Shown in pieces: positions 1-64,000 of a stretch of DNA of 64,000 nt. The notes under the pieces are model-generated. The model did not search any database. It was not told the DNA's origin and was given only the letters and a program-made list of their open reading frames with translations. The number at the start of each line of letters is the position of its first letter. Positions within the stretch are counted from its first letter, which is position 1. The position numbers were made by a program, and so were the translations under genes. Source of the DNA: Desulfomonilaceae bacterium (GTDB lineage Bacteria > Desulfobacterota > Desulfomonilia > Desulfomonilales > Desulfomonilaceae); contig JAVHLK010000002.1 of the NCBI GenBank assembly GCA_031082285.1, positions 1-64,000 on the forward strand, read 5' to 3'.

Positions 1-1
1 C

Positions 2-223
2 AAGGACTTCCCCACGGTTCGGAGGAAGCGACGTCTTGCATGGGTATCGCTTGTACTGGGGATTGGCGTCGTTCTCGTGAGATGGTTCGCCATCGTCGAT
101 CCCCTCAATATGGCCGACCCATATGTGACGGCGTACCTGGTTGGGATCTTCGCGCTCGCCGCGTTGGTCGGTTACGTGGGGTTTCTGGGCGGGAAGCTGA
201 CATTCCCGTACGAATCACACTAG
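2..223 (+). CDS. C-terminal fragment of a membrane protein
   Basis: This is an open frame entering from the left edge, with 73 codons before a TAG. It begins with a basic stretch (RRKRR) followed by a hydrophobic segment (about residues 11-28). A short polar loop (DPLNMADPY) leads to a second hydrophobic segment, and the frame ends with FLGGKLTFPYESH. Two membrane spans and the GG-K-L-x-F-x-Y ending resemble the tail of small DUF2231-like membrane proteins, but the fragment is too short to assign a family. The real start lies outside the window. Coding is supported by the hydrophobic pattern and the stop position, nothing more. Confidence 0.5.
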   Translation, partial: KDFPTVRRKRRLAWVSLVLGIGVVLVRWFAIVDPLNMADPYVTAYLVGIFALAALVGYVGFLGGKLTFPYESH

Positions 224-475
224 CGAAGAGTGAGCCCATCCCGTCAATACTGCGCCGCGCTGCGTTAAAGCGTGTGACGAGAGTGAGGCGGCATGATCGA
301 CGCCGGCCGATGTTGACCCACATGCCTCGGTCCCGAGGTATCCCTAAGAGTAAGGAACACCGATTCAGCATGCCATGCAAGGGGATGTTCATGATCGGAC
401 TCATTGCCGCACCCTTCAATGCGCGGCGCCGTGCCACGCTCGACTTTCGACATATAGCAAACCAGAGTCCGTGGA

Positions 476-1435
476 ATGACGGAATCTGATGCACGTACAA
501 GCAGCGAGCCTCAGCAGCGAAGCCCGGTAACGTGGAAACTCTTTCTTGGCCTGTCACGCACTCCCCACGGAGTGCTCGATCTTGCCACCCCGGCTATGGC
601 GGCACTGCTGTGGCTCGGTCATTTCCCCCCGACTTCCATCGTGATCGTGGGTCTGATAACCGCGTTTTCAGGGTATACGGCGGTGTATGCCTTGAACGAT
701 CTGGTCGATCACCGCGTGGACAAAGAGAGACTTCGCGTGCGGGATCGCTCTTCGAGGCGGTTCGATGTGGACGAGATCATGGTGCCGCATCCTGTGGCTC
801 AGGGAATGCTGTCGTTTACGAGCGGGCTTTCCTGGTGCTTGTTCTGGGCTGCGCTCGCGCTCGTAGGCGCGTGGTGGCTGAATCCCGTATGTGCCGTACT
901 GTTCGTCCTTTCGGCTGCTTTGGAGGCAATCTACTGCAAACTCCTTCGGATCACGCACCTCAAGATCGTCGCGTCGGCCGCGGTGAAGTCCATCGGGGGA
1001 CTGGCCGGAGTGCTGGCCGTCGATCCCCACCCCTCGCCGGGGTTTGCCGCGGTGCTCATGCTCTGGCTCGCGGCCTGGGAAGTGGGCGGTCAAAATATTC
1101 CCAATGATATGGTAGACATGGAGGAGGATGCCGGGGTTTCCGCACGCACCACACTCACCGTGAAAGGCGTCCATGAGGCGGTATTTCGGCTTGTGGCGGC
1201 CGTATCCATGGCGGCCGCGTGTGGTACGGCCGTGTACTGGTTTGCCGGGGACGGAATCGGTATGCTGTATCCCGTCGGCGCGGTCCTCTTGGGGTGGAAA
1301 CTTCTCCTGGAACCTGCGCGATGCGTCTATCACGATCCGGGAACCACGTCGGCGGAAACACTCTTTAATCGGGCGAGCTACATGCCGCTGTGTTTCCTCG
1401 TGCTGGTCGTGGTCTCCATGTATATAAGACTCTAA
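476..1435 (+). CDS. UbiA-family prenyltransferase
   Basis: A 319-residue integral membrane protein of the UbiA superfamily, which transfers prenyl chains to aromatic or other polar acceptors at the inner membrane. The first Asp-rich motif is NDLVDHRVD near residues 73-81 and the second is NDMVDMEED near residues 209-217. About eight hydrophobic segments fit the usual all-helical fold. The acceptor cannot be read from the sequence. A methyltransferase follows 130 bases downstream, a pairing seen in quinone-type pathways, but no other quinone gene is visible. The start has only a weak ribosome site, so it could be a little different. Confidence 0.85.
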   Translation: MTESDARTSSEPQQRSPVTWKLFLGLSRTPHGVLDLATPAMAALLWLGHFPPTSIVIVGLITAFSGYTAVYALNDLVDHRVDKERLRVRDRSSRRFDVDEIMVPHPVAQGMLSFTSGLSWCLFWAALALVGAWWLNPVCAVLFVLSAALEAIYCKLLRITHLKIVASAAVKSIGGLAGVLAVDPHPSPGFAAVLMLWLAAWEVGGQNIPNDMVDMEEDAGVSARTTLTVKGVHEAVFRLVAAVSMAAACGTAVYWFAGDGIGMLYPVGAVLLGWKLLLEPARCVYHDPGTTSAETLFNRASYMPLCFLVLVVVSMYIRL

Positions 1436-1564
1436 ACTGTCCGTCGGCCGCCGATCCTCGTGTCAAACGAGGCATACACGGCCACATTGACCTCATGCCG
1501 GCACGCGCATCGGCAGGGAACCGTCAGGGAGGCGCCCATCGATCTCCATTCCACGAAAACGCAG

Positions 1565-2179
1565 ATGCTGATGAATTGGCCGGAACGGGTGTGGATATAT
1601 AGCCCGGTTCGGGTTTTCTTTCAGAAGCGTGAAGTGAACAAATGGTTGAACCTGACCGGTCCGGTACCGGTGAGGAACGCGCTTGAAATCGGCTGCGGGC
1701 TGGGCAAAGGAGCTCAACTCCTGGTAGATGAAATGGGCTTTCAAAGGGTCTTCGCGTTCGATCTGGAAGATCGTCTGGTGCGCCGTGCCAATCGCCGCTT
1801 GCCGGACCGGTATGCGGACAAGATCACGTTCTTCACGGGGGATGCTCAGGATCTCCCTTTCGAGGATTCGGTGTTCGACGCGGTGGTGAACTTTGGAATC
1901 ATACATCATGTCCTCGATTGGCGGCGTTGTATTCGCGAATTAAGCCGCGTGACCCGCCCCGGAGGCTTGTTCTATTTTGAAGAAATCTACCCGGGACTAT
2001 ACGCCAACTTCATCCTCAAACGACTCGTGAAACATCCGACCGAAGATCGTTTCCACGAAGATCAATTCCTCGACAATCTGGCTGAAAACGGTTTTCATTT
2101 GTGTGAGGGCGTGAGGACGGGATCCAGGCACGGTATTGTGGGTGCGGCGCGAAAGCACATCGCGTCCGCGTCGGAATAA
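1565..2179 (+). CDS. class I SAM-dependent methyltransferase
   Basis: Encodes a 204-residue protein with a Methyltransf_11-type Rossmann core. The SAM-binding motif I is LEIGCGLGKG (about residues 40-49). An acidic residue (FDLED) ends strand 2, the motif II region is GDAQDLPF, and VTRPGGLFYF follows. An upstream GTG at 1460 would add 35 residues of poor composition. I prefer ATG 1565 because the conserved-looking NWPERVWIYSPVR begins right after it, although no clear ribosome site precedes either start. Its position behind the UbiA gene suggests methylation of a prenylated or lipid-like product, which is inference only. Confidence 0.8.
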   Translation: MLMNWPERVWIYSPVRVFFQKREVNKWLNLTGPVPVRNALEIGCGLGKGAQLLVDEMGFQRVFAFDLEDRLVRRANRRLPDRYADKITFFTGDAQDLPFEDSVFDAVVNFGIIHHVLDWRRCIRELSRVTRPGGLFYFEEIYPGLYANFILKRLVKHPTEDRFHEDQFLDNLAENGFHLCEGVRTGSRHGIVGAARKHIASASE

Positions 2180-2250
2180 CCGAAAGGTATGGTGTGGAAC
2201 CGGTCTCGACGGATCTTGCCGGAAGATTCCCGCCTCTCAGGTATGACGGC

Positions 2251-2285
2251 GGGCGGCGGCACCGATCCTCCTGCCGCCCTTTGCC
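2251..2285 (+). terminator. GC-rich hairpin after the methyltransferase gene
   Basis: GGGCGGC (2251-2257) and GCCGCCC (2273-2279) can pair as a 7-bp stem, followed by only three T residues. It lies about 70 bases after the methyltransferase stop and before the next gene's ribosome site. It could be a weak terminator or simply a palindromic spacer. Confidence 0.3.
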
Positions 2286-2400
2286 AAAGCATTGTACGCG
2301 CGGATTTTTCCTCGTCTTGTCGGGCTGTTGACGGAAATGAGAGATAATTGTGAATCCGTCTCACACTTTGTGCGTCCTAATGGATAAGGAGGGACGAACC

Positions 2401-2628
2401 ATGAATACCATGACGGATCACGAGTCGAGGCTTAAGGAACTTATGCGTTGCTGGAACAACAGGATAGATCGACTGAGATTTGACGCGGAGCAGGGAGGTC
2501 CCGAGGTCAAGAAGAAGAACAGCGAAGAGATAAGCGTGCTGGTGCTCAATAGGGAAGCCGCTCGCAGGGGCCTCTTGACTCTCGCCGACGTTGAACCCTG
2601 TTTTGCCGAGCAGAACGCGGGTGCATGA
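2401..2628 (+). CDS. small hypothetical protein
   Basis: A 75-residue soluble protein with no family I recognise. The start is well supported: AAGGAGGG lies 7-8 bases before ATG 2401. The sequence is charged and helical (HESRLKELMRCWNNRIDRLRF, then a KKKNSEE segment), with an alanine/arginine-rich second half (NREAARRGLLTLADV). It sits 130 bases before the FAD oxidase gene and could be co-transcribed with it. Nothing in the sequence gives a function. Confidence 0.6.
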   Translation: MNTMTDHESRLKELMRCWNNRIDRLRFDAEQGGPEVKKKNSEEISVLVLNREAARRGLLTLADVEPCFAEQNAGA

Positions 2629-2761
2629 CGGTCGGTGCCGCCGCGCGGCGGGTCCTTTCAGGAGGCCCGCGTACCTGTCTCTCGTTTGCACCGTACTCAC
2701 TCTGACGGGACGATTGTCGTTGAAGTCGGCAATGCCTCAAGAAGCTCGAAAGGTCTCAAGC

Positions 2762-4366
2762 ATGCAAGACTTTCTGCGTGAGCTTCGTGATTTGCACATG
2801 CCCGTTATGGAGCGGGACTTTGAGAACTATCTCAAAGACGAGTCACGATTCACAGGGCACGCGTCCGCGGTAGTTCGGGTCCGAAACGCCCGAGACGTGA
2901 TCGCCGTGGTGAGGCCGGCCAATCGGTGGAGCATACCGCTGACGGTGGTCTCCGGGAAGACATCGGTGACCGGAGGGCCAGTGCCGCTGGGAGGGGTGGT
3001 ACTCGACGTACGGGGTCTGGATTCCATCGACCCGGAAGATCCCACGCGAGTCGGACCGGGCGTGATCCTGAGTGAATACAAGCAGTGGGTGGAAGCACGA
3101 GGTCTCTGTTATCCCGTAGATCCGACATCGGAGGATTCCTGCACCTTGGGGGGCAATGTCGCGTGCAACGCGTCCGGGGCATCGAGCTTCCTGTACGGCC
3201 CCACGCGAACGTACATACAAGGGCTTACGGTAGTGCTTCCCACGGGAACCCGGCTCAGTATCGACCGAGGAGATGTGGTGAGCAGAGACGGGATCTTTCA
3301 TGTTCCGGGAGTGCTGTTGGCCCCGAAGCAGGAAGATGAATTGGTGATACCCGTGCCGAGAACGGGGGTGCCTCCGTGGCACGTGTGCAAGAATTCCGCC
3401 GGCCTCTTTTCAGAGGATCCCATGGATCTGGTCGATCTGTTCATCGGCAGTGAAGGTATCCTCGGGATAATCACGGGCATCCGAACAAGGCTGCTGCCCC
3501 GCAGGAATCCCCGTTTCTCAATTATATTCTACCCGCCGGACCTTGACACGACCGTTCTGATGGTTCAGATCCTGCACCGGTTCAAGAGATTCTTCCACGA
3601 CGGTGAGGTCGCGTTGGCCGGAGACATCGACGAGGCTCTTGTGGGACTCACGAGCCGGCCACAGGAGAACTGGCAGGATCGCTTCTCGGGCTTGGTGCCC
3701 ACCTGCATCGAGTGGTTGGGCTCCTCCACGGCTCCCATTCTCTCGGCCGATCGGTCACGAAAACTCGGGAACTCGTATGGCGCCTTGTGCGTGGAACAGG
3801 AGTACCCCCAGGGAAGCGATCCGACGGACACGGCTTCGCAATGGAATGACCTGCTGGAGGAGATCAACGGTTTCATGGGGGACGGTCGACGAACCGTAGT
3901 GAGCGAAGTCGCGGTCGATGAGAAGCATATACGTCAGATCAAAGAGGAAAGGCACCGCATTCCGGAAAAGATGAACGAGTCCGTCAAGCCCGGCATGGTG
4001 AAAATCGCCACGGATTTCGCCGTGCCGATGAGCCGCCTCAAGGACCTTCTGTCCCTGTACGATGCAGAACTCCCGAATGGAAAATCCTACGTGTTCGGTC
4101 ACATCGGCAATGCGCACGTCCACGCCAACATGATCCCGGAAAACGATGACGAAGCACGGGAATTTCGCAGCATTTATCTGAACATGGCTCGAAAGGTCTG
4201 CCGACTCGGCGGCAGCGTGGCCGGAGAGCACGGCATAGGGAAACTGAAACGCGAAGTCCTCGCAATGATGATCGGGAGCGAGGGTATCGAGGAAATCAGG
4301 AAAGTGAAGAGAGTCCTTGATCCCAAAGGTCTGCTCAATCTTCAGAACATGGTTTCATGGGTCTGA
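2762..4366 (+). CDS. FAD-binding oxidase, GlcD/D-lactate dehydrogenase family
   Basis: A 534-residue flavoprotein with an N-terminal FAD_binding_4 (PCMH) domain and a C-terminal FAD-oxidase_C domain. Such enzymes oxidise 2-hydroxyacids such as glycolate or D-lactate. Visible motifs are SGKTSVTGG and LGGNVACNASGASS in the FAD domain, then HIGNAHVHAN and GGSVAGEHGIGK near the C terminus, which carry the His and Glu residues typical of the active site. GAAAGG 8 bases upstream supports ATG 2762; ATG 2732 is an alternative. No iron-sulfur partner (GlcE/GlcF type) is adjacent, so the electron acceptor and substrate are open. Confidence 0.85.
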   Translation: MQDFLRELRDLHMPVMERDFENYLKDESRFTGHASAVVRVRNARDVIAVVRPANRWSIPLTVVSGKTSVTGGPVPLGGVVLDVRGLDSIDPEDPTRVGPGVILSEYKQWVEARGLCYPVDPTSEDSCTLGGNVACNASGASSFLYGPTRTYIQGLTVVLPTGTRLSIDRGDVVSRDGIFHVPGVLLAPKQEDELVIPVPRTGVPPWHVCKNSAGLFSEDPMDLVDLFIGSEGILGIITGIRTRLLPRRNPRFSIIFYPPDLDTTVLMVQILHRFKRFFHDGEVALAGDIDEALVGLTSRPQENWQDRFSGLVPTCIEWLGSSTAPILSADRSRKLGNSYGALCVEQEYPQGSDPTDTASQWNDLLEEINGFMGDGRRTVVSEVAVDEKHIRQIKEERHRIPEKMNESVKPGMVKIATDFAVPMSRLKDLLSLYDAELPNGKSYVFGHIGNAHVHANMIPENDDEAREFRSIYLNMARKVCRLGGSVAGEHGIGKLKREVLAMMIGSEGIEEIRKVKRVLDPKGLLNLQNMVSWV

Positions 4367-4444
4367 GCAAGGATCTCCGGGGGCAGCGCGTGACGCGTCC
4401 TACCCGTGGCTTTCGCGGAAACCGTCCGAGCCCGACCCGCTCTT

Positions 4445-6214
4445 TCACGTGTCCACGCCGTAGGAGATTCTTGGGGCTCTCTTCCGCCGGGACAACCTTC
4501 GGTAAAGGGTACTAAGGCTGATGCCGAGGTGTCGAGCTGCTCGTCTCTTGCCTTCCGTAGTTTCCCCGAATGTCTGAAGGGCCGTCTGAATGTGCTCGTA
4601 TTCCATTTGAGCAAATGTCGTGAGATCACTGCGGGTCGAACCGGTCGAAGCCGCTCCCGCGAACTGCGGCCGAAAGGTCGAGGGCAGGTCCCGGATCGTC
4701 ACGAGCCTGTCCCGCACCATGTTCATTGCGAATTCCACCGTGTTTCTCAGCTCCCTGACATTTCCGGGCCAATCGTAACCCATGAGAAATTCCAAAGTTT
4801 CGGGAGAGAAGCCCCGGAAGTTGCGTCTCGGTAAGATCTTCTTCAACTGTTCCGTGAAATGTTCTATCAGGAGAGGAATATCCTCGACTCGTTGCCTCAA
4901 GGGCGGCACGACCAGAGGAACTACCGCAAGACGGTAATACAAGTCCTTAAGGAACCGATTCTCTTTCACGGCTTGCTCCAAATTGATGTTGGTCGCGGCC
5001 AAGACTCGGACGTCCACTCGTTCCTTGCGCTCGTCCCCAAGTCTCTGGAGTTCTCCCTCATCAAGAATCCGGAGCAGCCTGGCCTGATTGTCCAGAGAGA
5101 GGCGTCCCACCTCATCCAAGAAAATGGTTCCACGGTGGGCAAGCTGGAATTTGCCGGATTTCCCCTTTTTTCTCGCTCCGGTGAAAGCTCCCGGGGCGTA
5201 CCCGAAGAGTTCGCTCTCAAATAGAGTATCGGGAATCGCCGCGGAATTGACGGTTTCAAAAGGCCCGGCCCACCGTCTGCTCGCCTCGTGAATGTGGCGT
5301 GCGGTCACCTCCTTGCCCACGCCCGTTTCCCCAAGTATCAGCACGGTGGAATCGCTTTCCGCCACGGATGAGGCCTGATCCTTGAGCCGGACAATCGCTT
5401 CGGACGTCCCAACAATCACGGACGGGCGTGGTGCGCTGAGAGGGCATCCTTTCCATGTTCGACGGGACCGTTCCATATGGCCGAGCACAATCAGCCGGCC
5501 CACCAGGTCACGACCGTCGGATACCGGAAAGTCTTCGCTCCTCAGATCCTTCAGTCCTCCGGCCCAATCCCGGTCGAGCCGCCCGGCCCCGGGACTCCCC
5601 GACTTTGCCGATTGCCTCACGGGCGGCGAACCGCCGGCATCACGTACGATCTTCCCCAAAGGCAACAATTGCTCGGATCTTTCGTTCATGTTGAGGATAC
5701 GGTAGTCGGGTGACGTCAAGATAATCCCCTCGTCAATGGCATTGATGAACTCCCTGGTCTTGGGATGACTCAGAATCCGGTGCAGGTCGAGATCTTCGGT
5801 CTCCCATACGAAATCCAATCGCTGAGACAATTCGGACAGAGACGAGGATCGCTCGATCATGGCCCTTCGTTGATCGTCGGAAAACCCGAGGAAGCCGATG
5901 AGTCCCTTGATCCTATTGTCCTTTATGATGGGGCGACACATGACCATGGAGTAGGGGCAAAGGGTCCTGTATTCGCAGCGATAACACTGCTTGGTGTAAC
6001 GTGGTTCCGTGACCAGTTGGCTTGCCGCGTCTGTGATGGTGACGTCCACGTATGAGTCCGTCGGTCGCTTGGACCCGATATTGGCGCGATAAGGCCCGGT
6101 GCCGGCCACGGCCACCTTCATGTCGTCGACAAAAAAGACCTCGACCCCCAAGGACAATTGAATGACCTCGGAGAGTGCCTGGAGGGTTTTTTGATGACGA
6201 AGGAGATCGCTCAT
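4445..6214 (-). CDS. sigma-54-dependent transcriptional activator with GAF-like and PAS-like sensor regions
   Basis: A 589-residue enhancer-binding protein. The N-terminal sensor (residues 1-140) contains a cysteine cluster, C77-x2-C80-x5-C86-x6-C93. A PAS-like segment (about 150-245) begins REFINAIDEGIILTSPDYRI. The AAA+ core has Walker A GETGVGKE (295-302), the sigma-54 contact loop GAFTGA (342-347) and Walker B IFLDEVG (364-370). A Fis-type helix-turn-helix (about 553-575) closes the protein. A start at 6214 is preferred to one further upstream because AGGGGGAA lies 7 bases before it. The gene diverges from the acyl-CoA dehydrogenase cassette, which carries a sigma-54 promoter and is the likely target. 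The effector is unknown; the cysteines could bind metal or an Fe-S cluster. Confidence 0.92.
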   Translation of the reverse strand: MSDLLRHQKTLQALSEVIQLSLGVEVFFVDDMKVAVAGTGPYRANIGSKRPTDSYVDVTITDAASQLVTEPRYTKQCYRCEYRTLCPYSMVMCRPIIKDNRIKGLIGFLGFSDDQRRAMIERSSSLSELSQRLDFVWETEDLDLHRILSHPKTREFINAIDEGIILTSPDYRILNMNERSEQLLPLGKIVRDAGGSPPVRQSAKSGSPGAGRLDRDWAGGLKDLRSEDFPVSDGRDLVGRLIVLGHMERSRRTWKGCPLSAPRPSVIVGTSEAIVRLKDQASSVAESDSTVLILGETGVGKEVTARHIHEASRRWAGPFETVNSAAIPDTLFESELFGYAPGAFTGARKKGKSGKFQLAHRGTIFLDEVGRLSLDNQARLLRILDEGELQRLGDERKERVDVRVLAATNINLEQAVKENRFLKDLYYRLAVVPLVVPPLRQRVEDIPLLIEHFTEQLKKILPRRNFRGFSPETLEFLMGYDWPGNVRELRNTVEFAMNMVRDRLVTIRDLPSTFRPQFAGAASTGSTRSDLTTFAQMEYEHIQTALQTFGETTEGKRRAARHLGISLSTLYRRLSRRKRAPRISYGVDT

Positions 6215-6256
6215 GGTCGTGTTCCCCCTGTCGGATGAGACGTGAGACGTCTTGAC

Positions 6257-6286
6257 ATGGTAATGCAAATTGGGGGGATTTGTCAA
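6257..6286 (-). promoter_or_regulatory. possible sigma-70-type promoter for the activator gene
   Basis: On the minus strand, a perfect -35 TTGACA (6286-6281) is followed after 18 bases by TACCAT (6262-6257), which matches 4 of 6 positions of the -10 consensus. It lies about 45 bases before the activator start codon. Constitutive low-level expression of the activator from such a promoter would be normal for this family. Confidence 0.4.
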
Positions 6287-6323
6287 AATGAGAAAAGTTC
6301 CCACTTTCTCGCCTCCTGTTGTC

Positions 6324-6346
6324 ATTGTGCGAACCGCCGGCACAAT
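6324..6346. promoter_or_regulatory. inverted repeat, candidate enhancer site for the sigma-54 activator
   Basis: ATTGTGC-N9-GCACAAT is a perfect 7-bp inverted repeat in the divergent spacer. Its centre lies about 137 bases before the start point predicted from the -24/-12 promoter at 6446, which is the usual distance for a sigma-54 enhancer site. A second, weaker repeat GACCGA-N14-TCGGTC sits at 6403-6428. Confidence 0.45.
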
Positions 6347-6445
6347 AATCGCCTCCGCACTTTCATCACACTGCAAGCCTCTATGTATGGCTCCGGAATC
6401 ATGACCGAAATGTGACGCCGTGTCGGTCGCACAGTCCCCACATTG

Positions 6446-6461
6446 TGGCACGAAACTTGCC
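6446..6461 (+). promoter_or_regulatory. sigma-54 (-24/-12) promoter
   Basis: TGGCACGAAACTTGCC matches the TGGCACG-N4-TTGCW consensus at every position but the last. GG and GC have the required spacing and the site points towards the acyl-CoA dehydrogenase cassette. Transcription would start near 6472, leaving a leader of about 400 bases before ATG 6871. The divergent sigma-54 activator gene makes a functional promoter likely. Confidence 0.75.
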
Positions 6462-6471
6462 TCTTACCAAT

Positions 6472-6864
6472 CCGGTCGGTCTTTTCAGAACATCCCCTGA
6501 TTCACGTCGCATTCGGGATCCCATCCCGTGGCGGAACCCGCGAGATTTCGCCGATACGCCGCGTGAGCCACGCAGACCGAGCGGACGTACTCGGCCCGAC
6601 CGGAAAAGGCGAACCCGCGATGGATTCCCTATAGTGAAGGACGACCGCGCGGCAGTAAGAGAACTTTCTTCATCATGTTGCCGCGGGACAAACAGTTCAT
6701 GGGTTCCACGACATTTAACCTGTAGGTGGTTCTCCGAGAAAAGCCGCTGAAGAAGGATCGCCGGTTGAACACCGTGCGGCACGGGGCCGATTACGGAACG
6801 GTTGGGTCCGATCGATTGGCCGCAATGCATTCCCGCACGAAACAAGACTCTTTCCCAGGGAGGA
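6472..6864 (+). other. long untranslated leader of the sigma-54-controlled operon
   Basis: Almost 400 bases without a convincing gene separate the predicted start point from the first ribosome site. Short hairpins are visible, for example CGGGAT/ATCCCG at 6514-6528 and a CCGAG/CTCGG pair around 6570-6590. I see no known riboswitch. The length is unusual and could hide a regulatory structure or a second promoter. Confidence 0.35.
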
Positions 6865-6870
6865 ATGGAT

Positions 6871-8223
6871 ATGGTCCACGATGAATACTACAAGCTTCTG
6901 GCACCCGAGTACAAATACACCCGGGCATTTTGCACCGAAGATGAAATCCGGATGGCCGAGACGATCCGGAAGTTTGTGAACAAGGAGATCATGCCGGTTC
7001 GCCGGGATTTGGAAGGCGGCTGGCACCGGGATGAGGAGTTGGCTGTTCGGACCCAGCACGCCTTGTACGCAAGACTGGTGGAGCTTGGGGTCACCAAGTC
7101 CAGCCTGCCGACGAAGTACGGGGGACTGGGCCTTTCACCGGTGGTGCGCCAAATGGTCAATGAAGAGCTGTCACGCGGGGACATCGGTTTGGGAACCTTG
7201 GTGGGAAAGATCCATTGGATCGTCTCCTTTATGCTGGCCGCACAACGGGATGACCTGCTGACGGAGTTCGCCCCCCGCATCGTGGGCGACGAGTCGTGGA
7301 CCGCGTGCGTGGCTATTACGGAGCCTGCCGGCGGTGCCAATTTGGAGGACCCGGCGCAGGAGTTTCGAACCGTCCGGACCATTGTCAAGGAGGACGGGGG
7401 CGATTACGTGATCAACGGTCACAAGATTTGGCCCGGTCCCGCCGGGCCTCTCGAGCGCTTTCAGAGCCCGAAAATGCAGGGACACCTTGGCTATTGGACC
7501 GTGTGTACGTCGGATCCGGCCAAAGGACCGGAAGGTGTGGCTCTCATCCACATTCCCCCCGACGCCGAGGGCATGACTTTCTCAAAGCCGTACGAAAAGA
7601 TGGGGTTCTGTTGGAGCGACGATAACGTCGACATCTACTTTGATAACGTCCGAGTTCCCAAGCGGTACAGGATCGATACCGAGCCGGGACAGGGCGCGCA
7701 CATAGTCAAGGGCTACGTCATCGGGCTGGGACGGCTGGCTGGAGCCGCCCGTCTGACCGGATTGTCGCAGGCGGCCCTGGAAATCGTCCTTAACGCGGCG
7801 AAGCACCGGGAGATAGTCGGCCTGCCTCAGCGCGAACGCTCTTTGTTCGCCACGTATTTGGCCGAAATGTTCCGGTCCATCGACCTGGCTCGACAGTACT
7901 ACCTCTCCGTGACCTGGCAGGTCATGAACCCCGACATATACGGGCCTCCATGGTCGCCGGAGATGCTCGCAAAATTCTCCGCGGCCCGCTCTTTCGCCGG
8001 GGATTGCGCGAAATTTGTGTGCAATGTGGCCATGGAGATGATGGGCTCGTATGGGTACGCCTACGAGTTCAACCTGGAAAAGTACATGCGCGATTACAAG
8101 ATCGTGCAGATGTGGCTCGGAGGGGCGCACAGAGATCGCCTGGACATCGCGCAGGGGCTTTACGGACCGTTCAAGTGGGGCGGCTTCGAGGAGTGGGAGA
8201 AGAAACAGGGTTTGGGAGGATGA
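6871..8223 (+). CDS. acyl-CoA dehydrogenase family protein
   Basis: A 450-residue flavoenzyme of the acyl-CoA dehydrogenase superfamily, longer than the usual 380-400 residues. The FAD-contacting segment is TACVAITEPAGG (about 144-155), and the C-terminal helical domain runs from about residue 275. The segment that usually reads YEGT and carries the catalytic glutamate here reads MWLGGAHRD (414-422), so the base must lie elsewhere or the reaction differs. GGGAGG 7 bases before ATG 6871 decides the start over ATG 6865. It is the first gene of the cassette behind the sigma-54 promoter. The substrate is unknown, and no electron-transfer flavoprotein is adjacent. Confidence 0.85.
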   Translation: MVHDEYYKLLAPEYKYTRAFCTEDEIRMAETIRKFVNKEIMPVRRDLEGGWHRDEELAVRTQHALYARLVELGVTKSSLPTKYGGLGLSPVVRQMVNEELSRGDIGLGTLVGKIHWIVSFMLAAQRDDLLTEFAPRIVGDESWTACVAITEPAGGANLEDPAQEFRTVRTIVKEDGGDYVINGHKIWPGPAGPLERFQSPKMQGHLGYWTVCTSDPAKGPEGVALIHIPPDAEGMTFSKPYEKMGFCWSDDNVDIYFDNVRVPKRYRIDTEPGQGAHIVKGYVIGLGRLAGAARLTGLSQAALEIVLNAAKHREIVGLPQRERSLFATYLAEMFRSIDLARQYYLSVTWQVMNPDIYGPPWSPEMLAKFSAARSFAGDCAKFVCNVAMEMMGSYGYAYEFNLEKYMRDYKIVQMWLGGAHRDRLDIAQGLYGPFKWGGFEEWEKKQGLGG

Positions 8224-8273
8224 GCAGTGCCGCAGCGTGCGGCTCGAATCTCGTCGCCTCAGGAGGGAGACTC

Positions 8274-9173
8274 ATGTGGGAACAAGTCAACGATCTCATG
8301 GTGGGGGCCTGCGACCTCCATATCCACGCGGGGCCCGACATACCGCCCCGCCGGCAGGACATTCTCGAGGTGGCACGGGACGCGGCCGAGGTCGGTATGA
8401 AAGCCCTCGCCATCAAGGATCACAATACCATTACGGCAGACAGAGCCTCACTCGTCCGGTCGGTCCTGGGCGACGGCGTGCTTGTACTGGGCAGCATCGT
8501 CTTGAACCATTCGGTGGGTGGATTCAATGCAGAAGCGGTTGAGAAAGCCCTCGACATGGGGTCCCGGATCGTGTTCATGCCGAGCATGGATGCGGCCTTG
8601 ACCATCGAGAAAGTCCGTGTCACCGGCGAAACCCCATGGCTCTTGCCTTTTGTCAAGCGAAAGAATCCGCAGGACGGCTTGACGGTTCTCAATGAGTGGC
8701 CCAACGGGGATCGAGTGATCCCTGAGGTCCTTGAAATACTGAGACTTATTGCCGAGCGAGACGCGATACTGGATACCTGTCACCTGTCGGCACGAGAGTG
8801 CATGTACCTTATTGATGCAGCCAAGGAGGCCGGGGTCAAGCGCATCATCGTCACCCATCCCAATTGCAGCGTCAATCTCATGACTATCGACGAGCAAAAG
8901 GAACTGGCGGCAAAGGGGGCCTTTCTCAGTTACGCGTTTCTGACCTGCATGCCTCTGTTCGACCGGCAGCATCCCGCGGAAATAGCGGAGATGATGACCG
9001 CGGTCGGTGAAGAACGGTGCCTGCTGTTCTCGGATTTCGGTCAGGTCGTCAATCCTCCGCCCGTCGAAGGATACAAGATGTTCTTGGCAAGCCTGTTGGC
9101 GGTCGGACTCAAGCCGGAGGCCATCAGAAAAGCTGCTTCGGAAAATCCTGCCCGGCTTCTGGGCTTGACGTAA
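8274..9173 (+). CDS. DUF6282-type metal-dependent hydrolase (amidohydrolase-like)
   Basis: A 299-residue protein with the hallmarks of a TIM-barrel metallo-hydrolase. D14-L-H-I-H18 lies at the N terminus, with an AIKDH segment (46-50), H170 (DTCHLS), H195 (IVTHPN) and D254 (LFSDFG). This pattern matches the DUF6282 family, whose substrates are not established. AGGAGGGAG just before ATG 8274 gives a strong start. It lies 50 bases behind the acyl-CoA dehydrogenase and before the lactonase-like gene, which suggests hydrolysis of a cyclic or amide intermediate in the same pathway. Confidence 0.75.
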   Translation: MWEQVNDLMVGACDLHIHAGPDIPPRRQDILEVARDAAEVGMKALAIKDHNTITADRASLVRSVLGDGVLVLGSIVLNHSVGGFNAEAVEKALDMGSRIVFMPSMDAALTIEKVRVTGETPWLLPFVKRKNPQDGLTVLNEWPNGDRVIPEVLEILRLIAERDAILDTCHLSARECMYLIDAAKEAGVKRIIVTHPNCSVNLMTIDEQKELAAKGAFLSYAFLTCMPLFDRQHPAEIAEMMTAVGEERCLLFSDFGQVVNPPPVEGYKMFLASLLAVGLKPEAIRKAASENPARLLGLT

Positions 9174-9276
9174 CCGCTCGCCCGGCCGTCGAGCCGAAGT
9201 TACCCGTTTGAAGACGCATTTGGATTGGATCAGGTAATGCGACTGAGCATGAAAACCACACGAAGGAGGAATAGCC

Positions 9277-10080
9277 ATGAAACTTCGATTGCTGGATTAT
9301 GGATCGTTGCAGGCCGACTTGGGCTGGACCATGGAGGCGGCGGGCGTCTCGACGCACAGCGAGAAGGCTCCGCCAAGCCCTCGCCGTGATTTTCAAATGA
9401 TCGGCGCGCTGTTGGAACACCCCAAACACGGGGTGATTTTGTACGAGGCCGGGCCGGCTCCCAATTGGGCCGATCTTTGGCCGCAACCGGTGAAAGAAGT
9501 ATTCGGCATCAACCGGTACAGTGACGAAAACCGCCTGGACAATCTTCTGAAGAAGGCCGGGTATGACGTCAAGGACGTCGCCGCGATCATTCTCGGCCAC
9601 ATGCATCTGGACCACGCGGGCGGTCTTGAGTTCTTCAGAGGCCTTGACGTTCCGGTCTATGCCCACGAGGAAGAGATCAAGTACAGCTTTTACGCCATCG
9701 CCACGAAACAGGACTTTGGTGCCTATCTTCCCCACTACATTGACAGCGCCTTCAATTGGAAACCGGTGTACGGGCAGGAAGTGGAGCTTTTTGAGGGGAT
9801 TACCCTGTACAATACCTCCGGACACACTCCGGGCACCCTGTCCATGAAAGTGGACCTGAACAACAATGAGTCCTTCCTCTTCACTTCGGACACAATGTTT
9901 TTCAAGGAGAACTTCTTCGACGGACAGCCGACCGGCTGGTTGACCCGAGACATGGGTGCCTGGTGGAAGAGCCTCTCAAGGCTCAAGCGTATCGAGGAGC
10001 GTTATAACTGCAACGTTGTTTTGGGCCACGACGGCGACATCTTCAAGACCTACGCGGATAAGGGCATTCTGGGCGGGTGA
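9277..10080 (+). CDS. metallo-beta-lactamase-fold hydrolase, AHL-lactonase-like
   Basis: A 267-residue protein of the N-acyl-homoserine lactonase branch of the metallo-beta-lactamase fold. The zinc ligands HMHLDH (108-113), H183 (SGHTPG), D205 (TSDTM) and H251 (LGHDGD) correspond to the full dinuclear site of AiiA/AttM-type enzymes. GAAGGAGG precedes the ATG. Known members open lactone rings. In this cassette, behind an acyl-CoA dehydrogenase and a second metal hydrolase, a catabolic lactone is as plausible as a quorum-sensing signal. No LuxI/LuxR pair is visible. Confidence 0.82.
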   Translation: MKLRLLDYGSLQADLGWTMEAAGVSTHSEKAPPSPRRDFQMIGALLEHPKHGVILYEAGPAPNWADLWPQPVKEVFGINRYSDENRLDNLLKKAGYDVKDVAAIILGHMHLDHAGGLEFFRGLDVPVYAHEEEIKYSFYAIATKQDFGAYLPHYIDSAFNWKPVYGQEVELFEGITLYNTSGHTPGTLSMKVDLNNNESFLFTSDTMFFKENFFDGQPTGWLTRDMGAWWKSLSRLKRIEERYNCNVVLGHDGDIFKTYADKGILGG

Positions 10081-10298
10081 AGCAGTTTCGCGGGGCGACT
10101 CCCCGGGGGTGGCCCCGCACCGTCATGCCTCCACTGTACCGTACGGGCCGGAAGCCCCGTGAGCAAGTCTCTTGGTATCGACCCTTTTTCTCCGGTCGGA
10201 CCGTGGACAGGTGTGGCGTGTCCTCCTCGACCGATGCTCGCGCCGCGTTCTCCCGTCAGGAATTCCGTCCTGTCGTGACCGTGCCGAAGACCTCGGAA

Positions 10299-10586
10299 TC
10301 AGTCTTCCTCGGCAAACGGGTTCCGCGCCAAGCGACACGTGCAGTTGCCTTCATCGCCGCTGTTCCACTGGTTTATCAGTTTCTTCAGGCCGTTCCTGTC
10401 GAGGTCCAAGAGCTTCTTGACTCCCCCCTGGGTGATCAAACGCATCTTGTACGCGAAGAATACCGCTTCCTCCAAGAGCGCGGGGGTGAACGGAAGTCGT
10501 TCCTTGAGCAGGCCGTGTCTGTCCAGAAGGTTCAGTACTTCCTCGTATGAGGCGGTCAATTTCTCGGGGTTTGTTGCCGTCTGCAT
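10299..10586 (-). CDS. small hypothetical protein
   Basis: A 95-residue, mostly helical soluble protein that I do not recognise. The sequence is well balanced (ASYEEVLNLLDRHGLLKERL, then TPALLEEAVFFAYKM) and ends with CTCRLARNPFAEED, holding two cysteines. It lies convergent to the lactonase-like gene and 75 bases downstream of the MurF-Alr gene on the same strand. It may be the last gene of that transcript. The ribosome site is weak, so coding is supported mainly by composition. Confidence 0.5.
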   Translation of the reverse strand: MQTATNPEKLTASYEEVLNLLDRHGLLKERLPFTPALLEEAVFFAYKMRLITQGGVKKLLDLDRNGLKKLINQWNSGDEGNCTCRLARNPFAEED

Positions 10587-10661
10587 GAATGCGCTCTCGC
10601 AGTTTGATATGGCAATCTCCCGAAAAATATAATCATCTCGAGAGACGTTCAGCAGCGAGAG

Positions 10662-13319
10662 TCACGTCTGAACAAAAACACGCGTCACTCTCGGTGATAT
10701 CTTGCATACGATTTCGTAATTGATGGTGTTGCCGTTGGCCGCGATTTCGTCTGCCATGATTTCCTCGTCGACCTGCCGTCCTATGAGTACCACCTCGTCA
10801 CCCACCCGAGCGTCCGGGATGTCGGTCACGTCGATCATCATGGTGTCCATGCAGACGGTTCCCACGACCGGGGCTCTCCGGCCGCGGACAAGCACGTCGC
10901 CGACATTGGATTGAAACCGGGGGTACCCGTCATTGTACCCCACGTGTAAGGTGGCGATTCGACAGGCTCTGCACGTGACGAACCGGCGATTGTACGAAAT
11001 GCACCGGCCCGGGGGATGCTCCTTGATCTGCGCAATCTTGGTGCAGAACGTGACCACCTGCTCCAGGTATATCAGGGACCGGACGGCTTCCGACGGGTAC
11101 ATTCCGTAGATGCCCAGACCGGGTCGCACCATGTTGTAGTGAGTCTCGGGGAAACGGACCAATGCCGCAGTGTTGGCCGCGTGAACGTATCGGAACCGCC
11201 GGCCACTTGTTTCCATTTCACTGAGCAGCCAATTGAACGAGTCGATCTGCTTCCTCGTATAGTCGTCGGAAGCCGGATCGTCCGCGCTCGAGAAATGGGT
11301 CATAATGCCCTCAACAGCCAAATTGGGCATCTGCATTACCTGCTCGATAAACGGAGGAGCCTCGTCCACCCAGACGCCGGATCGTCCCATGCCGGTGTCG
11401 ATCTTGACGTGAACGGGAATCCTGGAGCCTCTTCCTGCCGCGTCATTCAGCGCTTCGGCCAATGCCGGCGACGAGACCACTGCGCTCAAACCGTACCGAA
11501 CGATCTTGTCCACTTCTTCGACCAGCACGTTAAAAACCAGAATCGGCGCATCGATCTTGTTCTGTCGGAGTGTGGTGCCTTCATCGGGAAACGCTACGGC
11601 AAGATAGCTCACACCGTTCTCCAACGCGACCTTGGAGGCCCTGATCGAGTCGTTCCCGTAACCGAAGCTCTTTACTACGGTCATCATCTCGACGTGTTCG
11701 CCTACAATTCCCCGAACCGCCTTGATATTGGCCGCGATGGCATCGAGATTCACCAGGAGCCTGGTGGGTCCCATGGAGCCTACCAGCTCTTTTGCAATGC
11801 GTTCCAAACGGAACCACCTGGATCCTTTGAACAGCACCACGTCATCGCGGTTCATGATCTTTTCGAGTTCGACCGCGGCTTCTTTGTTGCTCCTTGTGTT
11901 TATGACCCGCTCCGGATTCATGCCCGCCGGAACGGCCGATTGCCCGATGAGAGCCGCGGCTTCGCCCACCGTGATGAGGCGGTCGACTCCGGTTCGGACC
12001 ACATCCTTCCCCACCGCCAGATGTTCTTCCCGACTGTGCAGACCAAGATCCAGCATGTCGCTGAGAATTGCGATCTTGCGTCTCCCTTTGCCTATCTTGG
12101 CCAATACGTCGAGCGCGCCTTTCATGGATGCCGGGTCGGAATTGTACGTATCGTTAATGAGCGTCACGCCGGTAACGGTGGTATGGGTCTCAAGCCGCAT
12201 GGGCGAGGGCCGAAACCCCTCGAGCCCTCTGACGACGGCATGGGGCGACGCGCCCAGGAGGGTCGCGGCCGCGGCCGCGGCCAATGCATTGAGTACATTG
12301 AACAGGCCTTGTACGGGGATGGTGACGTCCAGGTCCCGATCGAACAGGCGCATGGTGAAACGGTATCCCTTATCGGGAAGCGATTCGATGCCCTCGGCCC
12401 GCACGTCGGCCCATTTGGACAAGCCGAAGGTGATGACTCGAGATTGGAATCGACCGAGAACACTCATACTGAGTGAATCATCCGCGTTGAGCAGCAGAAA
12501 TGAATCGAGGCCATGAAGGTGCTTGAAAAGCTTGCGTTTTTCTTCCAGGGTCCGTTCCAGGCTGCCCAAGCCCCCGATATGGGCCTTGCTGATGACCGTG
12601 AGGACGCCGTGATCGGGCTTGATCATTCTCTCCAGACGGTCCATTTCGCCGGGCAGGCTGATTCCCGCCTCTATAACGGCCACTTCGTGCTCGGGTCGGA
12701 TGCCGAGAAGACCCAGTGCCGCTCCCACCTGTGTATTGTACGAGAGCGGGGACCTGTAGGTTTTGCGTTCCAGGCAGAGGACGGACGCGAGCATCTCCTT
12801 GACGAGCGTCTTCCCGTTGCTCCCGGTAATTCCCACTACGGGACAGGAAAAGTCGCCTCGATATGTGGCAGCCAGGTCCTGCAACGCGGACAACGTGTCC
12901 CGGACCTGTATGAGCGTGGTTCCTTCGGGCAGGGACTTCTCGAACAGATCCTCCCGGTTGACGACCGCGGCTCTCACGCCCTTTTCGAGGGCCTGTTCCG
13001 CAAAGTCGTTGCCGTTGAAGTGTTGTCCCTTGATTGCCCAGAATATGTAATCCTCACCCATGGATTTCCGCGTATCAATAGCCACGCCGGACAACGGGCC
13101 ACGGACGGGTCCCTTCACTCGTATGGGCTTGATGATGTCTATCACCCGTCCCAGATCAAGGAATCCGACATTCCCGATCCCGTGCTTCTCGACATTGTTC
13201 GACCTGGCCGCACCGGAAATGACGCCGTTCGTTTCCGAGCAGTACGTGGGTTCCATCGATTTTGGTTCAACAGCCATTGCCCTACTCGTCTTTCGAGCCT
13301 GGAGAGCCGTATGAGGCAT
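10662..13319 (-). CDS. murF/alr: fused MurF ligase and alanine racemase
   Basis: An 885-residue bifunctional cell-wall enzyme. Residues 50-515 form MurF, which adds D-Ala-D-Ala to the UDP-muramoyl tripeptide: P-loop GITGSNGKT (163-171), LINDTYNSDPASM (387-399). Residues 519-885 form a PLP alanine racemase: the PLP lysine K550 (VVKSFGYGN), KIDTGMGRSG (639-648), VRPGLGIYG (731-739), the second catalytic tyrosine Y795 (VGYNDGYPR) and CMDTMMID (823-830). All key residues are present, so both halves look active. The fusion couples D-Ala production to its use. Such fusions are known chiefly from Bacteroidetes. The start could also be 13277 or 13256. Confidence 0.93.
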   Translation of the reverse strand: MPHTALQARKTSRAMAVEPKSMEPTYCSETNGVISGAARSNNVEKHGIGNVGFLDLGRVIDIIKPIRVKGPVRGPLSGVAIDTRKSMGEDYIFWAIKGQHFNGNDFAEQALEKGVRAAVVNREDLFEKSLPEGTTLIQVRDTLSALQDLAATYRGDFSCPVVGITGSNGKTLVKEMLASVLCLERKTYRSPLSYNTQVGAALGLLGIRPEHEVAVIEAGISLPGEMDRLERMIKPDHGVLTVISKAHIGGLGSLERTLEEKRKLFKHLHGLDSFLLLNADDSLSMSVLGRFQSRVITFGLSKWADVRAEGIESLPDKGYRFTMRLFDRDLDVTIPVQGLFNVLNALAAAAAATLLGASPHAVVRGLEGFRPSPMRLETHTTVTGVTLINDTYNSDPASMKGALDVLAKIGKGRRKIAILSDMLDLGLHSREEHLAVGKDVVRTGVDRLITVGEAAALIGQSAVPAGMNPERVINTRSNKEAAVELEKIMNRDDVVLFKGSRWFRLERIAKELVGSMGPTRLLVNLDAIAANIKAVRGIVGEHVEMMTVVKSFGYGNDSIRASKVALENGVSYLAVAFPDEGTTLRQNKIDAPILVFNVLVEEVDKIVRYGLSAVVSSPALAEALNDAAGRGSRIPVHVKIDTGMGRSGVWVDEAPPFIEQVMQMPNLAVEGIMTHFSSADDPASDDYTRKQIDSFNWLLSEMETSGRRFRYVHAANTAALVRFPETHYNMVRPGLGIYGMYPSEAVRSLIYLEQVVTFCTKIAQIKEHPPGRCISYNRRFVTCRACRIATLHVGYNDGYPRFQSNVGDVLVRGRRAPVVGTVCMDTMMIDVTDIPDARVGDEVVLIGRQVDEEIMADEIAANGNTINYEIVCKISPRVTRVFVQT

Positions 13320-13547
13320 TACTCTCCCGCAATGGCTCTACCACGACGCGACCAAAAAGGCAACAGATCGTCCCGTGTTCGGCAGGCCGTTCTACGGGGA
13401 TAACGTGCGGGAGCCGGGTCTCGGCAAAAAGTCCCCTCCACGGTCCTCGCGGCCTGATGGTTGCGCTCGGTCCTTCCATGTGCCATAAACGAAGGAGCGG
13501 GGCTCTCGGTTTGGGAAACGTTGCCGCGACGCGAGGAGGTCTCTCTC

Positions 13548-13880
13548 TTGACCGAAACCAGAGAAGAACACGACAAATCCGATTTCCCGGATGACGGCCG
13601 GCTCGATGAGGGTCCCGTAGAGATCCCCATAGACGGAGTGCTGGACCTTCACACGTTCTCTCCTCGGGACGTGGGGAATCTTGTCGATGACTACATCGAA
13701 GCATGCCTTGCCGAGAACATACTCGACCTGCGAATCATTCACGGCAAAGGGAAGGGAGTTCTCCGCGATAGGGTGAAATCCATTCTCTCGCGGCATTCTC
13801 ATGTGGAGACTTTCAGTGAGGCCCCTTTGGAAGCCGGCGGTTGGGGAGCGACCGTCGTGCGCTTGAAAAAGGATTCATGA
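13548..13880 (+). CDS. Smr-domain protein
   Basis: A 110-residue protein that is essentially one Smr domain, the nuclease-like domain found at the end of MutS2. The domain hallmarks LDLHTF (about residues 33-38) and [14 protein letters not shown] are present, followed by the usual [16 protein letters not shown] ending. A GGAGG site 8 bases before TTG 13548 favours this start over ATG 13461, which would add 29 poor-quality residues. Stand-alone Smr proteins can nick DNA or cleave RNA; no mutS2 gene is adjacent. It diverges from the MurF-Alr gene. Confidence 0.82.
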
Positions 13881-13911
13881 CCGATGACTCTTCTCTTAAC
13901 AGGTGCGTTCC

Positions 13912-14262
13912 ATGCATGACCGGTTCACGCGTACATCTCATGACAAAAAGGGATTCGCCGTACTCAAGCCCTTCGTACTGATTGCCGTCTTCATGTTCCT
14001 GGCCGCAGGGTTGCTGATCGCGATGGAAGTGCTCGGGTCGGGGACTCCCCTCGTGGATTGGAGCTGGGTCTTCTACGCCGTGGGAGCCTCGGTTCTCTTT
14101 GTGGTGCTGGCACTGCGCGCGAGAAGCAAGGGAGGCGACGGCGACAAGACCGATCATGTCGATGCGGAAGAGGAGCAGGCGGAGGCAAACGAGGAAACGG
14201 GCGAGAAGCTGGACGATCTTCGTCGGAAAATACGGCGGAGAAAGACGGACAAGGGGTCGTGA
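13912..14262 (+). CDS. small two-span membrane protein
   Basis: A 116-residue protein with a basic N terminus, two hydrophobic segments (about residues 20-40 and 55-72) and a highly charged cytoplasmic-looking tail rich in E, K and R (EEEQAEANEETGEKLDDLRRKIRRRK). No family is recognised. It follows the Smr gene by 31 bases and is probably in the same transcript. AGG lies 8 bases before the chosen ATG; a GTG 9 bases upstream is an alternative. Confidence 0.6.
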   Translation: MHDRFTRTSHDKKGFAVLKPFVLIAVFMFLAAGLLIAMEVLGSGTPLVDWSWVFYAVGASVLFVVLALRARSKGGDGDKTDHVDAEEEQAEANEETGEKLDDLRRKIRRRKTDKGS

Positions 14263-14645
14263 TCGCGGCGCGACATATTGTGCCCAATATGCCTCTGTCA
14301 GTGCGGCTAAGTGCTCTTTCGCATAAACATGGTCGCGCATTGTGTGCCGTTATTCCCGAGAGAAGAGGCTGTCACGCGTCGTCCCGGCCTACGCCGGGGA
14401 GACGGCGGGCGGAGCCCCGCCATGAAGAGAAAGACGGGCGCCCGTCCCATGGGGCAGAGCCCCTCGGTACGGTCCAGCGTGGCCCGGGCCTCCGTGCCCG
14501 GAGTCCTGTTTGTGCCAAAGTGCCCATCAGGGCAAGTTGACAAGGTGTGACCGTGTTTGGTTAACGGAGCACTACGCGACGAACCGGCAACGTGGGGGAA
14601 TGTCGGTCCGTGAGATTCAATCTTCTCCAGTAGCTCACACATAGG
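14263..14645. repeat. gene-free spacer with GC-rich palindromic repeats
   Basis: No gene is seen. From about 14371 to 14528 the spacer is built of short palindromes: CCCGGC-CTAC-GCCGGG (14381-14396), a GGCGGG/CCCGCC pair just after it, and CCGGGC-CTCCGT-GCCCGG (14482-14499). The first two recur at 43793-43830, and the third recurs at 43585-43602, 43845-43864 and, degenerate, at 57417-57430. These are dispersed intergenic repeats of a REP/MITE-like kind. Confidence 0.6.
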
Positions 14646-14972
14646 CTAATCGCGATCTATGCTCACCACTGAAGATTCTCTTTCTAACCGCTTCAGCATG
14701 TCCAGCTCGCGACGATACCGATCGCCGACCTCGAGGACGGCCTCGATCCATTCGCGTATCACCTTGCCCTCGCTGGTCACGTACGCGATTCGGGTGTCCA
14801 TCATTCTCGTGAGAGTGCCCATGACATCCATGAGCAGGTCCAGGTCATGGCACTCCTTTTCCGTGGTGATAACCGGAGTGTGGAGCTGCTGGGACCCGTA
14901 CGTGTCCCACGGAATTTCATCGATAAGAGTCCTCACGGTCATTCCCAGGATATGAATCGCTCTGAAGTCCAT
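14646..14972 (-). CDS. hypothetical protein
   Basis: A 108-residue soluble protein without a recognised domain. It has a helical C-terminal half (GKVIREWIEAVLEVGDRYRREL, then KRLERESSV) and no cysteine cluster, signal or membrane segment apart from one Cys near the middle. AGAAGG lies 12 bases before ATG 14972; ATG 14984 is in frame but directly abuts the ribosome site. It lies 80 bases downstream of the metallo-hydrolase on the same strand and may be co-transcribed with it. Confidence 0.6.
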   Translation of the reverse strand: MDFRAIHILGMTVRTLIDEIPWDTYGSQQLHTPVITTEKECHDLDLLMDVMGTLTRMMDTRIAYVTSEGKVIREWIEAVLEVGDRYRRELDMLKRLERESSVVSIDRD

Positions 14973-15052
14973 TGTTTGTGGCATCCTTCTTTAGGCGTAT
15001 GACGAATTGACGGTTGAAACAGCCCTATCCTCCTCTTCGCAGACGTCGCGCC

Positions 15053-15946
15053 TCATTCCCGGGCGCGTTTCACTACGAGTTGCGCGCAGTTAAGTATGTT
15101 TTCCTCAGTGTACATGGTCATCTCGTCTCTGTAATAGGTCTCGAACACGTCACCGGCAATTTCGTCCGGGTCCCTCGGATCCTTTCGGATCTTGTCCCGC
15201 AACTCCATCGCGAGTCGCCGTGACTCATCGAATGCCTCGTTGATGTGTATGCCCGTGAGAGGGCCCTGGTGCGCAGGTCCGACCACGGCCGGTTCCAGGG
15301 ATCGCAGGCGATCGAGCGTCTCCATGTAATCCGAGTAACCGGTGAAGAACAAAGGAAACACGCCCCTCCCCGGGTATCTGAACCCGAGCGAATCCGAAAG
15401 CAAGAGAGCCTCGATCTCCGGAACATGAACCGCCACGGCTCCGGGAGAATGACCCGTGACGCGAATGAAGCGAAGGGTTCTCCCTCCAAGATCCATTTCG
15501 TCGCCGTCTCTTGCCGTGAGACAATTCTCCAAGCTGGGAGGCTCGTCCACCGGCGGTCGTCCCGGACGGATGCCGTGTGATTCCAGAAACTCAGCGATTC
15601 TTCCGTCCTCCAGAATAAGTCCTTCGGCCGCCTTTGGGTGGTCAAGAAACTCACGCGCGCCGTCCGGCGCAACCACGAGCGCCTCGGGGTACCTTTTCCG
15701 CAGTCCGGCCAGCCCGGTCACATGATCGGCATGAGGATGAGTGACGACGAGAAACGTAGGAACGATTCCGACGGCTTCCATTTGGCCGATCACGTCGTCC
15801 ACGATTGCCGAGACTCCAACCTCGATGAGGGCGCCGGCTTGTTTCCCTTGAACAAAGTAAAGGTTGAAGAAGTAGTTTCCCAACATCCACAAACCGTCCG
15901 CCAAAGCCCGCGGAAACTCGCCTGCAGATTTAACGTCGAATGTCAT
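15053..15946 (-). CDS. metallo-beta-lactamase-fold hydrolase
   Basis: A 297-residue member of the metallo-beta-lactamase superfamily (glyoxalase II-like branch). The zinc motif VTHPHADH lies near residues 67-74. A second histidine is in RVTGHSPGAVAVH, the bridging Asp is in LLLSDSLGF, and the last histidine is in VGPAHQGPL. AGGGAG 6 bases upstream supports the start at 15946. It faces away from the SDR and dehydratase operon across a 374-base spacer. It may be a thioesterase or lactonase of that pathway, but the substrate cannot be read. Confidence 0.78.
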   Translation of the reverse strand: MTFDVKSAGEFPRALADGLWMLGNYFFNLYFVQGKQAGALIEVGVSAIVDDVIGQMEAVGIVPTFLVVTHPHADHVTGLAGLRKRYPEALVVAPDGAREFLDHPKAAEGLILEDGRIAEFLESHGIRPGRPPVDEPPSLENCLTARDGDEMDLGGRTLRFIRVTGHSPGAVAVHVPEIEALLLSDSLGFRYPGRGVFPLFFTGYSDYMETLDRLRSLEPAVVGPAHQGPLTGIHINEAFDESRRLAMELRDKIRKDPRDPDEIAGDVFETYYRDEMTMYTEENILNCAQLVVKRARE

Positions 15947-16320
15947 ACCATCTCCCTTGGAATGTACGGCATTACCGAGACCGAACGAGCCGACGATCGT
16001 CTCGCCGCGTTCCGGTTTTCCGGCCGGTCGACTATGGTTCCACCGGTATGAATATAGAGTGGAAACGATCGCGAATCCAGCATTCTCACCGAGTGGAATC
16101 GTACCTGCAATGACCTCGCTGCGCCGTCGGGGCGTCTCCGACACGTCTTTTCCTTCGCAATCGGATAATGCAGTTGCTCCGGGACCTCTTCTCGTATTAG
16201 AACTATAGTCGAGCAACACGGAAGAGGCACGATCCCGATCCCTTGAGCGGCACACGAGGCTGTTCAAGAAGGATTCGGCATTTTGAGGACAGAATCAGGC
16301 AGGCACATGGAGGTACGACT
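15947..16320. other. divergent spacer between metallo-hydrolase and SDR genes
   Basis: The 374 bases hold the ribosome sites of both flanking genes and presumably both promoters. Neither a consensus -24/-12 nor a well-spaced -35/-10 pair could be identified. No long repeat was seen. Confidence 0.4.
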
Positions 16321-17085
16321 ATGGGCTATCAACCAGACCTGACCGGCCGTGTGGCCATCGTGACCGGGGCAGGGAAGGGTATCGGAAAGGCCGTCGCCTT
16401 GGCGCTCGCCTCATCCGGGGCAAAGGTTGTGGCGGCATCCAGAACACAGGAGGAACTTGACGCAACGGCCGACGAGATCCGGTCTCAGGCCGGTGAGGCC
16501 GCAGTAATCCCCACCGATCTGACCAAGAGCGATCAGATCGAAGCTCTGGTGGAGGGGACGGTGGCCTCGTTCGGACGCATCGATATTCTGGTAAACAACG
16601 CGGCACGAAGTTTCTTCCGTCCGCTCATGGACCTGCGGGAAGACGGTTTTGACAAGATCTTTGACACCAACGTGAAGGGAACGTTTCTTCTGAGTCGAGC
16701 CGCGGCAAAGGTCATGATGAAAGACGGCGGCGGGCGCATAGTGAACATTACCAGTGTTGCGGCGGAACGCGGGGGGCCCATGATGGGTGTGTACAACGCG
16801 AGCAAGGCCGCGGTCAAGATGCTGACCATGTGCATGGCCACGGAGTGGGCGCCGATGAACGTTCTGGTCAACGCAGTGGGGCCCGGCATGACAAGAACCC
16901 ATTTCAGCCGCCCCATTTGGGCCAACCCCGAAATCGAGCGACAGCTGGTCTCTCGGATACCGCAGGGAAGGTTGGCGGAAACAAGCGACATAGTGGGTGC
17001 GGTTCTCTTCCTGTGTTCGGAAGGCGCGGCATATATCACGGGCCAAACGATCTACGTCGACGGCGGAGGACTGGCCAATACGTGA
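16321..17085 (+). CDS. short-chain dehydrogenase/reductase
   Basis: A 254-residue classical SDR (FabG-like) that oxidises or reduces a hydroxyl/keto group with NAD(P). The cofactor motif TGAGKGIG is near residues 15-22, NNAA is near 92-95, the catalytic Ser lies in NITSVA and YNASK holds the catalytic Tyr and Lys. The C terminus ends with the usual ITGQTIYVDGG. GGAGG 7 bases before ATG 16321 fixes the start. It is the first gene before two 2-hydroxyacyl-CoA dehydratase-type subunits and would fit an oxidoreduction at the hydroxyl carbon of an acyl-CoA. Confidence 0.9.
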   Translation: MGYQPDLTGRVAIVTGAGKGIGKAVALALASSGAKVVAASRTQEELDATADEIRSQAGEAAVIPTDLTKSDQIEALVEGTVASFGRIDILVNNAARSFFRPLMDLREDGFDKIFDTNVKGTFLLSRAAAKVMMKDGGGRIVNITSVAAERGGPMMGVYNASKAAVKMLTMCMATEWAPMNVLVNAVGPGMTRTHFSRPIWANPEIERQLVSRIPQGRLAETSDIVGAVLFLCSEGAAYITGQTIYVDGGGLANT

Positions 17086-17131
17086 TCCCAACGGCCCTCA
17101 CGCGGAGAGATACGTAAGGATGGAGAATCAT

Positions 17132-18265
17132 ATGAACGGCGAACATGCCTGGAAGCCCTTTCGGGAAACGGTGGACGCTCCGATGGAGCGGGCCCGGGCG
17201 TGGAAGGAGCAAACGGGCGGCAAGGTCATCGGACATCTGCTTCCGGACGTCCCGGAAGAGATCATCCACGCGGCAGGGGCGCTTCCCACGGCCGTTGAAG
17301 GAGCCGGCACTCAGGGCACTCAGGCTCAGGCACACATCCCGGGATACACGTGCAGTCATGCCATGGGGGCCATTGAACAGGGAATGCGGCACGATCTGGA
17401 CATACTGGACGGAATGATCATTCCCTATGTGTGCGATACGACCCGTAATCTATTTCACATTTGGAATCATTGCTTTCCGAACAAGTCGAATGAGTTTCTC
17501 CGGCTGCCCAAGCGGCTCGATTACCCCGGTGCCGCAGAGTACCTCAAGGCCGAGTTTTCCCGCCTCGCGGACTCGCTCTGCAACATTACGGGCAGGCCGA
17601 GGGATGATGAAGATCTTGCGGCAAGCATTGCCCTGTACGACCGGAGTCGTGCCGCTCTTCGCAACGCGTACCGCAAGCAGCGGGAACAGCCGGCAGTGTG
17701 GACTTCGGAACGCGTTCAGACACTCTTCAAGTCCGCGGCCAAGGCTCCCCGGGAAGATCACCTTCGATGGATGGAAGCGCTCCCGTGGGACGAGCAATCC
17801 CAAGACGCGATGCAGCGAGTACCCATCTATGTGCGCGGAAAGGTGTGGGACCCTCCGGGCATCCTGGATCTGTTCGACAAGATCGGCCTCTTGGTCGTTG
17901 AGGACGAGATGACGACCGGGTACCGAGGCGTCGCGACGGATGCCGGGTCCGATGGAGACCCCATTGACGTGCTGGTTCGGCGACACCTTTCCCTGACGCC
18001 GTATACGGGCTATCATCAGCAGCCGGACAAACTGGTGAGCGGTTTCCTGGAACGGGTTCAGGGGAGCGGAGCACAAGGAGTCATATTCCTTAACCCCAAG
18101 TTCTGCGAAGCTGCGGGTTTCGATACCCCGGACTTTCAGAAGGCCCTCGAGAATGCCGGTATTCCGAGTCTTGTCCTCGAGAGCTCATCACGCGGCGTAT
18201 CTCTGGAACAGATCCGTGTAAGAGTGGAAGCGTTCCGTGAGATGATCGCCGAAGACTTGCCCTGA
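17132..18265 (+). CDS. 2-hydroxyacyl-CoA dehydratase/benzoyl-CoA reductase family subunit (HgdB/BcrB-like)
   Basis: A 377-residue subunit of the radical-type 2-hydroxyacyl-CoA dehydratase family, which also includes benzoyl-CoA reductase. Candidate [4Fe-4S] ligands are C74 (GYTCSHAMG), C101 (PYVCDTTRN) and the cysteine in LNPKFCEAAGFD near the C terminus. The start at ATG 17132 follows GGATGGAG by six bases. The gene lies 46 bases after the SDR and 14 bases before the second subunit, so the three are likely one operon. The substrate cannot be told from sequence. Confidence 0.85.
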   Translation: MNGEHAWKPFRETVDAPMERARAWKEQTGGKVIGHLLPDVPEEIIHAAGALPTAVEGAGTQGTQAQAHIPGYTCSHAMGAIEQGMRHDLDILDGMIIPYVCDTTRNLFHIWNHCFPNKSNEFLRLPKRLDYPGAAEYLKAEFSRLADSLCNITGRPRDDEDLAASIALYDRSRAALRNAYRKQREQPAVWTSERVQTLFKSAAKAPREDHLRWMEALPWDEQSQDAMQRVPIYVRGKVWDPPGILDLFDKIGLLVVEDEMTTGYRGVATDAGSDGDPIDVLVRRHLSLTPYTGYHQQPDKLVSGFLERVQGSGAQGVIFLNPKFCEAAGFDTPDFQKALENAGIPSLVLESSSRGVSLEQIRVRVEAFREMIAEDLP

Positions 18266-18279
18266 AGAAGGAATCCTCC

Positions 18280-19479
18280 ATGCAACCCATACAGGCGCTC
18301 AAACACCTCAAGACAATAACCGCTCAGTACTTTTCCTCCGCTCACATGGCGAAACGGAACAACAAAGCCATCGTGTACCTCAACGTGTTCACCCCGGTGG
18401 AACTCTTCTACGCTCTGGACATGGTTCCCGTGTACCCCGAGAACCATGCCGCCATCATCGGAGCTCGGAAGATGTCCCAGGAAGTATCTCCTGCAGCGGA
18501 AAACCTGGGATATTCCATGGACCTTTGTTCATATCCGCGCTGCGACATCGGCTCGTTCGTGATGCGGCTCAGTCCCACATGGGGGCTGCCCAAACCCGAC
18601 CTGCTCGTCGGTTCCAACGGGCAGTGCGGCACCATCACCAAATGGTTCGAGGTACTCAGTCGGATGTACGAAGTTCCCATGGTACTCATTGACGTTCCGC
18701 ACTCGGGCAACGGCGAACGAGACCCGGCTGCGGAGCGGTACGTACGGTCCCAATTGGAGGACTTGGTCGGAGTCGCGGAAGGGATATCGGGAAACTCACT
18801 CGATCAAGACAAGTTCAAAGAAACCATACGCATTTCCCAAGAGGCGTCCCGACTCTGGACGAGAATGCTGGAACTCGGCACGGCCGACCCCGCTCCCATG
18901 ACGGTGTTCGATCAATTCGTTGCAATGTTTCCCATTGTGTCCCAACGCGGCACCCAAGAGGCGGTTGACTTCTATTCGGAGCTTGTCAACGAGCTGGAGG
19001 AGCGAGTAGCGAACAAAGTCGGAGCACTGGATAATGAACGGTATCGTCTGTTTTGGGACAACCTTCCCATTTGGCCCGAATTGCGTCCGTTGTCCTCTTT
19101 TCTCGGTGAAAGGGGAGCAGGCCTGGTCGCGTCCATTTACACGTGGGCCTGGAGCCGACTGGGCGTAGGAGAAGACGATCCCTTCGCCGACTGGACCGAA
19201 CAGTATCTGTACACGTTCAATTTCCATATGTCCAAACGAATCGACATGTACGTGGAGTTGGCAAAGAGATACAACCTCCACGGGTTTCTGTACCACTCCA
19301 ACAGGAGCTGCAAGTATATTTCTCAGGACATTCCCGAAGTTCGGGCCGCGGTCACCGAGAGAACAGGCATTCCGGGGGTGATCCTCGAAGCCGACCATAA
19401 CGACCCCAGGCTGTATACCGTTGCGTCCCTCGAGCGCCAAATAGACAGTTTCCTCGATCTCCTTGCTCAGAAGCGGTGA
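18280..19479 (+). CDS. 2-hydroxyacyl-CoA dehydratase/benzoyl-CoA reductase family second subunit
   Basis: A 399-residue partner of the preceding gene, with the same family fold. The cysteine-bearing motifs are MDLCSYPRCDIGS (about 84-96), GSNGQCGTITKWFE (about 109-122) and HSNRSCKYIS near residue 345. EADHNDPR near the end matches the EGDxxDxR motif of the family. GAAGGA precedes the ATG. Together the two subunits would form the electron-accepting heterodimer. The ATP-dependent activator (HgdC/BcrA-D type ASKHA ATPase) that these enzymes need is not in the window, so it must be encoded elsewhere or shared. Confidence 0.85.
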   Translation: MQPIQALKHLKTITAQYFSSAHMAKRNNKAIVYLNVFTPVELFYALDMVPVYPENHAAIIGARKMSQEVSPAAENLGYSMDLCSYPRCDIGSFVMRLSPTWGLPKPDLLVGSNGQCGTITKWFEVLSRMYEVPMVLIDVPHSGNGERDPAAERYVRSQLEDLVGVAEGISGNSLDQDKFKETIRISQEASRLWTRMLELGTADPAPMTVFDQFVAMFPIVSQRGTQEAVDFYSELVNELEERVANKVGALDNERYRLFWDNLPIWPELRPLSSFLGERGAGLVASIYTWAWSRLGVGEDDPFADWTEQYLYTFNFHMSKRIDMYVELAKRYNLHGFLYHSNRSCKYISQDIPEVRAAVTERTGIPGVILEADHNDPRLYTVASLERQIDSFLDLLAQKR

Positions 19480-19637
19480 TTCCGGTAAGGTTTCCCATGG
19501 TGCTCCATGCCGGCCGGTTGAAGTACCGTTGATCGCAACGAAAACCCATGCTCCTCCGACAACTTGCCGCTCAGGGAGCCGGTGGCCGTGGAGCGATTAC
19601 CGAACCTCAGCAGCGAAGAAAGTGTGCCCGCGAGGAC

Positions 19638-20540
19638 ATGAATCGGATTTCCGGGCTTATTCAGGTAATGTGTGTAGTGTCGGTCGTGGTGTTCCTGGGT
19701 TGCAGTGAGCCTCCAACGCAGGAAACGCAGCCCGCCGCGGTGCCCAAGATCGAGGAATCCTCCGAAACGAAGCCTATCGAGCCCGCTTCCGCTCCTCGTG
19801 GGACGATCGAGGAGATCAAGCGACGCGGTGAACTTCGCGTGGGCATGCAAGAGGGATACGTCCCATTCCAAATGCTCGACGATCAAGGCAAGCTCAAGGG
19901 ATTCGACGTGGACACGGCTCATCTCACGGCCCGCAGCTTGATGGTAAACCTCCGCATCGTCAGGAAGGAGTGGCAGGATCTCATACCATCGCTCTTAGCC
20001 GGTGAAACGGACGTGATCATGTCGGCCGTGACCGTGACCCCAAAGCGCAACGAGAGAGTCCTGTTCACCATTCCCATCGTCGAGACCGGCAGAATGTTCG
20101 TAGTGCATCTGTCCAACGCGGAACGCTTCCGGAACTTCGACAGTCTCAATATGCCCGGAACGTTTGTCGTATCGATTCCGGGAGGTCTTGGGCCGTTGCG
20201 ACTTCGTACCGTTCTTCCGAAGGCCTCGTACAGAGAATTTCCGGACAGGAAACAGGCGTTGGCCGAGGTTCTTCAGAAAAGGGCCCATGCCTATATCGAC
20301 GGCGAGTTCTTTATCCGCACGGCCGCGGCAAAGAATTCCGAATCGCTGGCGGCACATTTCAAGCCTTTGACGTACGAGCCCATTGCCTGGGCCGTGCGTC
20401 CCGACGACGCCCATTGGTTGAACTGGTTGAACAACTTTGTCCGCGTGATTCGTAAGGACGGCACGTTGGACGGGATCAAGAAGAAATGGTTTCAGGACTA
20501 CTATCTGGATGTCCACAACTCGCCGAGGTTTCTCCACTAA
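19638..20540 (+). CDS. solute-binding lipoprotein, SBP_bac_3 type
   Basis: A 300-residue periplasmic binding protein anchored as a lipoprotein: a hydrophobic leader ends in VVFLGC, a good lipobox with Cys at residue 24. A proline/glutamate-rich linker follows. The mature domain begins IKRRGELRVGMQEGYVPF and contains DVIMSAVTVTPKRNERVLFT, typical of amino-acid-type binding proteins. It is 158 bases behind the dehydratase subunit. No permease or ATPase of the same system is adjacent, so it is an orphan receptor or works with a remote transporter. The start is preceded by GAGG at short distance. Confidence 0.82.
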   Translation: MNRISGLIQVMCVVSVVVFLGCSEPPTQETQPAAVPKIEESSETKPIEPASAPRGTIEEIKRRGELRVGMQEGYVPFQMLDDQGKLKGFDVDTAHLTARSLMVNLRIVRKEWQDLIPSLLAGETDVIMSAVTVTPKRNERVLFTIPIVETGRMFVVHLSNAERFRNFDSLNMPGTFVVSIPGGLGPLRLRTVLPKASYREFPDRKQALAEVLQKRAHAYIDGEFFIRTAAAKNSESLAAHFKPLTYEPIAWAVRPDDAHWLNWLNNFVRVIRKDGTLDGIKKKWFQDYYLDVHNSPRFLH

Positions 20541-20608
20541 GGAACCACGCCGATTGATACGACTTTCACGTCCGAAAATCCGAACGATACCCGAAAGGTC
20601 TTCCGTAC

Positions 20609-21418
20609 ATGACAAAGGACCCGCATGAGACCGTTCGTCCCTTCCTTGTTGATTCGCATGCGCACCTGGAGCTGGATCCCCTGGTAAAGGACCCTGAGGC
20701 GGTGGTTGCCCGAGCCGTTGCCGCCGGCGTCGCCGCGATCGTTACCGTCGGCATCGATCTGGAGGATGTGGAGGAAGCATTGAAGATTGCAGACCGCATC
20801 GACCGTGTGTATGCCGGCGTGGGCTTTCATCCGCACAACGCCAAGGATGTGGGAGACGGCAGTCTTGCGAAGATGGAGGCGTTGGCTCGACACCCCAAGG
20901 TGGTGGCCTATGGAGAAATTGGATTGGATTTCTTCAGGAACCTGTCGCCTCAAGATACTCAGCTCCGTGTGTTTCAAGACCAATTGGCCCTGGCCAAACA
21001 GATCGACAAGCCGGTTATAATCCATTTGAGAAACGCCTACGGGGAGGGCCTGGAAATGCTCGAACGCGCCGCGCCGTTCCCCAAATCAGGCGTCATTCAC
21101 TGCTTTTCGGGAGACGAAAACGATGCGAAGCGGGCACTGGAAATGGGCTTCTTCATATCGATTCCCGGCACCGTCACGTACAAGAACAACACCATATTGC
21201 GGGACATCGTGAGAGGCCTCCCAGATGACAGGATCCTGCTGGAGACCGACTGCCCGTTTCTGGCGCCGGAGCCTCTCAGAGGCAAGATCAACGAGCCGGC
21301 TTACATGGTGCATACGGCGAGGAGGGTTGCCGAAGTCCGCGGGGTGCCCCTGGAGGAGACAGCGCGCCAAACCACGGCCAATGCCGCTCGTTTGTTCGGA
21401 ATTTGTCTTCCCGGTTGA
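20609..21418 (+). CDS. TatD-family metal-dependent hydrolase/DNase
   Basis: A 269-residue TatD-type hydrolase, close to the family length. Metal ligands are visible in DSHAHLE (about 14-20), GEIGLDFF (E and surrounding), IIHLRN, IHCFSG and ETDCPFLAPEP. Family members act as Mg-dependent 3'-5' DNases or in tRNA/protein quality control. It starts 68 bases after the lipoprotein gene and ends at a clear hairpin followed by a T-run. Confidence 0.9.
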   Translation: MTKDPHETVRPFLVDSHAHLELDPLVKDPEAVVARAVAAGVAAIVTVGIDLEDVEEALKIADRIDRVYAGVGFHPHNAKDVGDGSLAKMEALARHPKVVAYGEIGLDFFRNLSPQDTQLRVFQDQLALAKQIDKPVIIHLRNAYGEGLEMLERAAPFPKSGVIHCFSGDENDAKRALEMGFFISIPGTVTYKNNTILRDIVRGLPDDRILLETDCPFLAPEPLRGKINEPAYMVHTARRVAEVRGVPLEETARQTTANAARLFGICLPG

Positions 21419-21436
21419 ACCGGGTTGTTTTTTTTC
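21410..21436 (+). terminator. rho-independent terminator after the TatD gene
   Basis: CCCGGTTGAACCGGG forms a compact stem (CCCGG/CCGGG with a TTGAA loop) and is followed by a run of ten T residues in twelve. It overlaps the last codons of the TatD gene and would end the transcript that starts upstream. Confidence 0.8.
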
Positions 21437-21549
21437 TCATGCAACGAGTTTCCCGATGCAGTCATGTCCATAAAATTGTAATTATGTGTTGGATAGTTAG
21501 TAAGAGAACTTAATGTAATGTAGGCTTCCAACTTCATTTGTGTTCCCGC

Positions 21550-21578
21550 TTGACACCGCATCATACTCATGTTATTAT
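21550..21578 (+). promoter_or_regulatory. strong sigma-70-type promoter for the omptin-like gene
   Basis: TTGACA (21550-21555), a 17-base spacer and TATTAT (21573-21578) give a perfect -35 and a 5 of 6 -10 at ideal spacing. The surrounding 21440-21600 region is AT-rich compared with the rest of the window. Transcription would start near 21585, about 210 bases before the ATG at 21794; the leader holds no recognised element. Confidence 0.65.
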
Positions 21579-21793
21579 CCTTTTCGCTACCCAACTTAGA
21601 ACGAAACAGCCATTTCGCGGTTCTCGTCCTTTATGATGAGTTTCCGCATGCGGGTTTGTCTTCCGCCATGGCCTACCGGCCAGGGAGGGCTCTCGAAGAA
21701 GCCGAACCCAAACCCGCCAGGTGCGTCCATCATATGGGCTGATGTTGTATTGCCGGATTTTCCGGTTTGAGTCGACAGGTAAAGGGTGTGGAT

Positions 21794-22762
21794 ATGCGTT
21801 TGGTTCATGTGGCCGTGACCGCTGCAATCGTGCTCTCTTGTGCAATTTCAGAATCCTCCGGTCAGACCTTGCCGCTCGGGAGCAGCGTACAGAAGAGTAT
21901 GGGGCAGTACTTCTCAATCGGAATGAAGAAGTACGTCAACAGTTTCACTTCCTATCAATTTCCCAATCCGTTTCCACCGGCCCAGGATCCTCTGAGCAGA
22001 CTTGAATTCCCTATCGATCAATGGTTCGTAGGGGCATACAGCGGCTATGCCGCGCCCGGCTGGACTTTGACCGCTCAACTCTGGAGGAGTGTGACCCGGG
22101 AGAGCGGCCTCATGATGCAGGACAGCGACTGGGACGATGAGACACAACCATTCCAGAAGACGATATTCAGTGAGTCAAGAATCCGGCTTAACCGCGGTTA
22201 CCTGGTGGACGTCGGTCTGGATGTTGTCGTGCCCATGATCGGGACGCGGAGTGCGAGGCCGGTATTCGGCTGTCGTTACCAATACTTGGACTTCACGACC
22301 CATGATGGGGAGCAGATGACTCTGGATGGGGATTCGGTCGCTCTGCCCGGTGACGGAATAGACTTCCGACAGACCTTTTATCATTGGTACATGGGTGCAT
22401 GTGTCAGTACGGGGATTGATCTGAGGAGCCTCTTCGGAGCACCGATGCCGTTTGTGATGCTTGATCTCCAGCTCGACTATGCTCTGGTAACCGCCAAGAA
22501 CGAGGACCTTCACCTGCTCCGATTGGGGAATCGCGTCACGGAAGAGAACACTCGGGGGCATTGCTGGCACGTGGCGGTCGGTCTCGGCATGTTCGTGAGC
22601 AATACCCTGACCGCGCGGCTGGAAGCCGATTTCAAACGGTTGCTGACCCACGGAGGGCATCGGTTGACAAATCCCTTTTTTGACCTCGATTTCTCATTTA
22701 ACGGGTCGCAAGTGTGGTCGGACCAGGCTTCAATCTCCGCGGTCGGCGAAATGCGTTTCTAG
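21794..22762 (+). CDS. omptin-family outer-membrane protease
   Basis: A 322-residue outer-membrane beta-barrel with an N-terminal signal peptide (cleavage probably near residue 23, SSGQ). It aligns by eye with OmpT: DPLSRLEFPID matches the first strand region. D110-S-D112-W matches the OmpT catalytic pair D83/D85, and D238-L-H240 matches D210/H212. The barrel ends in Phe, as outer-membrane proteins do. Omptins cleave peptides and proteins at basic residues outside the cell. With all four active-site residues kept, activity is likely. AAAGGG lies upstream; a GTG 6 bases earlier is an alternative start. Confidence 0.8.
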   Translation: MRLVHVAVTAAIVLSCAISESSGQTLPLGSSVQKSMGQYFSIGMKKYVNSFTSYQFPNPFPPAQDPLSRLEFPIDQWFVGAYSGYAAPGWTLTAQLWRSVTRESGLMMQDSDWDDETQPFQKTIFSESRIRLNRGYLVDVGLDVVVPMIGTRSARPVFGCRYQYLDFTTHDGEQMTLDGDSVALPGDGIDFRQTFYHWYMGACVSTGIDLRSLFGAPMPFVMLDLQLDYALVTAKNEDLHLLRLGNRVTEENTRGHCWHVAVGLGMFVSNTLTARLEADFKRLLTHGGHRLTNPFFDLDFSFNGSQVWSDQASISAVGEMRF

Positions 22763-23130
22763 GCGATCTTGGGCTCCAAGCCGCATTGGGTCGTGAAGCG
22801 CCCCCCGCACCGCTTCGTGGTGCAGTCCCGGATCCGGAGGCGGCGTGTCCGGAGGTGCGAGGGAGATGGGTTGAGGCAGGGAATCGCCGTCGATACGTAC
22901 GGTAAGTCGCTGTTTGGAAAAAGGTTGTCTCGGCTTGCCACACGGTGTGTACGTCACCAATCACCGTGCGATCCGGATCGGGTTGCGGCCGGTTCCTCGG
23001 CCTGCCCAAGGAGAGAGACCGCGTCGTCGCTTTACTCCTTCACAGTGCCGGCTTGCCCGGCGAACGTGAAGAGAAACCACGACACTCTTTCAGGGAGTAG
23101 TGTTCGGGAGGGACATCCGAGGGGATTGTG
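22763..23130. other. spacer without recognised genes
   Basis: The 368 bases between the omptin-like gene and the convergent small protein gene are GC-rich. Frames on both strands are proline/arginine-rich and look non-coding. No known repeat of the window, promoter or convincing terminator was identified. Confidence 0.4.
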
Positions 23131-23496
23131 TTATTCGTGTCCGCAACCGTGACGGCCGACCAGCTCGAGCCATTTTTCCATGTCCAACCCGCAGGCATAA
23201 TGGTCGCTTCCGAGGCTTTGAGTGCAGCATTCCTCGAACACCATGTCGGTATTGACCAGGCAGACCGGCCAGCCCGGCACATGATGTCTTAACCCGCCCT
23301 TATCGTTCACACGATAGACCATGAACGCCTTTTCATCGCAGCTGACCCGGTACCGACAGCCGTCGTGCTCGACGATCAGATTCCGTCCCAAGAGGCCCAT
23401 TACTCGAAAACGCTCCCGTATGCGAGAAAACACCACTTCCGCAGGGACGGTACGGTCGCTTCCCCGGTATTCGCCATGTAAGTCGTCGCTGCTCAT
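23131..23496 (-). CDS. hypothetical cysteine-containing protein
   Basis: A 121-residue soluble protein of unknown family. It has a globular composition (ERFRVMGLLGRNLIVEHDGCRYRV) and six or so cysteines, including ECCTQ in the second half and a C-terminal GRHGCGHE. The cysteine/histidine pairs could bind a metal; this is inference. It is 25 bases beyond the end of the PfkB-type kinase gene on the same strand, so the two are probably co-transcribed. A GTG at 23505 is an alternative start. Confidence 0.6.
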   Translation of the reverse strand: MSSDDLHGEYRGSDRTVPAEVVFSRIRERFRVMGLLGRNLIVEHDGCRYRVSCDEKAFMVYRVNDKGGLRHHVPGWPVCLVNTDMVFEECCTQSLGSDHYACGLDMEKWLELVGRHGCGHE

Positions 23497-23520
23497 TATT
23501 ATCACCCGCCCCCATGGACG

Positions 23521-24462
23521 TTAACAGGAGCATTTTTCACCGAAACATGCCTTGTGCCTTTGAAAAAAGTCCTCCTGAGAAAACCGGTGGCACTGCGTGC
23601 CCCGGCACTCCACTCCGAAACTTGCACACACCGAACCCATCAACGCGGATTCCACCAGGTCCTTCCCCATTACCAACCCTTTAATCAATCCGGCTCTGAA
23701 TGCGTCGCCGGCACCCGTCGGATCTTTGACCTCGCGCGGCCTCGCGGATGCAACCCTTTGTTCGTCTTCCCGGGTTCGGATCACGGCACCACGTTCGCCG
23801 AGGGTCGTGACTATGGCCTGAGTGCGTTGGAGTATGTCGCTCTGTTGAAGTCCCGTGGCCCGCATGACCATCTCGAGCTCGTAATCGTTGGATATGAACA
23901 ATTTGGATCCGGTGATCATCTCCACAATGTTTTCCGCCGACAATACCGGCACTTGTTGTCCCGGATCGAATATGTACGGTATGTCCTTCCGCTTGTATAT
24001 CCGAGAATAGGTCAACATGTCGTCCGTGTTTCCCGGCGCGACAATGGCGATCGTTTCGTCCGGCGCGGCTCCGTCGATTTGGTACAAGCACGGGTATTTC
24101 ATTGCGCCGGGGTTGAATCCCGTAATTTGATTGTCGGCCTGGTCGGTCGTGATGTACGCACCCGCGGTAAATTCCTCAGGTACACGGCGGATTCCGTCCA
24201 AAGGCAGGCCGAGTCCTTTCAACCAACTTTCGTAGCTGTCGAAATCCTTGCCCACGCACGCAAGGATCGTCGGCTTTTCTCCCAACAAAGCCAGGTTATA
24301 GGCGATGTTTCCGGCCGTTCCGCCGAACTGCTCCTGAATGCCGTTGACCAGGAAGCACACGTTCAAGATGTGGATCTTGTCGGGAAGAATGTGGTCGGAA
24401 AATTTCTCCGGAAAATCCATTATCCTGTCGTAGGCCAATGATCCGGAAACGAAAATATGCAT
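23521..24462 (-). CDS. PfkB-family carbohydrate/nucleoside kinase
   Basis: A 313-residue kinase of the ribokinase/PfkB family, which phosphorylates sugars or nucleosides with ATP. The N-terminal signature FGGTAGNIAYNLALLG (about 45-60) and the C-terminal DPTGAGDAFRAG, with the catalytic Asp and anion hole, are both intact. The layout is close to adenosine-kinase-like members. Unusually, the C terminus ends in CFGEKCSC. GAGGAG about seven bases before ATG 24462 fixes the start. Its transcript probably continues into the small Cys-containing protein. Confidence 0.88.
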   Translation of the reverse strand: MHIFVSGSLAYDRIMDFPEKFSDHILPDKIHILNVCFLVNGIQEQFGGTAGNIAYNLALLGEKPTILACVGKDFDSYESWLKGLGLPLDGIRRVPEEFTAGAYITTDQADNQITGFNPGAMKYPCLYQIDGAAPDETIAIVAPGNTDDMLTYSRIYKRKDIPYIFDPGQQVPVLSAENIVEMITGSKLFISNDYELEMVMRATGLQQSDILQRTQAIVTTLGERGAVIRTREDEQRVASARPREVKDPTGAGDAFRAGLIKGLVMGKDLVESALMGSVCASFGVECRGTQCHRFSQEDFFQRHKACFGEKCSC

Positions 24463-24744
24463 CAGAAATCTCCTCAAGGCGAATTATTCCGCTCGGTGAC
24501 AATACCGACCCCTCCCCGGAAGGTCGATGGACCGTCACCAGGGCGTTGGGAGTCGTTCCGGTAGGAATTCTCGTCGCATTCAACAAACAAGGATACCGTG
24601 ACCAGGATATGTGACCGCCTTACGAGTGTCAAGCCCGATTCACTGCCGGCATCGGCCGGCAATGGGATACGCGGAAATAATCGGCCCAACATACTGAAGA
24701 AGGGTCGTCGGGCAGGACGGTCGGTTATGCCGCGACCGACCAAC

Positions 24745-25587
24745 TTAGGGGCGCCGCTCGCTCTTGGACTTCACGAATTCCACGAACTCGTTCACGTCCG
24801 GTCTCACTGCGGGGCCTTGCCAGTAGAAGTAAAGGGGCCTGAGAAGCGGATAGGTTCCTGTCTTCACAGTGTCTTCGGACGGTAACACGGTCGGTGATTC
24901 CACGTCCTTCTTGATGCCCACGATCTTGGCCATGCCCGCCTTCTCGCCTCGCCGCGCATCCAGCAAGGAGGCATATCCAATCGCATCGGGTCTCCTTTGG
25001 ACCTCTTTCAAGAGTTCATGATACCGTTGCTTGATGACTGCCTCACTGGCCAGGTAACCGTCATTCATCACAAAGGACTGGAGAAACAGCGCCGTCCCGG
25101 AGTGCCGTTCCGTGGACACCACGACGACGGGCCGATCCGGACCTCCGACGTCGGTCCACGTCGCATACTCGCCGGAGAGCAACTTACCGAGTTGTTCAAG
25201 GGTCAGTTCGGATACGGGGTTGGTCGGGTTGACCAGAATTACGACGCTGTCCCAACCGACCAGAGATTCCACCGGTTTCATCCCGCATATCGTTGTCAGC
25301 TGTATCTCCTTGTCGTTGATCTTTCTCGACGCCATTACAATGTCGGCCGCCCGGTCGCAAAATGCCTCAAAACCTTGATCCGTCGTACCTCCTTGTACTA
25401 CCACCGAGACATCGGGGTGACTCTTGCGGAACTCCTGTCCGATTTTGTCGCACATATTGACCATCACATTGGCTCCTTTGAGCTTGATGATCTTTATGGC
25501 CTCCGCAGGGGAACAATACAGAAGCGACGCCGTCATCATAAGCATGAGAAAGAACGTGATTAGATACAGCGGTTTACAGAATCTCAT
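24745..25587 (-). CDS. PstS-like phosphate-binding protein
   Basis: A 280-residue periplasmic binding protein with a signal peptide ending near SPAEA (about residue 30). The mature part shows the PstS-like pattern: LKGANVMVNMCDKIGQEF near the start, GGTTDQGFEAFCDRAADIVMASR, LTLEQLGKLLSGEYATW, and STERHSGTALFLQSF, the phosphate-binding Ser/Arg region. Two cysteines in the mature domain could form a disulfide. AAAGGAG precedes the ATG. No pstCAB or phoU genes are adjacent, so it is an orphan binding protein here. Confidence 0.85.
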   Translation of the reverse strand: MRFCKPLYLITFFLMLMMTASLLYCSPAEAIKIIKLKGANVMVNMCDKIGQEFRKSHPDVSVVVQGGTTDQGFEAFCDRAADIVMASRKINDKEIQLTTICGMKPVESLVGWDSVVILVNPTNPVSELTLEQLGKLLSGEYATWTDVGGPDRPVVVVSTERHSGTALFLQSFVMNDGYLASEAVIKQRYHELLKEVQRRPDAIGYASLLDARRGEKAGMAKIVGIKKDVESPTVLPSEDTVKTGTYPLLRPLYFYWQGPAVRPDVNEFVEFVKSKSERRP

Positions 25588-26364
25588 AGTGCCGGCTCCT
25601 TTCCGATCGAGCCCGATCCGGACTCCGCATCGTTCAAACCTTGATGAAGTTCCGAAGGCTGCACACGGCTCTACAGAGTGTCAACCTTTCGCTCTCTGAA
25701 GTTGATTGTTCGTAAGCCTACAGATCCAACCGTATATAGAAGAGGGAAGTGACGTCACCTTAAGGATTCGGGTGACGATTCTCATGCCGAAGCACGCACC
25801 GATTCATACATCCATTACACCATATTCCACGGCTCTTGCCAACTCTTTTGCGAATCCCCGCCTCACCATTTGGTCTCACTGGGGTGAGATCCCTCTTTCG
25901 GAGATGTCATCGCAGGTTACGTGAAGCATTCTCCGTCGCGGGGAAAAGGAGATTGCGGTGTCGAACCGGTCTTCACAACCGCACGCGTGCGGGGTCCCTT
26001 CGCCCCGCGAGAGTGAATGATTCCCAACCGGATTCAATTTTGCTTGGGTTCCTCTCCTGGACCAAGTAACATTGTCGGGAGGATTTGATGCCGTCCGTTA
26101 TGCCCGTGAAGGTGCAACGAGAGAGGCGAGTTCGATCCCATTGTGGGGAACATTCCGCCGAGAGGCCGCTGTCAAGTCTTCCTCTTTGGACTCCGGCCGG
26201 GGAGACGCTGCCTGTAAAGGCTCGGTAGCGTCCCGGCGTCCCTGCCGGGCGCTCTCGGAGCAGAAATCCCGCGGAACGCGGGAAGGCCGGCGCTACCAAA
26301 GCAGGGAATTTGACCGAGGATTCGACACCGTATTTATGAAACCCTGCTATAAGGAGTCGATCAA
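25588..26364. other. long spacer with a palindromic element
   Basis: The 777 bases hold no convincing gene on either strand. The part near 25700-25860 is AT-richer and may contain the promoter of the PstS-like gene on the minus strand. A 74-base palindromic element occupies 26224-26297. The ribosome site AAGGAG of the GlpD-type gene is at the right end. Confidence 0.45.
26224..26297. repeat. palindromic repeat element with GGTAGCG/CGCTACC ends
   Basis: The element begins GGTAGCG and ends CGCTACC. It contains internal palindromes CCCGGC...GCCGGGC and TCCCGCGGAACGCGGGA. Its left half recurs in reverse orientation at about 57433-57487, where the same order (GGTAGCGTCCC, GGGCGCTCTCGGAGCAG) can be read on the minus strand. 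This is typical of a MITE/REP-like dispersed element. Confidence 0.65.
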
Positions 26365-27942
26365 GTGCGACTTTCCCATATCGATCCGGCCTGGGATCTC
26401 ATCGTCATCGGCGGCGGGATAACCGGGGCCGGCGTGTTTCGTGAAGCGGCCCGATCGGGGCTGAAGGTCCTGTTGCTGGAAGGCAGGGACTTCTCCTGGG
26501 GCACGTCGAGCCGATCGGCAAAACTGGTTCACGGTGGATTGAGGTACCTCAAGGAGGGCCGGATACGCCTGACGCTCGAATCGGTCAGGGCTCGACAACG
26601 ACTGCTCGCGGAAGCCCCCGGGCTTGTTGAACCGTTGGAGTTTCTTATGCCCGTGTACGAGGGATACGGTCCCGGCAGGTGGGCACTGAAAGCCGGCCTC
26701 TCCGTGTATGATCTCATGGCGCACAAGAGGCAACACAAGTACTATCGGGCCGAGGAGTTTCTCCAATTGGTTCCTTGTATCAGAAGCGAAAACCTTTCCG
26801 GCGGATTTCGCTTCTTCGATGCCCAGGTCGATGATTGCAGGCTGGTCCTGCGCCTCATCAACGAAACCCCGGCGAACCGCGGAACCGCCTTGAACTACAC
26901 TGAGGTGAAGGAAATCCGTCGATTCTCCGGCGGAAGAGTCGACGGCGTCACCGCCAGGGACGCGGAAACGGGAACAACCAGGGAACTGTCGGCCCATGCA
27001 GTCATCAACGCCACCGGAGCCTGGGCCGAACGGCTTCATCCGTCTCCGGAGCCTCACCGGCACTTGAGACCACTGCGTGGAAGCCATCTTATCTTTCCCC
27101 AGGCAGTCCTTCCCGTCGATAGAGCAGTGAGTTTCATCCATCCATCGGACAAGAGACCGATCTACGCATTTCCTTGGGAAGGTGCCGTGCTGTTCGGCAC
27201 CACTGATGTGGATCATCGGGAAGATCTAAACGAGGAGCCTGCCATCACCCGAGAGGAAGCGGATTATCTGATGGATAGTCTGCATTTCTTCTTCCCCGAT
27301 CCGAGAGTGTCACTGGAGCACTGTATCTCCACATTTTCAGGAATCAGATCCGTATTGAGCGAAGGCAAACTGCCGCCGTCCCAGGAGTCGCGCGAACACG
27401 TGGTGTGGGCCGCCGACGGCCTGGTCACGGTGACCGGCGGTAAGCTGACCACTTTTCGGAAGTTGGCGTGGGACACTCTTGAGGCGGTTCGACCGTTTGT
27501 CGGAGGCGTCGCGGTATCGGGAAAAAGGGATCGCGTATTTTCGCCGTGGCCGGACTCTCCTCCCGGATCTCACGTCGACGGCCAAGAATGGCGGCGTCTC
27601 TGCGGAAGATATGGGGAGCAGGCAGCCGAACTCGTCCGACAATCGGACCCGGGTCTTCTTACTCCGATACCGGGAACCCGCACATTGTGGGCTGAACTGC
27701 CCTTTGTCGCGGAACGTGAGCAAGTGAGACACCTTGCGGATCTTCTCTTGAGACGAGTGCGGATCGGTCTGTTGACCCCCCTGGGGGGGGAGGCTCTTCT
27801 CGACGAGATTCAACGGTTATGTGAACCCACACTGTCGTGGGATACGAAACGTTGGGGTGAGGAGAGACAAATGTACCTCGAAATGTGGGGAAAAGCCTAC
27901 TCGGTACCCGGGGGATTTCCACATCGGCGTGAAGGGATGTGA
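26365..27942 (+). CDS. glpD: glycerol-3-phosphate dehydrogenase, FAD-dependent
   Basis: A 525-residue flavoprotein of the GlpD/GlpA family, which oxidises glycerol-3-phosphate to dihydroxyacetone phosphate at the membrane. The FAD motif is VIGGGITGAG (14-23), followed by GTSSRSAKLVHGGLRYL, the family signature. ATGAWAE and the C-terminal FGTTDVD and TVTGGKLTTFR motifs are also present. Translation starts at GTG 26365 behind AAGGAG. No glpF, glpK or glpB/C partner is adjacent. The neighbouring long spacers make it a single-gene unit. Confidence 0.88.
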   Translation: MRLSHIDPAWDLIVIGGGITGAGVFREAARSGLKVLLLEGRDFSWGTSSRSAKLVHGGLRYLKEGRIRLTLESVRARQRLLAEAPGLVEPLEFLMPVYEGYGPGRWALKAGLSVYDLMAHKRQHKYYRAEEFLQLVPCIRSENLSGGFRFFDAQVDDCRLVLRLINETPANRGTALNYTEVKEIRRFSGGRVDGVTARDAETGTTRELSAHAVINATGAWAERLHPSPEPHRHLRPLRGSHLIFPQAVLPVDRAVSFIHPSDKRPIYAFPWEGAVLFGTTDVDHREDLNEEPAITREEADYLMDSLHFFFPDPRVSLEHCISTFSGIRSVLSEGKLPPSQESREHVVWAADGLVTVTGGKLTTFRKLAWDTLEAVRPFVGGVAVSGKRDRVFSPWPDSPPGSHVDGQEWRRLCGRYGEQAAELVRQSDPGLLTPIPGTRTLWAELPFVAEREQVRHLADLLLRRVRIGLLTPLGGEALLDEIQRLCEPTLSWDTKRWGEERQMYLEMWGKAYSVPGGFPHRREGM

Positions 27943-28096
27943 AAGACCTGTTTCGTGGGCAGGCCCCCATGGCTTCATGCATCGCGAAGAGCGGGGGCGC
28001 TCGGGGTTTCAATACCTTGCAACGATTTCCTGCGTATCGGCCCAATTATCGGTCCTCTGTCCGGGAGGCTCCCGAAGTGGTCGTTCACACAACTAA

Positions 28097-28125
28097 TTGA
28101 CATAACTTAGCAAAAAGGCTATCGT
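28097..28125 (+). promoter_or_regulatory. sigma-70-type promoter for the second beta-barrel gene
   Basis: A perfect TTGACA (28097-28102) is followed after 17 bases by TATCGT (28120-28125), matching 4 of 6 at the -10. It lies about 90 bases before ATG 28216 in a locally AT-richer stretch. Confidence 0.5.
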
Positions 28126-28215
28126 GAAATTTGTGCACGTTTCGTCCGGCGCTGACTCGGGAAAGCCTTGACGGCCTTCCGGTGAGAAAAAAGGTCTTGG
28201 GAATGCGGGTGACGG

Positions 28216-29226
28216 ATGGTTCGTTACGGAGTCCTCTTTGGCGTTCTCCTCCTGCTTCCGGTCGTGGAATCGGTCCGTGCACAAGAAAGTCGCTCGATCC
28301 CGACGGCTTCCGCCGTGTCCGGAATGCCGTGGCCGAGCTGGATGGATTTGAAGAGAATCACCTATGCTCCGTCGTTCAAATTGGGCTATCAGCGCATGGG
28401 TATGAGTCTCAGTGCACCAATACCCTTCCGACTGTACGTGGACGGCGACGACACCTACACGAGCGATTCGGTCCAGCTCAAATTGCCGGACGTCAATTTG
28501 TGGATCGGGGAGGTCGGTATCGACGTCCGAGTCACCCCTGCGATGGTGCTGTACGTGAACGGGGCCGGAAACCTTCTCCAGAACCTCGTTCTTTCCCTGT
28601 CCGGACGATCCGCGGCCGGCGTCGACGAGTCCACGTGGAGGACTCATTCATTGACGTGGATGGAACTTGATGGAGGCATACGCTACCGTCTGGGGAGCCT
28701 TTTCGACGCGGCGGCGGGTGTGCGATGGGACCATTTCGATCTGACCGTAAGAGATCCCGACATCATGACCAAGGTGAACGTCGGCGCCTACCGAAACGTA
28801 AGTTTGCTTACCAGCGACGTTCTCAGCGGAGTGTGGATGCCTTATGTGGGGGGTGAACTGCGCTTTAAAGGTCTCAGGGCTACGCTGATCGGCGCCCCTT
28901 TTGCTCCTGTAATCCTTCGCGTTCGCACCCGATTGAGAGCCGACATCCTGCCCGCACACGATTTCCTGGGCGAGAGTGCCATGACCATGAAGAGCACCGC
29001 CATGTTTGCGGAAGCAAGGCTGGAATACGAGATTCACCTTGCGGAAAAGACCATGTTGAAGCTGTGGGGCAAAGGCGGTTGGCTCTCCGCTCGCGGCGGA
29101 GGGAGGCTCGAAAGCGGCTACGGTACCACGCATTCCGGATTGACCGTCGGCATCGGCAGCGATCGGCAACTGAGGTTCGGCAGGTTCACTCTTGGGGGTG
29201 GGATGGCATTGAACATCACTTTTTGA
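28216..29226 (+). CDS. outer-membrane beta-barrel protein of unknown function
   Basis: A 336-residue protein with a signal peptide (cleavage probably after SVRA, residue 22). The alternating hydrophobic/polar strands are typical of a barrel, and it ends in GGGMALNITF with a terminal Phe. It lacks the omptin DxDW and DxH residues of the barrel at 21794, so it is not the same enzyme. No family is recognised. It stands alone behind its own promoter. Function could be a pore, receptor or structural barrel. Confidence 0.7.
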   Translation: MVRYGVLFGVLLLLPVVESVRAQESRSIPTASAVSGMPWPSWMDLKRITYAPSFKLGYQRMGMSLSAPIPFRLYVDGDDTYTSDSVQLKLPDVNLWIGEVGIDVRVTPAMVLYVNGAGNLLQNLVLSLSGRSAAGVDESTWRTHSLTWMELDGGIRYRLGSLFDAAAGVRWDHFDLTVRDPDIMTKVNVGAYRNVSLLTSDVLSGVWMPYVGGELRFKGLRATLIGAPFAPVILRVRTRLRADILPAHDFLGESAMTMKSTAMFAEARLEYEIHLAEKTMLKLWGKGGWLSARGGGRLESGYGTTHSGLTVGIGSDRQLRFGRFTLGGGMALNITF

Positions 29227-29308
29227 GGTAAATACTCCGAAAGATACAGTCAATTACGAAAGCCGCGAAGAAGCATTCCGATGGCAAATGTGGTTCGGGC
29301 GCTTAAGG

Positions 29309-29338
29309 TTGACTGTTTATCCGAGTCTAACGTATGCT
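29309..29338 (+). promoter_or_regulatory. possible promoter for the AIM24 gene
   Basis: TTGACT (29309-29314) is followed after 18 bases by TATGCT (29333-29338). This is one mismatch in the -35 and two in the -10, located about 125 bases before ATG 29462. Plausible but not strong. Confidence 0.35.
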
Positions 29339-29461
29339 CTGAACGCGGGAACCAAATGAGCAGACTGCAATCCGGGGACAGTTAAGTTGACCGCCGGGCG
29401 AGGTGTTCGTTCTTAAGCAGCATCGGCAAGTCGTCAGAATCTCATTCAAGGAGTATCTTTC

Positions 29462-30433
29462 ATGCCCAGGAGGATCAGTATCCACGAATTGACTTCGGAT
29501 GTTCGAAGCGGAATGGGTTATTCCGCTCTCAGTCGCAAATACCGCGTTTCCCGTCAGAAGCTTGAGGAATTCTTGCAGAAATTGGTGGCCAAAGGTCTCC
29601 TCCAGGAGTCCGAGATAGCCGGCATTGCTCCTCACGCTCCTACGGCAATAATGGATGCGCCTCCTCAGGTCGCACCCCCATCGCGTGGAGGCGGAGATCC
29701 GACTCCGGCTCGCTCTCGCCTCCGGGCGGCACCTCGAAGGACCGGAGGGCCAAGCTATACGATCGCGGAATTTGTTAAGGCCACGGAACAGAACGATCGT
29801 GCGGAAGGACTTTTCGAGTTGGAAGGGGACCGCGTGCTCGAAATCAACCTCGACGGCACAGTTTGGACCAAGATGGGGTCCATGATCGCGTATGTGGGGA
29901 TCATCAAGTTCACCAGAGAGGGTGTGTTGGAGCACGGCGTGGGAAAGCTCTTCAAGAAGGCCGTCTCGGGAGAAGGCGCCCGGCTGACCAAGGCCGAAGG
30001 CAAGGGGACTCTCTACCTTGCAGACTCGGGCAAGAAGATATCCGTGCTGAAGCTTGACAATGATTCGATCTACGTCAACGGCAATGATGTTCTCGCGTTC
30101 GAAGACTCGATCCAGTGGGATATCAAACTGATGAAGAAGATCTCATCAATGCTTGCCGGAGGGTTGACCAACATTCGGCTCGAGGGTACGGGCATGGTCG
30201 CGGTCACGACTCACCACCAACCGTTGACTCTTCGGGTTACACCGGAGAGGCCGATAGTCACCGACCCCAATGCGACGGTGGCGTGGTCGGGGTCTCTGGA
30301 GCCGCAGCTGAAAACCGACGTATCGGTAAGGACTTTTCTGGGAAGAGGCAGTGGAGAATCGATCCAAATGCGGTTCGAGGGAACCGGCTTCGTCGTGATC
30401 CAGCCGTTTGAGGAAACTTATTTCCAGGGGTGA
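29462..30433 (+). CDS. AIM24-family protein with an N-terminal helical domain
   Basis: A 323-residue protein. Residues 1-50 form a small helical domain (IHELTSDVRSGMGYSALSRKY, then SRQKLEEFLQKLVAKGLL). A proline/arginine-rich linker (about 55-95) follows, then an AIM24/TIGR00266-type beta-rich domain (about 100-323) with GTVWTKMGSMIAYVG and GEGARLTKAEGKGTLYLAD. The AIM24 fold is widespread but of unclear biochemical role. The helical domain resembles the one at the start of the protein at 42856. It lies 22 bases before the D-2-hydroxyacid dehydrogenase gene, and co-transcription is likely. Confidence 0.78.
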   Translation: MPRRISIHELTSDVRSGMGYSALSRKYRVSRQKLEEFLQKLVAKGLLQESEIAGIAPHAPTAIMDAPPQVAPPSRGGGDPTPARSRLRAAPRRTGGPSYTIAEFVKATEQNDRAEGLFELEGDRVLEINLDGTVWTKMGSMIAYVGIIKFTREGVLEHGVGKLFKKAVSGEGARLTKAEGKGTLYLADSGKKISVLKLDNDSIYVNGNDVLAFEDSIQWDIKLMKKISSMLAGGLTNIRLEGTGMVAVTTHHQPLTLRVTPERPIVTDPNATVAWSGSLEPQLKTDVSVRTFLGRGSGESIQMRFEGTGFVVIQPFEETYFQG

Positions 30434-30455
30434 ACCGAGACCCGGGAGGGGAGAG

Positions 30456-31421
30456 ATGAAGGTACTCGTTACCGGCAAATTGCCTGATGAAATCATATCC
30501 ACACTGAATCAACGCCATGATGTCGTTGCCAACCGGTTCGACTTCCCCATGCCGCGAGAGGAAGTCATCGAACAGGTACGGGACAAGGACGGCCTTCTTT
30601 GCATGATCACCGACAGGATAGACGACGAATTGATGGAACAGGCTCCCGGCCTTCGGATGATCGCAAACTACGGCGTCGGGTACGACCACATCGATCTGGC
30701 ATCGGCCACTGCTCGGGGAATATGGGTCTCCAATACTCCGGGAGTACTTACGGATGCCACGGCCGAGGTTGCTCTTGCTCTGATCCTCTCCGTTGCCCGG
30801 CGCGTCGTGGAGGGCGACGCGATCGTCAGGACAGGAAAGTTCGGAAACTGGGCGCCTATGCTCTTTCTCGGCACGGAAGTTTCCGGTAAGACTCTGGGCA
30901 TTGTGGGCTTGGGCCAAATAGGCAAAGCGGTGGCTCGTCGTGCCGCCGGCTTCTCGATGCGCATCCTGTATCACAATCGTTCCAGAATCCCCGAGGACGA
31001 AGAGAAGGCATTGAACGCGACGTACGTGGATCTGAAAACGTTGTTGTCCGAGTCCGACTTCGTGAGTCTCCATGTATCGCTCAACGAGCAGAGCCGGCAT
31101 CTGATCGGCCCCGAGGAATTGAGACTGATGAAGCCCACCTCCTATCTTATCAATGTTTCGCGCGGACCGGTTATTGACGAAACCGCACTCGTGGCTGCGC
31201 TCCAAGATGGACGGCCGGCGGGAGCCGGGCTCGACGTGTACGAAAACGAACCGGAACAAGCTCCGGGTCTCACGGACCTTTCAAATGTCGTGCTGCTTCC
31301 CCATGTGGGAAGCGCCACCGTTGAAACCAGGAGAAGAATGGCTTCCCTGGCCGTGGAGAATCTCCTGCAGGGACTCGAGGGGACCCCTCCACCCAATCGC
31401 CTGAACTGCGGCTTCCGGTAA
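30456..31421 (+). CDS. D-isomer-specific 2-hydroxyacid dehydrogenase
   Basis: A 321-residue NAD(P)-dependent enzyme of the glyoxylate/hydroxypyruvate reductase branch. NAD-binding GIVGLGQIGKAVA starts near residue 148. The catalytic triad is readable: Arg in NVSRGPVID, Glu in YENEPEQAP and His in LLPHVGSAT. GGGAGGGGAGAG precedes ATG 30456. It could reduce glyoxylate or oxidise D-glycerate; substrate choice is not decidable here. It follows the AIM24 gene closely. Confidence 0.9.
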   Translation: MKVLVTGKLPDEIISTLNQRHDVVANRFDFPMPREEVIEQVRDKDGLLCMITDRIDDELMEQAPGLRMIANYGVGYDHIDLASATARGIWVSNTPGVLTDATAEVALALILSVARRVVEGDAIVRTGKFGNWAPMLFLGTEVSGKTLGIVGLGQIGKAVARRAAGFSMRILYHNRSRIPEDEEKALNATYVDLKTLLSESDFVSLHVSLNEQSRHLIGPEELRLMKPTSYLINVSRGPVIDETALVAALQDGRPAGAGLDVYENEPEQAPGLTDLSNVVLLPHVGSATVETRRRMASLAVENLLQGLEGTPPPNRLNCGFR

Positions 31422-31464
31422 GCAGTCACGATTCGCTCCGTGGAAGCTCGTTCACGGCCTTTCA

Positions 31465-31545
31465 TGAAGCATTGAGATCGCTTTCCCGCGGTCTGCGCGG
31501 AACTGCGCTCCTCGCAATGATGGGAGCGAGCGGTAGGAGCGTTGA
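31465..31545. repeat. dispersed repeat of the CTCCTCGCAATGA type
   Basis: The spacer after the dehydrogenase gene contains GAGATCGCTTTCCCGCGG and CTGCGCTCCTCGCAATGATG, then GGGAGCGAGCGGTAGGAGCG. A related block (GTTGCACTCCTCGCAATGACATC) occurs at 61412-61480. Such degenerate palindromic blocks are common intergenic repeats in environmental anaerobes. Confidence 0.5.
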
Positions 31546-31636
31546 GGAAGTGGGTTAGGATCGCCGCGAAATTCAAAGCGCGTCACTACAGTCGGCATCA
31601 GTCCAAGACGTGGAAAACGAACCATACGAGGTGATA

Positions 31637-32431
31637 ATGGAATGGGGGCTTTTCGTAGCCAAAAAGATCGTCAGTGCGCTGTTCTATCCTGTTGGGATCA
31701 CGTTGGCGCTTCTTGCAGCCGGCATTGCGGCCTCTTTGTGGAAGCCTCGCAGCAAGTTCGGCGTACTTCTCGTCACCGCGGGAGCATTGTGGCTCCTCGT
31801 CTCCTCAATGGGGATCTTCGGAACGTTGTTCGTCATGGGCCTTGAACGATCTGCGGGACCCTATGCCGATCCTCAGGAATTGGCGGCACGAGACGTGAAA
31901 TACATCGTCGTGCTGGGAGGTGGAATTCGAACCAATACGGTGGATCCTCTGGGAGCGGCCGATTGCGATTCATTCTTCAGGGTCATGGAAGGCATACGTC
32001 TCTGGAAAGGGATTCCCGGCGGCAAGCTCGTGGTATCAGGGGGCCGATTCTCTCCGGAAGACATAACAAGTGCCGAAGCCATGGCCTCGGTGGCACGCGG
32101 CCTGGGTGTGCCTTCGCAGGACATCATTGAGGAGACCCGTTCGCTGGACACCCTGGACGAAGCGAGGTTCCTCAAGCCGCTGTTGGGCACCAGTCGTTTC
32201 GCCTTGGTCACATCGGCATTGCACATGAATCGGTCCGTCAAGATCTTTCAGAGCTTGGGGATGAACCCCATCCCGGCTCCGGCGGATTTTCACGCGGCAG
32301 ACTTCCGATGGGGATTTGCATCGTTCCTTCCCGGCGCCAAGGGGATGCTCTTGACGCAGAGGGCAATTCATGAACACGTGGGCACGCTGTGGTTACGGAT
32401 CAGGAACCCCTTAGGGTCTGTCCCGAAATAA
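31637..32431 (+). CDS. YdcF/ElyC-family protein (DUF218)
   Basis: A 264-residue membrane-anchored protein: two hydrophobic segments at about 15-35 and 42-65, then a DUF218 domain facing the periplasm. Hallmarks are IVVLGGGI (near residue 95), LVVSGGRFS and the acidic ETRSLDTLDEA, with VTSALHMNRSV later. ElyC relatives affect envelope polysaccharide synthesis. GAGGTG about five bases before ATG 31637 supports the start over GTG 31610. It stands alone between two repeat-containing spacers. Confidence 0.85.
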   Translation: MEWGLFVAKKIVSALFYPVGITLALLAAGIAASLWKPRSKFGVLLVTAGALWLLVSSMGIFGTLFVMGLERSAGPYADPQELAARDVKYIVVLGGGIRTNTVDPLGAADCDSFFRVMEGIRLWKGIPGGKLVVSGGRFSPEDITSAEAMASVARGLGVPSQDIIEETRSLDTLDEARFLKPLLGTSRFALVTSALHMNRSVKIFQSLGMNPIPAPADFHAADFRWGFASFLPGAKGMLLTQRAIHEHVGTLWLRIRNPLGSVPK

Positions 32432-32974
32432 TTGTTACGTCTTTCCGGCTTCCTAGACCGGACTTGAAAGACCGGTCTACTCTCATACCGTCCCTCCGGG
32501 ACGTGCCGTGATTGTCGTGAATTGCGGGATTTTGCGACACTTTCTTTAGCGCCCAGGGTCCGCCTCGTCAATGGACGGGTCGCTCGCGGTATTCAATCGT
32601 CTCTTGGCACGAGATGCGGTTTCTTGATCCGCCGGCAGAAAAGAATACCGGCACAGAGGCCGACGATACCAAGACGGAGCCGGTCTCCGTCAATATGTCA
32701 GCGGACTTCCGCCGTCGGATACTAGATCTTCTTGCACCGCCATTGCCACGAATTGTGGTCTCCCGGATCCTTCATCGTAAGTTCGAATACGATCTCGTCT
32801 CCTTCGTTGCAATCCTGTGCTTCACAAGGAAGTAACCGCGATCCCCAGTGCGTCTTTCGTTCAAGCGGCGAAGTGCTGAACGAGATTTCCTCGTCAAAGA
32901 CGGCTCTGAAATAGAAACAGCAACCGTCTAAGCGTCCTCTTCGCTCCCTGCGCATCCCGCGGAAGGGTCTTGTA
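32432..32974. other. spacer with one doubtful small frame
   Basis: This stretch contains a possible hairpin near 32450-32485 (ACCGGACTTGAAAGACCGGT) just after the YdcF gene. It also holds a 77-codon frame on the minus strand (32722-32955) listed separately. The rest shows no repeat or RNA gene that I recognise. Confidence 0.35.
32722..32955 (-). CDS. doubtful small protein
   Basis: A 77-codon frame whose second half looks protein-like (LLPCEAQDCNEGDEIVFELTM, ending SWQWRCKKI) and carries four cysteines. The first dozen residues are arginine-rich and no ribosome site is visible at ATG 32955, so the true start may be internal or the frame may be a remnant. It lies 19 bases downstream of the PAS-SpoIIE phosphatase gene on the same strand, which would allow co-transcription. 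Confidence 0.35.
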   Translation of the reverse strand: MRRERRGRLDGCCFYFRAVFDEEISFSTSPLERKTHWGSRLLPCEAQDCNEGDEIVFELTMKDPGDHNSWQWRCKKI

Positions 32975-34204
32975 CTATTGAATCAGCACTTCTAGTATGG
33001 AAAAATCGTCGTCCAGTTCGTGAGACAAGTTCAAATCGACAACATGGCGCAACAGCTCGTCCAAGACGGGTTGGTTCGAGGACAGCTTGCGGGACATGAA
33101 CTCGACAAACCGGCCGAACCCCCACATTGCGCCGTTTTCCCCTTCGATCTCGAACACACCGTCACTGAATATGTAAAGGCGGCCGGGGCCGTCCAATTGA
33201 ACCATGTGTTTCTCAAAAGCCACATCCGGCATGCCTCCTATGAAGAGATTAGGCGTATGTAACGTACTCACTCGCGGATTGCCGTCCGACAGGCCGGTTG
33301 CCAGCAATGCCGGAGGGTGCCCTCCGCCCGAATAGACCAGAGTGCGGGACGATCTATTGTAGATTCCGTACCAGATCGTGAAATACATTCCATCCTGCTG
33401 TTCCATGGGGAAAGCTTCGTTCAGAGCGCTCAAGACCATGTCCGGCTGAGTGAAGTCGGCATCCTTGAGCGTGTGTGAACGCAGGACGTTGATCACCGTC
33501 ACCGAAAGCAGAGCAGCGCTGACGCCATGGCCGCACACATCGACGAGATACAGTGCAAAGTGATCTTTGTCCAGCCAGTGATGTCCAAACAAGTCCCCTC
33601 CCAGGGCGGCTGAAGGCTTGAATCTCCAATCCGTGCACACGGATCCATCCCGAATGGGCTCCGGAAGAAGCGTCCCCACGTACTTGGCGGCCTCGGCAAG
33701 GAGGCGGCGGGATTCGGCCAGGGCTTTCTCCAGTCCTTGCTGTGCGAGCTTTCGTTCCGTGATGTCTCGGGAAATACCCGTTATTCCTATGACGCGACCG
33801 TTCCCGTCGAAAATGGGCGACTTTATGGTCTCTATCCAGGTCTTGACGGGTTCCTTACGTACCAGGGTCTCCTCGATGCGTTTTTGCACGCCCGACTGCA
33901 TCACCTGTTCGTCGTCGCTCCGAAAGCGCTCTGCATGCTCTTTTCGCCAGAAATCGAAATCCGTCTTCCCGATTAAGACGTGCCGCGAGAAACCGCATGC
34001 TTTCTCAAAAGCCTTGTTCACCGCCAGAAACCGGCCCTCCTTGTCTTTGAGCCATGCCATGTCGGGAATATTGTCCAGGATGGCCTCTCGAGTAATGCGC
34101 GTCACGTGAAGAGAGGCTTCGGCTTGTTCTAATTCTTGGACGCGATGCTGCAATTCGGCCAGCTGCCGCATCAATTCTTGCGTGGATTCGTTCTCGTCGG
34201 TCAT
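32975..34204 (-). CDS. PAS domain-SpoIIE-type PP2C phosphatase
   Basis: A 409-residue signalling protein. An N-terminal coiled coil (about 1-35, QELMRQLAELQHRVQELEQAE) is followed by a PAS domain (about 38-160) ending DITERK, and then a SpoIIE/PP2C phosphatase domain (about 185-409). Metal-binding motifs of the phosphatase are GGDLFG, LVDVCGHGVSAAL, YSGGGHPPALL and FSDGVFE near the end. Such proteins dephosphorylate an anti-sigma-factor antagonist in partner-switching systems. No anti-sigma or STAS gene is adjacent. A longer start at 34315 is possible. Confidence 0.87.
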   Translation of the reverse strand: MTDENESTQELMRQLAELQHRVQELEQAEASLHVTRITREAILDNIPDMAWLKDKEGRFLAVNKAFEKACGFSRHVLIGKTDFDFWRKEHAERFRSDDEQVMQSGVQKRIEETLVRKEPVKTWIETIKSPIFDGNGRVIGITGISRDITERKLAQQGLEKALAESRRLLAEAAKYVGTLLPEPIRDGSVCTDWRFKPSAALGGDLFGHHWLDKDHFALYLVDVCGHGVSAALLSVTVINVLRSHTLKDADFTQPDMVLSALNEAFPMEQQDGMYFTIWYGIYNRSSRTLVYSGGGHPPALLATGLSDGNPRVSTLHTPNLFIGGMPDVAFEKHMVQLDGPGRLYIFSDGVFEIEGENGAMWGFGRFVEFMSRKLSSNQPVLDELLRHVVDLNLSHELDDDFSILEVLIQ

Positions 34205-34471
34205 TCGCGTGCTCACCCCGCAATCGAGTGTCCGGAGGCGCATGCGTTCCACGGACAACCTGCTGCGGTTGAGTCCGCCGGCAGCACCCCGTTCGCTCGA
34301 GAGTTGATTGTCCACACCGTGGAACCGCGGTCAAAAATACCGTTTGCGCAGCATCTCCCAATTACTCTTGGTCCCAAGTCCCGGTGCGCAATAGTCTCGC
34401 TGAGCCTGTTTAGTCGGTCCGCTCCTCCCAAAAGATACCGATACTGGTGCCGTTGCTGGGGCGCATCGGCA

Positions 34472-35908
34472 TCAGCTCTTTGGTTGCGGCTTCAATTGCA
34501 GGGACTTGTACTCGAGAAACTCCTCCAAGCCGGGACGGCCGTTTTCCCTGCCGTTGCCCGACTGCTTGTACCCCCCGAATGGGGCCTGAGGGTTAAACGG
34601 ACCGCCGTTGATATCGACCTGCCCGGTACGAATGCGTCGCGCGACTCGGACCGCCCTGTCCTCATCCTGCGACCATACCCCTCCTCCAAGGCCATAGATT
34701 GAGTCGTTTGCAATGCGTACGGCATCTTCCTCATCTTTGTACGTAATAATCGACAGGACCGGGCCGAAGATCTCCTCCTGCGCGATCGTCGCTTGACTAT
34801 CTACACGGCCGAATACGGTCGGCTTGACATACCAGCCCTTTTCAAGGTCGGCCGAGGCTTCCGGGCCTCCGCAGAGCAGCTCGGCTCCTTCTTCGATTCC
34901 CTTGCGGATGTAACTCCGCACCCGTTCGAGCTGGGTTTTGGACACGAGCGGCCCGAGCTTGCTGGTTTCCGCGAAGGGATCGCCGACGGTGTACTTCGCG
35001 GCCTCCGCTACGGCGAGTTGTGCCGCCTCCGCATACTTCGATTCGGGTACGAGCATTCGGGTATGCGCGCTGCAAGTCTGGCCCGAATTCAGGAAGCAGG
35101 CGCTCACCGTCCCTTTGACCGCGGCAGGGAGGTCGGCATCCTCGAGGATGACCGATGCGCTCTTGCCGCCCAGCTCCAACGTGACGCGTTTGACCGTTTG
35201 AGACGCCAACTCGTATATGCGCTTACCCGCGCGTGTCGAGCCGGTAAACGATACCAGATCGACCTCGGGATGGCCGACAAGAGCTTCGCCCACCAACGAA
35301 CCGTGCCCTGTGACGAGGTTGAATGCCCCATCGGGCAGACCCGCTGCCGCGATGATTTCCGCGAGGATAAACGCGTTGACGGGAGCGACCTTGGAAGGCT
35401 TGAGTACGACGGTACAGCCCGCGGCCAGAGCAGGGGCCACCTTGCAGGCGATTTGGTGCAAGGGATAGTTCCATGGGGTGATTGCGGCTACGACCCCTAC
35501 CGGTTCGCGCAGTACCAGGGAATTACCGATACGCTCCTCGAACGGGAAATCAGGCAGGATCTTTGCCATCGTGCCAAAGCTCATAAGCGGCAAGCCTGCC
35601 TGGATCTTCGTCGCCAACTTGACGGGCATCCCGACTTCCATGGCGATCGTTTGGCCGATCTCGTCGGCACGTTCCTTCAATCCATCCCGGATTTTTTTCA
35701 GCAACGCGGCTCGTTCGGTCACTGAAGTCGCGGCCCAATCTTGGAAAGCCCCGCGAGCTGCACGGACGGCCCGATCGGCATCCTCTACCGTGCCGTCGGG
35801 GACCTTTGCCATGACTTCTTCGGTTGAACTGCAGATCACATCAATCGTTCCCGTCCCCGTGGACGGCACCCATCGCCCGTCAATATATAACTTGTCTCGA
35901 ACCTGCAT
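34472..35908 (-). CDS. NAD(P)-dependent aldehyde dehydrogenase
   Basis: A 478-residue member of the aldehyde dehydrogenase superfamily, full length. NAD-binding [15 protein letters not shown] is near residue 220, the general-base Glu is in VTLELGGKS, the catalytic Cys in [11 protein letters not shown], and [11 protein letters not shown] is the late signature. It lies 141 bases behind the acyl-CoA synthetase gene on the same strand. The pair could take an aldehyde to an acid and then to its CoA ester. A ribosome site (GGGAGG) precedes the ATG. Confidence 0.92.
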
Positions 35909-36049
35909 GAATGTAACCCTCCCATAGAAACAGTGATTAGCTTGACCCGACCGGCGAGCTCGCCTGCCGGAACTTCAGACTCAATGCCGTGCGTCGGTCG
36001 TTCGCAACTCAACCGGGGCGGTGTCGACGTTCGACCCTCAGATCGAACG

Positions 36050-37744
36050 TTATGCAGTCTCGATCTCCTCAAGACCGAGCTCCTTAACCATCCGGTCCCG
36101 CATGACGAACTTCTGCACTTTTCCCGATACCGTCATGGGGAATTCATCCACGAACTTGATGTACCGGGGGATCTTGTAGTGAGAGATTTGGCCTTTACAG
36201 AACTCCTTGATCTCTTGCGGATCGGCCGTTACGCCGTCCTTGAGTCGAATCCACGCGCACAGTTCCTCTCCGTACTTCGCGTCCGGTACGCCCACCACCT
36301 GGACCTCTTGAACCTTCGGGTGAAGGTACAGAAATTCCTCGATCTCACGAGGGTAGATGTTTTCTCCTCCGCGAATGACCATGTCCTTCAGGCGTCCGAC
36401 AATCTTGCAGTAACCCTCTTCGTCGATGACGGCCAGGTCGCCCGTGTGCATCCAACCGGCCTCATCGATGGCCTCGGCCGTTCGCTCCGGGTCGTCCCAA
36501 TAGCCCAGCATGACGCAGTAGCCTCTTGTGAGAAGCTCGCCGGCCTCCCCAACAGGAACGATTCGGCCCTGTGCGTCAACGACTTTCGCCTCAACGTGCG
36601 GATGTATCCGTCCGACTGAGGTCACTCGCCGCTCCACAGGATCGTCCCCGGAGCTTTGGAAGGTTATGGGGCTGTTCTCGGTCATTCCATAGGTGATCGT
36701 GACCTCATCCATGTGCATTTCGTTCACGACCCTGCGCATGACTTCTATCGGGCAGGGCGTTCCCCCCATGGCACCCGTACGAAGGGAACTCACGTCGTAT
36801 TTCTTAAAATCGGGATGATCGAGTTCCGCAATGAACATCGTCGGCACGCCGTGCAGCACGGTGCACTTTTCGGATTCCACTGTTTGAAGTACGGCCAGGG
36901 GATCGAATGCCTCACCGGGAAACACCATCGTGCCCCCGTGGGTGACCGTGGACAATACCCCGTGGCACATGCCGAAGCAGTGGTAGAGAGGAACGGGGAT
37001 GCAGGTCCGGTCCTGTTCGGTAAAACGCATGAATTCGCCGATGAAGAAACTGTTGTTCAAGAGGTTGTGATGGGTCAGGGTCGCGCCTTTCGGACGGCCC
37101 GTGGTCCCGCTCGTGAACTGCACATTGATGGGATCATCGAACTGAAGCTCACCCGCAAGGCTGACAAGCCGCTCTTGGTCTCCGTCGCTCGCCATTCCCG
37201 GAATATCCGCGAAACGATACATCCCCGGCGTCTCCTCGTCCCCGATCCGGATCACGGTGCGAAGTTCGGGAACTTTCGCGGCATGGAGCCTGCCGGGCTC
37301 GCAGGTGTCGAGTTCGGGTGCAAGCGTTCGAAGCATCTCGATGAAATTGCTGACCTTAAACCCCGATGCGGTGACAAGTGCCTTGCATCCGAGCTTGTTC
37401 AAGGAGTACTCCAACTCAACCAAACGGTATGCGGGATTGAAATTCACCAGGATTATGCCTGTCTTGGCCGCGGCGAACATGGTGACCACCCACTCGGCGT
37501 TATTGGGAGACCAAACGGCAAGCCTGTCCCTAGGTTTGAGGCCCAGCCCGAGCAGGCCCGCGGCAAATGCATCGACTTGTCGCTTGAGGTCCGCATAGGT
37601 CCATCGAATCCCCTGGTGAATCACCACCAGGGCTTCAGCATCGGCTCTGCGGGCCGCCACTTCATCGAATAATGCCCCAATGGTACTTCCAATGAGCGGT
37701 TGGGAGCTCGCACCGTGAACGTAGCTCTGGGTCGGCATGGACAT
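36050..37744 (-). CDS. AMP-forming acyl-CoA synthetase
   Basis: A 564-residue FadD-like ligase that activates a carboxylic acid with ATP and CoA. The P-loop-like motif [15 protein letters not shown] is near residue 210, the A5 motif TYGMTENSP near 343, the hinge aspartate in [29 protein letters not shown] follows, and the C-terminal catalytic Lys lies in [15 protein letters not shown] 5-6 bases before ATG 37744 decides the start. It is upstream of the aldehyde dehydrogenase. The chain length or aromatic nature of the substrate is not evident. Confidence 0.92.
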
Positions 37745-37938
37745 GGTTGCCTCCTTGAAATGTCGTCTGATGACGGAATCAGCGCGATCGCGAGTCTCAC
37801 CTCATTACCGGTGGAGCTGCACTCGAACAAAAACGATTCTTCCCGGCCGGCTTCCTGTCATATCCGAGTTGTTCGGCAACACCCTGACGTCTTGGATAAC
37901 AAGATTCCGCAAAAACCAGTACCGTCTCATGGAGACGC

Positions 37939-38844
37939 CTAATGGTGCGGGCCGTGCCGCACCATCTTTTCCCTCAGAATGCCTCTCAGGGCAGCCGCTA
38001 TGGTCTCGGCGAGAGTCTTTTCGTCCATCCCTGTCTCAAGTCCTTCTACAAGGACATCCAGGCTCGCCTTGACTTCGTCGTTGGGTCCGGGTAATGCCAC
38101 GATCAACGACCCGTTGTATCGTCCCACGGCAATTCGGATTCCGTCCTTCACATGTCTGCCCGTACCGATTTCGAAGTGGCAAATGTAGGGTGTGGCGGCA
38201 TCGGAATCCAATGCCCTGACGGACTCGACCGTGTGATCCTTGTCCTCGGCCCCCACGCCGCCGGTGGTGACGATCACGCCATATCCCTCCCGGTCCGCGG
38301 CTTCCCGTAATTTTGCCGAGATACACACTTCATCGTCCCGTAGAGTTCCGCCCGATGTCACCTTGTAACCTTTTTCGGCGAGGCATTCCATGATCGCCGG
38401 CGTGTTGGTGTCTTCGATTTGGCCGTCGGCCACCTCGCTCCCCGTGGAAAAGACGATCACTCTTTTCGAGATGTTGCGTAGTATTTCCGCGGCCATTTGC
38501 TCCGATTTGAACAAGGCCTCTCGGGCAGTCGGCTCGTCAATGGCAATCCATCCCAACATGCCGTCCGACTGTATGGAGGTTTCCTCGGACACGCGGACCC
38601 CGGGAAGATCGCCGAGACTGCCCAGCAACCGATCCTTCATTCCCAATACGTTGTGCGCATTCACGCACGTATTCAGAATGTCGAGCGTCATCGCTTCGTC
38701 CCGGTAGTCGACGACAAGCACTTCACTTCGCTGCAACCCGAGAACGTCCGCGACGCGAGCTGCAATGTCCGTCAGATTCGCCTTTTCTAAGACGATGTTC
38801 TCAATGCGCATTTCCGTCTTGCTCAACAAATCAAACGTCGGCAT
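37939..38844 (-). CDS. MoCF-fold (MoeA/CinA-like) protein
   Basis: A 301-residue protein. An N-terminal region (1-110) of unknown type starts MPTFDLLSKTEMRIENIVL. A molybdopterin-binding-fold (MoCF) domain follows with VIVFSTGSEVADG (near residue 130), GGTLRDDE and VTTGGVGAEDKDHT, the usual substrate-binding motifs. The ATG overlaps the end of the upstream gene by 14 bases in another frame, and GGAG lies six bases before it, so translation is coupled. The family makes or handles pterin cofactors. Here it serves a ferredoxin/BFD and LarA-like neighbourhood rather than a recognisable molybdenum operon. Confidence 0.78.
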   Translation of the reverse strand: MPTFDLLSKTEMRIENIVLEKANLTDIAARVADVLGLQRSEVLVVDYRDEAMTLDILNTCVNAHNVLGMKDRLLGSLGDLPGVRVSEETSIQSDGMLGWIAIDEPTAREALFKSEQMAAEILRNISKRVIVFSTGSEVADGQIEDTNTPAIMECLAEKGYKVTSGGTLRDDEVCISAKLREAADREGYGVIVTTGGVGAEDKDHTVESVRALDSDAATPYICHFEIGTGRHVKDGIRIAVGRYNGSLIVALPGPNDEVKASLDVLVEGLETGMDEKTLAETIAAALRGILREKMVRHGPHH

Positions 38845-40246
38845 CGTAGACTCCAAGGTCGATGCCCCTCTGCTTGAGCCACATGGGCAACAATTCCTCA
38901 TCTACTTGCCGACCCACCTCCGGGGCCTTCTTCACCAGGAGATCGGCCATCGCGCTACTGCAATTGATGCAACCAAAACTGCCGTCGAAGACGATCACTT
39001 TGTCGGTCGGATAGATGTCACGGGCCATATCCATGGCCCTGTTCAGATCGGGCGCGGTGCGGGCGGTTTCGGAAATGTACGGGTTGCAATGATCCGCCTT
39101 CCACAGAGCGGCATGGTCTTCGCCCGCAATGATAATGGGCGTCTCGTCCAGACCCAAGTAGTTGATGCCCGGCCAGGCTTGGTTCATGACGATGACCTTG
39201 CAGGCGGGATTTATGAGCATGGGAACGATTTCTCCCTTTTCGTTCTTCTTGAACCCCCCCAATACCTTCGCGTTCGTCAGGTCGAAGAGATCGTCGTGTG
39301 CGTGCATGAAAACCCCGAAGATGGTTCCGCCGGCGTGAAGGTAGAAACCCCATCTCCCTCCGTCGAGCACGGCAATACACTCATCCACCGCATGAAAGAG
39401 CCGCATCATCTTGCCGTATTTTTTCAGGTGGCTGACGGTGATTCTCTTGTCCAGGGCGGAAAGATCCTTGTCCGCGTCCACGGTCAATATGCCTGCCGGA
39501 GAATGCCTCAAGACGCACGAAAAAGCATAGCGTTCCTGGATGAACGGTGAATTGAAAACCGCGATGGGCAGGAAATTGCACGATCGATTCGCAAAGTTCA
39601 TATGGTAGATGGATCGCGTTTCAAAACGTACATAGGACATTCCAAACGGCTTGAAAGCCCTCTGGATCTGCCGGTGATAGTATATCTCTCGGGGATCGTC
39701 GTAATAGCAGTGTACAAACCAATTGCCGTCAAATGCTTTCCTGATTCCATATACGGTACCGATCTGCGTCTCAATGGGAACGTCCTTGTCCCAGGGACCG
39801 TACCCATATACCTTGCCTTCAAATCGTCGTTTCAAATCGTACTGCGCGATGAACTCATCCGATTCCCGGAACCCCTTGTACGCTCCGACCATCAAGCGAA
39901 TGTCCTTACAACCCGTCTTTGCCCGGATGCCGTCTCTTACGGCTTCGAGCATAACAACGTACGGTTCGCCGCCCATGATGCTGAAGCCGTGCTCGGAACT
40001 CAGCACCTTCACCGTGTCTCCCGGCTTAACGAACGTCATGTCGATCGGCGCCAACGCCTTATCGGCAGCCTTTCTGACGGCGGAAAGGTCATCGCCGTCT
40101 CTGTATATTCGCTCGTTCACATCGGGGAAGAGTTCCTCGACTTCCACGGAAACCATGTCCTCCAACAGGTTCACCGCTCTCTCTTTGGGTTTGGGTCCGT
40201 AGAAGGTTTCCATGATCCGCGGCGGAGCGACGGCAGGTCTATACAT
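38831..40246 (-). CDS. large protein of unknown function, LarA/DUF2088-like in part
   Basis: A 471-residue soluble protein. The stretch PGDTVKVLSSEHGF...KDIRLMVGAYKGF (about 76-128) resembles the layout of the DUF2088/LarA N-terminal domain, and later segments include KVYGYGPWDKDVPIE and FETRSIYHMNFANRSCNF. HAHDDLFDL and GSFGCINCSSAMADL near the end carry His, Asp and two Cys that may bind a metal. I cannot identify the catalytic residues of nickel-pincer lactate racemase, so homology is weak and the function unknown. AGGAGGGC precedes ATG 40246, and the gene overlaps both neighbours. Confidence 0.7.
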   Translation of the reverse strand: MYRPAVAPPRIMETFYGPKPKERAVNLLEDMVSVEVEELFPDVNERIYRDGDDLSAVRKAADKALAPIDMTFVKPGDTVKVLSSEHGFSIMGGEPYVVMLEAVRDGIRAKTGCKDIRLMVGAYKGFRESDEFIAQYDLKRRFEGKVYGYGPWDKDVPIETQIGTVYGIRKAFDGNWFVHCYYDDPREIYYHRQIQRAFKPFGMSYVRFETRSIYHMNFANRSCNFLPIAVFNSPFIQERYAFSCVLRHSPAGILTVDADKDLSALDKRITVSHLKKYGKMMRLFHAVDECIAVLDGGRWGFYLHAGGTIFGVFMHAHDDLFDLTNAKVLGGFKKNEKGEIVPMLINPACKVIVMNQAWPGINYLGLDETPIIIAGEDHAALWKADHCNPYISETARTAPDLNRAMDMARDIYPTDKVIVFDGSFGCINCSSAMADLLVKKAPEVGRQVDEELLPMWLKQRGIDLGVYDADV

Positions 40247-40871
40247 GAGAGCCCTCCTTTTTGTCGGACGTAGAACGTCGTTTGGTCAACCTCTTCCAGT
40301 CCTCTCCCACACAACAAGACGGATAGGCTTGATCGATCCGTTCGACAACTTCTTCGGGAACATCAGCCAGGCCCAACGTCAGTTTGATCCACCGCCGATC
40401 GGGGGGATTCTCCACTTCGATTCCACATGCCTCCAAGGCCTGGAATATCCGCGTGGCACAGTAGATGCCGCAGCCGGATCGCAAGCCCGTCCTCGCGCAC
40501 ACGTCTTCAGGAGTTTCGGCTCCCTTGAGAATTGCTGCAATCGTCTCCTGCCCGGTTGTGCGGCTGCATCCGCAGACCGGCATGTGCGGAAGGATGCCGG
40601 CCTTCGCGCAAAGCGTCTTAATCTGCGACTGATCGAGATCCGTATGGTCCACGAATCTCAACACTTCCGACGGCCTGGTGACACGGCTGATCGCGTTTTC
40701 TTTCTTGCATCGGTCGATGCAGCTCTGACAATCGATGCACCGATCTTCGTCCACAACCGCGGACGTCTCTTCGACCATCCGTATTGCGCCGGCAGGACAG
40801 ATCGGCACACATTGGCCGCATCCGCTGCATGCTTCTTGGTCAACTTCGGCCACGAAGCCTAATCGAATCAT
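40239..40871 (-). CDS. ferredoxin with C-terminal BFD-like [2Fe-2S] domain
   Basis: A 210-residue iron-sulfur protein. Two [4Fe-4S] motifs are C15-x2-C18-x2-C21-x3-C25 and C45-x2-C48-x2-C51-x3-C55. The second half is BFD-like with C100-x-C102 and C134-x3-C138 (SGCGIYC). It looks like an electron carrier or assembly scaffold with three cluster sites. GGAGG seven bases upstream fixes the start at 40871. Its stop overlaps the start of the next gene by 8 bases. It is first in a three-gene coupled operon, so it probably supplies electrons or clusters to the LarA-like and MoCF products. Confidence 0.85.
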   Translation of the reverse strand: MIRLGFVAEVDQEACSGCGQCVPICPAGAIRMVEETSAVVDEDRCIDCQSCIDRCKKENAISRVTRPSEVLRFVDHTDLDQSQIKTLCAKAGILPHMPVCGCSRTTGQETIAAILKGAETPEDVCARTGLRSGCGIYCATRIFQALEACGIEVENPPDRRWIKLTLGLADVPEEVVERIDQAYPSCCVGEDWKRLTKRRSTSDKKEGSHV

Positions 40872-41384
40872 GACTATACCTCCGCGGAAACTGAGAGATT
40901 CCGGAACCGGGAATGCCGCCCGGCGGTTTGGTCGACGCTCAGAAGGGTATCCCGACTCCTGCCGAGAAGGTTTCACGGCTCTCAATGCAACGCTCGGCAA
41001 ACAAAAGAATGCCTCAGGTCACACAGGAGTGTCTTCTAAAGGGTCGCCGGCCCAAAATTCTTCAATGGAAAGGTTTCAAGGCCCTGCGGCCTTCAGTCAG
41101 TCTTACTGATTTCAAGACCGAGTCTGCGGCAGTTTCGTGGGTTCAGGCCTCTTGAGCGAGCACGGCACGTCTCTTGAGGCATCTGCGCTGATATCCTTGA
41201 TGACCATTGTAGCTACACAGACAATGTTGTCAACGGTTTTTCCGCTCCGTGTAAGCCTTCGCCTCCATGCGCTCCCGGCTCTGCCGAATCGGCGGGAGCA
41301 TATCTCAACCAATCACTAAACAAGTCCGGCCCCGCTCATCGGACTACCGGCGTGCACGGCGTGAGCGAATAGTTACGGAGATTT
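40872..41384. other. spacer without a supported gene
   Basis: The spacer should hold the promoter of the ferredoxin operon at its left end. Several short frames exist (for example a minus-strand one ending near 41112), but none has both a ribosome site and protein-like composition. No repeat of the window's families was seen. Confidence 0.35.
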
Positions 41385-41837
41385 TCACTTGCTACTTGCC
41401 TCCGGCTCTTTTCGCGATCCTTGTATGACAATCTCGTTTCTCACCCACACAGCTTCATGATATTTCTTATGCTTTTCCTTGATCTCGTTCGCAACGCGTT
41501 CCTGAGTGAGAAGGAGTTCGTCGGGATGCCGCCCCGCCCAGTTGCGACTCTTCTCTTTGATCTCTTGCTCGACTTTTTCAGAGAAGTCCTTCATCGGACG
41601 AATCTCGAGATGATAGATCACGTATCCGGTTTTTTCACGACAGATGTAATAGATAGTCCCGTTGTCCGCGATTCGAATGGAAATGAGCTTACCGGAGGTC
41701 GGAACTTTGGTGTAGGTATTCTCATAGCGGATTGCTCCGTACTCGCCCAATACGCTCTCCGCCAAACCGAAGTCACTCGCATGGGTCGTAACGGACGTCA
41801 AAAGCACCCAGCTGATGACAAGTACTCCTAATTTCAT
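41385..41837 (-). CDS. secreted hypothetical protein
   Basis: A 150-residue protein with a signal peptide (MKLGVLVISWVLLTSVTTHAS, cleavage probably after residue 20). The mature part has beta-like segments (ISIRIADNGTIYYICREKTGYVIYHLEI), then a lysine/glutamate-rich helix (EKVEQEIKEKSRNW, EIKEKHKKYHEAVW). No family is recognised. GGAAGG eight bases before ATG 41837 favours it over the upstream ATG. It lies 66 bases behind the HAD gene on the same strand. Confidence 0.65.
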   Translation of the reverse strand: MKLGVLVISWVLLTSVTTHASDFGLAESVLGEYGAIRYENTYTKVPTSGKLISIRIADNGTIYYICREKTGYVIYHLEIRPMKDFSEKVEQEIKEKSRNWAGRHPDELLLTQERVANEIKEKHKKYHEAVWVRNEIVIQGSRKEPEASSK

Positions 41838-41903
41838 CCTTACCGGCCTTCCCATACCGCCCGTCATGCATGTAAAGTGAAACCGGGCGGCATACGGCGA
41901 AGA

Positions 41904-42749
41904 TCACTCCATGCCCAGGATACCCTCGAGCACGGACGTCAACTGCATGAAGTCCACCTTCATCTCTTCCACGATATTCCTCGGCACGCCTTCATCGTAT
42001 TTCAGGCCGAAGAACGTGCCGATTTCCACCCCGTTGGCAAGGCAGTACCTTGTCAGCGACGCCTTGGCCATGCTCGCGATGAGGTGTCCGCCGGTCCGGG
42101 CCGCCCACCGGAAGTGCGGACCGTCTCCGCCGCTGTCTCCCATAACTACGAGTTTTTCGGGTGGAATGTCCATCGATCGGAGTACCGTTTCCGTGTTGGT
42201 AGGTTTGTCTTCTATTTCGCGTATCTCGCACGTCACATAGGTGGAATCGGCATCATCGAACCGTAGCATCGGGTTCGCCGACACGACCGGCACGCGCGGG
42301 ATGAGACCCTTCGCGGACGCTCGCTGAAAATACGCGAAGGTGCCCGTAGTGTTGATCATGAATAGAATGTCATTGTCCAGACACCACCGGATAAGCTGGG
42401 GCACCCCGGTATAGGTACGGAAAGAGGCATCCAAGTATTCGTCCATCTGTTTTACGGTCAAAGGGGCCGGCACCAGCCCCTCGATTCTTCGCACCGCGTC
42501 GGTGAGCGATATGTCGTTCCCCGTGTAGTGCTGAAAGATCGACAAGAGGTCCGGTTTCAATTCCGGATAGCTGAACCACAACGGATCGAAGGGACCGTTG
42601 GGCGACAGACATTCACTCCAGTCGGAAGAGACCATGGCACGATACTTTCGACCTGACACGTCAAACTCCTTGCGGAAATCAATTTCCCGAGGCCTTTTTT
42701 TTCGGACGAGCTTCGCGGATGTTTCGGGCCGAAACGGACCGCATCGCAT
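41904..42749 (-). CDS. HAD-superfamily hydrolase-like protein
   Basis: A 281-residue protein with a HAD-like arrangement. D43 in SSDWSECL is the putative nucleophile, NTTGT (133-137) is motif II, K182 is a motif III candidate and GDSGGD (204-209) is motif IV. The residue two after the nucleophile is Ser (S45) rather than the usual Asp, so ordinary phosphatase chemistry is not assured. A helical cap region lies between residues 55 and 125. The start is uncertain because no strong ribosome site precedes ATG 42749. Confidence 0.65.
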   Translation of the reverse strand: MRCGPFRPETSAKLVRKKRPREIDFRKEFDVSGRKYRAMVSSDWSECLSPNGPFDPLWFSYPELKPDLLSIFQHYTGNDISLTDAVRRIEGLVPAPLTVKQMDEYLDASFRTYTGVPQLIRWCLDNDILFMINTTGTFAYFQRASAKGLIPRVPVVSANPMLRFDDADSTYVTCEIREIEDKPTNTETVLRSMDIPPEKLVVMGDSGGDGPHFRWAARTGGHLIASMAKASLTRYCLANGVEIGTFFGLKYDEGVPRNIVEEMKVDFMQLTSVLEGILGME

Positions 42750-42855
42750 CGTTCGGTTGAAACCCTTTATCGTGATTACCTGGTTTTTGCTTGATGTTCA
42801 ACGACATAATCATTATAATTTCGATCCTACTAATCCTGCCGCTGGAGGCGCCGCC

Positions 42856-43503
42856 ATGGCCAAACTTAAAGACCTGGTATCTCCCGAAGAGGTGTTGGAG
42901 GCCATCCGAGGTGGAGCGTTAAAGCACGAGGTCATCAAGAAGTACAAGACATCCGAACAGGAATTGGCTCGGCTCCTTCTTCCGTTGTACAGGGCCGGTG
43001 ATCTCAGCAAGGAAGAATTTAACGATTTCTTTAAGGGTGTCCCCCTTCGACCGCAAAATGCTCCATCGGAGCCCGAAACGCAAGAGGTCGCCACTTTGGC
43101 CGCTGAGGACGAACCGCCGTCGGCAATTGTGAGATCGCTGTCTGCGGAACCCCAGGCGGAACCTCCGGTCGACCATCCGCCCGAGCCCAAAGAGGCGGTG
43201 GAAGAGCACGACATCGTCGAAGAACATGTCGCGGCCGACGAACACAAGCACGAGGTATCGGAACCCGTACTCGAGGACGAGTTCCTGCCTGATCTCCCCT
43301 CATTAGAAGAGCTTCCGGTCGCCGAGACGAAGGACATGGAACCGTTCGCGGAACCGCTTGCTGCAGCCGTCGCGGGCGGGTCCGGAGTTCCCCTGGATTC
43401 CGCGGGAATGTCCTCGGTTCTCGAGGCGATGTTTGCGAAGCTCAGTTCCATCGACAACCGTCTTGCCGCGATCGAGAAGAAGCTCGACGGCACCGGACGG
43501 TAA
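42856..43503 (+). CDS. hypothetical protein with helical N-domain and coiled-coil tail
   Basis: A 215-residue protein. Residues 1-60 form a helical domain (SPEEVLEAIRGGALKHEVIKKY, then SEQELARLLLPLYRAGDLSKEE) that resembles the N-terminal domain of the AIM24 protein at 29462. Residues 65-160 are acidic, proline-rich and probably disordered. The C terminus (SSVLEAMFAKLSSIDNRLA, then AIEKKLDG) is a short coiled coil. GGAGGCG precedes ATG 42856. The layout suggests an adaptor or oligomeric scaffold, function unknown. It diverges from the HAD gene. Confidence 0.65.
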   Translation: MAKLKDLVSPEEVLEAIRGGALKHEVIKKYKTSEQELARLLLPLYRAGDLSKEEFNDFFKGVPLRPQNAPSEPETQEVATLAAEDEPPSAIVRSLSAEPQAEPPVDHPPEPKEAVEEHDIVEEHVAADEHKHEVSEPVLEDEFLPDLPSLEELPVAETKDMEPFAEPLAAAVAGGSGVPLDSAGMSSVLEAMFAKLSSIDNRLAAIEKKLDGTGR

Positions 43504-43885
43504 GTAGGCTAAGTGCTCTGATTCTGAAATACGGTGACACATTCTACAGCCGTTTCCGAGTCTGAGCAACGGAACCAGAGCATTCCGGGCACGGAGGCCC
43601 GGGCTACGAAAAAAGTAGGGAGCCTCAAACCACTCTTGTGGGACTCCCGCGTTCCGCGGGATGCCCGCCGTCCCCCCTGCGAATAATGTCAAGACCGGGC
43701 AGGGCCTAGGAACGAGGAACGGAGTGCGGTAGCGCCGGCACGAACGCAGATCCGTCTTCCCGGCGGAGGCCGGGATCCATGCCGAGATTGGGCCCCGGCC
43801 TCCGCCGGGGAGACGGTGCGCGGCTCCGCCCGTCATTGTCGTGGGACGGGCCTCCGTGCCCGTCGTCTTCCGGAGGGCACATCCT
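43504..43885. repeat. spacer composed largely of dispersed palindromic repeats
   Basis: The convergent spacer after parE contains several elements. CCGGGC-ACGGAG-GCCCGG lies at 43585-43602. A block at 43581-43672 recurs in reverse orientation at 57347-57430. CCCCGGC-CTCC-GCCGGGG lies at 43793-43810 and GACGGGC-CTCCGT-GCCCGTC at 43845-43864. No gene is seen. The last hairpin sits just beyond the parE stop and could also end its transcript. Confidence 0.65.
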
Positions 43886-45790
43886 TCAAATATCCAAATC
43901 GCGGATCTCCCTCGCGTGTTCCTTGATGAACATGAACCTTTTTCTTACGTCTCTTCCCATGAGCGTGTCGAACACCTCGTCGGTCCTGGCCGCGTCCTTC
44001 ACACTCACCCTGAGTATGGTTCTCGAAGCGGGATCCATGGTAGTACTCTTCAGCGTCTTGGCGTCCATCTCGCCGAGACCCTTGAACCGCTGAATTTCAA
44101 CTTCCTTGCCGTTGCGTTGCTTCAATAGCTTGTCCTTCTCGCGATCCGAAAAGACGTACCGTATGTCGGTCTTCTTTCCCGAACCGATTCGTATGCGATA
44201 CAGGGGCGGCATGGCCAAGTACACGTGGCCCTTTTCCACGAGCGGTTCGAGATATCGGTAGAAGAACGTGAGCAGCAATGTTGCGATATGGTGACCGTCA
44301 ACGTCCGCGTCGCAGTTGATGATGATCTTCCCGTAGCGCAGGCGAGAGTAGTCGAATGCCTTGCCGATGCCCGTCCCAATGCTCTGAATCAGGCTCTGGA
44401 TCTCTTTGTTGGCCTTGAGTTTGTCCAGGGATGCCTGTTCGACGTTCAGAATCTTCCCTCTAATCGGCAGAATTGCCTGAAACTTCCTGTCCCTGGCCTG
44501 TTTGGACGACCCGCCGGCGCTGTCTCCCTCAACGATGAAGAGTTCGGTGTTGTCCCGAGAGGTCGACGAACAGTCCGCCAGTTTTCCTGGAAGCATGAGG
44601 CGGCGCGTGGCCGCTTTGCGGCTCACTTCGTCCCGTGCCGCGCGGGACGCGGTTCGGGCCTGCGCGGCCAGTGCGATCCTGTTGGTCACGGCCGCGGCCT
44701 GACTTGGGTTCTGATGCAACCATGTTTCAAACGCGGTTCTGATCAACGGGTCGATCTGTTGGGCCTCGCTGCTGTTCAGTCGCTCCTTGGTCTGGCCCTG
44801 AAACTCCAGATTCCCCGTCAGATACACCGATACGACCGCGGTCAGCCCCTCGCGCACATCCTCGGCCGTAATCCCCTTTACGCCCTTGGGCAATCCGTTG
44901 CGTTTCTCCATGTACGTGCGCACCGCGCGAGTAATGCCGTTACGGAATGCCGTCTCGTGCGTTCCCCCGTTGGGAGTGGGAATGGAGTTGACGAACGAAA
45001 GTATCCGGGATGTGGTGTCCACGGTCCAAGCCATGCAGATTTCCAGGCGTAAGCCGTTGTCGAATTGATAGTGGAACGGGTGAGCATCTATCTTAGGGCG
45101 CTCCTCAACCAGGTGGCGGAGGAAGTCCCTGATCCCTTCCGAATACACAAACTGCTCTCCCACACCCGCGGATTCATCGGTAAGCCGAACCTTCAGGCCG
45201 GCAATGAGAAATGCCTTGATCTGCAGCCTTTCTCTTATCAATTCCTTGGAAAACGCGGTGTCCGGGAATATCTCTGGATCGGGTTTGAATGTGACCTTTG
45301 TGCCGCCCCCTCGTGCCGGATTGAGTTTGCGAAGCTTGGATACGGCCGTCCCACGCTCAAACTCCTGACGGTAAACGAATCCGTTTCGCTTCACCTCAAC
45401 GACCATCCATTCGCTCAGCGCATTGACGACCGAAGCTCCCACGCCGTGAAGACCGCCGGCAACCTTGTACGTGTCGTCATCGAATTTCCCGCCCGCGTGA
45501 AGGTTACAGAAAATGGTCTCGACGGTATTCTTCCCTGTTTCGGGGTGTCTTTCGACGGGAATTCCTCTCCCATTGTCCGACACGGTGATGCTGCCGTCGG
45601 AATTGAGTACTACGTCAATATGCTTACAGTGGCCGTTGAGAGCTTCGTCAACACTGTTGTCAACGACTTCCCATACCAGTTGGTGCAGTCCCGGAGCCCC
45701 GGTCCCTCCGATGTACATGCCCGGCCGCTTGCGGACCGCCTCAAGACCCTTGAGAACCTGGATGTCATCGACTGTATAAAGATCACCCAT
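43886..45790 (-). CDS. parE: DNA topoisomerase IV subunit B
   Basis: A 634-residue type IIA topoisomerase ATPase subunit. GHKL ATP-binding motifs are VDNSVDEALNG (about 43-53), DNGRGIP (73-79) and GGLHGVGASVVNALS (about 112-126). The TOPRIM metal motif is EGDSAGG (about residue 421) with DADVDGHH. The C terminus has RFKGLGEM. It pairs with parC, and start and stop overlap by one base (TAATG), giving translational coupling. The partner lacks a recognisable GyrA box, so I call the pair topoisomerase IV rather than gyrase; the distinction is not certain from one subunit. Confidence 0.9.
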   Translation of the reverse strand: MGDLYTVDDIQVLKGLEAVRKRPGMYIGGTGAPGLHQLVWEVVDNSVDEALNGHCKHIDVVLNSDGSITVSDNGRGIPVERHPETGKNTVETIFCNLHAGGKFDDDTYKVAGGLHGVGASVVNALSEWMVVEVKRNGFVYRQEFERGTAVSKLRKLNPARGGGTKVTFKPDPEIFPDTAFSKELIRERLQIKAFLIAGLKVRLTDESAGVGEQFVYSEGIRDFLRHLVEERPKIDAHPFHYQFDNGLRLEICMAWTVDTTSRILSFVNSIPTPNGGTHETAFRNGITRAVRTYMEKRNGLPKGVKGITAEDVREGLTAVVSVYLTGNLEFQGQTKERLNSSEAQQIDPLIRTAFETWLHQNPSQAAAVTNRIALAAQARTASRAARDEVSRKAATRRLMLPGKLADCSSTSRDNTELFIVEGDSAGGSSKQARDRKFQAILPIRGKILNVEQASLDKLKANKEIQSLIQSIGTGIGKAFDYSRLRYGKIIINCDADVDGHHIATLLLTFFYRYLEPLVEKGHVYLAMPPLYRIRIGSGKKTDIRYVFSDREKDKLLKQRNGKEVEIQRFKGLGEMDAKTLKSTTMDPASRTILRVSVKDAARTDEVFDTLMGRDVRKRFMFIKEHAREIRDLDI

Positions 45791-48192
45791 TAATCTTGCC
45801 TCACCCCATCATTAGCCCGTTCCATGCTCACGATACCGGAGCAGTATGCTTTTCCTTGACCGGCTCGATTGGCCTGGGGAATGCCTCCCATGGACATGAC
45901 CTTGAGCTTCCCCTTCTTGGGTTTGACTGCCAATTTGTCTTCGGGATTTCCCGTTTCAAACGCGACCGCCGAGGAACCCGGCTTCAATTTGATGATGCGG
46001 ACCCCTTGAGCCGGCCCGGAGAGTACGGGTATTTGCTCGAGCGGGAAAACCAATAGGTGACCCGATGTGGAAGCCGTTGCCATGAGGGTCCCCGTCTCCG
46101 GAATGACCCCCAGCGTCTCGTCGTCGCCCCGAAGATTGACCAGTTTCCTTCCCATGCGTTTGGTCGGCTCACGAAGGATTTCATAATCGAAGCGAAAGCC
46201 TTTTCCGGAGCGCGTCACGACCACCCCGTGATTCGGCCCGGTCGGTAAGTTCACTTCCGGTTGTTCTTGTGTTCGCTCCGGCACGTGGAACATCTCGAAC
46301 TGGACCTCATCTTCGTCGAGGGACGCGTCGGCTGTCCCAACGTCATCCATGGGTTCCGTCCCCTCCGCTTCAGGCTGAACCGGATCGGGAGCTATCATGC
46401 CCACGACTGATTCTCCATCGCCGAAGCCCAGCAGATTGCCGATCGGCTCACCGAACCCGGTGGTGGCGGGAATGTCGATGGCACGTACGACATAGACCTT
46501 GCCCAAATTCGAGAAGAGTGCCACGGTACGGCCCGTGTTCACCCGTACCAGACCAAACAGACCGTCCCCTTCACGGAACTTGAGCGCGGATGAATCCTCC
46601 ACCTCGCTCTTGATGCGCCGGATCCACCCCTGGCGGGACAGAATTACCGTGGCGTCCTCGTGATCCACAAACTCTTCCGGATCGTACTCCAGAGCCGTGG
46701 CTTCACCCTCCGAAACAATACCGGTACGTCGCGCGTCCCCGAATTTTCGAGAGATTTCCGCCAGTTCGTTGTCGACTATGAGCCACAAACGCTCCGAACT
46801 CGCAAGATCGCTCTCTAGTTCTCGCGCTTCACGCATCTTAACGGTAAGTTCCTCCAGAAGCTTGCCTATTTCCATGCCGACGAGCTTGTAGAGGCGCATC
46901 TCCAGAATGGCATCCACCTGTTCGTCATCCAGGGCAAAGTGGTCCTTGAGCCCTTGCCCGGCTTCCTGTCTGCTCCGTGCCGATCGGATGATCGCGAGGG
47001 CCTTGTCCAGATCCTGAAACAGGATGCGGAAACCTTCCAATATGTGGATGCGCTTCTGAAGGATGTCCAGTCGGTGCTGCAATCGTAGGACCGTTTTTTC
47101 GTACCGGAAGTCGAGAAAGTACCTCACGATTCGGTCAAGCCCCAGCCGGTCCGGCACCCCCTGCGGGGTGATGGCAATAAAGTTGATCAGGAAATTGATC
47201 TGCAACTCCGTGTGCTTGTACAGGAACGCCATTACCGAGTCGGGCTTTACGTCCGCGCCCTTGAGCTCCAGCACGATCCTCACGTCCTGGGTGCTCTCGT
47301 CTCGGACGTCATGAACATGCTTGAGCTTCTTGTCTCTTATCAGTGTCGCGATACGCTCTATGAGCCTGGATTTGTTGATCGAGTACGGAATCGAAGTGAC
47401 GATGAGATGCGCTCGCCCGCGGCCCTGATCTTCGAGTTCAAACGTCCCCCGAACCGTAACCGATCCATGTCCGGTGGCGTAGATCTCGGCAAGCCGGTCG
47501 GGCTGATCCAGAATCTCGCCCCCTGTCGGGAAATCAGGGCCTTTGATGTGCTTGAGCAAACCTCGTGTATCCAGGTCGGGGCTCTTGATTGCGGCTCGAC
47601 AGGCTGAGATCACCTCTCGAAGGTTGTGCGGCGGGAATGAGCAGCTCATGCCCACCGCGATTCCGGACGATCCGTTGAGGAGCAGATTGGGCATCGCGGC
47701 GGGGAGCACATCGGGTTCTTGTCCCATGCCGTCGTACGTGGGACTGAACTTCGTGGTGCCTTGATCTATCTCCCTGAGCAGAAGTCCCGCAAAGGGACTC
47801 AAGCGGGTTTCCGTGTAACGCATGGCGGCCGGCGAGTCGCCGTCCACGGACCCGAAGTTTCCCGTGCCTTCAACGAGCGGGTAGCGCAAGCTGAAGTCCT
47901 GCGCCATCCTCACCAGAGAATCGTATGCCGCCTGATCGCCGTGCGGGTGAAACTTACCGATGACTTCTCCGACCACCGCGGCGGATTTCCTCATCCTGGA
48001 CGCATCGCCCAGCCGCATACCGTGCATCGCGTACAGGATGCGTCGGTGTACGGGCTTGAGTCCGTCCCTCACGTCCGGCAACGCGCGGGATACAATCGTG
48101 GAGAGGGCATACGCGAGGTAACGCTTCTCCACCTCGTCATGGAGCGCGGTCTCGACGAGACCTTTGCCTTGTGGTGATAATGATTGTTGCAC
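45790..48192 (-). CDS. parC: DNA topoisomerase IV subunit A
   Basis: An 800-residue subunit carrying the breakage-reunion domain and a C-terminal beta-pinwheel. The active-site tyrosine is Y126 in AMRYTE, and GKFHPHGDQAAYDSL is the quinolone-resistance region. Five pinwheel-like repeats occur after residue 520, without a clear GyrA box. The residue matching Ser83 of E. coli GyrA is Gln (Q87). GTG 48192 follows AAGGAA by about ten bases; TTG 48213 is an alternative that directly abuts its ribosome site. parC precedes parE and overlaps its ATG. Confidence 0.9.
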   Translation of the reverse strand: MQQSLSPQGKGLVETALHDEVEKRYLAYALSTIVSRALPDVRDGLKPVHRRILYAMHGMRLGDASRMRKSAAVVGEVIGKFHPHGDQAAYDSLVRMAQDFSLRYPLVEGTGNFGSVDGDSPAAMRYTETRLSPFAGLLLREIDQGTTKFSPTYDGMGQEPDVLPAAMPNLLLNGSSGIAVGMSCSFPPHNLREVISACRAAIKSPDLDTRGLLKHIKGPDFPTGGEILDQPDRLAEIYATGHGSVTVRGTFELEDQGRGRAHLIVTSIPYSINKSRLIERIATLIRDKKLKHVHDVRDESTQDVRIVLELKGADVKPDSVMAFLYKHTELQINFLINFIAITPQGVPDRLGLDRIVRYFLDFRYEKTVLRLQHRLDILQKRIHILEGFRILFQDLDKALAIIRSARSRQEAGQGLKDHFALDDEQVDAILEMRLYKLVGMEIGKLLEELTVKMREARELESDLASSERLWLIVDNELAEISRKFGDARRTGIVSEGEATALEYDPEEFVDHEDATVILSRQGWIRRIKSEVEDSSALKFREGDGLFGLVRVNTGRTVALFSNLGKVYVVRAIDIPATTGFGEPIGNLLGFGDGESVVGMIAPDPVQPEAEGTEPMDDVGTADASLDEDEVQFEMFHVPERTQEQPEVNLPTGPNHGVVVTRSGKGFRFDYEILREPTKRMGRKLVNLRGDDETLGVIPETGTLMATASTSGHLLVFPLEQIPVLSGPAQGVRIIKLKPGSSAVAFETGNPEDKLAVKPKKGKLKVMSMGGIPQANRAGQGKAYCSGIVSMERANDGVRQD

Positions 48193-49020
48193 GTGTGGAA
48201 TTTCCTTGATCAATCCTTTTTCACAGCTTGGATTCCTCTACTACATCTTATGGGATGTTTCAACGGGACCACAAGATAGCGTAGTCATAAGAAATGGCAA
48301 GCACAAAAACAACGGGGGGAGATTGGGAATCAGACACGAGAAAAACAAGAAAGGACCATACACGAGGGAGCCTGTTCGAGTAGGGGCCCCGCGTGTATCG
48401 CGGGATGCCTGCCCGCAGAGAGAGAAGAGAGGGCAAGCAGAATCCGGGGAAAGGGGCCTTTTGAAAAAGGTCCCCTTCCCCCGGACCCCCATCCCCATAA
48501 ACTTCCAACTCTTCGTAGCGATGCCGGCGACCTGGCGTTCTACGGGAATTCCGGGGACACCATACATAATTCGAGACAGCCGGGGTACACATTACTGATT
48601 CCGTCGACGGGGGCCGCTCTTTCATAGCATCGTTTCCCGGCTCGTCTGTCGTGCATCGTAGTCCTCGGCCGTCCACCCATGTCGCTCGGCGTGGTACTCG
48701 CTTGACGGACTCTTGTGGGGGTGAAGCGTTTGTGGTAACGGTTGAGACGCTGACCCGTCGGAACCCGGCACAGGGACGACCCGAAAGGCCGGGAAAACGT
48801 CGCCGGCAAGAAACGGAGTTATGTCCCTCGAAAACTGGGCGTCAATGGGCTGTTTAACCATTACGCTGTGAGTAGACTTTGCCTTGATTTCACGGCCCGA
48901 ATAAGAGGATCAGGCGTTTTCCAACCGGGCGAGTGGGGTTTCACGCCACGTATGCAGTTTTCGTGCGCCGCAATGCCCTGAGACGACAGGCGAGAGTGAA
49001 CTGGTCGAGGATATCATAAG
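48193..49020. other. long spacer with repeat fragments
   Basis: No gene was supported. A GC-rich palindromic block CCCCGCGTGTATCGCGGGATGCC lies around 48388-48410 and resembles one at 54241-54268. A REP-like piece (AATTCCGGGGACACCATAC) lies at 48548-48566 and the repeat copy at 48587-48632. The ATPase gene's ribosome site GAGG lies near 49005. Confidence 0.45.
48587..48632 (+). repeat. left copy of a repeat bracketing the ATPase/DUF4276 genes
   Basis: The 46 bases begin with a 22-base block starting ACACATTACTGATT and continue with GGCCGCTC and TCATAGCATCG. The same order occurs at 50914-50961 in direct orientation, with two small indels and two substitutions. The two copies lie outside the ATPase and DUF4276-type genes, consistent with an inserted cassette or two REP-like elements. 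Confidence 0.65.
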
Positions 49021-50181
49021 ATGCGAAGTCGAACAGTCCCCATGCGTTTTTCAAAGATCAGGCTCGAGAATTGGAAGAACTTCGCAAGCGTCGACATCTC
49101 ACTCGAACAGCGCGCTTTCCTGGTGGGGCCCAATGCATCGGGGAAATCCAACTTCATTGATGTACTTAGATTCTTGCGTGATTTGGCCTCTGTTGGTGGC
49201 GGCTTTCGCGAAGCCGTACGCAGGCGCGGCGGTGTGAGTGCGATCCGCTGTCTTGCCGCGCGACGCAATCCGGATGTTCGAGTCCGCGTGGTCGTCGAGC
49301 CTGCCGGCAACTCGCCGCGGTGGGCATACGATCTCCGTTTCAATCAGGATAACCAGCGCCGACCAATTGTGAAACAGGAGACGGTATTGCGAGATGGGGA
49401 GACCGTGCTGGATCGCCCGGACGACGAGGACATGGAAGATCAGGAGCGTCTGACCCAAACGCACCTCGAACAGGTGAATGTGAACCGTGATTTCCGAGAA
49501 ATCGTGACCTTTTTCCAGTCAGTGCGGTACTTACACATCGTTCCACAACTCGTACGTGAGCCGGACCGGTCAGTAGGGAGAACCGGCGATCCTTTCGGAG
49601 GAGATTTCCTCGAGCAAATCGCCAAGACTCCGGAGCGTACGCGCAACGCACGCCTGAGAAGAATCCAAGATGCGCTTCGTGTTGCAGTTCCACAACTACT
49701 CGAAATTGCATTATGGCGCGATGCACGGGGCACACCGCACCTGCGCGGGAAATACGAACACTGGCGTCCACAAGGCGCATGGCAGACCGAAGAGCAGTTT
49801 TCCGATGGTACCCTCCGACTCATGGGCCTCCTCTGGGCGACCATGGACGGAAGCGGACCCTTGCTTCTCGAGGAACCGGAGCTTTCTCTTCATCCGGAAA
49901 TCGTTCGTTTCCTTCCCCAGATGTTCGCTCGTATCCAGCGGAGGTCGGGACGGCAAATCCTCATCAGCACTCACTCAGTTGACCTGCTCCGCGATGATGG
50001 GATCGGTCTCGATGAAACACTCTTGCTGCGACCGAGCCGAGAGGGCACCGTCATCGAGCCGGCCGGCAAACTTGAGGAGATCAATGACCTTTTGCAGGGC
50101 GGCCTCACGCTCGCCGATGCCGTGATCCCCAGGACACGCCCCGATAGGGTCGAACAACTCACGCTATTCGGGGATTTGTGA
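49021..50181 (+). CDS. AAA/ABC-type ATPase (RecF/SMC-like, COG4637-type)
   Basis: A 386-residue ATPase of the kind found in OLD-like and other phage-defence systems. Motifs are Walker A GPNASGKSN (36-44), the ABC signature-like FSDGTLRLMG (260-269), Walker B LLLEEPELSLH (281-291) and the switch histidine in ISTHSVDLL (315-323). The N terminus KIRLENWKNF is typical of the family. It lacks a C-terminal nuclease domain. The gene ends in TGA one base before the next ATG, so the DUF4276-type protein is probably its partner. ATG 49042 is an alternative start. Confidence 0.85.
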   Translation: MRSRTVPMRFSKIRLENWKNFASVDISLEQRAFLVGPNASGKSNFIDVLRFLRDLASVGGGFREAVRRRGGVSAIRCLAARRNPDVRVRVVVEPAGNSPRWAYDLRFNQDNQRRPIVKQETVLRDGETVLDRPDDEDMEDQERLTQTHLEQVNVNRDFREIVTFFQSVRYLHIVPQLVREPDRSVGRTGDPFGGDFLEQIAKTPERTRNARLRRIQDALRVAVPQLLEIALWRDARGTPHLRGKYEHWRPQGAWQTEEQFSDGTLRLMGLLWATMDGSGPLLLEEPELSLHPEIVRFLPQMFARIQRRSGRQILISTHSVDLLRDDGIGLDETLLLRPSREGTVIEPAGKLEEINDLLQGGLTLADAVIPRTRPDRVEQLTLFGDL

Positions 50182-50182
50182 G

Positions 50183-50791
50183 ATGCCTGGTGCCGTGGTC
50201 ATCTCTGCTGCCGTGGAGGGAATTGTAGACGAGTCCGTGATTCGCAGGCTGGTCACATACGTGGGCGCGATTCCCGGAAGCATCTGCGGAAAGACCGGCA
50301 AACAGGATATCCGTCTGAGGATTCAAGGGTATAATAGCGCTGCTCAACGCACCCCCTGGATTGTGCTCGTCGATCTGGACAACGATGCTCATTGCGCTCC
50401 CCCCTTGCGTGCTGCGTGGTTACCCAATCCTGCGCCTCAGATGTGCTTTCGAGTTGCGGTGCGTCAAGTCGAAGCCTGGTTATTGGCTGATCGCGAGAGG
50501 ATAGCCTCGTATCTCGCAGTGCGACGCGATATGATACCCGGCGATCCGGAATCCCTGGCGAATGCCAAAGATACATTGGTAAATCTCGCTCGCAAATCGC
50601 GGCGCAGGGAAATTCGGGAAGACATGGTGCCGAGGATTGGGAGCGGCAGAAGTGTTGGTCCCGCGTATTCGTCTAGAGTCATCGAGTTCGCTTCGAGACA
50701 TTGGCGGCCCGATGTTGCACGCTTGTACGCTGAGAGTCTGTCTCGCGCCGTCGAGTGTTTGAGGTCTTTGACAATAAGCCGGCGGTGCTAG
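50183..50791 (+). CDS. DUF4276-type protein with TOPRIM-like motifs
   Basis: A 202-residue protein. AVEGIVDE (10-17) places a Glu and an Asp like the first TOPRIM motif, and VLVDLDND (61-68) gives the D-x-D. RQVEAWLLAD (94-103) is the conserved-looking core of DUF4276-type proteins. It follows the ATPase by one base, so the pair resembles an OLD-family nuclease split into two chains. This reading is inference from motifs. Its transcription probably depends entirely on the ATPase gene promoter. Confidence 0.65.
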   Translation: MPGAVVISAAVEGIVDESVIRRLVTYVGAIPGSICGKTGKQDIRLRIQGYNSAAQRTPWIVLVDLDNDAHCAPPLRAAWLPNPAPQMCFRVAVRQVEAWLLADRERIASYLAVRRDMIPGDPESLANAKDTLVNLARKSRRREIREDMVPRIGSGRSVGPAYSSRVIEFASRHWRPDVARLYAESLSRAVECLRSLTISRRC

Positions 50792-51097
50792 AGAGAAAGC
50801 CTGTTTCGGCCGAAAGGAAATGTCCGGGCACCAATCGTTGATCAAGCATTACACCGGTCCCGGATTGCTGAATGCGAACAATCCCGTGAGTCAAATGGAA
50901 GGGAATTCGGGTGACACATTACTGATTCCGTCGACAGGGAGGCCGCTCCCTCATAGCATCGCGCGCAATTCCTGGGACACCATACTTGCTCGCAGAAGCA
51001 AGCAAGAGTCGCGCATGGTGTACCCCGAAGTCGGCGGTCTGATAGTCCGGGTTGAATCCGTCGAAAAGCGGGTGAGGACCGAACAATGATGACGATA
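50792..51097. other. spacer carrying the right repeat copy
   Basis: No gene is supported. The spacer contains the right repeat copy at 50914-50961 and then a REP-like piece AATTCCTGGGACACCATAC (50966-50984), followed by a small hairpin TTGCT-CGCAGA-AGCAA around 50986-51001. The order of the two pieces is inverted relative to the left side. Confidence 0.5.
50914..50961 (+). repeat. right copy of the bracketing repeat
   Basis: Direct repeat of 48587-48632 with the first 22 bases identical and the tail GGCCGCTC...TCATAGCATCG kept. Located 123 bases after the DUF4276-type stop codon. Confidence 0.65.
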
Positions 51098-52072
51098 CTA
51101 TTCCTCGGTCTCTGCTTTCCAATAGAGGTTTCTGAGCCGATTCAGGAGTTCACGGTCTCGCCGGCGGACAACATCATTCGGTGAGCCGTGGGCATTTTCT
51201 GCCGTGTAGTCATAGAATCCTTTGCCGGTCTTGATGCCTTGATGACCCTGACCGGCCAGCCTCAGCAAAGCGGCGGGCGGTTCCGTAGAGGACTCGATGA
51301 GCGGCGTCAGGTGTTCATATACCTTGAGCCACAGGCCCACGCCGCCCATGTCCACGGTCTGAAGCGGGCCAATACTTGCAAGACGAAATCCGAGACTTCC
51401 CTTGACCGCCCTGTCGATATCCTCGGCGCCGGCCACCCCCTGGTCGTACAGGCTGAGCACTTCACGGATCAGGGCCATTTGAATGCGATTCACTATGAAT
51501 CCCGGGAGCTCCCTGTCGACTCTCACGGGAAGCTTCCCGAGCTTCGTAAGCAGCCGATACGTGGTATCCATGGTCTGTTCGCTTGTCCACTTGGATCTCA
51601 CTACCTCGACCGCGGGTACGATGTGCGGGGGATTGAACCAATGGGTTACGACCAATCCGGCTCTGTTCCTGACGGCGCTTCCCATGTCCGCCATGGTTAG
51701 GGACGAGGTGTTGCTCGCCAGTATCGCGTCCTCAGGGCAATACGTTTCCACCTCCGAAAAGAGGCGCCGTTTGAGCGCCAAATCCTCAGGTGCGGCCTCA
51801 GTGATGAACCGGCTCTCCGCCACGCAACGCTTCAGATCCGGCGTTGTCGTCAGTCGGTTGAGGCAGGCGTTCACCGCTGCTCCGTCGATCAGGTCGAACT
51901 GAGCGAACAGCTTCAGGTTCTGTTCGATGAGAGCCGCGGCCCGGTCAAGAACCGACCGGTCGACGTCGAACAGTGAGACCGGATACCCGCCCATGAGGAA
52001 GCTTTGAGCAATGCCGTGCCCCATGATGCCGGCTCCGAGTACCGATACCCGGCGAATATCCTCAAACTTCAT
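51098..52072 (-). CDS. 3-hydroxyacyl-CoA dehydrogenase
   Basis: A 324-residue NAD-dependent enzyme, full length. The NAD motif is VLGAGIMGHGIA (11-22). Other landmarks are SNTSSL, the catalytic-region His in THWFNPPHIVPAVEVV, and GKLPVRVDRELPGFIVNRIQ. It oxidises 3-hydroxyacyl-CoA to 3-oxoacyl-CoA in beta-oxidation. It is the last gene of the minus-strand series with the Liv importer and the acetoacetyl-CoA synthetase-type ligase, separated by 150 bases. It would fit a route that makes or uses acetoacetyl-CoA-like compounds. Confidence 0.92.
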   Translation of the reverse strand: MKFEDIRRVSVLGAGIMGHGIAQSFLMGGYPVSLFDVDRSVLDRAAALIEQNLKLFAQFDLIDGAAVNACLNRLTTTPDLKRCVAESRFITEAAPEDLALKRRLFSEVETYCPEDAILASNTSSLTMADMGSAVRNRAGLVVTHWFNPPHIVPAVEVVRSKWTSEQTMDTTYRLLTKLGKLPVRVDRELPGFIVNRIQMALIREVLSLYDQGVAGAEDIDRAVKGSLGFRLASIGPLQTVDMGGVGLWLKVYEHLTPLIESSTEPPAALLRLAGQGHQGIKTGKGFYDYTAENAHGSPNDVVRRRDRELLNRLRNLYWKAETEE

Positions 52073-52222
52073 GCCGATACCCTCTTTCGCCCCATTATGG
52101 CGATCCCACGAGCACTAATAGTGCGATTCATAAATGCCCACGCCCCGACCCTCAACCAGAGGGCGAGGGGGCAAGCGGATTTGGCACATTGAAAAATGCA
52201 AAGCCAATTGCGAATCGGCGGA

Positions 52223-53164
52223 CTAGACCTGCACTTTGAGCCGGTCCCGCAGGACCCCGATGATCCCGCCTCTGAACCCCAGCACCGCGACCATGAAGAG
52301 GACGCCCATGAAGAAGCTCCAGCTTTCGGTGTAGTTGCTGATTACGTCCCTGAGAAGAATAATCCCGAATGCGCCCAGTGCCGGACCAAAGAGGGTGCCC
52401 ATGCCGCCGGCAATGGTCATCACCACCACTTCACCCGATGTGGTCCAGTAGAGGGAACTCAGTGGGACGAAGTTCTGCAAGAGCGCATAGAGCCCGCCGG
52501 CCAGACCGGAAAAGAACCCCGAAATAACGAAGGCCATGAGCTTGAAACGATCAACGTCGTATCCAATGCTCATGGTACGGTTCCTGTTCTCTCGCAGAGC
52601 CTGCAAGGTGCTGCCAAAGGGAGAATTGACGACTCTGACCATGATTGCCGTAGAGATGACAACGACGAACAGAATGAAGTAGTACAGGTTGATCTCCGGC
52701 CCGAGGTCCAAAGGACCCACCGAAGGCCGGGGGACTCCCTGGAGCCCGTCATCACCTCCGGTGAGTGCCGTCCACTTGAATGCAATGAAATAGAACATCT
52801 GAGCGAACGCCAGCGTGACCATGGTGAAGTAGATTCCCCTTCGTCTGATGCTGGCGAAGCCGATCAGAAAGGCGGCCACACTGCTCACGAGAACGGATCC
52901 GAGCAGTGCCAGCAGTACCGAGGGATACACTCGGATCAGGAGAATGCCGGCCCCGTACGCGCCAATACCGAAAAACGCCGCATGTCCGAACGACAGCATG
53001 CCCGCGTAGCCCAGCACGAGATCGAAGGCCATGGCAAAAAGCGCGAATATAAGAATCTCACTGGCCAGTCCCTCGTACGGAGCGATGAAGGGAAGGGCCG
53101 CCGCCAACAGGAGTACGGCCAACACGGTCAAGTTCTTCTTTGAAAACAGGCCTCGCTTAGTCAT
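52223..53164 (-). CDS. livM: branched-chain amino-acid-type ABC permease
   Basis: A 313-residue membrane permease of the HAAT family (LivM-type). It has about ten hydrophobic segments and the EAA-like region GRxGRxLxAxRENxxxA, here seen as NSPFGSTLQALRENRNRTMS, with GYDVDRFKLMAFVISG and GGMGTLFGPALGA later. Its start overlaps the livH stop by 8 bases, which indicates coupled translation. The family imports branched-chain amino acids, but homologues in anaerobes often handle aromatic or short organic acids. Confidence 0.9.
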   Translation of the reverse strand: MTKRGLFSKKNLTVLAVLLLAAALPFIAPYEGLASEILIFALFAMAFDLVLGYAGMLSFGHAAFFGIGAYGAGILLIRVYPSVLLALLGSVLVSSVAAFLIGFASIRRRGIYFTMVTLAFAQMFYFIAFKWTALTGGDDGLQGVPRPSVGPLDLGPEINLYYFILFVVVISTAIMVRVVNSPFGSTLQALRENRNRTMSIGYDVDRFKLMAFVISGFFSGLAGGLYALLQNFVPLSSLYWTTSGEVVVMTIAGGMGTLFGPALGAFGIILLRDVISNYTESWSFFMGVLFMVAVLGFRGGIIGVLRDRLKVQV

Positions 53165-54035
53165 GAAAGGCCTCTCTTCCGAATAGACCTCGAGGCCTCG
53201 CCAAGAGAAACGCGGCCATGAACAGGTAAATCAGCGTGTTTGCCATGGGAGGCCAGACCATGACTCCTACCGAGATGATTTCTCCGACGATCAACCCTCC
53301 TACGATGGAGCCTGCTATGCTCCCCATCCCCCCGATCACCACAACGACAAAGCAATCGACCAGGAAATCCATTCCCATGAGATGCCTGACATTCTGAATA
53401 GGCGCGGCCAGTACGCCGGCAAGACCGGCAAGACCGGTTCCGAGCGCGACCACCAACGTGATGATACGATTGATGTCGATGCCGAGCGCATCCACCATTT
53501 GGCTGTTATCGGTACCCGCTCTGATGACGGCCCCCAGCCTGGTCTTCGTCAGAAACAGCCACACGGCGATGGAGCACGCTGCGGTAATTGCTATCAGGAA
53601 CAGTCTATACTTGGGGTAATACATGAACCCGAGATTCACCGCACCCGACAAGGATTCCGGTGTGGGGAACGGAACTCCCATGCTTCCGAAGACCATCCTC
53701 ACCACGTCCTGTATGACGAGCATCAGTCCAAAAGTGAGCAGCATGATATAGAGCGGCGGCATGGCGTACAATCGGCGAAACAACAAGACCTCGCAGGCGG
53801 CCCCGAACAATGCCATGATCGCGGGAACGCAGATAAGCGCGACCCAGAAGTTTGGGACGAGGAACGTCATGATTGTGTAAGCCGTGTACGCGCCCAGCAT
53901 GAAAAAGGCTCCGTGTGCAAAATTGATGATCCCCAGGGTACCGAAGATGATCGAGAGGCCGAGCGCGAGAAGAACGTACAGTGACCCCAAAATGAGCCCG
54001 TTGAACAGTTGCATTATGACGAACTGGAAACTCAT
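53157..54035 (-). CDS. livH: branched-chain amino-acid-type ABC permease
   Basis: A 292-residue permease partner of the next gene. NFAHGAFFMLGAYTAY near residue 40 is the classic LivH signature, VIRAGTDNSQMVDALGID is the cytoplasmic loop contacting the ATPase, and VVVIGGMGSIAGSIVGG is near the end. GGAG six bases before ATG 54035 sets the start. It precedes livM in the transcript and overlaps it. Confidence 0.92.
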   Translation of the reverse strand: MSFQFVIMQLFNGLILGSLYVLLALGLSIIFGTLGIINFAHGAFFMLGAYTAYTIMTFLVPNFWVALICVPAIMALFGAACEVLLFRRLYAMPPLYIMLLTFGLMLVIQDVVRMVFGSMGVPFPTPESLSGAVNLGFMYYPKYRLFLIAITAACSIAVWLFLTKTRLGAVIRAGTDNSQMVDALGIDINRIITLVVALGTGLAGLAGVLAAPIQNVRHLMGMDFLVDCFVVVVIGGMGSIAGSIVGGLIVGEIISVGVMVWPPMANTLIYLFMAAFLLARPRGLFGREAFHD

Positions 54036-54397
54036 GGCGAACTCCAACACCCCGGCGACCGAGGGCAAGAAGGCGGGTGCTCCCCGCCTCCGTACGTACA
54101 GGATTTTCCGAATACGGTAACGTTTTGCCGACTGTTCGAGAGTGCCGCGTGCCGCGCCTTCGCGCGGTCACACGGCTCTACGCCGGTGCGGCGTTTCCCA
54201 AATACGGTCGCATATTTCTTGGCCGTCTCGACTTTGGTAGGGGTCCCGCGTTCCGCGCGGGATGCCTGCCCAGGGCACCCACACAGGGGTGCCCCTACAG
54301 AAATTGACAGCCTCGCGTTCACAAGAATACGTGACCGCATTTACGCCATGAAGCACCAAGGTGAGAAAGGTGCACCCGTCATCGATCCGGCTAGAGT
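54036..54397. other. spacer within the liv series, with repeat element
   Basis: The 362 bases between livK and livH hold a palindromic element at 54237-54298 and a 26-base block at 54322-54347 that recurs with seven transitions at 57496-57521. No gene is seen. A repeat-filled gap inside a transporter operon is unusual and may split the transcript. Confidence 0.5.
54237..54298. repeat. palindromic repeat element with GTAGGGG/CCCCTAC ends
   Basis: A 62-base element whose ends GTAGGGG and CCCCTAC pair. It contains CCCGCGTTCCGCGCGGGATGCC and GGGCACCC-ACACA-GGGGTGCCC as nested palindromes. The first block resembles 48388-48410 and the reverse of 43651-43672 and 57348-57372. Confidence 0.65.
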
Positions 54398-55621
54398 TTA
54401 CTCCATCTTGCAGCCGGTTTCCGAGGGATCCATGTAAGCTTGTTCGGGGGGGACCATCCCCACTATCTCGAAATAGTCCCATTCTTCCTTAATCTCATCG
54501 GGTCGTTTGGCTCTCAGGATGTATGCGTTGCCCGTCTGCATGTGGTCTTCAGCTCTAATGTGGCCGGGGTTGGCCAGCAAGTCCTTGAACTTGTGCCCTT
54601 CCAAGGCCTTTATGACCGCCTCGGCATCCTTGCTTCCGGCTCGCTTAACCGCTTCCAGGTACTGGATCACGGCACTGTAGGTCGCTGCGTTCATCCAGTT
54701 CGGCGGCCTGTTGAACTTCTTCCTCCACTTCTCCACGAATTCCTTGGCGCCGGGGTTGTCGCTCTTCCAGTACCACGCACCGGTCACGTAATCGTCGGCA
54801 AAAACTTCCGGCCCGGCCGCCTTGATGTCGTCAATGAAAAGCAACGCGTGGACGATCTTGGCCTTGTTCTTCAGTCCGAACTCAGCGGCCTGCTTCGTGG
54901 AATTGACTCCGTCTTTGCCCGCGTTGAGCAGTACGAGGACCTCGGGATTCGCGTTCATGGCCTTGAGAATGTACGGACTGAAATCGGCGGTTCCCAGAGC
55001 CACCATTTCGTTACCAAGCAAGGTCCCGCCCTTCTTCTCGAGTGCGGCCTTGAAGTGCGTGAGGAGATCGTGCCCCCATGCATAGTCCGCGGTGATCGTA
55101 AACCATTTCTTGCCAAGGTTTTCCCCTGCCCAGAGACCTACTGCAGTAGCGAGCATGTAATCATTGTATGCCCAGTCGAACGTGTAGCGATTGCAATCGG
55201 GGCCGGTGTGCCGCGTGGTTCCCGATCCGATGCTGAAGAAAAGCTTCTTGTGGAGCTTGGCTTGGTTTGACACGGCCAGGCCTGCCGCGCTGTTCGGGAC
55301 GTCGAAGATTACATCCACCTCGTCCTTCTCGTAGAGTTCCTTGGCCCTCTGGTTGGCGATGTCGGGCTTACACTGGTGATCCTTGCCGACGAACTCTATC
55401 TTCTTGTCCAACAGCGTGCCGCCGAAGTCTTCGATTGCCATCTTCGCGGCTTCCACATTGGCGGCGGTTATGCCTGCGTACGGACCCGACATGTCGGTGA
55501 GAACCGAAACCTTAACGGCTTCCGACCCGATTGCCGGGAGACATACGACAAGCGACAATCCGAGCGCCATAGCCAACGCAACGCGAATCCTCCGACCAAG
55601 AACCCCCAATTCCCTTGTCAT
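54398..55621 (-). CDS. livK: branched-chain amino-acid-type ABC substrate-binding protein
   Basis: A 407-residue periplasmic binding protein of the Peripla_BP_6 family. The signal peptide (ALAMALGLSLVVCLPAIGSEA) ends near residue 31. The mature part begins VKVSVLTDMSGPYAGITAAN, the typical first ligand-binding loop, followed by VDVIFDVPNSAAGLAVSNQA. Similar proteins in anaerobes bind aromatic acids as well as amino acids. AAGGAGGG precedes ATG 55621. It lies between the ATPase genes and the permeases, with a repeat-filled gap on its downstream side. Confidence 0.92.
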   Translation of the reverse strand: MTRELGVLGRRIRVALAMALGLSLVVCLPAIGSEAVKVSVLTDMSGPYAGITAANVEAAKMAIEDFGGTLLDKKIEFVGKDHQCKPDIANQRAKELYEKDEVDVIFDVPNSAAGLAVSNQAKLHKKLFFSIGSGTTRHTGPDCNRYTFDWAYNDYMLATAVGLWAGENLGKKWFTITADYAWGHDLLTHFKAALEKKGGTLLGNEMVALGTADFSPYILKAMNANPEVLVLLNAGKDGVNSTKQAAEFGLKNKAKIVHALLFIDDIKAAGPEVFADDYVTGAWYWKSDNPGAKEFVEKWRKKFNRPPNWMNAATYSAVIQYLEAVKRAGSKDAEAVIKALEGHKFKDLLANPGHIRAEDHMQTGNAYILRAKRPDEIKEEWDYFEIVGMVPPEQAYMDPSETGCKME

Positions 55622-55740
55622 GATTCCCTCCTTAAGTGTGGTGGGCTGAGGAAACGGCACTCCATGCGGATGCCGCCCTGATGGGCAGGAGCCTTCCGCC
55701 GTCCGTTTCCTCCTGCGGTGCTCACGTTTCAGTCTTTTCA

Positions 55741-56436
55741 CTAGACGCCGAGGTACCGCCTCTTCACCTCTTCATCTTTGCGAAAAGACTCGCTATCTCC
55801 CTCGTAGACCACACGGCCTTCGTAAACGACGTGGTGCGTGTCCGCCACTTCCACGGCAAAATGGGTATTCTGTTCCACCAGCAGAATGGCGATGCGCTCT
55901 TTCTTGATCTCCGCAATTATGCTTGCGATTTCTCGAACCAGCAGAGGAGCGAGCCCCTCAGTGGGTTCATCGAGGAGCAGTACATTGATATCCATTGCAA
56001 GGACGCGAGCGATGGCCAACATCTGTTGCTCGCCCCCTGACAGCTGCGTGCCCATGTGACGGCTCCGAGCCTTCAATACGGGGAAATGGCTGAAAATCCG
56101 TTCCAGATCCCAAAGACCTCGCCGGTTCTTCCTCACGGGTAGGGTAAGGTTCTCCATTACCGTGAGCGAAGGAAATACCGCACGCTCCTCAGGAACGTAA
56201 CCCACCCCTCGTGCCGCGATCCGGTGGGGTCTGAAATTGGTTATAAATGCATCGTTGTGCACGATTGTGCCCTCCCTGGCGCGGACGAGCCCCATGATTG
56301 CCCGGAGCGTCGTGGTCTTTCCTGCTCCGTTTCGTCCGAGGAGCGTGGCGGTCCGTCCCGCAGGGATCTCGAAGGAAATTCCCTTGAGCACGTGGCTGTC
56401 GCCGTAATAAGCATGCACGTCTCGAAGACCGAGCAC
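55741..56436 (-). CDS. livF: branched-chain amino-acid-type ABC ATPase
   Basis: A 231-residue LivF-type ATPase. Walker A GRNGAGKTT is near residue 34, the signature is LSGGEQQMLAIARVL, Walker B is LLLDEPTEGL and the switch His lies in NTHFAVEVAD/LVEQNT. I choose the GTG at 56436, one base after the livG stop codon and eight bases after GGAGG, because it gives the usual MLGLRDVHAYYG start. Upstream ATGs would overlap livG. The two ATPases energise the LivHM permease. Confidence 0.92.
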   Translation of the reverse strand: MLGLRDVHAYYGDSHVLKGISFEIPAGRTATLLGRNGAGKTTTLRAIMGLVRAREGTIVHNDAFITNFRPHRIAARGVGYVPEERAVFPSLTVMENLTLPVRKNRRGLWDLERIFSHFPVLKARSRHMGTQLSGGEQQMLAIARVLAMDINVLLLDEPTEGLAPLLVREIASIIAEIKKERIAILLVEQNTHFAVEVADTHHVVYEGRVVYEGDSESFRKDEEVKRRYLGV

Positions 56437-56437
56437 C

Positions 56438-57199
56438 TCAATAACCTCCAAGGTAGGCTTCCTGGACTCCCTCATGTTCCCGGATTTCAGACGGCGTGCC
56501 CTCGGCCAATAAGAGCCCCTGGTAGAGTACGGTAATCTTGTCCGAGATCGTGAGTACCACGTCGATGTTGTGTTCAATCAGTACCACGGGGAGCCTCTGT
56601 GAGATCTGCCCAATGAGAGCCAGGACGCGTTCCGTGTCTTCGCTGCCCATACCGGAAGTGGGTTCGTCCAGCATGATCAGATCCGGATTCGTGGCTAGAG
56701 AGATGCCGATGTCAAGACATCTCTGGAGCCCATAAGGGAGGTTCTTGGCCGTCGTGTCCGCCCACGGGTCAAGTCCCACCTGTGTCAAAATCGTATCGGT
56801 CGTGGTTTTGACACCAACCAGACCATCGCAAGACATGAGGAAATTGTACCGGGATGAGCTTCTCGATTGAGCGGCAATTCGGATGTTCTCTCGAACCGAC
56901 AAGGCAGGAAAAATGCTCGTGATCTGAAAGGACCTTCCGATGCCCATTTGGGAAATCCTGTGGGGAGGGAGGCCCGTGATCTTCTTTCCCCTGTAGTAGA
57001 CCTCACCCCGATCCGGAACGAGGAAACCGCTGAGCAGGTTGAAGAGGGTAGTCTTGCCTGCTCCGTTGGGACCGATCACTGCGTGGACGCCCGCACCCAC
57101 TCTCAAGTTTATCCTGCCGACCGCGACAAGTGCGCCGAAACGCTTCGTCAGATCTTTCGTTTCCAGGATTGGGGATTCGTTTGTCTTTTCAGTCATCAT
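56438..57199 (-). CDS. livG: branched-chain amino-acid-type ABC ATPase
   Basis: A 253-residue LivG-type ATPase with Walker A GPNGAGKTT (near 43-51) and Walker B IMLDEPTSGM. The signature region reads LPYGLQRCLDIG, a variant of the usual LSYGQQRRLEIA with Pro in place of Ser, which I note as unusual. It is followed after one base by livF. Start choice between ATG 57199 and ATG 57196 is open because both lie close together without a strong ribosome site. Confidence 0.9.
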   Translation of the reverse strand: MMTEKTNESPILETKDLTKRFGALVAVGRINLRVGAGVHAVIGPNGAGKTTLFNLLSGFLVPDRGEVYYRGKKITGLPPHRISQMGIGRSFQITSIFPALSVRENIRIAAQSRSSSRYNFLMSCDGLVGVKTTTDTILTQVGLDPWADTTAKNLPYGLQRCLDIGISLATNPDLIMLDEPTSGMGSEDTERVLALIGQISQRLPVVLIEHNIDVVLTISDKITVLYQGLLLAEGTPSEIREHEGVQEAYLGGY

Positions 57200-57346
57200 G
57201 GTTGGTTGCCGTATCCCACCGAAGGGACGGTCCCGGGCTGTGCGGATCCGTCCAAAGATGACCGACAAGATGCCGGTTCAGCCGTCCAAGCGACACCGTA
57301 CCGACGAACCGCGCGGCACCCCGGTATTCAACGATCGAGTACGAGA

Positions 57347-57487
57347 CGGGCATCCCGCGCTGAACGCGGGAGTCCCACGAAAGTGGTTTGAGGCTCCGAA
57401 CTTTCTTTCTTAGCCCGGGCCTCCGTGCCGATTGCTGCTCCGAGAGCGCCCGGCATCCCGCGCAGAACGCGGGACGGGACGCTACCG
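57347..57487. repeat. composite repeat block between livG and the CoA ligase gene
   Basis: The first part (57347-57430) is a reverse-oriented match to 43581-43672, sharing GCATCCCGCG, GAACGCGGGAGTCCCAC, GTGGTTTGAGGCTCC and AGCCCGGGCCTCCGTGCC. The second part (57433-57487) matches the reverse of 26224-26275 (CTGCTCCGAGAGCGCC, GGGACGCTACC). Two repeat families therefore abut here in a 330-base spacer that otherwise holds no gene. Confidence 0.65.
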
Positions 57488-57529
57488 CGCGGTTGCAGGA
57501 ATGTGCGACCGTATTCATGCCACTCAGCA

Positions 57530-59524
57530 CTAAGCTTTTCCGGCGCCATACATCTCCTCCGCCATCCGGACAAAGAACTCCAGTGATTCAGGGTTGCTCA
57601 TGGAATCCACATTCACGGCCAATTCCGTCGGCACCCCCGAGAGAATCTTCTTCACCGGCACTTCGAGCTTCTTGGCATTCAAGGTCTTGGGCACCTCTGC
57701 AATGGCGAAGACCTCATCAGGGACATGTCTCGGCGACAGGGCTTTGCGAATGGCATTCTTGATCCCGGTCTTGAGCTCGTCGTTCATTTCAAAGCCCGGT
57801 TTGAGAGCTACGAAAAGCGGCATGCGGTAGTGTCCGTCCGGTCCCTCATAGCCGATGATGAGGCTCTCCAGCACTTCCGGCAGCTCGTCGACCACGCCGT
57901 ATATCTCGCTGCTGCCCATGCGAACGCCCATTCGCTTCAAGGTTGAATCGGATCGACCCACTATCACGGCACTTCCTCCGGAGGTTATCCTCACCCAGTC
58001 ACCGTGCCGCCAGACTCCGGGATAGGCCTCGAAATAGCTCTCTTTGTATCGTCGATTGTCGGGATCGTTCCACAGGTACAACGGCATGGAGGGCATCGGC
58101 TCGGTGATAACCAGCTCCCCCACCTGATCCGTGAGCGGGTTGCCGTTCTCATCAAAGGCTTCGGCCTTGACTCCGAGGCATCGGCACTGGATCTCTCCGG
58201 CTCTCACCGGCAACAAAGGACAACATCCCACCAGCGCTGAGCACGGATCCGTGCCCCCGCTGACGGACCCGAGCAAGAGGTCTCGCTTCACACTGTCGTA
58301 GACCCATTTGAAGCCCGCCGGAGAGAGTGGCGATCCAGTCGAACCCACGGCGTTCAGTGCGCTCAGATCGTGGACCTTGCCGGGTTCCAGCGCTTCGCTC
58401 ATGCACGCGGTGAGGTATGCCGCACTAGTGCCGAAGACGGACATGCCGGATTTTTCCGCCATGTCCCAGAGTACGTCCATGTCGGGGTACCCTGGGCTGC
58501 CGTCATACAGGACGGCCGTAGCACCGGTGAGAAGGCCGGCCTGCAGGATGTTCCACATCACCCATCCGGTCGTACTGAACCAAAAGAATACGTCGCGGGG
58601 TTGAACATTCACGTGGAGTCCGAGGAACTTCAGGAGCTCGATGAGAATCCCGCCATGACCGTGAACCAGTGGTTTGGGCAGTCCCGTCGTGCCGGACGAA
58701 TACACGACCCAAAGCGGGTGACTGAACGGAACCTGTTCGAAAACCAGCTCACCACGCTCCCTGAGCAGATCCTGCCAGAGCAGAGCGTGTCCGATACCTT
58801 CGGCCTGCGACGCGGATTGGAGGTACGGTACCAGGATCGTTCGTTCGAGCGTCGGCAGAGCCTCCTGAAGCCGTTCGACTACGGGACGACAGTCGAACCG
58901 CTTCCCCCCGTACTGGTAACCGTCCACGGCAAGCAGTACCTTGGGTCCGATTTGTCTGAACCGATCGGTAATACTCCGGATTCCAAAATCGGGTGAGCAA
59001 CTGGACCACGTGGCGCCTATTCCGGCACACGCCAGGAACGCGACCACGGTCTGGGGGATGTTCGGCATATAGGCCACGACACGGTCACCCGGCACTACTC
59101 CCATGTTACGCAGCGCAACCGAGACCGCGGAAACCTGTTCACGAAGTTCGTCCCATGTTGTCTCCGTAAGAGGGTGAATCTCCGACTGGAATTTAAGCGC
59201 CGGTCGTCCGGTGGACACGTTCCTAAACACATGTTCCGCGTAATTGAGGTGCGATCCATCGAACCACGAGGCACCAGGCATACTTCTGGTGGACAACACC
59301 CTGTCGTACGGCTTGGATGCTTTAATCTCATAGTAATCCCAGAGGGATTCCCAAAAATCTTCCAGACTGCCGGTCGACCATTCCCACAGTTCCTCGTATC
59401 CCGCGAATCGGAGCCCTTTCTCTCTGTGAAGCCAGGCCAGATAATGGGTAATGTTCGCGCTTTTCTTCAGCGCCTCCGAAGGCTTCCACAACAACTCGCC
59501 TTCCACTATGTTTCTTGATTCCAT
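57530..59524 (-). CDS. acetoacetate-CoA ligase-type acyl-CoA synthetase
   Basis: A 664-residue AMP-forming ligase. Its length and motifs match acetoacetyl-CoA synthetases: WFDGSHLNYAEHV near residue 85, WVVYSSGTTGLPKPLVHGHGG near 270, GSTGSPLSP, GGTDPCSALVG and the C-terminal TLNAKKLEVPVKKIL with the catalytic Lys. ATG 59524 follows GGGAG by eight bases and is preferred to 59539. The gene opens the series with the Liv importer and 3-hydroxyacyl-CoA dehydrogenase, implying activation of an imported or internal 3-oxoacid. Confidence 0.9.
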   Translation of the reverse strand: MESRNIVEGELLWKPSEALKKSANITHYLAWLHREKGLRFAGYEELWEWSTGSLEDFWESLWDYYEIKASKPYDRVLSTRSMPGASWFDGSHLNYAEHVFRNVSTGRPALKFQSEIHPLTETTWDELREQVSAVSVALRNMGVVPGDRVVAYMPNIPQTVVAFLACAGIGATWSSCSPDFGIRSITDRFRQIGPKVLLAVDGYQYGGKRFDCRPVVERLQEALPTLERTILVPYLQSASQAEGIGHALLWQDLLRERGELVFEQVPFSHPLWVVYSSGTTGLPKPLVHGHGGILIELLKFLGLHVNVQPRDVFFWFSTTGWVMWNILQAGLLTGATAVLYDGSPGYPDMDVLWDMAEKSGMSVFGTSAAYLTACMSEALEPGKVHDLSALNAVGSTGSPLSPAGFKWVYDSVKRDLLLGSVSGGTDPCSALVGCCPLLPVRAGEIQCRCLGVKAEAFDENGNPLTDQVGELVITEPMPSMPLYLWNDPDNRRYKESYFEAYPGVWRHGDWVRITSGGSAVIVGRSDSTLKRMGVRMGSSEIYGVVDELPEVLESLIIGYEGPDGHYRMPLFVALKPGFEMNDELKTGIKNAIRKALSPRHVPDEVFAIAEVPKTLNAKKLEVPVKKILSGVPTELAVNVDSMSNPESLEFFVRMAEEMYGAGKA

Positions 59525-59682
59525 GGTTCTTGCTCCCATCAGTCTTGCGAGCAGAGCATCCGTTCCCGGAGATACACGTACCTTACACCGCGGTGGGAGA
59601 GCCCGTCACACACGGCCTGTCCGGAAATTGACTCGTGCGGGTACGACCGGCGAGACCCGGCGGGGACCGTCGGTCGATTCAG

Positions 59683-60264
59683 CTAATCGAAATTAGTGAA
59701 GACCACCACACACTTGGCCTCTTTCGGTCCGGTCACGCGACCGAAATGCGGCAGGCTGGAGTTGAAGTAAATGCAGTCCCCTTCTTCAAGGTGATATTCT
59801 TTGTCGTCTATGACGAAGTCCATCGAGCCTTCCAGCAGGAGAATCATCTCCTCGCCCTTGTGCTGGAAAACCTTGGTCCCCTCGGCACTTGGAGGCACCG
59901 TCAATATGTAGGGATCCATGTGTCGCCGGGGGAACGTTGGTGCCAAGGGTTCATAGCTATATCCGAACGATGAACCGGGACGGGAGATCGCCTGACGCAG
60001 GCTTTTCTTCACGATTGTCACGGTGACCGCCGCATTGTCCTCGGAGAACACCTCGCCGATGTGTACGTCAAGGGCTTTCGCCAGCGTCATGAGTGTAGAG
60101 ACGGGCGGCGCGGTTTTCGAGTTCTCCACCTTCGAGAGATAGCCTTTGCTGTATCCGCTCTTCTCGGCGAGCGCGGCAATTGTTAAGCCGCGGTCGATCC
60201 GCAACCGTCGGATACGTGGACCGATCTGTTCTTCACTAATCATGTCTGCGGACGCGGCCTCCAT
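59683..60264 (-). CDS. XRE-family regulator with cupin domain
   Basis: A 193-residue regulator. An N-terminal helix-turn-helix (about 16-70, RIRRLRIDRGLTIAALAEKSGYSKGYLS and following) is joined to a C-terminal cupin domain (about 120-193) with HKGEEMILLLEGSMDFVIDD and the LEEGDCIYFNSSLPH motif. Such regulators sense small carboxylates or CoA-related metabolites. It lies 158 bases before the CoA ligase gene on the same strand and is the probable local regulator of the ligase-liv-dehydrogenase series. An alternative start is ATG 60243. Confidence 0.9.
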   Translation of the reverse strand: MEAASADMISEEQIGPRIRRLRIDRGLTIAALAEKSGYSKGYLSKVENSKTAPPVSTLMTLAKALDVHIGEVFSEDNAAVTVTIVKKSLRQAISRPGSSFGYSYEPLAPTFPRRHMDPYILTVPPSAEGTKVFQHKGEEMILLLEGSMDFVIDDKEYHLEEGDCIYFNSSLPHFGRVTGPKEAKCVVVFTNFD

Positions 60265-60803
60265 GGAATGACGACAAAGGGTGGGGGCGTCTCGCTTGAG
60301 TCACCCCTTTACCTAAATGTTTCGAGTGGCTCCAATCCACCCCCGACACCGAAGATGCCGGTAGATGAACCAGGCCGGCGGCCTGGAAGTAGTGAACCAG
60401 CTTTCACCGTCCTTAGGAAACATGAGGTTTGCTTATGGGAAACTAGTTACAGCTCGACCGAAAATAAGTCAAGCTTTTTTTGACAACTCCGCGATTCACC
60501 CATTATTGCCGAGCTTCGTGATACGGTCCTGCCGAAAATGTCTGCCGGCCGAACTTCACGCTTGTCTCCAACCGAACGCACATGATACTATATCGGACCG
60601 TTTGCCGAAACGCGTGCAGCTCCCTCACAGGGCGTCCCAGGCCCGACGCACGTCTTCCCTCGGTATCGGAAGACCGCACGAACAGCTTACATGTCTTAGA
60701 GAAAACGATGTCGTGCCCGACCGGGCACTTTGGCGCTGTATGTAAATCCGTATTCGGTACGGGTGACCCGTTCACCCCGACACTCGGTTCCAGGAGGATG
60801 CCC
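60265..60803. other. divergent spacer between XRE regulator and V4R-like gene
   Basis: The 539 bases hold a possible plus-strand promoter at 60480-60509 (TTGACA, 18 bases, TATTGC), giving a leader of nearly 290 bases before ATG 60804. AGGAGG precedes that ATG. A frame reading into the gene from upstream is arginine/serine-rich and probably untranslated. No RNA family was recognised. Confidence 0.4.
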
Positions 60804-61346
60804 ATGGCGGAGATGAAAGGAAAATTCATATCACTTGCATGTTCTCTTCTCGAGACCAAACCGGATGCCAAGGCCGCCGCGTTGACCTCGGTCAAGCACA
60901 TGACCGGAAAAGAATGGAACGAACTCGATCCCGAAGGCTGGTACGATACCAGGGTGCTTGAATCGGTGTTCAAGGCCATCATGGACCATACGAGCCCTCT
61001 GCTCGGCTGGGCGGCCATCAAGGTCATCGGCAGAGGAGTGTATCCGACCATTCAGAGCACCGTGGGGCTGCCCACTCACCTTACTTCCCCCGTGGAGTTC
61101 GTCAAATTTGAGGCTCAAGGATTCTTGGACAACCATCGAGGCGCGGATGTGGTTCCACGAAAGATCATCAAGGCCGAACCCGGCATGGTGGTCATGGAAG
61201 CGCCGTCCCCCGGGTACAACTGCAGTTTCATTGAGGGGGTCTACGAAGGCATTCTCATCATGTGCGACATTCGAAACGGCAAAGTCAAGCAATCCCGATG
61301 CGTCACCAAGGGCGACCCGACCTGCGAATATGTCATCGCATGGTGA
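60804..61346 (+). CDS. V4R-like single-domain protein
   Basis: A 180-residue soluble protein resembling V4R/4-vinyl-reductase-type or heme-NO-binding-like small ligand domains. The end reads KQSRCVTKGDPTCEYVIAW, close to the family's C-x-GDPxCEF-type finish, and FIEGVYEGIL precedes it. Its core has GWYDTRVLESVFKAIMDH. AGGAGG six bases before ATG 60804 gives a strong start. Such domains bind small ligands and are often fused to regulators; here the domain stands alone. Nearby genes do not reveal the ligand. Confidence 0.6.
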   Translation: MAEMKGKFISLACSLLETKPDAKAAALTSVKHMTGKEWNELDPEGWYDTRVLESVFKAIMDHTSPLLGWAAIKVIGRGVYPTIQSTVGLPTHLTSPVEFVKFEAQGFLDNHRGADVVPRKIIKAEPGMVVMEAPSPGYNCSFIEGVYEGILIMCDIRNGKVKQSRCVTKGDPTCEYVIAW

Positions 61347-61404
61347 CGGGCCGGGGCCTGTACCCGCCGGCCTCATCGTGATGATGTGATCGTCGCGACG
61401 GAAA

Positions 61405-61485
61405 GTGGTCCGTCGTTGCACTCCTCGCAATGACATCATCGACGATGTCGTTGCGAGCGAGGCATTTCTCGCTGTCCGGGATTCT
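61405..61485. repeat. dispersed repeat of the CTCCTCGCAATGA type
   Basis: GTCGTTGCACTCCTCGCAATGACATC is followed by an imperfect inverted counterpart GATGTCGTTGCGAGCGAGGCA, making a hairpin-like block between the V4R-like gene and the convergent CobW-type gene. It is related to 31465-31545. Confidence 0.55.
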
Positions 61486-61545
61486 GCGAGCCCCTTCCCA
61501 TCGGTGAACCGGAGAGGCCGACCGCGGGGCCCCCGAGACGTTGGG

Positions 61546-62553
61546 CTACGCAAGCAAGCTGATTCCGGACTTCTCGAACATATGTCGGATATCGTCCTCT
61601 TTGAAGTCGCTCCGGATGAATACGACCCGATTGAGGAAGTTGTTATCCAGAGGACGTCCGTTGAACGGTTCTATGGTGTAAGATCGGCCCACGTGACTGT
61701 ACAGATACGGCCGGCCGGACTCGAAGAGAAACCCCTTCGCTCGTACCACGTCCGACGGGATGTTTTCGGCCACGTTCCGAAATTGAGCTACCGACCCTGA
61801 GAGCCACCGACAGGCCATGGAGATCAATCGGTCGGGCGGGGTCACCTGGGCGGCCGCGTCATCCAGAAACCGATCGACCACTTCCTCCAATTCCTCATCG
61901 GAAAGGAGGGGCTCCTCATTGACCTCCGCGGTGACTTTCGCCTCAGGACGGGATTTCGGAATGTCGAACACCCGAGCAAGGTCCACTTGAGCGTACGTCG
62001 TTTCGATAAAGGTTGCCGAGGGATTTTGTGAAAGTATGACCTCCTTCACTTTTTCCGTCGTTTCCCTGTCGGTGGTGTCGACCTTGTTGATGATGAACTT
62101 GTTCGAGGCTTCGATCTGTTTTTCCAATGCGACGAAGACCTCGTACTGTTCCAGAAAGTACGCGGCGTCTATCAGACAGTATTTCTCCAATGATGCGAAG
62201 TTTCCCTTAAATACGGGATTGAAGAGATCTCTGCCGATATCGGTGGGATTGGCGACCCCGCTGGCTTCCATGACGAGAATGTCCGGCTGGATCACAAAGG
62301 CTATTTGATACAACGCTTTGATGAAATCTCCTTTGACGCATGCACAGAATATGGATCCTCTGCTGATTTCGATCATTTCCAGCTCAGGGTTCTCAACGAG
62401 GGCTCCGTCGATGCCTTCCTCACCAAACTCATTCATCAGTACCATGAGCTTTACGTCAGGAGGCGTCTCCTTGAGCATGCGATTGAGCAAGGTGGTCTTT
62501 CCGCTCCCCAAAAAACCTGAAATCAGGTACACGTGAACTGCTGCTTGAGTCAT
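61546..62553 (-). CDS. CobW/G3E-family GTPase
   Basis: A 335-residue P-loop GTPase of the CobW/HypB/UreG class, which delivers metals to enzymes or cofactors. Walker A GFLGSGKTT (13-21), Walker B-like PDILVMEASGVANP, and the guanine motif NKVD are present. The metal-binding loop, usually CxCC, reads SIFCACVKGD with C70 and C72. A C-terminal CobW_C-like domain follows. Its ATG overlaps the stop of the CxxC thioredoxin-like gene by four bases (ATGA). It is the last gene of a likely metal/redox operon. Confidence 0.88.
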   Translation of the reverse strand: MTQAAVHVYLISGFLGSGKTTLLNRMLKETPPDVKLMVLMNEFGEEGIDGALVENPELEMIEISRGSIFCACVKGDFIKALYQIAFVIQPDILVMEASGVANPTDIGRDLFNPVFKGNFASLEKYCLIDAAYFLEQYEVFVALEKQIEASNKFIINKVDTTDRETTEKVKEVILSQNPSATFIETTYAQVDLARVFDIPKSRPEAKVTAEVNEEPLLSDEELEEVVDRFLDDAAAQVTPPDRLISMACRWLSGSVAQFRNVAENIPSDVVRAKGFLFESGRPYLYSHVGRSYTIEPFNGRPLDNNFLNRVVFIRSDFKEDDIRHMFEKSGISLLA

Positions 62554-62810
62554 TTGTCCGCTCCGGATATATACTTTCTGATCTCCGACTCTATTTGCTC
62601 CACTGAGATCGCCTTACCGGTGCTGATCACGTTCTCGTCGATTACCAGGGCAGGCGTGACGTAGACCTTCAGGCGAAAGAAGACCTCCTGATCCGTCACC
62701 TTTTCCACGGTAACGGCTTCCTCTCCCCCGATCCGCTCGACCGCCTCGACGGCATTCCGATACAGGGTGTCGCAACGTTGGCATCCGGTGCCCAAGACCT
62801 GAACCTTCAT
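62550..62810 (-). CDS. small thioredoxin-like CxxC protein
   Basis: An 86-residue thioredoxin-fold protein of the MTH895/TM0996 type: KVQVLGTGCQRCDTL with C10-x2-C13, and a cis-proline in YVTPALVIDE. Such small redox proteins are found beside metal or arsenic genes and corrinoid systems. It overlaps the CobW start by four bases. AAAGGA precedes the ATG. It probably handles reduction of a metal site or partner protein. Confidence 0.85.
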   Translation of the reverse strand: MKVQVLGTGCQRCDTLYRNAVEAVERIGGEEAVTVEKVTDQEVFFRLKVYVTPALVIDENVISTGKAISVEQIESEIRKYISGADK

Positions 62811-62845
62811 GGTGCTTTCCTTTTCGGCAGCGTGGGCAATACGCC

Positions 62846-63538
62846 TCACACAAGAAGAATCATAGAGTAACTGTTGTACGAATCCTTGACACTTCCGGCC
62901 AACTCCACCAACCGTCCCAGCCTCCTGACGGTCTGAAACACGTCTATGGAACATGCTTCCACGGACGGTCGCTTCTCGTTGGGAAACTTGCACCTTTCCG
63001 GGTATGAGCACTTCTTGCAGAGGGCGCACGTGTCCGAGGGAAGGCCGAAGGCCTTGTAGTACCCCATCAGGAAGAGCTTCCTTTCGAGCGCAATCGTTGC
63101 CTTCCACTGCCGTATTTGCCGGCGCCGTTTTTCCGTGGAGTTTCGATAAAAATGCTTGTTGTTGCTGCGACCCAACAAGAGCAGAGCCAGTGAGTATTCG
63201 GAAAGAAGCTCTCGTGTGGCGTCCAGGTTCGGTGATGCAGGCGGACAGCACCAGCTCGTATTGTAATTGGCACAACCGTAACGACACTTAAGTCCCACCC
63301 ATCGAGCCGTGACGATCTCCGCGGTGCGGAGCACTCGTGCCTCATCGAACCCCAGGTCCTTGGCCATGCCCTTAATCTCTTCGATGACCTCGGGTTCCAT
63401 CGTGATCGGGATATTGTCGTCCGGTCTGCACGGCATGTCATGGACTTCAACCGAGTCTTCTTCCCTCGCCGCGGTCCCGCATCTCTTGACGTCCCGCCTG
63501 TTCTTGTCCAACACCAGGGCCATTCCTTTTCGACTCAA
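62846..63538 (-). CDS. DUF2284 metal-binding protein
   Basis: A 230-residue protein rich in cysteine motifs. KCRYGCANYNTSWCCPPASP (about 84-103) and LPSDTCALCKKCSYPERCKF (about 167-186) are the two halves of the DUF2284 pattern. PSVEACSIDVFQTVRRLG follows. The pattern suggests iron-sulfur or metal binding. I place the start at TTG 63538 behind GGGAGG; ATG 63523 abuts its ribosome-like sequence. It lies 35 bases before the thioredoxin-like gene. Confidence 0.82.
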   Translation of the reverse strand: MSRKGMALVLDKNRRDVKRCGTAAREEDSVEVHDMPCRPDDNIPITMEPEVIEEIKGMAKDLGFDEARVLRTAEIVTARWVGLKCRYGCANYNTSWCCPPASPNLDATRELLSEYSLALLLLGRSNNKHFYRNSTEKRRRQIRQWKATIALERKLFLMGYYKAFGLPSDTCALCKKCSYPERCKFPNEKRPSVEACSIDVFQTVRRLGRLVELAGSVKDSYNSYSMILLV

Positions 63539-63598
63539 AGCCTCCTCCCTTCCTATCCGAGTTGTAAGGGTAGGTCTCAAACAAGCTCCTACGTGTGT

Positions 63599-63961
63599 TC
63601 AACAGGACGTGACCGCCGTCTTCTTCGTCTCCTCCCGCGCAGACTCGAATTCCATGCTCACACGGGCGGGCACGTTCAGTCCCAATTCCACCTCCGCCGC
63701 CTTGATCATGGCGCTCAAAACCGGACAGCCGGCATGAGACAAGGCTTTCGATCCCTCTATGAATACCCGGTTCCTTCCAATTCCTCTGCTCAGGACGTCG
63801 CCGATTCCCAGCGACCCCATCTCTTTCACCCTGAGAGCGAGGGCTTGAACGGCCTCGCAGCCGGATTCCAGTTCGATGCGTACCGCACGTCCCTCCTCTC
63901 GACGAGCAATAATTCTCGTGACGAATCCGCAGGACCCGGGGTTCACTCTCACCACCGTCAC
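63599..63961 (-). CDS. DUF6951-type small cysteine protein
   Basis: A 120-residue protein with conserved-looking segments PGSCGFVTRI (about 8-17), IELESGCEAVQALA (about 29-42) and LSHAGCPVLSAMIKAAEVELGL (about 74-95), matching the DUF6951 layout of three isolated cysteines. The function is unknown; the family occurs with metal and corrinoid-related genes. The GTG start at 63961 follows AGGAG by seven bases. It is the first full gene of the minus-strand set with DUF2284, the thioredoxin-like protein and the CobW GTPase. Confidence 0.75.
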   Translation of the reverse strand: MTVVRVNPGSCGFVTRIIARREEGRAVRIELESGCEAVQALALRVKEMGSLGIGDVLSRGIGRNRVFIEGSKALSHAGCPVLSAMIKAAEVELGLNVPARVSMEFESAREETKKTAVTSC

Positions 63962-64000
63962 ACGTCGTCTCCTTTATTCAGGCACTCTGAATGGCCGCCA

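What the first reader, a model, noticed from the sequence alone, without database searches (positions are those of the whole stretch)
48544..51001. Two-gene ATPase/TOPRIM-like cassette bracketed by repeats, a candidate defence system
A RecF/SMC-like ATPase without a nuclease domain is followed after one base by a DUF4276-type protein with VEGxxDE and DLDND motifs. Together they resemble an OLD-family nuclease in two chains. Copies of a 46-48-base repeat lie 48587-48632 and 50914-50961, on either side, with REP-like GGGACACCATAC pieces outside. Housekeeping genes (parC, a CoA dehydrogenase) flank the block.
Basis: partly seen in the sequence, partly recalled or inferred. Interest (0 to 1): 0.65.

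Follow-up and report, generated by a model that had tools for sequence, protein, structure and literature searches.

The report
HEC-01 defence pair, sliding-clamp-type tail
Two side-by-side bacterial genes encode an ATP-using sensor protein and a nuclease-like partner that match an already catalogued but poorly understood candidate anti-virus system (HEC-01), and the sensor ends in a short motif, kept by most relatives, of the kind that docks proteins onto the DNA-copying machinery.

Summary
The pair is real: 49021-50181 (A, 386 aa) and 50183-50791 (B, 202 aa), one base apart. It belongs to a catalogued candidate defence system, PADLOC HEC-01 (A E=4.5e-161, B E=2.1e-63), so the system is not new. 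B is a Toprim nuclease by predicted structure (nearest: OLD Toprim Z 9.1, PARIS AriB Z 8.7) and keeps E12, G39, D64/D66, E97 and K129 across 69 relatives. A is a Rad50/PtuA-type ABC ATPase head. B follows A in 92 of 99 informative loci from many phyla. One same-family genome has an 86% identical A at another site; none of the 17 searched has a detectable B. The defence reading is supported as a candidate. The repeats are real but belong to the genome's REP/RAYT transposon families, are not shared by the relative's copy, and probably are not the vehicle. New here: A ends in QLTLF. A QLxLF or related six-residue motif, matching the bacterial sliding-clamp-binding consensus, ends 69 of 100 relatives, against 4 of 2002 control ORFs. 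Best mechanism: an ATPase sensor docked on the sliding clamp that controls a Toprim nuclease. The clamp step is inferred from sequence and untested.

The parts
49021..50181 (+). A: HEC-01A-type ABC/SMC-like ATPase, 386 aa
   Evidence: PADLOC PDLC04180 E=4.5e-161; Pfam AAA_21 1.1e-33; AlphaFold2 model pLDDT 94.3, matches PtuA, SMC and Rad50 heads at Z 19-22
49126..49149 (+). Walker A, GPNASGKS (A residues 36-43)
   Evidence: G36, G41, K42 and S43 invariant in 70 sequences
49801..49821 (+). ABC signature-like SDGTLRL (A 261-267)
   Evidence: S261, D262, G263 and R266 invariant in 70 sequences
49861..49881 (+). Walker B, LLLEEPE (A 281-287)
   Evidence: E284, E285, P286 and E287 invariant
50155..50169 (+). 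QLTLF (A 379-383), C-terminal motif matching the bacterial sliding-clamp-binding consensus
   Evidence: pentapeptide form in 57 of 100 A proteins and six-residue form in 12 more, against 4 of 2002 control tails; consensus from PMC12309361 and PMC4549789
50183..50791 (+). B: HEC-01B, Toprim nuclease-like protein, 202 aa
   Evidence: PADLOC PDLC04194 E=2.1e-63; AlphaFold2 model pLDDT 96.5; nearest solved folds OLD Toprim 6nk8 Z 9.1 and AriB 8ux9 Z 8.7
50216..50218 (+). B E12, Toprim glutamate
   Evidence: 69 of 69 sequences
50372..50380 (+). B D64-L-D66, Toprim DxD
   Evidence: D64 69/69; D66 63/69, N in the other 6
50471..50473 (+). B E97, candidate second-metal ligand (like BpOLD E508)
   Evidence: 68 of 69, D in one; BpOLD residues from PMC6755086
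50567..50569 (+). B K129, candidate catalytic lysine (like BpOLD K562)
   Evidence: 69 of 69
48547..48571 (+). REP-like end, class 1 (AATTCCGGGGACACCATACATAATT); surroundings, not part of the system
   Evidence: same sequence type bounds a RAYT (Y1_Tnp) gene in a same-family genome, L207
48587..48632 (+). left copy of the 46-48-nt repeat; class 2 REP-like element; surroundings
   Evidence: similar to L215, which precedes a RAYT start
50914..50961 (+). right copy of the repeat; surroundings
50967..50985 (+). REP-like end, class 1, degenerate; surroundings

Best explanation
The pair is a HEC-01-type two-gene anti-phage system acquired horizontally. A is an ABC ATPase head that serves as sensor and scaffold; B is a two-metal Toprim nuclease held inactive by A and let loose, or switched on, during infection, as AriA controls AriB in PARIS. 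In this HEC-01 subfamily A is tethered through its C-terminal QLxLF motif to the DNA sliding clamp (DnaN), so that it watches the replication fork and reacts to phage replication or to hijacking of the clamp; B then cuts nucleic acid (host tRNA or DNA) and stops the infection. Shown by sequence or model: gene pairing, HEC-01 identity, intact ATPase motifs, Toprim fold and active-site residues, conserved tail. Inferred: defence activity, A-B contact, clamp binding, trigger and target of B.
For: HEC-01A and HEC-01B profiles match over full length. B follows A in 92 of 99 informative loci from 18 taxonomic groups that are mixed on the tree. Hma defence genes lie within three genes in a sample of 99 neighbours from 22 loci (HmaA 4 members, HmaB 4), HmaB directly after B in L131. 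B model: BpOLD Toprim Z 9.1 over 163 residues, AriB Z 8.7 over 161, well above generic Rossmann-like rows in aligned length; E12, G39, D64, D66, E97 and K129 conserved. A model: PtuA of Septu and retron systems, Z 21-22. Tail: QLxLF-type or six-residue form in 69 of 100 A proteins, 0 of 89 B tails, 4 of 2002 other ORFs; the commonest third residue is S, as in the QL[S/D]LF consensus. The tail swaps between five-residue, six-residue and other forms in several lineages (23 changes over three states); both QLSLF and QLSLPL are known clamp binders. Orphan A in L186 keeps QLELF.
Against: No experiment on this pair or on HEC-01 was found in the held papers. AlphaFold2 gives the tail a helix (377-383) with pLDDT about 87-91, which suggests it may pack on A rather than hang free. 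Of 99 A proteins, 15 have no recognisable motif and 15 more only weak or partial forms. Divergent HEC-01A-type paralogues, also in this genome, lack it. The pair stands alone here, between housekeeping genes, not in a defence island. A's nearest fold, PtuA, partners an HNH nuclease rather than a Toprim one.
Confidence: 0.55

Rival explanations
1. Same HEC-01 defence pair, but the QLxLF tail is an internal packing element or the dock for B, with no role for the sliding clamp; the system then works just like PARIS, with a freely diffusing ATPase cage that senses a phage protein.
For: The tail is modelled as a confident helix; A aligns to its last residue with the C-terminal part of PtuA; spacing from P374 to the motif is mostly fixed.
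Against: The near-invariant Q, the S-rich third position and the repeated switch between five- and six-residue forms match clamp-binding motifs and are odd for a packing helix; orphan A in L186 keeps the motif.
Confidence: 0.3
2. A DNA repair or chromosome-maintenance pair (RecF/SbcC-like) that uses the clamp for housekeeping work, not defence.
For: RecF/SMC-like fold; clamp-type tails are common in repair and replication proteins (PMC12309361).
Against: Patchy: 23 of 395 genomes of the phylum have a strong B match; only 1 of 17 same-family genomes has a close A and none a detectable B; phyla are mixed on the A tree; neighbours include Hma.
Confidence: 0.08
3. A repeat-borne mobile cassette: the 46-48-nt repeats are ends or target duplications of an element that carries the pair.
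For: Direct copies on both sides, only two in the genome.
Against: Repeats belong to the genome's REP/RAYT families; DNA shared with the 86% identical copy starts at 48964, inside the repeats; no transposase or integrase in the block.
Confidence: 0.07

Closest known systems
HEC-01 (PADLOC, Hma-embedded candidate 01; cited to Payne et al. 2024 preprint, doi 10.1101/2024.01.29.577857, not read here)
   Same: Both proteins match the family's models over full length, same gene order; some relatives sit beside Hma genes.
   Different: Here it stands alone between housekeeping genes. The clamp-type tail is a feature of this subfamily that I found no description of.
PARIS (AriA/AriB)
   Same: ABC ATPase sensor and Toprim effector in two genes; B's fold is close to AriB (Z 8.7).
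   Different: B matches no AriB profile; the sequence match of A to AriA models is far weaker than to HEC-01A; trigger and target unknown.
OLD family nucleases (class 1/2, GajA)
   Same: ATPase and Toprim domains; the BpOLD Toprim is B's best structural match and its E, DxD, E and K set has counterparts in order.
   Different: Two chains rather than one; no GajB/UvrD-like helicase beside it.
Septu / retron effector PtuA-PtuB
   Same: PtuA is the best structural match of A (Z 22); ATPase plus nuclease logic.
   Different: PtuB is an HNH nuclease; B is Toprim.
AbiL (AbiLi/AbiLii)
   Same: A matches AbiLi at E=1.7e-22, an ATPase of the same broad class.
   Different: HEC-01A scores far better; no AbiLii match for B.

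Membership tests
HEC-01 (PADLOC) | HEC-01A ATPase profile | tested here: met
   PDLC04180 4.5e-161, residues 8-382 on profile 1-380/382
HEC-01 (PADLOC) | HEC-01B profile, adjacent gene | tested here: met
   PDLC04194 2.1e-63; one base apart
HEC-01 (PADLOC) | embedded in or near Hma | tested here: inconclusive
   true for several relatives, not at this locus; it is how the family was found, not a required part
HEC-01 (PADLOC) | protects against phage | not testable with these tools
   needs infection assays
Toprim domain | conserved glutamate, glycine after strand 2, and DxD (PMC6755086) | tested here: met
   E12 69/69, G39 67/69, D64 69/69, D66 63/69; strands 6-11, 30-36, 59-64
Toprim domain | Toprim fold | tested here: met
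   model pLDDT 96.5; four of the first eight structural rows are OLD Toprim regions and two are AriB; Foldseek alone gave no match at E<=0.001
OLD class 2 two-metal site | E404/T506/E508 and K562 counterparts | tested here: inconclusive
   E97 and K129 fit E508 and K562 by order; T506 would be residue 95 (Q here, mostly E elsewhere); E404 would be D16 (D 33, S 31 of 69); residue-level superposition not available
OLD family | ATPase and Toprim in one chain | tested here: not met
   two ORFs
PARIS | AriB effector | tested here: not met
   no AriB profile match for B up to E=1; 13 HEC-01 profiles match instead
Gabija | GajB helicase beside GajA | tested here: not met
   neighbours are parC and a dehydrogenase
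Septu | PtuB HNH partner | tested here: not met
   the partner is Toprim-like
Sliding-clamp client | QL[S/D]LF or QxxLF-type motif, often at the C-terminus | tested here: met
   QLTLF, three residues from the end; enriched in relatives
Sliding-clamp client | binds DnaN through that motif | not testable with these tools
   needs a binding assay or complex prediction
Composite or insertion element | own transposase or integrase | tested here: not met
   none between the repeats

The most novel reading that the evidence does not exclude
A widespread class of two-gene Toprim defence systems is anchored to the replication sliding clamp through a C-terminal clamp-binding motif on its ATPase, so that immunity is read out at the replication fork, guarding the clamp against phage takeover or sensing phage replication.
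Probability: 0.45. Interest if true: 0.75.

Novelty: new member of a known kind. Interest (0 to 1): 0.45.

Why it matters
HEC-01 is catalogued, but I found no described mechanism in the papers held here. The conserved tail gives a concrete, cheap test of how it senses infection. If it binds the sliding clamp, this would be a defence system whose sensor is docked on the host's replication machinery, which would tie phage sensing to the replication fork, and simple point changes could separate sensing from killing.

Tried and rejected
Repeats as mobile-element ends: rejected as above. Empty site in relatives: parC neighbourhoods of same-family genomes (L074-L083) hold neither the pair nor the dehydrogenase gene, and no same-genus genome is held, so the junction could not be compared. 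tRNA-linked integration: no tRNA in the window or beside the relative's copy. Foreign base composition: GC about 0.54-0.61 throughout, no island signal. Natural A-B fusion for a complex model: none seen. Plasmids and phages: only weak A matches, and no B match on plasmids; four clear A relatives on viral contigs. Sequence search of B against solved structures: nothing useful. Paper searches for a clamp motif in anti-phage systems found nothing relevant; the library holds no preprints and few subscription journals, so this is weak evidence of novelty. AriA was not among the 50 listed structural rows for A, which says nothing either way.

Full report
What is there. A (49021-50181, 386 aa) and B (50183-50791, 202 aa) run on the + strand one base apart, between parC (and parE) on one side and a 3-hydroxyacyl-CoA dehydrogenase-type gene followed by branched-chain amino-acid transporter genes on the other, all of these on the - strand. 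The finding's coordinates and motifs hold. DUF4276 is only a weak Pfam match to B, below the curated cut-off.

What it is. PADLOC's models name the pair at once: A is HEC-01A (4.5e-161), B is HEC-01B (2.1e-63). HEC stands for Hma-embedded candidate; a paper on archaeal immunity says that several HECs, including HEC-06, showed antiviral activity in a preprint it cites (PMC12988326). I found no statement about a test of HEC-01 itself. In a sample of 99 neighbouring genes from 22 loci of relatives, HmaA and HmaB models each match 4 members, and in L131 HmaB follows B directly. No background rate was measured for these neighbours.

Distribution. A strong HEC-01B match (E below 1e-20) occurs in 23 of 395 genomes of the phylum. 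Among 17 same-family genomes only one has a close A (86% identity, a Desulfomonile tiedjei MAG, L038/L114), and there it lies at another locus, at a contig end, with B off the contig. Relatives of A at 73-75% identity occur in Betaproteobacteria and Acidobacteria, more alike than near-full-length ParC is within the family (58-70%). The A tree mixes phyla, although Cyanobacteria and Bacteroidota each hold together. This is the pattern of a gene pair that moves. B follows A in 92 of 99 loci with enough downstream sequence. A few A genes stand alone (L135, L140, L152, L186) or have a decayed B (L115, L169).

B is a Toprim nuclease. AlphaFold2 on 69 sequences from named genomes, viral contigs and the window gave pLDDT 96.5. 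Foldseek alone found nothing convincing, but structural re-alignment put the Toprim region of BpOLD first (Z 9.1, 163 of 198 residues), then AriB of PARIS (Z 8.7, 161 residues) and XccOLD (Z 8.2-8.5); unrelated Rossmann-like proteins align over only about 100 residues. Z values of 8-9 are moderate by the tool's own note; the case rests on their joint weight with the motifs. The three Toprim landmarks named in PMC6755086 are all present: E12 in 69/69, G39 in 67/69 just after strand 2, D64 in 69/69 and D66 in 63/69. E97 (68/69) and K129 (69/69) fall in the order of the second-metal glutamate and catalytic lysine of BpOLD. The window's B has all of them, so it is probably active.

A is an ABC ATPase head. 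Walker A, signature, Walker B and H-loop are invariant or nearly so in 70 sequences. Its model (pLDDT 94.3) is closest to PtuA of Septu and retron systems and to Rad50 and SMC heads, Z 19-22.

The tail. A ends ...EQLTLFGDL. In the bacterial literature QL[S/D]LF, more generally QxxLF, is the clamp-binding motif, QLSLPL is a tight-binding six-residue form, and PolC carries QLSLF at its C-terminus (PMC12309361); transposases carry QLxLF at their C-terminal ends and bind the clamp with it (PMC4549789). In 100 A proteins, 57 have the five-residue form in the last 20 residues and 12 more a six-residue form; in B tails 0 of 89; in other ORFs of the same loci 4 of 2002; in random 20-residue stretches of A 10 of 2000. 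Position 3 is most often S, position 5 is F in 52 of 57. On a tree built without the tail columns the tail switches repeatedly between five-residue, six-residue and other forms, for example QLTLGF and QLTLF among Bacteroidota. Two interchangeable spacings fit a peptide that binds the clamp pocket better than a helix that packs in one register. Against this, AlphaFold2 models residues 377-383 as a helix with fair confidence, and divergent HEC-01A-type paralogues lack the motif. Neither the relatives nor the control ORFs are independent samples, so the enrichment is not a probability.

How it may work. By analogy with PARIS, where a hexamer of the ATPase AriA holds AriB until a phage protein frees it to cut host tRNAs (PMC12409363), A would hold B in check. 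The tail suggests that A does so at the sliding clamp, sensing phage replication or clamp hijack. Defence, the A-B contact, clamp docking, trigger and target are all inferred.

The repeats. The two long copies are alike in 44 of 48 columns and unique in the genome. Their first part has the REP-like form GGGG-ACAC-TACTGATT, and L215 in the same genome has a similar sequence (local score 21.5-23 against a shuffled maximum of 12.5) followed within about 60 bases by the start of a RAYT gene. The GGGACACCATAC ends bound a complete RAYT (Y1_Tnp, 1.2e-12) in a same-family genome (L207), and in this genome they bound segments that keep the first about 20-30 and last about 45 residues of RAYT with the middle gone (L042, L043, L044). 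So the brackets are decayed REP/RAYT sequence. The 86% identical copy in the D. tiedjei MAG shares DNA with the window only from 48964, inside the repeats, so they are not part of what the two copies share. REP elements may have provided the landing site; that is not shown.

Verdict. A sound observation and a largely right reading of a known kind of candidate system; the new element is the clamp-type tail, which is directly testable at the bench.

Noticed in passing
L047:3491-5268 (G000:C271) and L046:4986-6266 (G000:C309): The same genome carries two more HEC-01-type loci of other subtypes (PDLC04144/04143 and PDLC04182), without the clamp-type tail.
   Followed up: partly
L045:4808-6115 (G000:C303) and L012-L024: A HEC-01A-like ATPase of unknown role is present in most same-family genomes, with variable, often acidic tails; possibly a vertically kept housekeeping gene.
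   Followed up: no
L042, L043, L044 (window's genome): REP-flanked segments of about 300 bases keep both ends of a RAYT gene with the middle deleted, like miniature non-autonomous elements.
   Followed up: partly
L042:1204-7292 (G000:C268): REP sites recur at an exact spacing of 3044 bases (1204/4248, 3940/6984), which suggests a tandem duplication of about 3 kb.
   Followed up: no
L194:10001-12443: A viral contig holds an A relative (64% identity) without B, followed by a second HEC-01A-type ATPase and a probable DNA methylase.
   Followed up: partly
L115:11158-11616 and L169:2953-3177: B genes with large deletions beside an intact A: the effector decays while the ATPase and its tail stay.
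   Followed up: no
L038:8383-9210: Next to the A copy of the D. tiedjei MAG lies a gene with a weak, sub-threshold AP2-domain match.
   Followed up: no
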